Part shown: one piece after another, positions 1 to 36,669 of the stretch
Numbering within the stretch: the first letter of the stretch is position 1
Layout of the letters: the number at the start of each line of letters is the position of its first letter
Source: Nitrospirota bacterium
Lineage (GTDB): Bacteria > Nitrospirota > Thermodesulfovibrionia > Thermodesulfovibrionales > UBA6898
Length of the DNA: 36,669 nucleotides
Direction: 5' to 3'
NCBI GenBank assembly: GCA_003252075.1
Contig: QKDO01000053.1
Coordinates: 1 to 36,669 of the forward strand
Made by a program: the position numbers and the translations under genes
Notes under the pieces: generated by a model
What the model was told of the DNA's origin: nothing
Databases searched by the model: none
What the model saw: only the letters and a program-made list of their open reading frames with translations

Positions 1-6
1 TGTTTC

Positions 7-225
7 ATGGCAAAAGAAGATAATATCGAAGTTCAAGGCACCATCGTTGAGACTCTTCCCAATGCTATGTTCAGGGTGGAACTTGAAAACGGCCAGGTCA
101 TTTTGGCATATGTTTCCGGCAAGATGAGGATGAATTTCATCAAGATTCTGCCAGGTGACAAAGTGACCATTGAGCTTTCTCCGTATGATCTGACAAAGGG
201 AAGAATTACGTACAGGTTTAAATAG
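7..225 (+). CDS. infA: Translation initiation factor IF-1
   Basis: Encodes a 72-residue protein of the usual IF-1 length and pattern. The N-terminus reads [13 protein letters not shown], and the central part ([11 protein letters not shown]...) is the single OB-fold S1-like domain that binds the 30S A site during initiation. Its stop is followed 18 bases later by rpmJ, the usual order at the start of the bacterial alpha operon (infA-rpmJ-rpsM). The window begins only six bases before the start codon, so the upstream signals cannot be seen. Identification is secure from the sequence pattern and the neighbours. Confidence 0.97.
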
Positions 226-243
226 GAACCAAGGAGTCAGGAC

Positions 244-357
244 ATGAAGGTTTGTTCGTCGGTAAAGCCAATCTGTTCAAAATGCAGGGTAATAAAGAGA
301 AAGGGTGTAATCAGAATTATTTGCGAAAACCCGAAGCATAAACAGCGTCAGGGTTAA
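244..357 (+). CDS. rpmJ: 50S ribosomal protein L36
   Basis: This 37-residue gene lies between infA and rpsM. The protein begins [19 protein letters not shown] and keeps the zinc-binding pattern CSKC, then a later Cys (IICENP) and a His (KHKQ), so it is the zinc-binding (C+) form of L36. A ribosome binding site (aaggag) lies just upstream of the ATG at 244. It is the smallest protein of the large subunit and sits near the peptidyl-transferase end of domain VI of 23S rRNA. Length and position are normal. Confidence 0.96.
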
Positions 358-377
358 GGAAGGCAAGGAGGTTTACA

Positions 378-752
378 TTGGCAAGAATCGCCGGAGTTGA
401 TCTGCCCAAGAATGAACGTGTTGAAATCGGTCTCACCAGAATCTTCGGTATTGGTCGTGTACTTTCCAGTAAGATACTCGAAGAGATTGGGGTAAACCCG
501 GACATCCGGGTTAAGGATCTTACGGATGAGGACACGGTAAAGATAAGGGCAGTTTTAGAGAGGGATTATCGGGTAGAAGGTGACCTTCGTCGTGATATTT
601 CCATGAGTGTGAAACGGCTGACGGATATCGGCTGCTACCGCGGCATCAGACATAGGGCAGGATTGCCGCTCAGGGGGCAGCGGACGAAGACGAACGCTCG
701 CACGAGAAAGGGTCCGCGGAAGGCTGTTGTCGGAAAGAAGAAGGAGGCATAA
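378..752 (+). CDS. rpsM: 30S ribosomal protein S13
   Basis: The protein is 124 residues and begins (M)[19 protein letters not shown], the conserved S13 N-terminus. The C-terminal tail ([17 protein letters not shown]) is the conserved basic extension that contacts P-site tRNA. The start codon is TTG at 378, chosen because a strong AAGGAGG lies at 365-371 and because the family begins at exactly this residue. S13 sits in the head of the 30S subunit and makes intersubunit bridges. It is followed by rpsK after three bases. Confidence 0.97.
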
Positions 753-755
753 AGG

Positions 756-1142
756 ATGGCTCAGAAAAAGCGCGGAGTCAAGAGGGACAAAAAGAGCATC
801 AGCAGTGGTGCTGCTTACATACAGGCTACGTTCAACAACACCATTGTGACGATCACCGATCCGATTGGCGGTGTCATCACGTGGGCAAGTTCCGGTAACC
901 TGGGGTTCAAGGGGTCCCGGAAGGGGACTCCCTATGCAGCTCAGATGGCCGCTGAGGCTGCGGCAAAAAAGGCCATTGATGCCGGCATGAAGCAGGTGGA
1001 TGTGTATGTGAAAGGCCCGGGAGCGGGGAGAGAGTCGGCAATCCGTGCGCTTCAGGCAGCAGGGCTTGACATCAATCTTATTAAGGATGTGACTCCTGTA
1101 CCACACAATGGATGCAGGCCGCCAAAGAGGAGGAGAGTGTAA
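756..1142 (+). CDS. rpsK: 30S ribosomal protein S11
   Basis: A 128-residue S11 protein. It has the conserved core ([16 protein letters not shown]) and the C-terminal RNA-binding end ([18 protein letters not shown]). The ATG at 756 follows the rpsM stop by three bases, with a GGAGG site inside the end of rpsM (742-746). S11 forms the platform of the 30S subunit and contacts the mRNA exit region. Its stop is followed after one base by the rpsD start, so translation is probably coupled. Confidence 0.97.
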
Positions 1143-1143
1143 A

Positions 1144-1770
1144 TTGGCAAGATATTCTGATGCATTGTGCAGGATCTGTCGGAGGGAGACGGAAAAACTG
1201 TTTCTCAAGGGGGACAGGTGTTATACAGAGAAATGTGCGATTGAACGGAGACAGTATCCTCCGGGACAGCACGGGCAGCGGAGGGGTAAGCTCTCAGATT
1301 ATGGCGTTCAGCTTCGAGAGAAACAGAAAGTCAGGAAGATATACGGACTGCTGGAAGGTCAGTTCAGGAGCACCTTTGAAAGGGCAGAGCGTAAGAAGGG
1401 GGTAACCGGTGAGGTGCTTTTGCAGCTGCTCGAAGCACGGCTTGATAATGTTGTTTACCGGATGGGGTTTGCACCAAACAGAAACAGCGCTCGGCAGCTC
1501 GTGAATCACGGTCATTTTCTTGTTAACAGCAGGAAAGTGACCATCCCGTCATATGTTGTTCGTGTAGGCGATGTGGTGGAACTCAAAGAGGCAAGCAGAA
1601 GCATGGGCATCGTTACGGACAGTATCTCGAAGATGGAGCACCGAGGTCTGCCTGCTTGGCTCGAATTGGACGCCCAGAATTTTAAGGGGAAGGTCCTTCA
1701 GGTGCCGACACGTGAAGATATTCAGCTGACGGCGAATGAGCAGTTAATCGTCGAGTTGTATTCGAAGTAG
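1144..1770 (+). CDS. rpsD: 30S ribosomal protein S4
   Basis: 208 residues from a TTG start at 1144, (M)[18 protein letters not shown]. That start is chosen because it gives the normal S4 length and N-terminus; the frame is open further upstream to 1108, but this would overlap rpsK. A GGAGG site lies at 1129-1133. The N-terminal cysteines (CRIC, then C and C within RCYTEKC) form the zinc-binding type of S4. The S4 RNA-binding domain follows ([15 protein letters not shown]). S4 is a primary 16S rRNA binder and in many bacteria the translational repressor of this operon. Confidence 0.96.
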
Positions 1771-1848
1771 CGCCGGCAGCCGAGTTTGACTCCGATAACG
1801 AACATCAAGTATTAACGTATTATAAATTTGAGGCATACGGGAGGCCTG

Positions 1849-2841
1849 ATGAACCTGAAGAAAAAAGGCTTTCAGCTACCTGAAAAGATCAGGTTTGATG
1901 AAGAAACATTAACTGATACATACGGCAAGATCGTTGTTGAGCCGCTCGAACGCGGTTATGGCACGACCCTAGGTAATTCCCTGAGAAGAGTGATCCTTTC
2001 CTCTCTCGAGGGCGCGGCCATAACAGCCGTAAAAATCTCTGGGGCTCTTCATGAATTTTCATCCATCAATGGAGTTAAGGAAGATGTCATCGATATTATT
2101 CTTAATCTGAAGAAGTTGCGGTTCAAGTTTCATGGCGATGGCACCAAGATCGCTACATTCAGCGTAAAGGGACCTGCACAGGTGACCGGCACGGATCTCC
2201 AGTGCGATTCAGCCATTGAGATGCTCACTCCAAAGCAGGAGGTTGCAACGCTGGACAAGGATACGAACTTCAATGCAGAGGTGCATATCAGAAAAGGGAA
2301 GGGGTATCTTACTTCTGAATACGGCAAGGAAGACCTCCCTGTAGGCATGATTGCCGTCGATGCAGCTTTTTCGCCAATAACCAAGGTGAATTACTCGGTC
2401 GAAAAGACGAGAGTCGGTCGGGCTACGGATTTCGATCGCCTAATCTTGGAGATCTGGACAGACGGGAGCGTTACGCCACAGAAGGCTCTTTCGCAGGCAG
2501 CCTCCATCCTTATTGAGCACCTGGATCTTTTTATAGCTGATGAAGAATTCATGGAAAGCACAACAGAGGATGCAGCTGCAATTGCCGATGACGCAGGTGA
2601 CGCTTCTTCAAACCCTAATCTTTTCAAGACGGTTGATGAACTTGAGCTTTCGGTCCGCTCATATAACTGTCTGAAGAATGCTGACATTAAGACCATAGCA
2701 GAGCTGGTACAGAAGACCGAGCCGGAGATGCTCAAAACAAAGAATTTTGGCAGGAAGTCGCTTAATGAGATCAAGGAGATCCTCGGTCGTATGGGCCTCC
2801 ATCTCGGCATGAAGATTGACCTCGATGCTGCCAATAAATAA
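1849..2841 (+). CDS. rpoA: RNA polymerase alpha subunit
   Basis: 330 residues from ATG 1849, with a GGGAGG site eight bases upstream. A TTG at 1828 in the same frame is a poorer start. The N-terminal assembly domain is intact ([22 protein letters not shown]-type motif, here with RRVILSS). The C-terminal domain that binds UP elements and activators is present ([16 protein letters not shown], then [10 protein letters not shown]). An acidic linker of roughly 30 residues joins the two domains. The gene sits in its usual place between rpsD and rplQ. Confidence 0.97.
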   Translation: [330 protein letters not shown]

Positions 2842-2868
2842 CAGCATAAAGACCGGAGGAAATAGAGA

Positions 2869-3303
2869 ATGCGTCACAAGGTAGATGGAAGGCTTTTTGG
2901 AAGACCCTCGAACCAGAGAAAGGCGCTGTTGCGCGGGATTGTTACGGCGCTCCTGGAAAACCAGAGGATAGAGACGACCGTTGCAAAAGCTAAAGAGGCA
3001 AAACGCATTGCCGAAAGGATGATAGCATTTGGCATCAAGGGCGATCTCCACTCAAAGAGACAGGTTCTTGCGTATGTTACCGACCGGGATGTTGCTTCCA
3101 AGCTCTTTAGCGAAATTGCTCCCCGTTTCTCCGGAAGAAATGGCGGCTATCTGAGGCTGGTTCAGACCAGGCAGCGGCTTAAGGATTCTGCTCCCATGGC
3201 GATCCTTGAGCTCGTCGATTATGAGGCGATCAAGAAGCCGAAGGGGAAGGCTGCCAAGACAGAAAAGGCGGGTAAGACCGAGAAGAAAGAGAAGGCACAG
3301 TGA
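2869..3303 (+). CDS. rplQ: 50S ribosomal protein L17
   Basis: A 144-residue L17. The first 20 residues (MRHKVDGRLFGRPSNQRKAL) are a clear match to the family. The last 25 or so residues are a Lys/Ala/Glu-rich extension (KGKAAKTEKAGKTEKKEK) that many L17 proteins lack. GGAGG upstream at 2855-2859 supports the start. L17 is the last ribosomal protein of the operon and lies near the peptide exit tunnel. Its stop overlaps the GTG of a tiny ORF (see 3300). Confidence 0.97.
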   Translation: MRHKVDGRLFGRPSNQRKALLRGIVTALLENQRIETTVAKAKEAKRIAERMIAFGIKGDLHSKRQVLAYVTDRDVASKLFSEIAPRFSGRNGGYLRLVQTRQRLKDSAPMAILELVDYEAIKKPKGKAAKTEKAGKTEKKEKAQ

Positions 3304-3440
3304 ACGACGCTCTTGTCGCTCTCGGGGTCGTTGTGGTCTGGATCATCCTCCAGGTCTTCGTCTTTCCCCGGCTTGGCGTACCCACCTGAGCAGTTCCAGA
3401 ACCGAAGGCCTCAGGGAAGGTCAAGAAATCCTGCAAATAG
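3300..3440 (+). CDS. Tiny membrane protein; candidate UGA (selenocysteine) read-through
   Basis: A GTG at 3300 overlaps the rplQ stop (GTGA) and opens a 29-codon frame. It encodes one hydrophobic helix (ALVALGVVVVWIILQVFVF) followed by PRLGVPT and a TGA at 3387-3389. Beyond the TGA the same frame runs 16 more codons, a Pro/Lys/Ser tail ending SGKVKKSCK, to a TAG at 3438-3440. That TAG is only two bases before the operon terminator. If UGA is read as selenocysteine the product is 46 residues, with a Sec after the membrane helix and a Cys near the C-terminus. A 5-bp hairpin (GGCCU/AGGUC, loop CAGGGA) begins 17 bases after the UGA, but it is weak and its first two loop bases are not G. If UGA is a stop, this is only a 29-residue membrane peptide. 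I do not recognise a named family. The coordinates give the read-through form. Confidence 0.45.
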
Positions 3441-3442
3441 CG

Positions 3443-3470
3443 AGGGCTCGCAAGAGCCCTTTTCATTTTT
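3443..3470 (+). terminator. Rho-independent terminator of the alpha operon
   Basis: A perfect 7-bp stem (agggctc / gagccct) with a gcaa tetraloop is followed by tttcattttt. It lies directly after the last frame of the ribosomal operon and before the smc promoter. Confidence 0.9.
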
Positions 3471-3568
3471 CTCCTGCTCATAAAGAATGCATGTTGCATT
3501 GCGTCATCGGGATATATGCTACGCTGAACCCTGATAGGGAAATCGCTCATGATGAAGGACTAAATTGC

Positions 3569-3598
3569 TTGTCAGTGAATTTTGAGATAGGGTATACT
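3569..3598 (+). promoter_or_regulatory. Sigma70-type promoter for smc
   Basis: The -35 TTGTCA (3569-3574) and the -10 TATACT (3593-3598) are separated by 18 bases, in the gap between the operon terminator and smc. The expected transcription start is near 3605, which gives a leader of about 33 bases. No clear Shine-Dalgarno precedes the smc ATG. The remaining part of the 3471-3637 gap shows nothing else I can support. Confidence 0.6.
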
Positions 3599-3637
3599 AA
3601 CAAACCAAACAGAGGTCGTATTCATTTCTAAAAAAAC

Positions 3638-6600
3638 ATGCGCATCGAAAAAATCGAACTTATAGGATTCAAGTCTTTCGCAGACAAAACCTTGTTCAGC
3701 CTTCACCCGGGCATAACATGCATAGTCGGTCCCAACGGATGCGGCAAGAGCAATATCGTAGATGCCTTCCGCTGGGTTCTTGGCGAACAGAGTGCAAAGA
3801 GCCTTAGAGGCGAAAAGATGGAAGAGGTCATCTTTAACGGATCAGTTTCCAAAAAACAGAAAGGTATGGCGGAGGTCACGCTCCTTGTTTCAGGCCTTGC
3901 TACGACCTCGCTGCAGGGTAACGGGGGTGGTCCCTCGGATATGGTGTCGGTCACCCGCCGGCTCTTTCGTTCGGGAGAGAGCGAGTACATGCTCAACAAG
4001 CAGCCCTGCAGACTGAAGGACATCAAGGACGTGTTCCTTGATACGGGACTCGACTTCAAAAGTTATTCGATCCTTGAACAAGGAAGGATAGGAGCTATCC
4101 TGAATTCTAAGCCTCTTGAGAGAAGGTTCATCATTGAGGAAGTCGCGGGGGTAATGAAGTATAAAGTGAGAAAGGCTGAGGCCCTTTCCAAGCTTGAATC
4201 TTCCCGCCTCAACCTTGCACGCGTCAATGACATCATCACAGAGGTCAAAAAACAGATCAATATCCTTGACCGACTTGCCAAAAAGGCCGAACGCTATAAG
4301 AAGCTTCAGGCAGAACTGAATGCGATAGAGCTGAAGATTGCCCGCAGAGAATACCAGAAATTTACCGATTCCCTCGCCGCAATAAGCGAGGAGTACGGGA
4401 TATTGAAGGAAAAAGAAGCGATAACGGGAGCAGAGATTACAGAGATCGAAAACAGGACGCAAATGCGGAGGATCAATCTCGTCGAACGGGAAAAGGCGCT
4501 CGATGTTGTCCAAAAAGAATTTCAGGTGGTTGAAAGGAATATGGCCGAGCTGAACAGGCTCATTGCCGTGAGCCGACAGGATATAAGCAATAATGAGGAG
4601 TTTTACCGCCGTCTTTTTGCGCAGGCGGAGGAGGTAGAACAGCGGATAACAGATCTTGCTGCCAAATACGCCGAACTGGCTGCAAGCAGCGTAAGAATCT
4701 CCGAAGAAATCGAGGCGGCCACGGATGTTCTCAAGGAGAAGGCTGACACGTTCAAGTTGATCGAGCAGGAGCTTGCAGAAAAAGAGTATGCAATCGAGGA
4801 AAAGAGGCGGGGAATATTCAGGATTTCTGAGGAGGTAAGCAAGGCGAGAAACGAGATGTCCCGGCATCAGACATCGCTTGAATCATTGGAGAAGAAAGAA
4901 GCACTTGCAATTACTGAATCCGAAGAAGCCAGGAAGATGCTGAGAGAAGTAGATGCTGCGATAGTGGCTGGTGAATCGGAGATACTCGGGAGAAATAACG
5001 AAGCCCTCTTGCTGAAGGAGAAGAAGGATGTCCTGGGCCGTGAGCTCTCCTCCCAGAAAGCGGTATTTGAACTGAACACCAAGGCTCTTGCCGAAGCGAG
5101 AGAAGATCTTGCATCTCATGTTTCGCGGCTCGACTCGCTTAAAGAGATTGTGCTGGATAAGCCCACGAGAGAACTCCTTTCTGCGAGCGGTACGATTCGG
5201 CTTAAAGCGTCTGTTTCAGATGCTATTGAGGTTCAGGCTGCGTATGAAAAAGCTATTGAAAATGCGCTTTCCGAGAAAGCGGATTCATTTGTTGTCGAAT
5301 CCCGGGAAGACATCGAAAAGGCGATAGCGTCGCTGAAGGGCAAATCTCTTGACAAGACATCCTTCATTGCGGTGACCCCTCCTCCCGTCATACTTTCCGG
5401 CGAGGTACCCGGCAGCATTGTGGGAAGGGCTCTTGACTTCGTGCAGGTCAGGGATGGTTATGAGAAGATAGCTGAGAATCTCCTTGGCAATATTGTCATT
5501 GTTTCTGATGTGAAGACTGCACTGGAACTGCGACAGGTTTCTGACCGCTTCCTGATCGTTACGGTTGCGGGAGAAGTTGTTGATCACTCAGGAGCAGTGA
5601 TTGTAGGGGGAGAGCGGGGGATATTTCGCAGAAAGCGCGAGATACGCGAAATTGAACAGCAGATCGAGGAGAAAAGGGCTGCTATTGAATCCAGAAATCA
5701 GGAGATACGGCTTGTTCAGGGATCTGTGCTATCAAAAGAAGAAGAGATACGGAATGTGGAAGCTGCTCTTCACGGATTCGAGAAGGAGATTTCTCTGGCA
5801 CGCTTAACGGTTGAGAATTATATTGCGGACAAGGAAAGGGTCAGCAGAAAACTGTCATTCTTTTCTTTGGAACTTGAGCAGGTAAGCAGGGAAAAAGAGA
5901 TGACTGGGAGACTGATTGCTCAAGCCGAGACAGAGGTGTGTTCTCTGGAATCAAGAAAGAGCGCGATGGAGAATGAATTGCAGGGGCTTCAGGATGGTAT
6001 TTCGCAGAAGAAGGATGAGAAGGAGCTACTCCGCACAGAGGTAACCGATCTCAGGATGCAGGCGGCAGCAAACCGCGAGCGTTTTGATGCCACCAGGAAT
6101 GAGATGGAAGCTTCCACGAAAACAAGTGAAGAACTCGTCGGGAAAAAGGACGAGATCCGGGATGAGATAGCCTCGGTTCGCACAAGGATGGCACAGAGGA
6201 GGACGGAGATCGGTGAACATGAGACAAGCCTCCAGCAACTTGCAGGTCATGCGGACGCTCTGGGGCAGGATATCGGCGCACGCAAGGAAGACATAGCTCA
6301 AGAGAACGAGGAACTTCTGGCGGTCGAGCACGATCTCAAGTTTCTGAGGCAACAGGCGTCAGTTGCCACGGCAAGGATAGCAGAGCTCGATGTCGCACGC
6401 GCTGAACACAGGATGAAGATCGGGAACATCGCCGAGAACATCAGGAACAACTTCGGGGAAGAGATCGACCAGGTGGAGCTTGGGGATGTTACACCCGAGG
6501 AAGAGGCGAGGGCAGCTGAACTCAAGGGCAAGATACAGGAGATTGGCCCGGTGAATCTCGGGACGCTTGACGAATATGAAGAGCTGCGGACGCGCTATGA

Positions 6601-7141
6601 GTTCATGACGAGACAGCAGGAGGACCTGAGCAAGTCTATTGCTGAACTTGAAGAGGCGATAGCGAAGATCAACAGCACAACGAGGAAAAGGCTTCGGGAG
6701 GCTTTTGATATGCTCAAGACCAAGTTCGCAGAAGTCTTTACTACGCTCTTTGGTGGCGGGAGGGCTGAGCTTGTGCTTACGGACGAGGGCAATATTCTCG
6801 AAACAGGTCTCGACATCATTGCGCAGCCTCCCGGTAAGAGGATTCAGAACATTCATTTGCTGTCCGGAGGAGAGCAGGCGCTGACGGCACTCGCCCTCCA
6901 GTTTGCAAGCTTTCTTATCAAACCTACACCGCTCTGCATTCTTGACGAGGCTGATGCACCCCTTGACGAATCGAATACCGAGAGATATTCGCGCATGCTT
7001 CACGGGCTATCGCAGGATACGCAGTTTATTGTTGTTACGCATAACAGGACCACGATGAACGTTGCACAGCATCTTTATGGAATCACGATGGAGGAAGCGG
7101 GGGTCTCAAAGGTAATCTCAATGCAGTTTGCCGAGGTCTGA
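3638..7141 (+). CDS. smc: Chromosome segregation ATPase SMC
   Basis: A 1167-residue protein with the full SMC layout. The N-terminal head has Walker A GPNGCGKSN (about residues 31-39). Two long coiled coils flank a hinge at about residues 500-650. The C-terminal head has the ABC signature LLSGGEQ (near 1074-1080) and Walker B CILDEADAPLD. SMC dimers, with ScpA and ScpB, extrude DNA loops and organise the chromosome. scpA and scpB are not in the window. The gene has its own promoter, and its stop is one base from the PilZ gene start. Length is normal and there is no sign of damage. Confidence 0.97.
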   Translation: MRIEKIELIGFKSFADKTLFSLHPGITCIVGPNGCGKSNIVDAFRWVLGEQSAKSLRGEKMEEVIFNGSVSKKQKGMAEVTLLVSGLATTSLQGNGGGPSDMVSVTRRLFRSGESEYMLNKQPCRLKDIKDVFLDTGLDFKSYSILEQGRIGAILNSKPLERRFIIEEVAGVMKYKVRKAEALSKLESSRLNLARVNDIITEVKKQINILDRLAKKAERYKKLQAELNAIELKIARREYQKFTDSLAAISEEYGILKEKEAITGAEITEIENRTQMRRINLVEREKALDVVQKEFQVVERNMAELNRLIAVSRQDISNNEEFYRRLFAQAEEVEQRITDLAAKYAELAASSVRISEEIEAATDVLKEKADTFKLIEQELAEKEYAIEEKRRGIFRISEEVSKARNEMSRHQTSLESLEKKEALAITESEEARKMLREVDAAIVAGESEILGRNNEALLLKEKKDVLGRELSSQKAVFELNTKALAEAREDLASHVSRLDSLKEIVLDKPTRELLSASGTIRLKASVSDAIEVQAAYEKAIENALSEKADSFVVESREDIEKAIASLKGKSLDKTSFIAVTPPPVILSGEVPGSIVGRALDFVQVRDGYEKIAENLLGNIVIVSDVKTALELRQVSDRFLIVTVAGEVVDHSGAVIVGGERGIFRRKREIREIEQQIEEKRAAIESRNQEIRLVQGSVLSKEEEIRNVEAALHGFEKEISLARLTVENYIADKERVSRKLSFFSLELEQVSREKEMTGRLIAQAETEVCSLESRKSAMENELQGLQDGISQKKDEKELLRTEVTDLRMQAAANRERFDATRNEMEASTKTSEELVGKKDEIRDEIASVRTRMAQRRTEIGEHETSLQQLAGHADALGQDIGARKEDIAQENEELLAVEHDLKFLRQQASVATARIAELDVARAEHRMKIGNIAENIRNNFGEEIDQVELGDVTPEEEARAAELKGKIQEIGPVNLGTLDEYEELRTRYEFMTRQQEDLSKSIAELEEAIAKINSTTRKRLREAFDMLKTKFAEVFTTLFGGGRAELVLTDEGNILETGLDIIAQPPGKRIQNIHLLSGGEQALTALALQFASFLIKPTPLCILDEADAPLDESNTERYSRMLHGLSQDTQFIVVTHNRTTMNVAQHLYGITMEEAGVSKVISMQFAEV

Positions 7142-7142
7142 G

Positions 7143-7481
7143 ATGGACAAGAGAGGTGCGAAACGGCTTGCAGTCAGGGGGCAGGTTTCTGGCAGGATGG
7201 TCCTGGTGGAAAGCCTTGAAGTAGAAGATATCAGTATGACGGGTATCCGCTTCAGGAGTATGAGGCGTGTGGGCATGAATAGCCGACACAGGATCAGGAT
7301 CGAGCGCGGAGACGTTTCAATTGTTCTCAAGGGAAATATTGTAAGATCTACCTTTAAGGGTCTGCAGCAGAGAGAAGCGAAGAGCATGCCTGTTTATGAG
7401 GTTGGCATGCACTTTGAAAGCATGTCTGACAAAGAGAAGCAGACCCTCGAGAAGCTCATCAGCATCCTCGATAATGAATAG
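7143..7481 (+). CDS. PilZ domain protein (c-di-GMP receptor)
   Basis: A 112-residue single-domain protein, with ATG one base after the smc stop. It has both PilZ binding motifs: an RxxxR near the N-terminus (RGAKR, residues 4-8) and D-x-S-x-x-G (DISMTG) about 27 residues later, followed by a beta-barrel-like stretch. PilZ domains bind cyclic di-GMP and switch motility, secretion or polysaccharide functions, but nothing nearby shows the output here. The gene overlaps the next one by eight bases, so smc, pilZ and glcD are probably translated from one message. Confidence 0.85.
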   Translation: MDKRGAKRLAVRGQVSGRMVLVESLEVEDISMTGIRFRSMRRVGMNSRHRIRIERGDVSIVLKGNIVRSTFKGLQQREAKSMPVYEVGMHFESMSDKEKQTLEKLISILDNE

Positions 7482-8826
7482 TCTTTCAGATCTTCTTCCT
7501 GGAAGAGTATCCTTTGCACCGGAAGACCTTCTCTGCTATGGATTTGACGCCTCGGGCTTTGATGTTTACCCTATGGCTGTTGTATGGGCAGAGGATGTAC
7601 TCGATGTCGTCAAGGTCATGCGTTATGCCTATGATCATGATATTCCCATTGTCCCCCGCGGGGCCGGATCAGGTATGACCGGAGGCGCAGTCCCCTCAAA
7701 AGGAGCAATCGTTTTGAGCACGGAAAGGATGAATCGGATTCTTGAGATCAACCGGGATGATCTCACGGTTCTCGTAGAGCCCGGCGTTGTTAACGGCAGA
7801 ATGCAGCGGGAACTCGAACGGCACGGGCTGTTCTATCCCCCTGACCCCTCAAGCCTGAACTTCTGTACGATTGGCGGCAACGTTGCGGAGAATGCCGGCG
7901 GTGCGCGTGCACTCAAATACGGCGTGACGAGGGATTACGTCCTGGGACTGGAGGCAGTGCTTCCTGATGGCAGAATCATAACAACCGGCGTCAGGACGGC
8001 CAAGGGCGTGGTCGGCTACGATCTCACCAGACTCCTTGTTGGTTCAGAAGGCACGCTCGCCATGATCACAAAAATAAGACTCAAGGTGCTCCCCCTGCCG
8101 GAGGCCGTCATAACGCTCCTTGCGCTCTTTCGTAATCTTGAACCTGCGGGCGAGTCTGTTCAGCATATCATTTCCGAAGGCATCGTGCCGAGGGCTCTGG
8201 AATTCCTTGATGCCGAAACCATACGTGCTGTAGAGAGCTATAAATCAGTGGGCCTTCCAGATGATATTGAGGCCATGCTCCTCATCGAGATCGACGGAGC
8301 CCCTTCCGTCATCATGCGCGACGCGGAGAAGATATCGACGGTCTGCAAGAAGCTCGGCGGAGAGATCATCATGGCAGAAAACGAACTTGCACGCATGAAG
8401 CTCTGGGAAGCGCGGCGCGCCATTTCTCCCGCACTTTTTCATATTAGTCCGACGAAGATCAATGAGGATATTGTGGTGCCGAGGAGCAGGTTGGCCGACA
8501 TGCTCAAAAGGCTGAAAATGCTCTCAGAAAGCACAGGGATCAGGATAGTGAATTTCGGGCATGCGGGAGACGGAAATATCCATGTGAACCTTATGGTGGA
8601 CAGAACAAAAAAGAAAGAGTACGAAAGGGCGCAAAAACTCGTTGAAGAGATATTCAGGATCACCCTTGAACTGGGTGGCACAATATCGGGCGAGCACGGC
8701 ATCGGACTTACAAAGCAGGACTATATCACCATGGAAATCCATCCGGCAGAGCTCGAACTCATGAAGAAGATCAAACAGACATTTGATCCGAAAAACCTGC
8801 TAAACCCGGGCAAGATATTCCCCTGA
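7474..8826 (+). CDS. glcD: FAD-linked oxidase, GlcD / D-lactate dehydrogenase family
   Basis: 450 residues from ATG 7474, which overlaps the PilZ stop. An earlier in-frame start at 7396 would lie deep inside the PilZ gene. The FAD-binding PCMH domain shows PRGAGSGMTGG and GGNVAENAGGARALKYG. The C-terminal FAD-oxidase domain shows GHAGDGNIHVN and SGEHGIGLTK. Family members oxidise glycolate, D-lactate or related 2-hydroxy acids and usually pass electrons to an iron-sulfur GlcF-type partner. No such partner is adjacent (DsrK far downstream has the related CCG fold, but belongs to another complex). The substrate cannot be settled from sequence. Confidence 0.9.
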   Translation: MNSLSDLLPGRVSFAPEDLLCYGFDASGFDVYPMAVVWAEDVLDVVKVMRYAYDHDIPIVPRGAGSGMTGGAVPSKGAIVLSTERMNRILEINRDDLTVLVEPGVVNGRMQRELERHGLFYPPDPSSLNFCTIGGNVAENAGGARALKYGVTRDYVLGLEAVLPDGRIITTGVRTAKGVVGYDLTRLLVGSEGTLAMITKIRLKVLPLPEAVITLLALFRNLEPAGESVQHIISEGIVPRALEFLDAETIRAVESYKSVGLPDDIEAMLLIEIDGAPSVIMRDAEKISTVCKKLGGEIIMAENELARMKLWEARRAISPALFHISPTKINEDIVVPRSRLADMLKRLKMLSESTGIRIVNFGHAGDGNIHVNLMVDRTKKKEYERAQKLVEEIFRITLELGGTISGEHGIGLTKQDYITMEIHPAELELMKKIKQTFDPKNLLNPGKIFP

Positions 8827-8836
8827 GAAAGCTGAT

Positions 8837-9562
8837 ATGCGGGACGCTCTTTCCATGCTGGCCGTCATTTCCGTTGCATGCTATGCCTTCGGTTACTATC
8901 GTACTCCCTTTGTCCTTGCGGGACTTCTGCTTCAGAGCAGTTATCTTGTGCTGCGTGGCATAGCTCTTGACCGCTTGCCGCTTGTCGGGCCTCATGACAC
9001 GCTATTTTTCCTGTCTACGGCCATCGTGCTTTTCATGCTTCCTGTCGCGCGAAAGATGAAGAGGACGAAGATGGTTATACATGCCGCCATAGGTATGGCG
9101 GTCTTCTTTATGGGGCTGTCCTTTTTCTATAAACCTTATAACAGTCCGCTTCCTCCGGTGCTCAGGACATTTTGGTTCGAGACCCATGTGGCATTCTCGT
9201 TCTTTTCCTATGCCCTCTTCGGTATTGCGGCAATTTTGGGGGCCATGTCCCTGGTCCGCGAAGACACCGGACAGGACGCTATCCAGTATAAGATAGTGTT
9301 GGTCGGTTTCTGCTTCTTTTCAGCAGCCATGGTATTCGGCGGTATCTGGGCGTATCTGGCATGGGGAACGTACTGGCTCTGGACTCCCAAAGAACTCTGG
9401 ACCGTGATCCTCTGGCTTTTTTACAGCTTCTATCTGCATGTTCGGCTCAGACCGTGGTGGACGGGCAGACCCGTCTCTGTGCTTGCTATCGCAGGATTTA
9501 TTATTGTCATGTTCACCTATCTTGGCGTGGGCCTCTTTATGAAGAGCTCACATTCTTTTTGA
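8837..9562 (+). CDS. ccsA: Cytochrome c biogenesis protein CcsA/ResC
   Basis: A 241-residue polytopic membrane protein with about eight hydrophobic segments. Near the C-terminus it has the tryptophan-rich haem-handling signature WGTYWLWTPKELW, a variant of the WGxYWxWDxKE motif of CcsA/CcmC proteins. Candidate haem-ligating histidines lie in GPHDTLFF and FETHVAFS. CcsA with ResB (Ccs1) exports haem and attaches it to CXXCH motifs on the outer side of the membrane (system II). The product is needed for proteins such as the DsrJ cytochrome encoded in this window. It is followed by resB after 42 bases. Confidence 0.9.
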   Translation: MRDALSMLAVISVACYAFGYYRTPFVLAGLLLQSSYLVLRGIALDRLPLVGPHDTLFFLSTAIVLFMLPVARKMKRTKMVIHAAIGMAVFFMGLSFFYKPYNSPLPPVLRTFWFETHVAFSFFSYALFGIAAILGAMSLVREDTGQDAIQYKIVLVGFCFFSAAMVFGGIWAYLAWGTYWLWTPKELWTVILWLFYSFYLHVRLRPWWTGRPVSVLAIAGFIIVMFTYLGVGLFMKSSHSF

Positions 9563-9604
9563 CGGAGAAAACAAAGCGTATGAAGCAGCATACATGCTAA
9601 TACA

Positions 9605-10333
9605 ATGCTGACATTTCTTATATCATTGCGAACTGCGGTATGGCTTACTGTTACGCTGATCTGCCTACTGCTCTACGGGTCTTTTGTCATGCCGGCGCAT
9701 GATGAATTTCTTGCCCTCCACACGGTTGCGCTTTTTGACTGGATGCGGGAAATGCCGGTCAGCATTACCTGGTGGCTCTGGGCATCAGTCACCATCCTTT
9801 TCCTGCTCGCAACGAACACCCTTGTCTGCAGCGTTGAATCGGTTATACGGAAGAGGGGTGCAAGGCAATGGCTGCTGATAATGTCGCCCCAGATCATGCA
9901 TATGGGGTTTCTCTTCATTCTGCTTGCACATCTGCTGAGCGCCTACGGGAGCGCCAGGGGCATTACCTATGCCTACAACGGAACGGTGCTTCAGCTTCAG
10001 AACAATCTTGAGGTGAGGTTCAATCAGGTGAATGCTGCGGTCGATGCCTCGGGATATGTTCTGGACTGGTCTGCTGATATCGAGTATTACCGGGAAGGCA
10101 GGGCTCTGTCTGCAGACAAAATACAGCCGAACAGTCCCTCATTTAGGGATGGCATCGGTATCTACATCAAGACAGTAAAAGCAATGCCTTTCCCTGTTGC
10201 GATGATCGAGGTGAGCAAAGAACCCGGCGCCCCATGGGCGCTTGCCGGGGGCGTCATGTTTATGGCCGGCATGGTAACGCTTCTGGTGCTTAAAATAGCC
10301 AGGGAGGAAGAGCCGCATTCTCACAAAGTTTGA
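9605..10333 (+). CDS. resB: ResB-like cytochrome c biogenesis protein
   Basis: A 242-residue protein starting MLTFLISLRTAVWLTVTLI. It has three N-terminal membrane helices, a periplasmic region and a final helix (LAGGVMFMAGMVTLLVLKIA). This matches the short ResB/Ccs1 type and its position next to ccsA. ResB is the partner of CcsA in system II cytochrome c maturation, holding apocytochrome and haem together. It is shorter than Bacillus ResB (over 500 residues), and much of the periplasmic domain is reduced. This short form occurs next to ccsA in several anaerobic lineages. Confidence 0.85.
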   Translation: MLTFLISLRTAVWLTVTLICLLLYGSFVMPAHDEFLALHTVALFDWMREMPVSITWWLWASVTILFLLATNTLVCSVESVIRKRGARQWLLIMSPQIMHMGFLFILLAHLLSAYGSARGITYAYNGTVLQLQNNLEVRFNQVNAAVDASGYVLDWSADIEYYREGRALSADKIQPNSPSFRDGIGIYIKTVKAMPFPVAMIEVSKEPGAPWALAGGVMFMAGMVTLLVLKIAREEEPHSHKV

Positions 10334-10357
10334 AGCGGTGTTCTTCCGGACCGTTTC

Positions 10358-10387
10358 TTGACAAATAATCCGTGCAGTCCCTATAAT
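10358..10387 (+). promoter_or_regulatory. Consensus sigma70 promoter for the TPR-dpp unit
   Basis: A perfect -35 TTGACA (10358-10363) and a perfect -10 TATAAT (10382-10387), with an 18-base spacer. Transcription should begin near 10394, only about four bases before the ATG at 10398. Confidence 0.85.
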
Positions 10388-10397
10388 CTGTAAACCT

Positions 10398-11105
10398 ATG
10401 GACGATCATCTGCAGGAACTCTATGAGCTCGGCAAAAAACTTTTCGAAGAGGGAAAATACCATGAGGCCGAGCCGCTTCTCCGCGAGGTCATCCGGATAA
10501 ACCCCCGATATGCTGACGTACAGAACAAGCTGGGTATTATCAGCAACCTCAATGGAGACCTCAATGCAGCTGCGGGCCACTTTGAAAAGGCAGTTGAGCT
10601 CAATCCCCGCTACACGGAGGCATCGCTGAATCTCGCCATAACGTATAACGACCTTGGAGAATTCAAGAAGGCCCAAGAGGTCTTTACGGTTGCCGCACAG
10701 ATCGCTCACCCTGATCCGAATGTGATGGACCCCTTCATCGCGGGAAAGATTGCGAATGAGCACTACCGAGTCGGCAATATGTACCTTGAGTTCAACATGA
10801 ATGATGAGGCGATCGAGGAGTACCATAAAGCCGTCAAGCTTCATCCAAGGCTTGCGGATGTGCATACGAAGCTGGGCATTGCGCTCAGGAACAAGGGCAA
10901 GACGGAAGAGGCGATCGTGCATTTCGTAAAGGCAAAGGTCATCAATCCCAACTACGGAACTGCCTGGGTTCAGCTGGGATTGAGCTACTACATGGAAGGT
11001 CTCTCTGGTCTGGCCTTTGAAGAATGGCAGAAAGCCCTCGAATACAATCCAAACCTAAAGGAAGCGGAAAATTACCTCAGGCTCTTGAAAAAAGAGGAAA
11101 AATAA
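10398..11105 (+). CDS. Tetratricopeptide repeat protein
   Basis: 235 residues made of about six TPR helix pairs, with the typical spacing G..Y..A...F..A....P (for example KLFEEGKYHEAEPLLREVIRINPRYAD and then NLNGDLNAAAGHFEKAVELNPRYTEA). There is no signal peptide or membrane helix, so it is probably cytosolic. TPRs bind other proteins; the partner is unknown. The ATG has no Shine-Dalgarno and lies about four bases after the expected transcription start, so the message may be leaderless. The next gene (dppD-like) starts six bases after the stop. Confidence 0.85.
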   Translation: MDDHLQELYELGKKLFEEGKYHEAEPLLREVIRINPRYADVQNKLGIISNLNGDLNAAAGHFEKAVELNPRYTEASLNLAITYNDLGEFKKAQEVFTVAAQIAHPDPNVMDPFIAGKIANEHYRVGNMYLEFNMNDEAIEEYHKAVKLHPRLADVHTKLGIALRNKGKTEEAIVHFVKAKVINPNYGTAWVQLGLSYYMEGLSGLAFEEWQKALEYNPNLKEAENYLRLLKKEEK

Positions 11106-11111
11106 CCTACA

Positions 11112-12080
11112 GTGTCCCTGCTGGTCGTAAGGGATCTCAATATCTTCTTCAGAGCGTCTGCTCAGCCGACAAATGTCGTATCAAACCTTGGCTTCGACAT
11201 TGCCGAGTCAGAGATATTTGGTCTTGCAGGAGAAAGCGGCTGCGGGAAAAGCATTACCGCCCTCTCGATCTTGGGTATTCTCCCCTCGCTTGCCTATGCT
11301 ACCGGTGAGATATCCTTCAGGGGCAAAAACCTTCTCAAGGCTGACAGAGAGGCGATCAGACGTATCCGCGGCAACGAAATTTCCATGATCTTCCAGGAGC
11401 CGATGACATCCCTGAACCCTGTGCTTACCATCGGGTACCAGGTAGCTGAAGTGCTCATGACGCATAAGCATATGAGAAGAAGGGATGCAATGGACAAGGC
11501 TGTAGAGCTCCTCGGGACGGTTCGAATACCTTCACCGGAGGTGCGTATCAGGGAATATCCTCATCAGATGTCAGGGGGGATGCGGCAGCGCGTAATGATT
11601 GCCATGGCAATAGCATGCAACCCTTCACTGCTCATCGCGGACGAACCGACAACGGCTCTTGATGTAACCATTCAGGCACAGATCCTCGATCTGATACAGG
11701 GGTTGCGGGCTGAGAGGAAGATGTCGATCCTTTTTATAACACATGATCTCGGCATCATATCGGAAAATGCTGCCCGGGTCGGCATCATGTATGCCGGAAG
11801 GATTATGGAACTTTCCGGAACCGGAAATATATTCAGTAACCCCCGCCATCCATACACGATGGGTCTGCTCGACTCGCTGCCAAAGCAGAAGGGGAAAACA
11901 CTCACGCCCATACCCGGATTTGTGCCGCGGCCTGAGATGCTCCCACCCGGCTGCAAGTTTTCCAACCGGTGCAGACATGCACGAGAACGTTGTAAATCGT
12001 CAGAACCCGACCTTGGGCAGATTTCGGCCGGCCACTTTGTGCGGTGCATCAGGGCAGAAGAGATATCATGGAACTCCTGA
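11112..12080 (+). CDS. dppD: Peptide/nickel ABC transporter ATP-binding protein (DppD/OppD-like)
   Basis: 322 residues from a GTG at 11112. It has Walker A GESGCGKS, signature MSGGMRQR, Walker [13 protein letters not shown] and the C-terminal cysteine-bearing extension typical of Opp/Dpp ATPases ([10 protein letters not shown]...C). It should power import of oligopeptides, dipeptides or nickel complexes together with the next gene. No permease or solute-binding protein gene is near, so the membrane partners must be elsewhere, or the pair serves another exporter or importer. It overlaps the next gene by 13 bases. Confidence 0.9.
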
Positions 12081-13072
12081 ACATACGGGATCTGACAAAG
12101 CATTTTGACGTGCGCAGAGCGATCGGCGGTCAGAAACAGGTGCTGAAAGCGGTTGACGGTGTCAGCTTCTCGATTGATGATGACAATGTCATGGCCCTTG
12201 TCGGCGAGAGCGGTTGCGGAAAATCCACGGTGGCCCGACTTGTCCTGAGACTTGTCAGTCCCACAGCAGGTGCGGTGCTTTTCAGGGGCAGGGATATCTT
12301 CGGTTTTAACGCGAAGGAACTCAAGGCATTCAGGAAGTCAGTCCAGATCATCTTTCAGGACCCCTTTGCCTCCTTAAATCCGAGAAGAACGGTGTTCGAC
12401 ACGGTTTCCGAACCGCTGATCATCCACAAACTTACACCGCGCATGGCGATGAAGGGGCATGTTACGGGCATACTGGAAATGGTGGGACTCGGTCCCGAGG
12501 TTCTTTACCGTTATCCCCACGAATTCAGCGGTGGTCAGAGGCAGAGAATCTGCATTGCTCGGGCACTTGCTGTTTCACCGGAATTGATCGTCGCTGATGA
12601 ACCTCTTTCGGCCCTTGACGTGTCGATCCAGGCCCAGATCCTTAATCTGCTCCAGGATCTCAAGAGGAGACTAAAAATATCTTTTCTTTTCATTAGCCAT
12701 GATCTGCGGGTGGTGCAGTATATCAGTGACAGGGTCGGCGTGATGTATCTCGGAAAGATCGTAGAATATGCGAAGACAGAAGAACTCTTTCGGATTCCGT
12801 TTCATCCATACAGCGAAGTGCTGCTTGCCTCCGCTCCAAAAATACTTCACCGTAAGGAGCCAGGAGAGGGAAAGGCGAACTCATTGCATGCAACGCCGCG
12901 GGTTCCGCGAGCAGTTGATTTCGGCGATGTGCCGAGTCCCATCAATATTCCTTCAGGATGTCCTTTTCATCCGCGCTGTCCGAAGCGCTTCGACCCGTGC
13001 GCAAGGACCGTTCCGGAGCTTAAGGAAAAAGAAGGAAGGCGCGTTGCCTGCCATCTCTGGAATCCGTACTGA
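12068..13072 (+). CDS. dppF: Peptide/nickel ABC transporter ATP-binding protein (DppF/OppF-like)
   Basis: 334 residues from ATG 12068, which overlaps the end of the dppD-like gene. It carries Walker [10 protein letters not shown], signature FSGGQRQR, Walker B LIVADEPLSALD and the oligopeptide C-terminal region PFHPRCPKRFDPC. It is the second ATPase of a DppDF-type heterodimer. A small hairpin (catcct/aggatg, 13078-13093) follows the stop, but it lacks a T-run, so I do not call a terminator. Confidence 0.9.
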   Translation: MELLNIRDLTKHFDVRRAIGGQKQVLKAVDGVSFSIDDDNVMALVGESGCGKSTVARLVLRLVSPTAGAVLFRGRDIFGFNAKELKAFRKSVQIIFQDPFASLNPRRTVFDTVSEPLIIHKLTPRMAMKGHVTGILEMVGLGPEVLYRYPHEFSGGQRQRICIARALAVSPELIVADEPLSALDVSIQAQILNLLQDLKRRLKISFLFISHDLRVVQYISDRVGVMYLGKIVEYAKTEELFRIPFHPYSEVLLASAPKILHRKEPGEGKANSLHATPRVPRAVDFGDVPSPINIPSGCPFHPRCPKRFDPCARTVPELKEKEGRRVACHLWNPY

Positions 13073-13174
13073 AAATACATCCTGAAGAGGATGCATGAGC
13101 CCCGGCGTTTCTCATGGTCAAGGAATACGGCTATTGTTTTTTAGAGGCTCAACAGAAGCATCAAGGGCGCACAG

Positions 13175-13756
13175 TCAGAGCAGCTTATCTATCTTCTTCC
13201 TGATAGCGGGATCAGTCCAGTCTTCCTCTCCATAGAATTTCTCAACGATCATGCCGTTTCTATCAATAAGGAAGGTGGTCGGCATGGAAAAGACGTGGTA
13301 TTGCTTGGTGACGGCCTTGCTCTCATCAAAGAGAACCGGGAAGTCAAGCCGGTTCCTGGCTAGAAAGTCTTTGATCGTCGATAAGGAGTTATCTGTTGAA
13401 ACGGCAACAACTTCTAATCCTTGGGCCTTCATCTCATTATATATCTTGTTCAAGGAGGGCATTTCCGCTTTACAGGGGGGGCACCAGGTAGCCCAGAAAT
13501 TGATGAGTACTACCTTCCCCTTGAGGGACGAAAGAGAGAGCGCTCTTCCATGAATATCCTTCAAGGTAAAGTCAGGGGCTCTGCCCATAACATTCTTTTC
13601 CGTATCAGCAGAGGATGCCGTGCCCCCGCTCTGTCCCGTAGAAGGGTTCGGTCCCATGGCAATGAGAAGGAAAAGAGAACCGATGAAAAAGAATCGCACA
13701 GTGCCCATATTTGTTAACCGTGCTATAATTTTACCCGTTATAGCAGACAATTTCAA
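13175..13756 (-). CDS. TlpA/ResA-type thiol-disulfide oxidoreductase
   Basis: A thioredoxin-fold protein with the active site WATWCPPC (CPPC) preceded by VVLINF, as in TlpA/ResA/CcmG. An N-terminal hydrophobic segment (FFFIGSLFLLIAMG) anchors or exports it, so it acts outside the cytoplasm. The frame begins at a TTG (13756), nine bases after the upstream gene; an in-frame ATG at 13708 directly before the hydrophobic segment is the alternative start. Relatives reduce cysteines of apocytochrome c or other exported proteins. Here it is the last gene of a set that begins with an exported rhodanese, which could be its partner. Confidence 0.88.
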   Translation of the reverse strand: MKLSAITGKIIARLTNMGTVRFFFIGSLFLLIAMGPNPSTGQSGGTASSADTEKNVMGRAPDFTLKDIHGRALSLSSLKGKVVLINFWATWCPPCKAEMPSLNKIYNEMKAQGLEVVAVSTDNSLSTIKDFLARNRLDFPVLFDESKAVTKQYHVFSMPTTFLIDRNGMIVEKFYGEEDWTDPAIRKKIDKLL

Positions 13757-13765
13757 TGAAAGCTT

Positions 13766-14551
13766 TCATCCCCTTGCCTTTTCCATCAGGTATTGCCTCA
13801 GCGCGAATACGGCCCCTGCCAGCTGATCTGTTTCCGGCAGGGACGCAATGATACGCTCGATATAACTCTGTTCTATAGCAAGCCGGAACGATGCCGGGAA
13901 GTTTAGGTCATATACCCAGGTGAGCTGCATGATTCTGAAATCATTCAGTGTTCTCAGTGCTGAAACGGTTGCAAGTCTCTTTTCTGCAAGGCACGCGACA
14001 ATGGCATCGGTATGTTCGGGCGTATCAGGAAGACCAAGTCCCGCCGCCGATTCCCGTTCTGCATTGTCCTTTTCATAATATTCGGCGAATACCCTCCAGA
14101 TATCTAGTTTGTCAGCATCGCGGACCAGTTTAAGGAAGAAGATCGTCTCAGCATCGAGACCGCCTGGGACAGTGGGTGTATTATGAAACCTTACGACATC
14201 CATGATAATCTCCTGCTCTTTAACCGGAAGGTTGCTCAGGATGTTTTCGTTCTTGATCACCTCCGCGCCAAGCCTGCCGTGGTTAACAGAGACGCTGTCT
14301 CGAAATGTTTTATATTGAGCATATTGGGGGAAACGGCCGATATCGTGCAGCAGCCCTATGGCTTCTGCCATCATGACCTTGTTCCTGTTCCTCAGCAGTA
14401 CCCCCGATATTGAGAGCATGTTGGCAGCTACGTTATAGGTATGAGCTTCTTTCAGAACAATATTCTGGTGGTCCTTCTCATTCGCCGAATGAAATTTTCT
14501 GCAATAGTTTGAGACCCACTGCCGGAGGCTGAGGAGATCGATGGTATCCAT
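13766..14551 (-). CDS. HD-domain phosphohydrolase
   Basis: 261 residues with an HD-superfamily core. A His ahead of the motif (EAHTYNVAANML) is followed by GLLHDIGRFPQY (the HD pair), then NHGRLGAEVI and a late Asp (VRDADKLDIWRVF). These are the metal ligands of a phosphohydrolase acting on nucleotides or signalling phosphates. No GYP motif of c-di-GMP phosphodiesterases is seen, and no other domain is fused. It lies between the exported rhodanese and the TlpA gene, on the same strand, with short gaps (15 and 9 bases). The substrate is unknown. Confidence 0.85.
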   Translation of the reverse strand: MDTIDLLSLRQWVSNYCRKFHSANEKDHQNIVLKEAHTYNVAANMLSISGVLLRNRNKVMMAEAIGLLHDIGRFPQYAQYKTFRDSVSVNHGRLGAEVIKNENILSNLPVKEQEIIMDVVRFHNTPTVPGGLDAETIFFLKLVRDADKLDIWRVFAEYYEKDNAERESAAGLGLPDTPEHTDAIVACLAEKRLATVSALRTLNDFRIMQLTWVYDLNFPASFRLAIEQSYIERIIASLPETDQLAGAVFALRQYLMEKARG

Positions 14552-14566
14552 GACGAAAATGGCCAG

Positions 14567-14977
14567 CTACTTCGATTCCACGGGGTATCCGGCATTCAGC
14601 CACTCATACCAACCACCTTTGAGCGCATACACCCTGGTAAAGTCTCTTTTCATGAGCATCCGTGCCGTCCAGGCACTGGTGCGTTCGTCAGGTCAACTGC
14701 AGTAAAGCACAATAGTCTTGTCTTTCGGATATTTGGCCGTCCACAACTCCCATTCGTCAGCGTCCTCCCATGTGGCTCCTGAGATCTTCTTGCCAGACTT
14801 CCTCCACTCTTTTTCCGTTCGAACGTCTATCACCACAAGTGCAGGGTTGCCCAGCATGCCCCGGAGTTCTTCCTTGCTCATCCTGGGCACGTCAGCAGCA
14901 GATGAACTTGATATAATTCCCGTCAGGACAGGGAAAACGACAAGTATAAGTGATGCAAGTAAATACTTCTTCATCAT
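14567..14977 (-). CDS. Exported rhodanese with UGA-encoded (selenocysteine) catalytic residue
   Basis: ATG at 14977 opens a frame with a signal sequence (KKYLLASLILVVFPVLTG, cleavage near SSSAADV) and a rhodanese domain (LVVIDVRTEKEW, then KTIVLYCS). The next codon is TGA at 14695-14693. The frame continues for 41 more sense codons to TAG (14567), giving PDERTSAWTARML and ALKGGWYEWLNAGYPVE, which is a complete rhodanese C-terminal half. With the UGA read, the protein is 136 residues with Sec at position 95. The active loop is then YCS-U-PDERTSA, matching the common YCSCPxExxSA rhodanese type with U exactly at the catalytic Cys. A single TGC-to-TGA change would explain a pseudogene, but the intact downstream frame and a SECIS-like hairpin argue for recoding. 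It heads a three-gene set with the HD and TlpA genes. Probable role: periplasmic sulfur or selenium transfer. Confidence 0.85.
14656..14682 (-). promoter_or_regulatory. SECIS-like hairpin in the rhodanese mRNA
   Basis: Starting 11 bases after the UGA, the minus strand folds as GCACCAGUGCC - UGGAC - GGCACGGAUGC. It has a perfect 5-bp upper stem (GUGCC/GGCAC), an interrupted lower stem with GCA/UGC pairs, and a 5-base apical loop UGGAC that starts 21 bases after the UGA. A G in the first two loop positions and a UGA-to-loop distance of 16-37 bases are the known features of bacterial SECIS elements, and both hold here. SelB binding is inferred. Confidence 0.7.
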
Positions 14978-15074
14978 AGGGACCCCGCTTATTTCAATTT
15001 CACCATGTTTTATTATAGCGTATCTTTCGGCCAGGAGGAAAACAGAGCACAGGCAGATGGTATAATGAACATCA
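14978..15074. promoter_or_regulatory. Divergent promoter region
   Basis: Between the rhodanese (minus) and the membrane-protein gene (plus). On the minus strand TATAAT (15017-15012) would start transcription near 15005, about 28 bases before the rhodanese ATG. On the plus strand TATAAT (15061-15066) overlaps the first candidate ATG of the next gene. Neither has a good -35 box. Confidence 0.4.
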
Positions 15075-15469
15075 TGGAAAGGCATAAGCCGCATACCGTG
15101 CCACGCTCTGTTATCTATGCCTTCTTCAGCCTCGGGCTCATTTCAGCAATTGCCTTCAGGGGTATCATTATCTTTCAACATATAGAACCGTCATGGGTGC
15201 GTCCGGTCTGGTATGTGGGGACGATCGGTTATTTTCTTTTCTTTCTCTATCGATATAGGATTTCCAGGAAACGGAAGCATGCGATCGAGACCTTCCGGCT
15301 TATCGACAAACTGAAAGCTAATGCATGCCTTGAGGACGAAGACAGGGAAGTCGTGCTCTACCTGCTGTCGTCCATCAGGTTTTCGCTTGAGGACATTAAC
15401 TATGCGCTCATCTTTATCCTATCGATTCTCGCAATCGGCGCTGACATGGTCCTGACGGTAATGAAGTAG
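15065..15469 (+). CDS. Small conserved-looking membrane protein
   Basis: About 134 residues with three hydrophobic segments: VIYAFFSLGLISAIAF, PVWYVGTIGYFLFFLY and, at the C-terminus, YALIFILSILAIGADMVL. Between the second and third segments is a charged cytoplasmic-type region (YRISRKRKHAIETFRLIDKL). ATGs at 15065 and 15074 are both possible starts; a TATAAT overlaps the first, which would favour the second (a leaderless message). I do not recognise a named family. It is divergent from the rhodanese set. Confidence 0.6.
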   Translation: MNIMERHKPHTVPRSVIYAFFSLGLISAIAFRGIIIFQHIEPSWVRPVWYVGTIGYFLFFLYRYRISRKRKHAIETFRLIDKLKANACLEDEDREVVLYLLSSIRFSLEDINYALIFILSILAIGADMVLTVMK

Positions 15470-15489
15470 TCAACGTTTCTCTGCCGGAT

Positions 15490-16026
15490 ATGGATGGCAG
15501 CGGTATGAAGAAAAACATTTTTTTAACAGGAGCTCCCGCAGTCGGGAAAACCACGGTCATTAAGAAAGTGATCGAGGGTCTCGGATTCCCTGCCAATGGA
15601 TTTTACACAGAAGAAGAAAGAGTTACCGGAAAGCGGACCGGCTTCTTGATGAGGACCCTTGATGGCAGAAAAGGCTATCTTGCCCATCAGGACCTTTCTT
15701 CCGACGTTCGCATACGGCGGTATGGGGTAAGCATCGAGAATATTGAGACCATAGCGGTGCCATCAATTACGCCCGTCGGTAAGAACGTCATAATCCTTGA
15801 CGAGATTGGCAAGATGGAGTGTTTTTCCGAATTATTTAAGCGGGCAGCACTAGCGGCGCTCGATTCATGCAATCCGATTATCGGCACCATTACGCTGGGC
15901 GGCGATGAATTTATCATGAGGATAAAAAACAGGAATGACATCCAGATACATGAAGTCACCCCGGACAACAGGGATCTGCTGCCAGTAATGATAGTAAAGA
16001 TACTCACAGAGCTTCTGGCGTCATAA
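15490..16026 (+). CDS. THEP1-type nucleoside-triphosphatase
   Basis: 178 residues (173 if the ATG at 15505 is used) with Walker A TGAPAVGKTT near the N-terminus and a Walker B-like IILDEIGKMECFS. These are the signature features of the THEP1/NTPase_1 family (archaeal and thermophile nucleotide triphosphatases, related to human NTPCR). The family hydrolyses NTPs to NDPs; the cellular role is unclear. It is single-domain with no export signal. It stands downstream of the membrane-protein gene on the same strand, 20 bases away. Confidence 0.85.
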   Translation: MDGSGMKKNIFLTGAPAVGKTTVIKKVIEGLGFPANGFYTEEERVTGKRTGFLMRTLDGRKGYLAHQDLSSDVRIRRYGVSIENIETIAVPSITPVGKNVIILDEIGKMECFSELFKRAALAALDSCNPIIGTITLGGDEFIMRIKNRNDIQIHEVTPDNRDLLPVMIVKILTELLAS

Positions 16027-16138
16027 AGACGTTTTCCCCGATAGCTATTCTTTGCTGCTCAAGCCTGATCGAGGATTGCGCCCGCAAAAAGCTATGTTGC
16101 CAGCTGAAATACTCCAAAAACTTCAGGGTAACACGCTC

Positions 16139-16957
16139 ATGATATACTTAATCATGAAAGGGCCTATTGTCGCAGTAACGTTACTTTTTCTTGCTGGTTG
16201 CGCTTCACCGCCGACGCATTATATCTCTCTTGATCAACAGACATCCGCAGATCTTGAGGCTGTCCTCAAGGAGATTGAGAATGAAAAAGTCATATTTATC
16301 GGTGAAATACACGGGACGACGAGCATACATCTTCTTCAGCTGGAAATTATAAAGTATCTGCATCAACGTGGTAAGCAGGTGGCTGTTGCGCTTGAGGCAT
16401 TCCCCGAAAGTAAGCAGGAGATATTCAACAGATGGATCGAAGGAAAGTTTGACGAATATGCTTTTGAGAGAATATATCAAGAGACGTGGGCTATTCCCTA
16501 TGAGTATTATAAGGAAATACTGGAATATGCGCGAGCGGAGCATATCCCCCTTGTCGCCATCAATGCAGAAAATGCTCTGATAGGAGCCGTTTCGAAATAC
16601 GGCCTGCGAGAAATCTCCCCAGACTTCCTGCAGGAGATCAAATTTACTGAATGCGCGACAGATGCCCGGTATAAAGAGATTATCGACAGGACCTATCATG
16701 CGGCGGAGCTCCCTTTTCTTTGCGAGGGGCAGCGTCTTCGGGATGCCGTTATGGCGTTCAACATAGCACATGCCTTGAGAGGCAATGATATCACCATCGT
16801 CGTTCTGCTAGGGGCAACGCATGCCATGAAGATAGCAGTGCCGCGCATGCTCCAGTGGCATAGTGCAGCTAGCTCTACGGTGCTTATGCCGGGAACGGTT
16901 AGGCGTATGATCGGGAGAACCCCGGATAAGCTTATCGCTGACTATATCTGGGATTGA
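16139..16957 (+). CDS. ChaN-family (Tiki/haem-binding uptake) lipoprotein
   Basis: About 272 residues beginning with a lipoprotein signal (VAVTLLFLAGC, lipobox LAGC), so it is probably membrane anchored outside the cytoplasm. The ChaN (DUF399) family marks are present: VIFIGEIHGTTSIH with the conserved Glu and His, LEAFPES, and near the C-terminus VLLGATHAMK. ChaN in Campylobacter binds haem as a dimer; the fold is shared with TraB/Tiki proteases. The start is uncertain: ATG 16139 and ATG 16154 both fit, and the frame is open further upstream to 16052 without a good ribosome site. Substrate unknown; a link to iron or haem handling is inference. Confidence 0.8.
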   Translation: MIYLIMKGPIVAVTLLFLAGCASPPTHYISLDQQTSADLEAVLKEIENEKVIFIGEIHGTTSIHLLQLEIIKYLHQRGKQVAVALEAFPESKQEIFNRWIEGKFDEYAFERIYQETWAIPYEYYKEILEYARAEHIPLVAINAENALIGAVSKYGLREISPDFLQEIKFTECATDARYKEIIDRTYHAAELPFLCEGQRLRDAVMAFNIAHALRGNDITIVVLLGATHAMKIAVPRMLQWHSAASSTVLMPGTVRRMIGRTPDKLIADYIWD

Positions 16958-17136
16958 TACCGCGGTTTGGCGTTGTGCACAAGAGGCAGGAGGCCCGCAG
17001 ATGCGGTGTATGACACCGTAATGTTCATTTCAGGTGAAATTGGCGGGAGAAATCGATAAAATAAAGACATGAATAGTTTCCTGTGCATTTCCTGCATGCG
17101 ACTGCGTGGACGGTAATATATTGTAAGGAGAATATT

Positions 17137-18243
17137 ATGAAAAAACACATTGGATGGTTTCTTGATCTCTATCATAATGGACAACTGGACCTGGATCCTC
17201 CCTACCAGAGGAGAAGCGTCTGGACACTAAAGGACAGAAAATTTTTTCTCGATTCCATTTTTCGAAACTATCCCTGCCCCGCGGTTTTTCTTCATAAAGA
17301 GGCAGATCTTGATGCCGGAAAGATGATCTACCGTGTTGTTGATGGGAAGCAGCGCATCGAGTCCATCGTCCTCTTCACCCAGAACTCATTTGCCATAGAT
17401 TCGGGATATGGCGACCCGCGCTTGGGCGGTAAGAAGTGGCAAACCATAGAAAACGAACAGGACCTCAAAGAGCGGTTTCTCAATTACGAGGTGCCAATCC
17501 AGTACATCGAGAGCGATGACAAACTATTTATTAATGAGGTTTTTGACCGACTGAACAGAACTTCGAGAAAACTCGAACGACAGGAGCTCAGGCATGCGAA
17601 GTATGATGGCTGGTTTATCTCTCTTGCGGAAACAGAGGCTGAAAAAGAAGAGTGGGAACGCCTCGGTGTGGTCACGAAGGCTAGGATGAGAAGGATGAAG
17701 GATGTGCAGTGCATATCCGAGCTCCTCATGGTCCTGCTGAAAAAAGAGATTTCCGGATATAATCAGGATGCGCTTGATGCCGTATATGCAGAATATGATG
17801 CGCCATCAGAAACATTTCCGGATTTCAATGACAGCGATTTCCAGCACAAGCTCGACCTTACTAAAGGATTCATTATTCAAATGCAGTATCACAATTCTGC
17901 TGTTACAAAATATGTCAGGGGCTTCTCGGATTTCTACACATTATGGTCTTTTGTTGCACTCAACCAAGATCGTCTGGCTTCTCCGGAAGTTGCCGCCTCT
18001 CGATATGCCGCATTCATGAGCAAGGTGATATCTTTAGCGAAAACGAAAGATATCAGCCTGGTACGCGACTTTGAAAACGATGTTTACGTATATCTTAAGA
18101 GCTCTGCACAGTCGAGCGCGGAACATTTGCAAAGGCAAAGCAGGAACAGAATTCTCGAAAACGCTCTTTTGAAAGGTTCAGCTTCCGAGCGCATGCTGAC
18201 CACAGATGATAGTGGCAGCACACCTTCTTTTATGCGCGCATAG
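17137..18243 (+). CDS. DUF262 (ParB/GmrS-like) domain protein, stand-alone
   Basis: 368 residues from ATG 17137, chosen for the AAGGAG at 17125-17130. The N-terminal part matches DUF262: YQRRSVWTLKDRKFFLDSIFRNYPCPAVFL, then VVDGKQRIESI (a variant of DGQQR) and a later LNRTSRKLERQELRHAKY. DUF262 is a ParB-superfamily nucleotide-hydrolysing module. It is found in GmrSD-type restriction proteins and in stand-alone proteins of unknown role. No DUF1524 (HNH) domain and no restriction partner are seen. A 179-base gap (16958-17136) precedes it, in which I see nothing. Possible defence function is inference only. Confidence 0.8.
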   Translation: MKKHIGWFLDLYHNGQLDLDPPYQRRSVWTLKDRKFFLDSIFRNYPCPAVFLHKEADLDAGKMIYRVVDGKQRIESIVLFTQNSFAIDSGYGDPRLGGKKWQTIENEQDLKERFLNYEVPIQYIESDDKLFINEVFDRLNRTSRKLERQELRHAKYDGWFISLAETEAEKEEWERLGVVTKARMRRMKDVQCISELLMVLLKKEISGYNQDALDAVYAEYDAPSETFPDFNDSDFQHKLDLTKGFIIQMQYHNSAVTKYVRGFSDFYTLWSFVALNQDRLASPEVAASRYAAFMSKVISLAKTKDISLVRDFENDVYVYLKSSAQSSAEHLQRQSRNRILENALLKGSASERMLTTDDSGSTPSFMRA

Positions 18244-18394
18244 GTTCTGCTAGGGGAATTCTGTCATTCGTGGGAGAGATGATCAGTCTGACAGCAGTGC
18301 CGTAACTACACGATAACAAAGTAGGGCAAGGGTCTTCTCGCTGTTATTAACGCATAATGAGATGACATGCTGTACAACAATTAAGGATGAGAAT

Positions 18395-18583
18395 ATGAGA
18401 ATGATAAGATTATTGCTTTTCTTTGTATTGCTTATGCACCTCTATGGTTGCCTATTAACGAAAGTCGCGACCGTTCCCATGAGGGTGACGGGGGCAGTAA
18501 TATCGGTTGTACCTGTTGTTGGAAATTCCGCAGATAAGATGATTGACGGGGCCGCGGACGTTGTTGATGAAGTTCCCCTGTGA
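18395..18583 (+). CDS. Small lipoprotein, unknown function
   Basis: 62 residues from ATG 18395 (AAGGATGAG upstream). The signal ends in the lipobox LYGC, after LLLFFVLLMH. The mature part is short and mildly hydrophobic (TVPMRVTGAVISVVPVVGNSADKMIDGAADVVDEVPL). It resembles small lipoproteins of unknown role found in many Gram-negative bacteria, though I cannot name the family. The 151-base gap before it holds nothing I can support. Confidence 0.6.
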   Translation: MRMIRLLLFFVLLMHLYGCLLTKVATVPMRVTGAVISVVPVVGNSADKMIDGAADVVDEVPL

Positions 18584-18657
18584 ATGACCATAGAGACTTT
18601 CAGCAGGTGGCACAACCTGATGGTGATTCATGATCAACGGTCAATCTCGCATGGTAT

Positions 18658-19860
18658 TCAGCAGACGGGAAATTTTCCTTCGGAAAGCTTATTGCAAAAA
18701 TTATCGATATGAGAAAATTCCCTTTCGATAATGCGAGAGATCTCGCCTGACCTGTCCTTCAGCTTCACGCCTTTACTCAGGAGCACCTGTGCAGATGCCA
18801 TCCGGGGTTCACTGACCGGCGAGCCTATCCTGCTCAACAAAAGCACATAGACTTCCTCTATGCCACCGACATATCTGTAGATTTTTTCTGCAGTTTTATG
18901 CGCAAGGACATTGTATATTTTCCCCACATGGCTCACGGGGTTTTTCCCTGCAGCAGCTTCTGTGCCCAACGGTCTGTTCAGCGATATCAGCCCGTTGACA
19001 CGGTTTCCTCTTCCCACCTGACCCGAGTCTGCACTTTCTGCAGAGGTGCCGAGCAGGCTGAGGTAAATACCGCCGAGTCCCCGTCCTTCCTTATCAAGAG
19101 CATTTAGATGCAGGTCAACAGCACTAAAGTTCCCCCTTCTTCTCAGAAACTTTCCGATCTCCTTCCGTATGTCTTCTTTCCTCACAAAATATTCTTTCTC
19201 TGCTTGAATGAATCGAGAGATGAGCGGCATGGCAACGGTAAGAGATACGGTACTGCCTGTTCGCAGTCCCATGACCTTAATATCCTCACCGGTTTCCGGA
19301 AATCTGCCTTTGAATGTGGGTGAATTCAAATGGCGTTCAAGCTCCAGAACGATCTTTTCTGTTGGCGACAGGGGGTAATAGCCAATAAGCGCAGAGGTAT
19401 CATTTGCTTCCCGTGCCTCGCCGGGTCTACGGAAGATGTCGGTGAGTTCTTCTGAGCCGGGAGCAAGCACGGAATGATAGCTGACATGTTTTTCAGGATC
19501 AACAAAGCGAAGGTTTTTGCTGAGCCACTGCTTGGCTGTGTTTAGGGCGATATCGTTGACGGGGATTGTCCTTTCTCCTGCTTGAAACGTTGCACGGTCA
19601 CCGACAAACAGTTTCATGGGTTTCGTCATCCTGCCGCCACCAAAACGGGTGTCTGCGCTTCCTGCTGCGAGCAGACCCTTATCAATATTGTGGTGAAGCA
19701 CGACACCACAATGCTTCTTGTATTCACGGGAAAGGGCACAAGAAATAGCTTCCATGATCGAGTCACAGATCGTGTCCGGGTGGCCGATGCCCTTTCTCTC
19801 TACTATCTCGACCCTGTGGGTTGAGACTGACTTTCCTCTCAAGGGTTCAACGATGATCAT
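18658..19860 (-). CDS. mat: Archaeal-type S-adenosylmethionine synthetase
   Basis: 400 residues that match the archaeal MAT family (AdoMet_Synthase) and not bacterial MetK. Visible are VEIVERKGIGHPDTICDSI near the N-terminus, HHNIDKGLLAAG, RFGGGRM, and GLRTGSTVSLTVAMPLIS. The length is normal for the archaeal form. It makes S-adenosylmethionine from methionine and ATP. The archaeal type is scattered through bacteria, mostly in anaerobes and thermophiles, probably by transfer. Whether the genome also has MetK cannot be seen. It has no operon partners here; the Cys-rich gene upstream is 80 bases away and has its own terminator. Confidence 0.92.
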   Translation of the reverse strand: MIIVEPLRGKSVSTHRVEIVERKGIGHPDTICDSIMEAISCALSREYKKHCGVVLHHNIDKGLLAAGSADTRFGGGRMTKPMKLFVGDRATFQAGERTIPVNDIALNTAKQWLSKNLRFVDPEKHVSYHSVLAPGSEELTDIFRRPGEAREANDTSALIGYYPLSPTEKIVLELERHLNSPTFKGRFPETGEDIKVMGLRTGSTVSLTVAMPLISRFIQAEKEYFVRKEDIRKEIGKFLRRRGNFSAVDLHLNALDKEGRGLGGIYLSLLGTSAESADSGQVGRGNRVNGLISLNRPLGTEAAAGKNPVSHVGKIYNVLAHKTAEKIYRYVGGIEEVYVLLLSRIGSPVSEPRMASAQVLLSKGVKLKDRSGEISRIIEREFSHIDNFCNKLSEGKFPVC

Positions 19861-19899
19861 AGCTAGATTGTATCAGTGGATGCGGCGGGCGGCAAGACG

Positions 19900-19925
19900 A
19901 AAAAGGGCAGGACCATGGTCCTACC
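19900..19925 (-). terminator. Terminator of the Cys-rich/small-protein unit
   Basis: On the minus strand a stem with GGTAGGA / TCCTGCC (one G-T pair) and loop CCATGG is followed by CTTTTT. It lies 16 bases after the Cys-rich gene stop. Confidence 0.75.
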
Positions 19926-19940
19926 GGAACCATCTGACCC

Positions 19941-20321
19941 TTAATTCACTTTCTGCATATCAGTACCGCAGGTGCACGTGCCCTGATTCTGGTTGATGGT
20001 GTCGCACTTGCACGCAGGGCCGCAGGCGCATGCATACTGTCCGGCTGTTTTGAATGTCCGCTCCTTTTCCCACCCAGTTGCCGTAAGAGAGGCCTTGCCC
20101 TTCTCGACCCGGGTCACCTGTGCCTTGATCATCTCCTTGCCGCAGGTGCATTTGCCGGCGTTCCGTGACATGGTGTCGCAATTGCAGGCCTCGCCGCAGT
20201 TACAGGCATATATCTCATCACCTGCCTTGAGTTCTATTTTTGATTTCAGGGCTGCATATGCCGCGGCAATAAGCCCCAACGCAAGCACCATGCACACTAC
20301 TAGGAGTAACGTCTTCTTCAT
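19941..20321 (-). CDS. Secreted protein with duplicated Cys-rich (metal-binding?) motif
   Basis: 126 residues. A signal peptide (TLLLVVCMVLALGLIAAAYA) is followed by two copies of a compact motif. Copy 1 reads CNCGEACNCDTMSRNAGKC then TCGKEM. Copy 2 reads CACGPACKCDTINQNQGTC then TCGTDM. Each copy has six cysteines in the same spacing, C-x-C-G-x2-C-x-C-D-T-x7-G-x-C-x-C-G. The link between them is a charged beta-like stretch. The spacing suggests metal or Fe-S/thiol chemistry outside the cytoplasm, but I know no function for the family. It is the last gene of a minus-strand group with two more small cysteine-containing proteins. Confidence 0.75.
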   Translation of the reverse strand: MKKTLLLVVCMVLALGLIAAAYAALKSKIELKAGDEIYACNCGEACNCDTMSRNAGKCTCGKEMIKAQVTRVEKGKASLTATGWEKERTFKTAGQYACACGPACKCDTINQNQGTCTCGTDMQKVN

Positions 20322-20337
20322 GTACGTTCCTTCTGTC

Positions 20338-20547
20338 TCAATTAACGGTTATTCGTATACTATAACAGCTAGCCAGATTGTATTTTCTGTGCTTCTCAAG
20401 ACAAGGGAGGCAAAGCCCATCCTCCTCTGTCCACCCCGAAAAATCGCATTTCAGCTGTTCTACTGCAACCTGATCAGTGACATTATGCAGGTGATGAACA
20501 AGCCAGTAGACTTCTTTTTGACATAACGGGCAGTGTTTTTTCTGCAT
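20338..20547 (-). CDS. Small CxxC...CxxC protein (zinc-binding-like)
   Basis: 69 residues from ATG 20547, chosen for the strong AGGGAGG seven bases upstream. A longer frame to 20595 has no such site. Two CxxC pairs (HCPLC at the N-terminus and LCLPC about 45 residues later) look like the halves of a treble-clef zinc finger. Between them is a conserved-looking VHHLHNVTDQ. No membrane helix or signal is present. I do not recognise the family. Confidence 0.65.
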   Translation of the reverse strand: MQKKHCPLCQKEVYWLVHHLHNVTDQVAVEQLKCDFSGWTEEDGLCLPCLEKHRKYNLASCYSIRITVN

Positions 20548-20585
20548 AGCGAACCTCCCTCGACAGGCTGTCAAGGAACAACCTG

Positions 20586-20777
20586 CTAATCGCAATTATT
20601 ACAGGTCTTGATACCTAAAAGCGCATATGGCGGACAGAAACCGCTTATCGCCGTTAATAACGGTATGATACCCAAGTATGCCCACGGCGTCCTCGGTCCC
20701 ACGAGTGCCAGGCATATTATCCCAATGCCAGCGATAGCCCTGATGACCCTTTCAGTCGTACCGATATTCCTTTTCAT
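20586..20777 (-). CDS. DUF2892 (YgaP-type) membrane protein
   Basis: 63 residues, MKRNIGTTERVIRAIAGIG, then two membrane helices ending GFCPPYALLGIKTC. This is the classic DUF2892 domain seen alone or fused to rhodaneses (YgaP C-terminus). ATG 20777 is used because AAGGAGGT lies eight bases upstream; an in-frame GTG at 20786 overlaps that site. The pair of Cys in the second half is typical. A -10-like TATATT (20811-20806) suggests a promoter just upstream, divergent from dsrN. Confidence 0.85.
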   Translation of the reverse strand: MKRNIGTTERVIRAIAGIGIICLALVGPRTPWAYLGIIPLLTAISGFCPPYALLGIKTCNNCD

Positions 20778-20837
20778 ATTTTTCACCTCCTTACGTCGCT
20801 TCTTGAATATAGTTTAAGAAAATCGCGGCGCGATGTA

Positions 20838-20852
20838 TGTGACTAAGTCACA
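20838..20852. promoter_or_regulatory. CRP/FNR-family-like palindrome
   Basis: A perfect inverted repeat TGTGAC-taa-GTCACA in the region between the divergent DUF2892 and dsrN-like genes. The half-sites resemble those of CRP/FNR-family regulators, but the spacer is 5 bases between TGTGA and TCACA instead of 6. Its centre is about 46 bases upstream of the start predicted for the DUF2892 promoter. Confidence 0.45.
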
Positions 20853-20937
20853 GAAGCGCCTGCTTCTTCAGGTTGTGCGTTCAGTGATAAAACAGGTAAA
20901 ATACACAGCAGTTACAGAGTTTGTCGACTTCTTGATG

Positions 20938-22359
20938 AGATCAAACTATCCAAGGATAATCATTGCAGGTGTGAGAGGTGGAGCAGGAAAGACCACTGTT
21001 TCGCTTGGTGTCATCTCGGCCTTGAAGAAACAGGGCCGTTCGATCGTCCCCTATAAAAAGGGGCCTGATTATATTGATGCGGGGTGGCTTTCTTCTGCTT
21101 CGGGGCTTCCCTGCTATAATCTTGACGCCTTCCTGATAACAAAAGAAAAGATCCTTTCGTCCTTTACCGGTCATTTTGGTAATGCTGAATGTGCGGTCAT
21201 TGAGGGCAACCGCGGGCTTTATGACGGCATGGATGCAAAAGGAACTTACAGCACTGCTGAGCTTGCAAAGACGCTGCGGGCGCCGGTCATCCTTGTTCTT
21301 GATTGCACCAAGGCGACAAGGACAGTGGCTGCAATGCTGCTGGGCATGATTATGTTCGATCCGAAAGTGAAGATATGCGGCGTAGTTCTGAACCAGGTCG
21401 CCGGTCTGAGGCATGAGAAGGTGGTCAGGGAGGCGATACGGAAATACTGCAAAATCCCGGTTGTCGGTGCTATACCAAAACTTCGCGGAGACCAGCTTTC
21501 GGAGAGACACATGGGCCTTACCCCGTTTCAGGAGCACCCCGATGTTAAGAAGGTGATTGCCTATACTGCGCACATTGCCGAGAAATATCTAGACCTCACT
21601 ATGCTGTGGCATATAGCAAAAGCGGCATCGCCATTGCATGCCATGCAAAAAACTGACGGCAAGCGCCAAAAAACAAAGAAATTTCTGCCCGTTACTCCTT
21701 CCCGTCTGACCGCTGTCAGGATAGGCATTATCCGCGACTCAGCGTTTCAGTTCTACTACCCAGAGAATTTCGAGGAGCTGGAAAAGAGGGGTGCAAAGCT
21801 CATTGAAATCAGCGCACTCTCGGCCAAGAATCTCCCGGATATCGATGCCCTCTACATAGGAGGCGGTTTTCCCGAGACCCATGCAATTGCGCTCGCAAAG
21901 AACAGGGCATTCAGAACCGCGGTGAAAGAGGCGGTCGACGAGGGTCTCCCCGTTTATGCAGAGTGCGGCGGCCTTATGTACCTCGGAGAGGCGCTGGTGC
22001 TCGGCAACAGCACCTATGCCATGGCTGGCATATTCCCTCTCAGGTTCAGCCTGGAGAAAAAGCCCCAGGCCCACGGCTATACAATTGCGAGAATTGAGAG
22101 AGCAAACCCTTTCTATAAAAGGGGTACTGTTCTGAAGGGCCATGAGTTTCACTATTCAGCAGTCAGTCTTTCCAAAAAGCGTTCGGAGATGCAGTTTGCC
22201 TTCAAAATGGAGCGCGGAGAGGGCATTACGGCTCAGCAGGATGGCATCTGCTTCAAGAATGTGTTGGCAACCTATACCCATCTTCATGCACTCGGTTCCC
22301 CTGAATGGGCGGAGGGTATGGTGCAGATGGCACGAAAATACAGGAAAAGCGGGAGATAA
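20938..22359 (+). CDS. dsrN: Glutamine-dependent CbiA-family amidase, probable DsrN
   Basis: 473 residues from ATG 20938. The N-terminal P-loop domain has IIIAGVRGGAGKTTVSLG and KKGPDYIDAGW. The C-terminal glutamine amidotransferase domain has LYIGGGFPETHA, the nucleophile in YAECGGLMYLGE, and HEFHYS. This is the cobyrinate a,c-diamide synthase (CbiA/CobB) family. In sulfur-dissimilating bacteria the member beside dsr genes, DsrN, amidates sirohaem for the sulfite reductase. The location close to dsrC supports DsrN, but a cobalamin role (CbiA) is possible because cobalamin uptake genes lie in the window. An upstream extension to 20833 would run through the palindrome and is not used. The next gene overlaps the stop. 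Confidence 0.85.
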   Translation, partial: RSNYPRIIIAGVRGGAGKTTVSLGVISALKKQGRSIVPYKKGPDYIDAGWLSSASGLPCYNLDAFLITKEKILSSFTGHFGNAECAVIEGNRGLYDGMDAKGTYSTAELAKTLRAPVILVLDCTKATRTVAAMLLGMIMFDPKVKICGVVLNQVAGLRHEKVVREAIRKYCKIPVVGAIPKLRGDQLSERHMGLTPFQEHPDVKKVIAYTAHIAEKYLDLTMLWHIAKAASPLHAMQKTDGKRQKTKKFLPVTPSRLTAVRIGIIRDSAFQFYYPENFEELEKRGAKLIEISALSAKNLPDIDALYIGGGFPETHAIALAKNRAFRTAVKEAVDEGLPVYAECGGLMYLGEALVLGNSTYAMAGIFPLRFSLEKKPQAHGYTIARIERANPFYKRGTVLKGHEFHYSAVSLSKKRSEMQFAFKMERGEGITAQQDGICFKNVLATYTHLHALGSPEWAEGMVQMARKYRKSGR

Positions 22360-23018
22360 TGCAGAAATCAGAGATCAGAGAACTTCTGGGATCCTACAAC
22401 CTCCGGCCAGTTATCGAGGCAGCGAAGAAGGACCGTAGCATCATCAGGATGCTTATATCGCTGGTCTATGATAAGGAAGATGTACAGAGCTGGCGTGCGA
22501 TAGAGGCGATCGGTCTCGTTTCAGGAGAGATCGCTGAGACGAATACCGATGTAGTCAGGAACCTGAGCCAGCGATTCCTCTGGATGCTGAGAGAAGAGTC
22601 GGGTAATGGCCCCGGGAGTGCTCCCGAGATGCTTGGTGAGATCGTGAGAAACAGCCCGGATGCTTTTGGTGATATAGGGCAGGTTCTTACATCTTTCCAT
22701 GAAGAAAAGATGCTCAGGAGAGGCGTGATGCGGGCCATCTGGAGGGTCAGCGAAAAGCGGCCTGACCTGTTGTGCATGACGCATGAGCTGATGGAACAGA
22801 AGTTGTACCTTAATGATGCGGACGAGGTTATAAGGGCCTATGCGGTGATGATAGCAGGGACTCTAGGACTGAAAGACCTCCTTCCGGTCATCGAGGAGCT
22901 CAGGCATGACCAACGTCCTGTCAGGTTTTATGACCAGGGCAACTTTATACAAACGACGGTCGCGGCGATCGCAAACAAGGTATATGCCGGTTTGTCCGGC
23001 AAGGAGACTGATGTATGA
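22359..23018 (+). CDS. DVU0298-like HEAT-repeat protein
   Basis: 219 residues from an ATG that overlaps the dsrN-like stop (TAATG). It is all helical, with HEAT-like pairs: SWRAIEAIGLVSGEIAE, LSQRFLWMLREESG, APEMLGEIVR and LRRGVMRAIWRVSEKRP. The order WRAIEA...WMLREESG...APEMLGEI...RRGV agrees with my memory of the DVU0298 family of sulfate reducers, whose function is unknown. No catalytic residues or cofactor motifs are seen. Translational coupling to dsrN and the following zinc-ribbon gene suggests they work together. Confidence 0.7.
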   Translation: MQKSEIRELLGSYNLRPVIEAAKKDRSIIRMLISLVYDKEDVQSWRAIEAIGLVSGEIAETNTDVVRNLSQRFLWMLREESGNGPGSAPEMLGEIVRNSPDAFGDIGQVLTSFHEEKMLRRGVMRAIWRVSEKRPDLLCMTHELMEQKLYLNDADEVIRAYAVMIAGTLGLKDLLPVIEELRHDQRPVRFYDQGNFIQTTVAAIANKVYAGLSGKETDV

Positions 23019-23368
23019 TGAATGCAGGGAGAGGAGACAACATCCTGAGATGTCCGTTTTGTGAACGACCGCTCGGAGCCCTTGAGGAGATCATGACAAA
23101 GTTCGGGAATATTGTGAGCGGGGGGAAGTGCGAGTGCGGTGCTGCGTACGTGTATGACGGTTCGGGCCACAATGTGGGCGACGCATATGTGGATGGCCTT
23201 ACCCTAGCCTGTGACGGAGATCTGGACAAGGCATGGTCTATGACGCCCGGTGACGACTATGAAGTAAAGGAGTTTTTCTATGACCAGAGAAGAAACCGCT
23301 TCAGCACGGAGACGGTTGGGAGGGGGCGGCGTGCAGCGGTCTATCTTTTTGTAAAGGTGAAAAAATAG
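23015..23368 (+). CDS. Zinc-ribbon-like protein of unknown function
   Basis: 117 residues; ATG 23015 overlaps the previous stop (ATGA). It starts with a likely zinc ribbon (LRCPFCERPLG, then about 25 residues later KCECGAAYVYDGSGHNVGDAY). A domain of about 60 residues follows that has no motif I know (DGDLDKAWSMTPGDDYEVKEF is acidic). It forms a three-gene overlapping set with dsrN and the DVU0298-like gene. A partner role in sirohaem or DsrC biology is inference from position only. Confidence 0.65.
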   Translation: MMNAGRGDNILRCPFCERPLGALEEIMTKFGNIVSGGKCECGAAYVYDGSGHNVGDAYVDGLTLACDGDLDKAWSMTPGDDYEVKEFFYDQRRNRFSTETVGRGRRAAVYLFVKVKK

Positions 23369-23398
23369 GGGTCCCGGTGTTTTTTTGCGGGAATCCCT
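23367..23398 (+). other. Hairpin after the zinc-ribbon gene
   Basis: A stem AGGGGTCCCG / CGGGAATCCCT with one bulged base and a T-rich loop (tgtttttttg). The T-run is in the loop and not after the stem, so it is not a classic terminator, although it may mark the end of the transcript. Confidence 0.4.
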
Positions 23399-23475
23399 CA
23401 ACTATAGTTTATATAAAGAGTTTCGATTTTTTATGATACTGTCATTAAAAAATAAAGAACAATCATTTGTTAATA

Positions 23476-23517
23476 AGATTTTTTTATTTGACCGGAGACC
23501 GTCTTCTGTATTACTGT
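23476..23517 (+). promoter_or_regulatory. Promoter of dsrC
   Basis: The -35 TTGACC (23488-23493) and the -10 TACTGT (23512-23517) have an 18-base spacer. They are preceded by an A/T-rich element AGATTTTTTTATTTGAC (23476-23492), which is shared at 16 of 17 positions with the promoter before 30077. The -10 box is weak, which suggests an activator or an extended upstream contact. The expected leader is about 95 bases. Confidence 0.55.
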
Positions 23518-23618
23518 TTATAGCCCGTTAGAACTGCATCCGTAAAGCAAGCATTCAGATGTTGGGAGCAATTCCCTTCGAATGTATATTTGAACCTAGT
23601 ATGAAAGGGGGAAGTAAC

Positions 23619-23954
23619 ATGGCAACAATGGATTTTCAGGGAAAGTCAATCGAGGTGGACGATGATGGTTATCTGCTGAACCTTGATGATTGGTCAAAAG
23701 AGCTTGCAGATCATCTTGCAAGCTTGGACGGCGTGACCCTTACGCCTGCACACTGGGAGGTTATCAACTTCCTGCGCGACTATTACAAGCAGTACCAGAT
23801 CGCTCCGATGATCAAGATCCTCGTTAAAGAGATCGGAAAGGCTATGGGCCCGGAAAAAGGCAACACCAAGTACCTGTATGAGCTGTATCCGGGTGGACCT
23901 GCTAAGCAGGCATGTAAATATGCAGGGCTTCCGAAACCTACGGGTTGCGTATAG
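23619..23954 (+). CDS. dsrC: DsrC, sulfur-carrier protein of dissimilatory sulfite reduction
   Basis: 111 residues from ATG 23619, which has AAGGGGG nearby; an upstream in-frame ATG at 23559 would add a non-homologous stretch. The C-terminal swinging arm is complete, with Cys99 and the penultimate Cys110 in CKYAGLPKPTGCV. True DsrC proteins need both cysteines to form the trisulfide with sulfite reductase, whereas TusE has only the last. The gene is a unit of its own: promoter 23488-23517, terminator 23984-24024. This fits a protein needed at higher amount than its partners. dsrAB is not in the window. Confidence 0.96.
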   Translation: MATMDFQGKSIEVDDDGYLLNLDDWSKELADHLASLDGVTLTPAHWEVINFLRDYYKQYQIAPMIKILVKEIGKAMGPEKGNTKYLYELYPGGPAKQACKYAGLPKPTGCV

Positions 23955-23983
23955 CCCTTTGTCTGTAAATGCGGCGAATCGAA

Positions 23984-24024
23984 ACAGTACCCCATGGAAT
24001 ATTCTGTGGGGTACTGTCTTTTAT
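23984..24024 (+). terminator. Terminator after dsrC
   Basis: A perfect 11-bp stem (acagtacccca / tggggtactgt) with a 12-base loop is followed by cttttat. It separates dsrC from the dsrMKJOP operon. Confidence 0.9.
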
Positions 24025-24104
24025 CACGCTCCTGCAGTAGTAGTATCAGTTTCTCACGATACAGGTTCTCATGCCACAGGATTTGGGGGAGATTGTTGTA
24101 ACAG

Positions 24105-24668
24105 ATGAGCCTGAAGAATATCCTTTCGGAAAAAAAAGATGAGCTTCTTGCATCCTGGTTTGACAGGATCCTTGATACCTATCCTGTTGAAACTGCTAAG
24201 TTCCTGAAAAACCAGAAAGACCGGTTTGCTAATCCGGTTGGGCAGGCAATCCACAAAGGGATAGGAGATATTTTCCAGGAACTGCTCCAGAATGGTGATA
24301 TTGAAAAAGTTTCAGGCTTTCTCGATAGCATTATCAGGGTGAGAGCTGTTCAGGAATTTTCCGCTTCACAGGCCGTGGCCTTTATCTTTTTCCTGAAAAG
24401 CGTTATCAGAGATGGTCTTGCGGACATATCGCTGACCCCGGAGCTTTACGATGAACTGGCGACCCTCGAATCACAGATCGATTCGCTTGCTCTCATAGCC
24501 TTCGATATCTTCATGCAGTGCAGAGAAAAACTCTACGATATAAAAGCGAATGAGATGAAGAACATGACATACCGGCTCCTTCAGCGTGCGAATATGGTTA
24601 CGGAAATCAAGGATGCGGAAAAAGAAACCAATTTTATCGCAATACACAAGAAAGAGGTAAACTCATGA
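24105..24668 (+). CDS. RsbRD N-terminal domain protein upstream of dsrM
   Basis: 187 residues, all helical, starting MSLKNILSEKKDELLASWFDRILDTYP. This is the RsbRD N-terminal (RsbU_N-like) domain, related to stressosome sensors, and it is often encoded just before dsrM in sulfate-reducing lineages. No STAS domain, signal peptide or cofactor motif is present. The stop overlaps the dsrM start (ATGA), so it belongs to the dsrMKJOP operon. Function unproven; a regulatory or sensing role is inferred. The 150-base stretch before it holds the dsrC terminator and no clear promoter. Confidence 0.8.
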   Translation: MSLKNILSEKKDELLASWFDRILDTYPVETAKFLKNQKDRFANPVGQAIHKGIGDIFQELLQNGDIEKVSGFLDSIIRVRAVQEFSASQAVAFIFFLKSVIRDGLADISLTPELYDELATLESQIDSLALIAFDIFMQCREKLYDIKANEMKNMTYRLLQRANMVTEIKDAEKETNFIAIHKKEVNS

Positions 24669-25657
24669 AAACCGTACTACCCTTCATTGCAGTTGTGATA
24701 CTCGTACTGCTTCCATTGTTTGGGGTGACGGTGGCACATCAGACACAGATTTTCTTTGGGGTCGTCGTACCCTATACTGCGGTGGCGGTATTCGTGTTTG
24801 GCTTTATCTACCGCATCCTGCAGTGGGGAAAATCTCCCGTGCCATTCTGCATCCCGACGACGTGCGGTCAGCAGAAGTCTCTCCCGTGGATTAAGCAGGA
24901 TAAGCTTGAAAACCCTGTGACCACGATGCAGGTCGTGGGAAGGATGCTCCTTGAGGTGCTGGTCTTCCGGTCCCTCTTCAGGAACATGAAGACGGAGATG
25001 AAGGAAGGAAAGGCGGTCTACGGGTCGGAGAAACTGCTTTGGCTTGCAGGGCTGGCATTTCACTGGTCGTTCCTCTTCATTTTTGTGCGGCACTACCGGT
25101 TTTTTGTGCAGGATGTGCCGACGGCAATTCAGCTGATGGAAGGAATGGACAGCTTTTTCCAGATTGGCGCCCCGCTTTTCTATATGACTGATGCGGTAAT
25201 CCTGGGTGCGGTTACATTCCTTCTTGTACGGAGGGTCTATCTTCCGCAAATACGATATATATCGCTTGCTGCAGATTTCTTCCCGCTCTTCCTGATCCTG
25301 GCTATCGCGATTTCGGGCATCCTCATGAGATATTTCTTTAAGACGCATATCGTAGCTGTCAAGCAGCTTGCCATAGGTTTGGTAAGCCTGAATCCAACCA
25401 TTCCGGAGGGCATCGGGGCCATATTCTATGTTCATCTCTTCCTTATCTGCGTGCTCCTGATGTACTTCCCTTTCAGTAAGCTTATGCATATGGGCGGGGT
25501 CTTCTTGAGCCCGACAAGGAACATGGCCAACGACAGCAGAATAGTCCGGTATATCAATCCCTGGAACTATCCTGTACATGTGCATACCTATGAAGAGTAT
25601 GAGGATGATTTCCGGGAGAAGATGAAAAAGGCCGGGTTGCCGGTCGAGAAGGAGTAA
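24665..25657 (+). CDS. dsrM: DsrM, haem b membrane subunit of the DsrMKJOP complex
   Basis: 330 residues with six or more membrane helices. It matches the NarI/DsrM family (respiratory nitrate reductase gamma type), which binds two haems b and exchanges electrons with menaquinone. Visible are WLAGLAFHWSFLFIFVRHYRFF, with candidate haem histidines, and FYVHLFLICVLLMYFPFSKLMHMGG. A conserved N-terminal loop PFCIPTTCGQQKS is characteristic of DsrM. AAAGAGG precedes the ATG. It transfers electrons to DsrK on the inner face. DsrK follows after two bases. Confidence 0.93.
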   Translation: MKTVLPFIAVVILVLLPLFGVTVAHQTQIFFGVVVPYTAVAVFVFGFIYRILQWGKSPVPFCIPTTCGQQKSLPWIKQDKLENPVTTMQVVGRMLLEVLVFRSLFRNMKTEMKEGKAVYGSEKLLWLAGLAFHWSFLFIFVRHYRFFVQDVPTAIQLMEGMDSFFQIGAPLFYMTDAVILGAVTFLLVRRVYLPQIRYISLAADFFPLFLILAIAISGILMRYFFKTHIVAVKQLAIGLVSLNPTIPEGIGAIFYVHLFLICVLLMYFPFSKLMHMGGVFLSPTRNMANDSRIVRYINPWNYPVHVHTYEEYEDDFREKMKKAGLPVEKE

Positions 25658-25659
25658 TC

Positions 25660-27273
25660 ATGGCGAAATTACCAAAACCAGAAGAACTCTTGCAGATAAA
25701 CTATAATCCGCCGCCGACAGAAGATTGGATGGACAGGCCGGTCGAACTCAAGCAGGGTAATTTCTGCTGGGGTGCGAAAGGGAAGAACCTTGCAGCAGTA
25801 GAGTTTCCGAATGCCCGGGACTGGACCCCGGTCGAGGCAGACTGGAAGCTGCCGAAAGATTGGGAAGGTACGGTCCTTGAGGCTATGGCAGACCGGCTTT
25901 CAAAATACCGCTCATTTAAAGTCTTTATGGACATTTGTGTTAGATGCGGAGCCTGTGCTGATAAATGTCATTTCTTTATCGGGGGAGGCGACCCGAAGAA
26001 TATGCCGGTTCTCAGGGCAGAGCTTATGCGCTCGGTTTACCGGAAATACTTTACCACCGCAGGCAAGTACCTCGGCAAGCTGGCAGGTGCCCGCGAGCTC
26101 GACCTCAATGTGCTCAAGGAATGGTGGTACTATTTTTACCAGTGCACGGAATGCAGGCGCTGTTCGGTCTTCTGCCCCTATGGTATCGATACAGCGGAGA
26201 TCACGCTGATGGCCAGAGAGTTCACCAATCTCCTCGGTCTGAACACGGACTGGATATCCGGTCCGGTGGCCAACTGCTACATGAAGGGCAATCACCTCGG
26301 CCTTGAGCCACATGCCATCATGAACAGCATCGAGGGCATGATAGACGATATTGAGACCATAACCGGCATCAGGATAAACCCTTCTTTTAACAGAAAGGGC
26401 GCTGAGATCCTCTTTGTGACACCTTCGGGAGACCTTTTTGCAGACCCCGGGACATTCACCGCAATGGGATACATGATGCTCTTTCATGAGCTGGGCATTG
26501 ACTACACCTGGTCGACCTATGCATCAGAGGGCGGCAACTTCGGTTTCTTTACTTCAAACGAAATGGCAAAAAGACTGAATGCCAAGATTTACGCCGAAGC
26601 AAAGAGGCTCGGCGTGAAATATATCATCGGCGGAGAGTGCGGCCACATGTGGAGGGTTCTGAACCAGTACATGGACACCTGGAACGGGCCGGCCGATTTC
26701 ATGGAAGTGCCGAAATCCCCGATAACCGGTACGGTCTTCGACAATGCCGCCTCGACCAAGATGATCCATGTCACCGAGTTCACCGCAGACCTCATCAAGA
26801 ACAACAAGATTAAGCTTGACCCGAGCAGGAATGATGACCTGGTCATCACCTATCATGACTCCTGCAATACGGCCCGCGGCATGGGACTGCTCGAGGAGCC
26901 GAGGTATATTATCAATAGCGTCTGCAACAAGTTCCATGAGATGCCGGACAACACGATCAGGGAGCGGACCTTCTGCTGCGGCAGCGGAACCGGGCTGAAT
27001 GCGAGCGAAAATATGGAAATCAGGATGCGCGGGGGATATCCGAGAGCGAACGCCGTGAAGTTTGTCAGGGACAAGCATGGCGTAAACATGCTGGCCAACA
27101 TTTGTGCCATTGACAGGGCAACGCTCTCCGCCTCTATGGACTACTGGGTCCCTGGGGTGCGGGTCACCGGTGTGCATGAGCTTGTGGCAAATGCCCTGAT
27201 CATGACGGGAGAGAAAGAGAGGGAGACAAACCTCAGAGGCGAACCGCTCCCGGGGAAGGGAGGTAACGAATAA
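25660..27273 (+). CDS. dsrK: DsrK, iron-sulfur catalytic subunit of DsrMKJOP
   Basis: 537 residues. Two [4Fe-4S] ferredoxin motifs are seen: CVRCGACADKC (from residue 93) and CTECRRCSVFCPYG (from residue 162). The C-terminal half has CCG-domain motifs of the HdrD/GlpC type: GECGHMWR, YHDSCNTARG and TFCCGSG. In HdrD such motifs hold a non-cubane cluster that reduces a disulfide; in DsrK the substrate is thought to be the DsrC trisulfide or disulfide, on the cytoplasmic side. AAGGAG precedes ATG 25660. The stop overlaps the dsrJ start (TAATG). Confidence 0.95.
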   Translation: MAKLPKPEELLQINYNPPPTEDWMDRPVELKQGNFCWGAKGKNLAAVEFPNARDWTPVEADWKLPKDWEGTVLEAMADRLSKYRSFKVFMDICVRCGACADKCHFFIGGGDPKNMPVLRAELMRSVYRKYFTTAGKYLGKLAGARELDLNVLKEWWYYFYQCTECRRCSVFCPYGIDTAEITLMAREFTNLLGLNTDWISGPVANCYMKGNHLGLEPHAIMNSIEGMIDDIETITGIRINPSFNRKGAEILFVTPSGDLFADPGTFTAMGYMMLFHELGIDYTWSTYASEGGNFGFFTSNEMAKRLNAKIYAEAKRLGVKYIIGGECGHMWRVLNQYMDTWNGPADFMEVPKSPITGTVFDNAASTKMIHVTEFTADLIKNNKIKLDPSRNDDLVITYHDSCNTARGMGLLEEPRYIINSVCNKFHEMPDNTIRERTFCCGSGTGLNASENMEIRMRGGYPRANAVKFVRDKHGVNMLANICAIDRATLSASMDYWVPGVRVTGVHELVANALIMTGEKERETNLRGEPLPGKGGNE

Positions 27274-27671
27274 TGTACAATACCGGAAAGATTATAGCGG
27301 GGCTGGTGGTCTTCTTTATCCTGGCGACGCTGCCTTTCCTGCTGAACCTTGGCAAGGCAAATGCAAAGATAGAGCCGAGCATCGATACCCCTGAAATAAA
27401 CGCTATGCCAAAAAAACACTGTGTGGAACCGAAGGCATTCATGCGCTCAGAGCATATGCAGCTTTTGAATAATTGGCGCGACCAGGTGGTCCGTAACGGG
27501 AACCGGATCTATGTTGGTTCGGACGGCAACGAGTATCCGATCAGCCTTCAAAACACCTGCATGAAGTGCCATGCGAATAAAAAGAAGTTCTGCGACAAGT
27601 GTCATAACTATATGGCGGTGAAACCATACTGCTGGGGCTGCCATATCGCACCGAAGGAGAATGAGGCATGA
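27273..27671 (+). CDS. dsrJ: DsrJ, triheme periplasmic cytochrome c
   Basis: 132 residues. An N-terminal hydrophobic helix (IIAGLVVFFILATLPFLL) exports and anchors the protein. Three CXXCH haem sites are present: CMKCH (from 96), CDKCH (from 107) and CWGCH (from 120). A separate Cys50 (KHCVEP) lies where the unusual His/Cys haem ligand of DsrJ is expected. The three haems need the ccsA/resB-type machinery also seen in this window. It is the periplasmic redox part of the complex, of still uncertain donor or acceptor. It overlaps dsrO. Confidence 0.93.
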   Translation: MYNTGKIIAGLVVFFILATLPFLLNLGKANAKIEPSIDTPEINAMPKKHCVEPKAFMRSEHMQLLNNWRDQVVRNGNRIYVGSDGNEYPISLQNTCMKCHANKKKFCDKCHNYMAVKPYCWGCHIAPKENEA

Positions 27672-28471
27672 GCATGAACAGAAGACAATTCCTTAAATTA
27701 GCCAGTGCATCGACCATCCTGGGTGTTGGCGCCGCTTCTGTCATTAACAACATCAGCAATGGCAGTCTCGAGGCAGCGCAGATCCATCCTGATCCGAGGG
27801 CCCTCAAGGCGAAGCGGTGGGGCTTCGTGGTCGATGTCAGCAAGCTCACGACCGATGAGGACTACCAGAAGTGTATTGACGCCTGCCATGATATTCACAA
27901 TGTCCCGAACAATCCGAACCCACGGCATGAGGTCAAGTGGATATGGAAAGACACGTATGAGCATACCTTCCCCAACACTGCGGAAGACAAGATCATGAAC
28001 AGGGAACTTCAGGAGAAGAATTTCCTTCTCTTCTGCAACCACTGTCAAAATCCGGCCTGCGTCCGGGTTTGTCCGACCAAGGCGACCTTCAAACGCGAAA
28101 GCGACGGTATCGTAATGCAGGACATGCACCGGTGCATTGGCTGCAGGTTCTGCATGGCCGCATGCCCGTTTGGTGCGCGGAGTTTCAACTACACGGATCC
28201 ACGGCCGAACATCAAGGTGGAGAACAAGGAGTTCCCGACCCGCATGATCGGAGTTGTCGAAAAGTGTACCGCATGCTACGAACGGCTTGCCGTCGGTAAG
28301 CAGCCGGCATGTGCAGAGAAGTCCAATGGAGCGATCGTATTCGGTGATCTTGAGGACCCTAATTCCGAAGTGCGGAAACTTATCACTGAAAAGTATACGA
28401 TCCGGAGGAAGCCAGAACTCGGGACGCAACCGAGCATCTACTATGTGATTGGAGGTGGCGAGCATGCTTGA
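27668..28471 (+). CDS. dsrO: DsrO, periplasmic iron-sulfur subunit
   Basis: 267 residues with a Tat signal ([13 protein letters not shown]), so it is folded before export. The ferredoxin-like cluster motifs include [35 protein letters not shown] and [16 protein letters not shown], as in PhsB/DmsB-type four-cluster proteins. It carries electrons between DsrJ and the membrane protein DsrP. AAGGAG upstream; start overlaps dsrJ, and the stop overlaps dsrP. Confidence 0.94.
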
Positions 28472-29630
28472 AAAGGCTCTGAGCGGAAGCAACAGATACT
28501 GGGCATGGATATTCTTCCTGCTGGCGGTGATCGGTATCGGGTGCATCGCATATATGAAGCAGCTGAACGAAGGTCTGGGTATTACGGGATTGAGCAGGGA
28601 CGTATCCTGGGGACTGTATATCGGCCAGTTCACCTTCCTGGTTGGTGTTGCCGCATCTGCGGTGATGCTCGTTATCCCTTATTATCTGCATGATTTTAAG
28701 AAGTTCAGCAAAATCGTGATCCTCGGGGAGTTTCTTGCTGTTTCAGCCGTTATCATGTGTGTTTTGTTCATCATGGCTGATATGGGCCAGCCGATGAGGG
28801 TTGCCAATATCCTTCTCCATCCGACACCGGGGTCGATCGTATTCTGGGACGTGGTTGTCCTGAACGGCTACCTTTTGCTGAACATAGTCATTGGCTGGAC
28901 TACACTCGGCGCTGACCGCAAGGGGGTCAAGCCCCCTGATTGGGTCAAACCACTGATTTACCTTTCTGTCCCTTGGGCTGTCAGCATCCATACGGTCACG
29001 GCGTTCCTTTATGCGGGTATCCCCGGCAGGCACTTCTGGCTTACGGCTGTAATGGCGGCCCGTTTTCTTGCCTCGGCATTTTCAGGCGGTCCCGCACTGC
29101 TGATTCTTCTTGCTCTTCTGGTTCGGAAATTCTCAAAGTTCGATCCTGGGGCAGAAGCAATCCAGGCTGTTGGAAAAATCGTGACCTATGCGATGTTTGC
29201 GAACGTATTTCTCCTTGGGCTGGAATTTTTCACCGCGTTTTACAGCAATATACCCGGCCACATGCATCCCTTTCTGTATTTGTACACAGGCATAGATGGA
29301 CACACAAAGCTTGTCCCGTTCATGTGGATATCAAGTATTCTTGCGGTAGTTTCGCTCGCAATTCTCGTGTTTCCCCATCTCCGCAGGAACGAGAACATCC
29401 TGGCCTTTGCCTGCGCGATCTTGTTCATTTCTCTCTGGATCGACAAGGGCTTTGGGCTGATCATCGGGGGCTTTGTTCCCAATATGTTCGAGGGGATTAC
29501 CGAGTACTGGCCTACCTTGCTGGAGACGCTTATAACGATAGGGGTGTGGGCCATGGGCTTCCTTGTGCTGACAGTCCTGTATAAGGTAGCCATTGCGGTA
29601 AGGGAAGAAGATGCGGCAGTTGAGCATTAA
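28464..29630 (+). CDS. dsrP: DsrP, NrfD-type integral membrane subunit
   Basis: 388 residues from ATG 28464 (GGAGGT seven bases upstream); a longer frame start at 28449 is less likely. About ten membrane helices, matching the NrfD/DsrP family. Motifs seen include [16 protein letters not shown] and [28 protein letters not shown]. It oxidises or reduces menaquinol together with DsrO. The operon is complete in the order rsbRD-M-K-J-O-P, and a ferredoxin gene follows 80 bases later. Confidence 0.94.
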
Positions 29631-29710
29631 ACGGCATCATGATTTTTTGAGCTGTTTCCATAAAGACAGACAAACCATTTTTTGGTTAATGAAATAAAGG
29701 AGGAAACATT

Positions 29711-29896
29711 ATGTATCTTGTAGCTGTCAATGCGGATGTATGTACGGGATGTGAAGAATGTGTGAACAACTGTCCGGTAACGGTCTTTGACATGGTTGAT
29801 GGCAAAGCGTCGCCGACAAGAGCCGGCGATTGTGAAGGCTGCGAGACCTGCACGAGCGTCTGTCCGTCAGGTGCTGTTACGCTTACCGAGATGTAA
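29711..29896 (+). CDS. 2[4Fe-4S] ferredoxin
   Basis: 61 residues with two clusters: CTGCEECVNNCPVTVFD and, after a short acidic linker, CEGCETCTSVCPSGAV. AGGAGG upstream of ATG 29711. Small ferredoxins of this type follow dsrMKJOP in some lineages and may supply electrons to DsrK or DsrAB, but this one could serve any cytoplasmic electron transfer. It is followed by its own terminator, which ends the dsrM operon. Confidence 0.9.
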   Translation: MYLVAVNADVCTGCEECVNNCPVTVFDMVDGKASPTRAGDCEGCETCTSVCPSGAVTLTEM

Positions 29897-29909
29897 CAAG
29901 AGTTCAGAT

Positions 29910-29940
29910 GGGGCAGCCTGTCGGACTGCCCCTGTTTCTT
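29910..29940 (+). terminator. Terminator after the ferredoxin gene
   Basis: A 7-bp stem ggggcag / ctgcccc with a 9-base loop is followed by tgtttctt. It closes the rsbRD-dsrMKJOP-ferredoxin operon. Confidence 0.8.
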
Positions 29941-29993
29941 GATAGCAGGGTAGTGGGGCTGCAAGTTCATAAGTGGCAACAAAGGAGCGGATT

Positions 29994-30035
29994 AGATATT
30001 TTTATTTGACGCGTGAACTTGCTAACTGGTATAAA
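29994..30035 (+). promoter_or_regulatory. Promoter of the DsrH/E/F-TusA-like operon
   Basis: The -35 TTGACG (30006-30011) and the -10 TATAAA (30030-30035) are separated by 18 bases. They are preceded by AGATATTTTTATTTGAC (29994-30010), nearly the same as the dsrC promoter element. AGGAGGT and ATG 30077 follow. Confidence 0.75.
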
Positions 30036-30076
30036 AAACTGCTTTCCTCAAAATCCTTTACTTAGGAGGTGTTTCA

Positions 30077-30373
30077 ATGAAATTAGCTGTTCTCATGAGC
30101 GACTACAGAAACGGTATTGATATGATAGACAGGCTCAGTGCGGAATCGCTCGGCATCATCTTTGTCGGCAATGGCGTCTATCATGCGGCAGTAAAGGATG
30201 GTGGCAAGACCTCATCACTTCTTGACAAAAAAGCTAATTTTTATGCGCTTGCCGAAGACTTCGAGACCAGGGGGATAACTGCCGCAAATCTCGATAACAG
30301 GGTGAAGGCGGTCAACTACGGTGATGTGGTTGATATCATTTTCAATGATTATGAAAAAGTAGTCTGGATATAA
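30077..30373 (+). CDS. DsrH/TusB-like protein lacking cysteine
   Basis: 98 residues with the Rossmann-like alternation of the DsrEFH superfamily (MKLAVLMSDYRNGIDMIDRL; LGIIFVGNGVYHAA). Length and pattern fit the TusB/DsrH subunit, but the whole protein contains no cysteine, whereas classic DsrH has one conserved Cys. It may play a structural role in the heterohexamer. AGGAGGT lies seven bases before ATG 30077. First gene of a four-gene set with DsrE-like, DsrF-like and TusA-like proteins. Confidence 0.65.
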   Translation: MKLAVLMSDYRNGIDMIDRLSAESLGIIFVGNGVYHAAVKDGGKTSSLLDKKANFYALAEDFETRGITAANLDNRVKAVNYGDVVDIIFNDYEKVVWI

Positions 30374-30385
30374 AGGGAGGCGGAA

Positions 30386-30748
30386 ATGGGTAAATTGACC
30401 ATAGGAACATTTTCATCACTCGTAGGCTCACTGTCTCTTGACTTCTCGGTAAAGCTTGCTGAGGCTGCCGTGAAGAAGGGACACAAAGTTGATTTCTGGA
30501 TGTCCGGCAATGCCACCATGCTCGCGAAAAAAGGACAGAAGGCATTCAAAGACTATTCGTTTCTCGCAAAGACGATACAGGATCTCATTGCAACCGGTAA
30601 TTTCCAGATCTGCGCTTGCGAAGCATGCGCAGAGGCACGGGGGTATCATAAGGAAGACTGCCCCGACGGGTTTATACGGAAGAGCATGGACTGGTATCTG
30701 GCGAGCACCTTTGATGCGGATAGAGTCCTTCATATAGGAGGAGACTAA
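30386..30748 (+). CDS. DsrE/TusD-like sulfurtransferase subunit
   Basis: 120 residues of the DsrE fold (GTFSSLVGSLSLDFSVKLAEAAVKKG...VDFWMSGNA). The reactive region QICACEACAEARG holds Cys76, Cys78 and Cys81; the catalytic cysteine of Allochromatium DsrE is also Cys78. In that system DsrEFH takes sulfur from TusA and passes it to DsrC. GGGAGG precedes the ATG at 30386. The next gene starts one base after the stop. The ORF order (H-like, E-like, F-like, TusA) differs from the E-F-H order of sulfur oxidisers. Confidence 0.8.
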   Translation: MGKLTIGTFSSLVGSLSLDFSVKLAEAAVKKGHKVDFWMSGNATMLAKKGQKAFKDYSFLAKTIQDLIATGNFQICACEACAEARGYHKEDCPDGFIRKSMDWYLASTFDADRVLHIGGD

Positions 30749-30749
30749 T

Positions 30750-31163
30750 ATGGCGACAAAAAAACTTGCATTCATTGTTCGTTCACTCCCTTATAAAACT
30801 GAGGCATCGAGGCTTGCCCTGACGCATGCGATTGCAAGCCAGACTGTCGAGATCTACTTGAAAGACGGCGATCTTGTCGAAGCGTCTGTTTCATATGTCG
30901 GGGATGGTGTCCTTAACTGCCTGAAAGGGCAGCAAGGCATGAAACATTACGGCATCACGACTATCGAAGGGCATGCCAAGAATTCCCTTCTTCTTGACAT
31001 GAGAGTCCTCATATGCAAGGAAGACCTTAACAAATTCGGCCTTACCGAAGACAACATTCTGATGGACGCTGAGGACATCGGAGGAGAAACAAAAGCGAAC
31101 ATCGTTTCGTACAGCGAAATACAGAAGGAGATGGACGCAGCAACCCACATCCTTGTGTGTTAA
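30750..31163 (+). CDS. DsrF/TusC-like DsrE-family protein
   Basis: 137 residues of the DsrE/DsrF superfamily: LAFIVRSLPYKTEASRLALTHAIASQTVEIYLKDGDLV, then SYVGDGVLNCLKGQ. Cys57 and Cys89 are the internal cysteines, and Cys137 is the last residue. It is longer than the neighbouring DsrE-like protein. Whether it is the DsrF/TusC subunit or another DsrE-family paralogue cannot be decided from sequence alone. It has a GGAGGAG site directly upstream and is followed by the tusA-like gene with a 19-base gap. Confidence 0.7.
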   Translation: MATKKLAFIVRSLPYKTEASRLALTHAIASQTVEIYLKDGDLVEASVSYVGDGVLNCLKGQQGMKHYGITTIEGHAKNSLLLDMRVLICKEDLNKFGLTEDNILMDAEDIGGETKANIVSYSEIQKEMDAATHILVC

Positions 31164-31182
31164 TCAAAAAGGAGGAATATAT

Positions 31183-31428
31183 ATGGCAGATTTGAAGTCA
31201 CAGACACCGGCACAGACACTTGATGTATTGGGACGGGTATGCCCGTATCCGCTTGTTCTCACCAAAAAGGCTCTCGAGAAGCTCCCGAGCGGCGGTATCC
31301 TCAAGATTCTCTGCGATGCACCTGCATCAGCCGAGGACTCTCTCCCGAGGTTCGCGCAGGACAAAGGGATGCCGATTGAGGTCGTGAAGCTGGCTGACAG
31401 TTGGGAAATCTTTATTCAGAAGCCCTAA
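31183..31428 (+). CDS. tusA: TusA-like sulfur carrier protein
   Basis: 81 residues from ATG 31183 (AAGGAGG at 31169-31175). The CPxP motif of TusA/SirA proteins is present (LGRVCPYPLVLTKKALE, Cys20), followed by the family beta-alpha pattern (GGILKILCDAPASAEDSLPRFA). TusA carries a persulfide on that Cys and, in dsr systems, passes it to DsrEFH. A strong terminator closes the operon. Confidence 0.9.
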   Translation: MADLKSQTPAQTLDVLGRVCPYPLVLTKKALEKLPSGGILKILCDAPASAEDSLPRFAQDKGMPIEVVKLADSWEIFIQKP

Positions 31429-31450
31429 GCGTCCGTCAGATCAGGTTGAG

Positions 31451-31486
31451 AAAGGCTCCCGGACATTCCGGGAGCCTTTCTTTTAT
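31451..31486 (+). terminator. Rho-independent terminator after tusA
   Basis: A perfect 12-bp stem (aaaggctcccgg / ccgggagccttt) with loop acatt, followed by cttttat. The minus-strand tonB gene ends 11 bases further on; read on the minus strand the hairpin has a poorer T-run (aaaggct...ccttt-ctc). Confidence 0.92.
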
Positions 31487-31496
31487 CCGCCGGCAA

Positions 31497-32261
31497 TCAG
31501 TGATCTTTGAGCGAGAACGTGATGGGGACTTCTACGAAGCTGTCTGTTGCCGGGAAGGGCGACGCTTTGACAACCGTATCCCGTGCCGCAGAATCGAGGA
31601 TGGAATACCCTGAGCCTTTCAGGATACTTATTGCCTCGGGATTCCCGGTCTGATTAATCTTAAAGCTTACCATTACCGATCCCTCCATCCGACGTTTTCT
31701 TGCTATATAGGGATAGACAAGGTTTGCCTGCAGTGCAGCCCGTATGGTCCTTCGCAACGATGCATCTCCGACAGAACCCGGTTGTTGCCTACTACCTTCT
31801 GTGGCAGGAGAATGGTCTGAGCTTCCTGTGGAAGCACCCTGTGTGATGAAGTCCGCCACCGATCCAGGAGATGAAACCCTGTGTCCTGCAGCCGGACTAC
31901 CTGTCATTTGTGCAGAACTGCTCCAAGACACGGAATCGTTGTTTTCAGAGGGGAGTGATTGCTTGATCACGGGTTCAGCAGCGGGTAAGGTCTCGTTTTT
32001 CATCCGCGGTATCTCTGGCAAAGCCTTACGCTCAGCCGGATTTATTGAGGCGACACGTTTGCCGTCAGTTTTCTGAAGAAGCTGCTGCGACGAATTCTGT
32101 TTTGCCTGCCCTGTCGTTTTCGTGCCCCATTCTTCGACGAGCGATACGGCAACCATGTGCGTGTTCCTGAGTTCGCTGATGCTCCCTGCTATGAAAGCAG
32201 CAGCGAACATCAGGGTATGGAGCATCACGGAAACGACGATGTTGTTTCTGATACCGTACAT
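31497..32261 (-). CDS. tonB: TonB energy transducer
   Basis: 254 residues. An N-terminal membrane anchor (VVSVMLHTLMFAAAFIAG) is followed by a Ser/Pro-poor linker of about 140 residues and a C-terminal TonB domain (NLVYPYIARKRRMEGSVMVSFKINQTG, then AVEVPITF-like VEVPITFSL). It connects the proton motive force to the outer-membrane receptor encoded just upstream (two bases apart). No exbB or exbD is in the window, so they must be encoded elsewhere. The organism therefore has an outer membrane. Confidence 0.85.
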   Translation of the reverse strand: MYGIRNNIVVSVMLHTLMFAAAFIAGSISELRNTHMVAVSLVEEWGTKTTGQAKQNSSQQLLQKTDGKRVASINPAERKALPEIPRMKNETLPAAEPVIKQSLPSENNDSVSWSSSAQMTGSPAAGHRVSSPGSVADFITQGASTGSSDHSPATEGSRQQPGSVGDASLRRTIRAALQANLVYPYIARKRRMEGSVMVSFKINQTGNPEAISILKGSGYSILDSAARDTVVKASPFPATDSFVEVPITFSLKDH

Positions 32262-32263
32262 GA

Positions 32264-34225
32264 CTATAATGCTAGGCGCAGCCCTCCGTAAAAATTGCTC
32301 TCCGGCGCTGGATAGAAGTTCTTGAGGCCACCTGCGCCGACGATACCATATTCGGAGTATTTTTCGTTGAAAATATTGTTTGCCCCTACGTACGCGGTCA
32401 GGCTCTTATAGGTATACGACAGTTTGGCATTGACCACGATGTATGAGTCCATCTTATCAAAATTATTCAGAACGTCGTTATCAAGATATTTTTGCCCCAC
32501 CCAGTTGGCATTGGCGGCAAAGAGAAAGGATTTGAGGAACCGGTAATCCGCGCCAACACTCGCACTATATTCCGGTACCAGCTGGATGTGATTGCCGTCG
32601 TAAGGACCGGACTCGAACTTTACGTCCGTATAGGTAAAGTTCCCGAACACGGATAAAGAGTCGGTAATCGCCGCAACAAGCCCTGTTTCCACACCAAAAT
32701 GCCTTGTCTTGTCAAGGTTTTCATTTGCACCCAATCCGAACGATCCGCCGGTAGGATTGAAAAAGAGCTCGTCGCGAACATTCATGGTGTAGACGGTGAG
32801 GCGCATCTGAAGTCGGTTGCCGAAGGCATGCACGATGCCAGCTTCATACGTGTCCGACGTCTCCGGCCGCAGATCCGTGATGACACCGGTAAAATCGAAA
32901 AGTTCGTCAGTAGTCGGAAGCCGATATCCTCTGGCATAGTTAATATAGACCTTCGAGCCCTTGGTGTAGTTGAATGTTGCGCCGGCACGATACGCCTGAT
33001 CAATGAACTTCTGCGAGTCAGAGACCCTGGTGAAGCCGGAGACCGTATCACCAAATCGGGTGTTCGAATACCGGCCTCCGAGGCTTAGGGACAGCTTGTC
33101 GGTGATAAAGAATTCATCCTGGATAAAAAGGCCGAGCTCATTCTTCGAGATGTCGGAATATGTAGACGAACCGAAGAACGTTGTCCTGTTGGTAACGCTT
33201 GAATAGTAATAATCAACACCGGTGACGAGGAGATTCCAAAAATCGGCAATCTTCTTATCTAGAGTAAGCTTCGCATGCACGCCGGATGTCTCAGTATCAC
33301 GCCTGGTATTAAATGATGAACCAAAGAAAAAGAGGTCTGAATCAAAAGAACGGTTGTTATAACTGACGCCCATTTCAAGATCGCCCCAATTGCCGAGCGT
33401 GATATTCGCTTTGGCATTGACATATTGCTGATCATTATCTACGTGATCATCAGGCTTTGTCGTCTGCCTGCGATCACGGTCCACCTGGCTCTCCGTAAGA
33501 CCGCCAGGCAGGCCCTGCTCATCGGTATGATATCCGGCAGCAACGTCGAACGCCACGTTATCCGTCAACTTGAAATTGAGCCGTCCGTCCATATCTCCTG
33601 CAGTAAAGTCACTATTGTCCCTGTAGCCGCTGGACTGCCGGTGCTTGAGCAGAAAGAAATAGCCCATCTTTTCGGTGCCGCCGGTGAGTGTGCCGAGCTC
33701 CGTATGTCCACTATAGCTTTCCAGTCTGCCATCCAGGACGATTTCCGGTTTTGCCGCAAAGCCCTTCTTGGTGATGATGTTGATTGCCCCTGCCATGGCA
33801 TTGTCACCGTATAATACGCTTTCCGTGCCCCTTACGATCTCGATTCTCTCGATATTTTCAAGGGGGATGGTGGTCCAGTCTACACCGCTCAGGTCTATCT
33901 CGTTCAGTTTCCTCCCATCCATAAGGATGGCAGTGTTCAGTCCGCGGGCGAACCCTCTCATGTCTACCGTGGATTTTGTGCCTGTGCCGTATAAATCTTG
34001 GACAATAATGCCCGCCTCGGTCCTCAGAAGGTCCTGCACGTTCGTTGCAGTCGATTTTTTAATTTCCTCCTGGGTGATGACCGTGACGTTTGACGAAATT
34101 TTGTCAGTCTCCTCTTCGGTCCTCGTTGCCGTAACGACTATTTCATCGAGCGACAGAGTAGCGTCATCAGCCCATGCCGGCAATGATGCCGCCAGCATCA
34201 TGATCAATATTAGATATTTTCTCAT
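32264..34225 (-). CDS. btuB: TonB-dependent outer-membrane receptor, probably BtuB-type (cobalamin)
   Basis: 653 residues. A signal peptide (YLILIMMLAASLPAWA) is followed by a TonB box (DEIVVTATR), a plug domain (VQDLLRTEAGIIVQD, DMRGFARGLNTAILMDGRKLN, IERIEIVRGTESVLYGDNAMAGAINIITKKG) and a 22-strand-type barrel. The ligand is inferred from the cobalamin riboswitch in its leader and from the btuCD-cobC genes upstream. AAGGAG precedes ATG 34225. The riboswitch should shut down expression when cobalamin is plentiful. Confidence 0.92.
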   Translation of the reverse strand: MRKYLILIMMLAASLPAWADDATLSLDEIVVTATRTEEETDKISSNVTVITQEEIKKSTATNVQDLLRTEAGIIVQDLYGTGTKSTVDMRGFARGLNTAILMDGRKLNEIDLSGVDWTTIPLENIERIEIVRGTESVLYGDNAMAGAINIITKKGFAAKPEIVLDGRLESYSGHTELGTLTGGTEKMGYFFLLKHRQSSGYRDNSDFTAGDMDGRLNFKLTDNVAFDVAAGYHTDEQGLPGGLTESQVDRDRRQTTKPDDHVDNDQQYVNAKANITLGNWGDLEMGVSYNNRSFDSDLFFFGSSFNTRRDTETSGVHAKLTLDKKIADFWNLLVTGVDYYYSSVTNRTTFFGSSTYSDISKNELGLFIQDEFFITDKLSLSLGGRYSNTRFGDTVSGFTRVSDSQKFIDQAYRAGATFNYTKGSKVYINYARGYRLPTTDELFDFTGVITDLRPETSDTYEAGIVHAFGNRLQMRLTVYTMNVRDELFFNPTGGSFGLGANENLDKTRHFGVETGLVAAITDSLSVFGNFTYTDVKFESGPYDGNHIQLVPEYSASVGADYRFLKSFLFAANANWVGQKYLDNDVLNNFDKMDSYIVVNAKLSYTYKSLTAYVGANNIFNEKYSEYGIVGAGGLKNFYPAPESNFYGGLRLAL

Positions 34226-34290
34226 ATATTGTTCTCCTTATATTCTTCAATAAATTTCTCTTCAATAATATTTTTTCTTATGATGCTGTC

Positions 34291-34311
34291 CTATCCTGCT
34301 TCATATCTCAT
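34291..34311 (-). CDS. Six-residue leader ORF between the riboswitch and btuB
   Basis: On the minus strand an AGGAGGT site followed six bases later by ATG opens a frame of six codons (M-R-Y-E-A-G) ending in TAG. It lies between the riboswitch and the btuB ribosome site. It could be chance, or a leader peptide or a decoy ribosome site whose access is set by the riboswitch. Confidence 0.3.
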   Translation of the reverse strand: MRYEAG

Positions 34312-34348
34312 GGACTACCTCCTCTTCCCTCGAAGGGTTCTTTGGTGG

Positions 34349-34498
34349 GGAGCACGCAGGGTATCCTGACTCAGGGCATCCTACTCACCGGCCTTCCCAT
34401 CAGCCTCAAGCGGACAGTGGCTTTTTCCTGCTTTCGTTCCCTTTACAGTTGCGGGGCAGTGGAGGGTTTACACCTCACTTCCCCTTGCATGCCTCCTT
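34349..34498 (-). ncRNA. Cobalamin riboswitch
   Basis: On the minus strand, the conserved parts occur in the expected order: GGAAGTGAGGTGTAAACC, CCCGCAACTGTAA, AAGCCACTGTCCGC, GATGGGAAGGC, and the B12-box-like GAGTCAGGATACCCTGC. The ends pair as P1 (GGAGGCATGC / GCGTGCTCC with one wobble and one bulged base). No T-rich terminator hairpin follows, so control of translation is more likely than of transcription. It precedes the BtuB-like receptor gene by about 120 bases. Confidence 0.93.
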
Positions 34499-34527
34499 AT
34501 GCTGCTGAAAGCAGCGAGTACATAAAC

Positions 34528-35214
34528 CTATCCGTTCAACAGTTTCATGACGGGATATTTTTCCCAAAACTCGACGATATTCAATGCTGCATAGTCCTGT
34601 TCAATCCTGAAGATATTTTCGAGCGGAATCCCGAGGATATGGCACAGGAGGATCCTGTTGACGCCTCCATGAGCGACTATGGTCACATGCTGTCCGGCAT
34701 GGTCCCGGAGGATCGAATCGACCGCCCTTATCACCCTGTCCCTGACTTCTACGGTGGTCTCCCCTCCCAAGGGCGAATAAGCAAGGGGATTGTCTGCCCA
34801 TGCGGAAAATTCATCCGGATATTTCTCCCTTATCTCACAAAAGGTCATCCCTTCCCATAGGCCGAAACTTCGCTCCCGAAGATCTTCTTTGCAGACAGGT
34901 GACAGGTTGTGCGGTTCGGCAAGAATCTCCGCACTCTGTATCGCCCGGCCAAGGTTGGAGCAATACACGGCAGAAAGCCCCGTGGCATCCGTCTTCGATT
35001 CTTCGGGGCTTCCTGGGATACCGTGCACGTCGCGGAGGTAACTCAGGTATCTGGCTTTGCCCCCATGGGCGAGATGCTGCATCAGCACAATGCCTTTTTC
35101 GGCTATCTGTTGCCGCCCCCTTTCCGAAAGGGGGATGTCAATACTGCCATGATAGCGTTTGGTGTCACCACCGTCCGTCTCTCCATGCCGAATGAGGTAA
35201 AGCGTTGTAGTCAT
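34528..35214 (-). CDS. cobC: Histidine phosphatase, probable alpha-ribazole phosphatase (CobC-like)
   Basis: 228 residues with the phosphoglycerate-mutase-type active site LIRHGETDGG near the N-terminus and a second His in TIVAHGGVNRI; a central Glu (ERSFGLWEGMTFCEIREKYP) is also typical. CobC removes the phosphate of alpha-ribazole-5'-phosphate in cobalamin nucleotide-loop assembly. Position between btuD and a cobalamin-riboswitch-controlled receptor supports this over other histidine phosphatases. It has an insertion of about 25 residues after the first third (GGKARYLSYLRDVHGIPGSPEE) compared with short CobC proteins. Starts one base from the btuD stop. Confidence 0.82.
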   Translation of the reverse strand: MTTTLYLIRHGETDGGDTKRYHGSIDIPLSERGRQQIAEKGIVLMQHLAHGGKARYLSYLRDVHGIPGSPEESKTDATGLSAVYCSNLGRAIQSAEILAEPHNLSPVCKEDLRERSFGLWEGMTFCEIREKYPDEFSAWADNPLAYSPLGGETTVEVRDRVIRAVDSILRDHAGQHVTIVAHGGVNRILLCHILGIPLENIFRIEQDYAALNIVEFWEKYPVMKLLNG

Positions 35215-35215
35215 C

Positions 35216-35992
35216 TCAGAAATTGTCTCCGTAGTGGATGTATGAACTGCCGTCAGTTTGCCGCATAATGCTCACCCGGACATCAAAGGCATCTTTTATC
35301 AAAGTATCTGTCAGGACTTCTTCCGGAGCGCCAATCCCAAGCATCGCGCCGTCCTTTACCAGGATGACCTTTGTGAACTGGAGCGCCATGTTGATATCAT
35401 GGAGCGCCATAACTATCGAAATGTTCTTTTCGTCACGCAATGTCTTCAGCAGTCGAACGAGTTCGATCTGGTACTTGATGTCGAGGTTGGCGAGCGGTTC
35501 GTCCAGCATGAGAAGACCCGCACCCTGTACCAGGGTCATGGCGATGAATGTCCTTCTTTTTTCGCCCCCGCTGAGGTCGGTAAGGTATGCTGATGACTTG
35601 TCCTGAAGCCCTACCACTTCGAGTGCGCTTTCCACGCTCATAGCAGGAGGAATATCGTAGGGATACAAGCCCATGCCCACAAGCTCGCGGATCGTGAATG
35701 GCACGGCAATGTCGAGCGTCTGGGGAAGATAGCTTATCAGCTTTGCCCGGTCCCTGTTATGGTAGTCCGGCAGTGGTTTAGACCAGAGCAGGATGTCTCC
35801 GCTGGAAGACTTGAGTATCCCGCTCCCGAGCTTCAGTATCGTTGATTTTCCCGAACCGTTGGCTCCCAGCAGGCCGATAAACTCGCCTTCGCCAACCGAA
35901 AGGGACAGTTCCCTGATAAGTGAACGCTGCCTGCTATAGGAGAACGATACCTTGCGCAGTTCGAGGATTTTTGGTTCAGATACTGAGGACAT
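35216..35992 (-). CDS. btuD: ABC transporter ATP-binding protein (BtuD/FecE family)
   Basis: 258 residues: Walker A LGANGSGKST, signature LSGGEKRR, Walker B LLMLDEPLANLD and switch His MALHDINMALQ. This is the iron-siderophore/cobalamin importer ATPase family. The context (btuC-type permease overlapping upstream, cobC downstream, then a cobalamin riboswitch) points to cobalamin. It overlaps the permease gene by 17 bases. Confidence 0.88.
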   Translation of the reverse strand: MSSVSEPKILELRKVSFSYSRQRSLIRELSLSVGEGEFIGLLGANGSGKSTILKLGSGILKSSSGDILLWSKPLPDYHNRDRAKLISYLPQTLDIAVPFTIRELVGMGLYPYDIPPAMSVESALEVVGLQDKSSAYLTDLSGGEKRRTFIAMTLVQGAGLLMLDEPLANLDIKYQIELVRLLKTLRDEKNISIVMALHDINMALQFTKVILVKDGAMLGIGAPEEVLTDTLIKDAFDVRVSIMRQTDGSSYIHYGDNF

Positions 35993-36669
35993 TTTTTCTC
36001 CTGAGCAGATAGAGGAAATAGGGCGACCCGATGATTGCGGTCACGATCCCTGCCGGCAGTTCCATGGGCGGCAGGACGGCTTTACTTATGATGTCAGCAA
36101 CACAGAGCAAAGCACCGCCAATCAAGGCAGAGCACGGGATGAGCAGTCTGCTGTCCGATCCAATGAAAAAGCGGATAATATGAGGGACGAGGAGTCCGAT
36201 GAAGCCGATCATTCCGCCGAGAGAGACAGATGCAGCGGTGAGGAGCCCGACAGAAACAAAAAGGAGGAACCGTTCCCTGTGGGGGGAGAATCCGAGACTG
36301 TGCGCGAACTCATCCCCCAGAATGAGCGCGTTCAGCGCCTTTGCCCTGAAAAGAGAGATGGTTACCCCGATGCCGACAAAGATCACTCCGTAAGGGATTT
36401 TTGACCACTCAGACATGGAAAGATCCCCGAATATCCAGAGCATGGCCTTTCGGAGGCCTTCGTCGTTCGAAATGCTCATGAAGAGCATCAGCAGCGCGGA
36501 GAAGAGAAAGCTGAGGCCAACACCGGCAAGCAGGAGTCTTTCCGGCCATAACCCTCCCCGTTTCCATCCCATGATGCCGACGATGCCTCCGGTGATCAAC
36601 GCACCGATAAAGGCGAGCAGAGGGATGGTGAATGTTCCGATAAAGGCAGCCCCCCCCATTATCCCTAGA
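35976..36669 (-). CDS. btuC: FecCD/BtuC-type permease, 5' end outside the window
   Basis: The frame is open to the window edge. The visible 231 residues include the family motif LGIMGGAAFIGTFTIP (of the type LGxxxGAxxGA) read through the first codons at the edge, then several membrane helices and the ATPase-contact region (ALILGDEFAHSLGFS). Family members are about 330 residues, so about the first 100 residues are missing. An ATG at 36659 lies inside the conserved motif and is not a start. Membrane part of the cobalamin (or siderophore) importer. Confidence 0.85.
   Translation of the reverse strand, partial: LGIMGGAAFIGTFTIPLLAFIGALITGGIVGIMGWKRGGLWPERLLLAGVGLSFLFSALLMLFMSISNDEGLRKAMLWIFGDLSMSEWSKIPYGVIFVGIGVTISLFRAKALNALILGDEFAHSLGFSPHRERFLLFVSVGLLTAASVSLGGMIGFIGLLVPHIIRFFIGSDSRLLIPCSALIGGALLCVADIISKAVLPPMELPAGIVTAIIGSPYFLYLLRRKNVLSI

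What the first reader, a model, noticed from the sequence alone, without database searches (positions are those of the whole stretch)
14567..14977. Exported rhodanese whose catalytic cysteine is encoded by UGA (selenocysteine)
The minus-strand frame gives a signal peptide and rhodanese domain up to LYCS, then TGA (14695-14693), then 41 intact sense codons PDERTSAW...GGWYEWLNAGYPVE to TAG. Rhodaneses of this type read YCSCPxExxSA. The UGA falls exactly at the second Cys of that motif, which aligns with the catalytic Cys of the C-R-x-G-x-R-S loop. A hairpin with a perfect 5-bp upper stem and loop UGGAC starts 11 bases after the UGA, with the loop 21 bases from it, which fits bacterial SECIS rules. 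A selenol at this place would give a much more reactive sulfur/selenium carrier in the periplasm. Seen: frame, motif and hairpin. Known: YCSC rhodaneses and SECIS pattern. Inferred: decoding as Sec.
Basis: partly seen in the sequence, partly recalled or inferred. Interest (0 to 1): 0.9.

Follow-up and report, generated by a model that had tools for sequence, protein, structure and literature searches.

The report
Exported rhodanese with catalytic selenocysteine
A small exported sulfur-handling enzyme of a Nitrospirota bacterium carries selenocysteine, written as a UGA codon, at its catalytic position; this is real, but it belongs to a selenoprotein family that is already catalogued.

Summary
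The minus-strand frame 14977-14567 encodes a rhodanese (PF00581) with one in-frame TGA at 14695-14693, in place of the second Cys of YCxC. That position aligns without a gap with the catalytic Cys of a solved rhodanese. In 57 distinct homologues (Nitrospirota, Myxococcota) the codon is TGA; two more have Cys. A hairpin meeting the rules of the bacterial SECIS model sits at a fixed place behind the TGA: 42 of 57 genes have a stem of at least 5 bp there, against 2.8 expected from synonymous codons, with compensatory silent changes. The genome has selA, selB and a selD that itself carries a TGA. Its tRNA-Sec gene is missing from this draft MAG but present in all 7 other genomes of the genus.

It is not new as a kind: the protein passes NCBIfam NF041203 ('rhodanese-related (seleno)protein', 164.5 bits, cut-off 115), listed in a 2026 review as CxU with one Sec. 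What appears undocumented in the sources held is that 13 of 57 homologues carry TGA at both positions (UxU), gained or lost several times, with one hairpin within range of both UGAs. Substrate and function are inferred, not shown.

The parts
14567..14977 (-). CDS of rhodanese-family selenoprotein, 136 residues with Sec at 95, TAG stop; apparent signal peptide (about residues 1-28, by eye)
   Evidence: NF041203, 164.5 bits, cut-off 115; AF2 domain pLDDT about 87-97
14693..14695 (-). In-frame TGA read as selenocysteine (Sec95), at the catalytic Cys position of rhodaneses
   Evidence: ungapped alignment with the Cys of 6mxv
14699..14701 (-). Cys93 codon (TGC), first position of the CxU motif; TGA in 13 of 57 homologues
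14656..14682 (-). bacterial SECIS-like hairpin: upper stem 14676-14672 with 14666-14662, loop UGGAC 14671-14667, lower stem from +11
   Evidence: MFE -13.9; covariation; synonymous-codon control; rules in PMC13188914
13766..14551 (-). HD-domain protein (PF01966), next gene on the same strand; order conserved in L025, L026, L027
13175..13756 (-). Apparently exported TlpA/ResA-like thioredoxin with WCPPC; same gene order in L025-L027; possible reductant of the rhodanese (inferred)

Best explanation
The gene encodes an exported single-domain rhodanese whose catalytic residue is selenocysteine. Supported by comparison: SelB with Sec-tRNA reads the UGA at 14695-14693, directed by a hairpin 21 nt behind it, and the product is a full-length CxU rhodanese of family NF041203. 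Inferred: in the periplasm the Sec takes sulfane sulfur from a donor such as polysulfide or thiosulfate to form a selenenyl-persulfide. Cys93, two residues upstream, can then resolve it as a Cys-Sec selenenylsulfide, and a TlpA-like protein encoded two genes downstream could re-reduce that. I put the decoding at about 0.96, a sulfur-transfer or persulfide-reduction role at about 0.5, and the TlpA partner at about 0.3.
For: Frame, motif and domain across the TGA. NCBIfam NF041203 above cut-off. Same TGA in six independent assemblies from two phyla and 57 distinct sequences in all, with CxC in two others. Ungapped alignment of Sec95 with the catalytic Cys of 6mxv; rhodanese fold. Hairpin at one fixed place: 42/57 with at least 5 bp against mean 2.8 and maximum 9 in 400 synonymous samples; Ser codon before the loop 57/57 AGY; U-A to C-G compensatory change at the silent pair col 21-33. 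dN/dS after TGA 0.06-0.09. selA, selB, selD in the genome, selD itself with a TGA in CAGUAAK. tRNA-Sec in 7/7 other genomes of the genus. Rhodanese-HD-TlpA order kept in L025-L027.
Against: tRNA-Sec was not found in this genome's own assembly, although the assembly is a 146-contig draft. The synonymous-codon null uses pooled codon usage from these loci, and related sequences are not independent. No protein-level evidence exists. The TlpA neighbour is not kept in the more distant homologues, so the partner is weakly supported. Signal peptide and redox chemistry were not tested.
Confidence: 0.93

Rival explanations
1. A pseudogene or sequencing error: a Cys rhodanese broken by a TGC-to-TGA change.
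For: The TGA differs from a Cys codon by one base, and two homologues do carry Cys.
Against: Same TGA in independent assemblies across two phyla; dN/dS 0.06-0.09 behind it; no TAA or TAG seen at this column; silent-site hairpin conservation.
Confidence: 0.02
2. UGA is a true stop and the truncated 94-residue protein is the functional product, with the 3' part translated only by occasional read-through.
For: Selenium limitation would give this product some of the time (general knowledge).
Against: The 3' part encodes the active-site loop, helix and last strands of the rhodanese fold and is at least as constrained as the 5' part.
Confidence: 0.02
3. UGA is reassigned to another residue such as Trp or Gly genome-wide.
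For: None found; a frame open under another code would look the same locally.
Against: Window ORFs of known genes end normally at TGA or other stops under table 11; selA/B/D are present; the column alternates with Cys; the hairpin is specific to this place.
Confidence: 0.01
4. Sec is decoded, but the protein works mainly as a thiol/selenol oxidoreductase (peroxide or disulfide chemistry through the CxU pair), not as a sulfur transferase.
For: Both motif positions are exchangeable between Cys and Sec; TlpA-like neighbour; most uncharacterised selenoproteins are thought to be redox enzymes (PMC9312934).
Against: Rhodanese fold with Sec at the sulfur-transfer position; a dsr/TusA/DsrE sulfur gene set in the same window.
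Confidence: 0.4

Closest known systems
NCBIfam NF041203 rhodanese_LYCAU, 'rhodanese-related (seleno)protein'; = Rhodanese-like domain-containing protein form 3 (CxU) in PMC13188914; COG0607 form 2 (CxU, TKB26178.1) in PMC9312934
   Same: Domain, length, CxU motif, one Sec at the second position; score 164.5 against cut-off 115
   Different: Nothing that would set the window protein apart. Some homologues differ by a second Sec (UxU).
TsoB (NF045694), rhodanese/DsbD fusion-like selenoprotein, UxxxxU
   Same: Sec in a rhodanese active site; its C-terminal part weakly matches the TlpA-like protein encoded next door here
   Different: Large fusion protein, different motif; window protein scores 25.8 against cut-off 805
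Ordinary single-domain rhodaneses (GlpE, PspE; structures 6mxv, 3tp9, 2hhg)
   Same: Fold and place of the catalytic residue
   Different: Cys, not Sec; 6mxv has no second Cys two residues before it

Membership tests
NF041203 rhodanese_LYCAU (CxU selenoprotein) | Full-protein HMM score above the curated cut-off (115 bits) | tested here: met
   164.5 bits, profile positions 8-126 of 126
NF041203 rhodanese_LYCAU (CxU selenoprotein) | CxU motif with TGA at the second position | tested here: met
   Y-C-S-U at residues 92-95
Bacterial selenoprotein gene | SECIS hairpin: loop 3-9 nt, upper stem 4-16 bp, G in first two loop positions, 16-37 nt from UGA, MFE at or below -7.5 | tested here: met
   Loop 5 nt UGGAC, stem 5 bp, spacing 21, MFE -13.9 (rules in PMC13188914)
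Bacterial selenoprotein gene | selB and selC (plus selA, selD) in the genome | tested here: inconclusive
   selA, selB, selD above cut-off; selC absent from this draft but in 7/7 other genomes of the genus
Bacterial selenoprotein gene | Cys/Sec alternation at the column in homologues | tested here: met
   57 TGA and 2 Cys, L114 and L117
Bacterial selenoprotein gene | Sec present in the protein | not testable with these tools
   Needs 75Se labelling or mass spectrometry
Rhodanese sulfurtransferase | Rhodanese fold with catalytic residue at the loop start | tested here: met
   PF00581, AF2 and Foldseek, alignment to 6mxv
Rhodanese sulfurtransferase | Sulfurtransferase activity | not testable with these tools
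   No assay; the residues after the active site (PDERTS) differ from CRxGxRS
TsoB (NF045694) | Fusion length and score above 805 | tested here: not met
   25.8 bits over the rhodanese part only

The most novel reading that the evidence does not exclude
In this rhodanese family the first Cys of the CxU motif is itself replaced by Sec in at least 13 of 57 homologues (YUxU), gained or lost several times. The active site is then a Sec-x-Sec pair, and two UGAs one codon apart are recoded by a single hairpin whose loop lies 21 and 27 nt behind them. The 2026 list gives this family one Sec (CxU); UxU is not mentioned in the papers read. The window gene itself is the single-Sec form.
Probability: 0.8. 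Interest if true: 0.5.

Novelty: new member of a known kind. Interest (0 to 1): 0.33.

Why it matters
It shows that standard gene calling would truncate this enzyme at residue 94, and it adds three copies in one Nitrospirota genome to a scarcely studied selenoprotein family. The wider family, where CxC, CxU and UxU all occur, is a natural series for asking what each Sec adds in a rhodanese and how one SECIS hairpin serves two nearby UGA codons.

Tried and rejected
Rfam scan of 14400-15200 found no SECIS family; bacterial SECIS elements vary too much for this to count against. Pseudogene, true stop and reassigned UGA were considered and rejected on conservation. A missing selC as refutation was tested: the relatives have it, and the own genome holds an 86% identical piece of about 70 bases matching its 3' end and downstream at G000:C71:29653. 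In relative G001 an integrase-like gene lies beside tRNA-Sec, so an assembly gap at a mobile-element site is likely but not shown. One search was an argument error. The Haft and Tolstoy 2025 paper is not held, so UxU may be mentioned there. One search found no papers. The AlphaFold alignment had only 7 rows; the Cys93-Sec95 geometry could not be measured.

Full report
Observation. On the minus strand, ATG at 14977 opens a frame that runs through MMKKYLLASLILVVFPVLTGIISSSSAAD, an apparent signal peptide judged by eye, and a rhodanese domain to LYCS. There it meets TGA at 14695-14693 and goes on for 41 sense codons to TAG at 14569-14567. Read through the TGA, Pfam PF00581 covers residues 35-128 at E 1.5e-14.

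Homologues. A scan of genome contigs gave six close relatives: three Nitrospirota (98, 79 and 69% identical) and three labelled Deltaproteobacteria, placed in Myxococcota by treekit. All six have TGA at the same codon. A profile of these seven, searched over 396 genomes of the phylum with stops read through, gave matches in 107 genomes, including three in the window's own genome: C49, C86 and C96, each with one TGA. After extraction there were 59 distinct sequences with the Y-[CU]-x-[UC] motif: 44 CxU, 13 UxU and 2 CxC. The few TAA or TAG codons reported lie elsewhere in their frames, since L077 and L088 read YCTU and YUTU at the motif.

Position of the residue. In the profile alignment with the second domain of 6mxv, the second position of the motif falls on the Cys of LYCGSGFRSA with no gap between it and the following helix. 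The AlphaFold model is confident over the domain (block means 87-97), with strand 88-92, loop 93-98 and helix 99-109. The top Foldseek matches are rhodanese-domain structures, best E 3.5e-8. So Sec95 takes the place of the catalytic Cys, and Cys93 is an extra residue at the strand end.

Hairpin. RNA folding of the 48 nt from the TGA gives -13.9 kcal/mol, z -2.16. The upper stem has 5 bp, the loop is UGGAC, and 21 nt lie between UGA and loop. This meets the bacterial SECIS model as stated in PMC13188914. Across 57 homologues aligned without gaps the stem stays at the same place. Column pair 21-33, two third codon positions, switches between U-A and C-G (24 and 21 distinct rows); sliding the partner strand by 1-3 columns loses the signal. 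Against synonymous codon sampling, a stem of at least 5 bp at that place is seen in 42 genes where 2.8 are expected (maximum 9 in 400 rounds). The Ser codon before the loop is AGY in 57 of 57, although pooled usage is about 39% AGY. Relatedness of the sequences inflates such counts, but coding constraint alone does not give this.

Selection. Behind the TGA, dN/dS is 0.086 and 0.064 against L025 and L026, no weaker a constraint than in front of it (0.27 and 0.16); the third relative is saturated.

Machinery. The genome has selA (607 bits, C9), selB next to it (367 bits) and selD (341 bits, C5) above their cut-offs. The selD frame itself carries a TGA in SCAGUAAK, so a second selenoprotein gene is present. 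tRNA-Sec is not found above the Rfam cut-off; the best candidates are ordinary tRNAs. But all six genomes with the near homologues hold it at 70.9-75.2 bits, ARAGORN agrees, and so do 7 of 7 other genomes of the genus. The most likely reason is a gap in this 146-contig draft. selB and selC are the accepted signature of Sec decoding (PMC1273633).

Known or new. The protein passes NCBIfam NF041203 'rhodanese-related (seleno)protein'. [quoted passage not shown] The window gene is therefore a new member of a known selenoprotein family.

What may be new. Thirteen homologues have TGA at both motif positions. They do not form one clade: the label needs 8 changes on the tree and at least 4 by well-supported branches. 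UxU members such as L093 still pass NF041203 (159.6 bits), while L110 and L108 fall below it. The hairpin loop lies 21 nt behind the second UGA and so 27 nt behind the first, within the 16-37 range for both. In some UxU members (L100, L102, L106, L108) the fixed-place stem is weak or was not recovered, so the single-hairpin reading does not hold equally for all. The term UxU does not occur in the 2026 review; one relevant paper was not held.

Mechanism. Supported by comparison: UGA decoded as Sec under a hairpin. Inferred: export, sulfane-sulfur chemistry on Sec95, resolution by Cys93, and reduction by the TlpA-like WCPPC protein encoded two genes downstream. The order rhodanese-HD-TlpA is kept in L025, L026 and L027 but not in the more distant homologues. 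The selenoprotein TsoB fuses a rhodanese to a part that weakly matches this TlpA-like protein, which is a hint, not a test. The same window holds DsrC, DsrE- and DsrH-like proteins, TusA and a membrane and iron-sulfur redox set of dsrMK type, so the organism probably handles inorganic sulfur.

Noticed in passing
L030, L078, L088, L093, L095, L096, L100, L102, L106, L108, L109, L110, L111: Homologues with TGA at both positions of the motif (YUxU), arisen or lost more than once; one hairpin lies within SECIS range of both UGAs in most.
   Followed up: partly
L115, L122, L124 (about 1001-1381): A second kind of Sec rhodanese, YCRGxxU, with a strong hairpin with a GGUC loop behind the TGA; below the NF041203 and TsoB cut-offs, and CxxxxU is not in the 2026 review.
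   Followed up: partly
L128:2496-3663; G000:C71:29653-29717: An integrase-like gene lies beside tRNA-Sec in relative G001, and the own genome holds a loose copy of the tRNA-Sec 3' end: the tRNA-Sec gene seems to be used as an integration site.
   Followed up: partly
genomes G046, G113, G188, G204, G310: Some related genomes hold two tRNA-Sec genes above the Rfam cut-off, the second one weaker by roughly 9-18 bits.
   Followed up: no
window 23559-31428 +: DsrC, dsrMK-like redox proteins, DsrH- and DsrE-like proteins and TusA in one stretch: a dissimilatory sulfur gene set.
   Followed up: partly
L107 (G280:C1:1062669-1063007): A paralogue with UGA at the first position but Arg at the second (YUAR) and a broken 3' end; probably decaying.
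   Followed up: no
L024:2600-3800 (G000:C5): selD with an in-frame TGA in SCAGUAAK, a second selenoprotein gene of this genome.
   Followed up: partly
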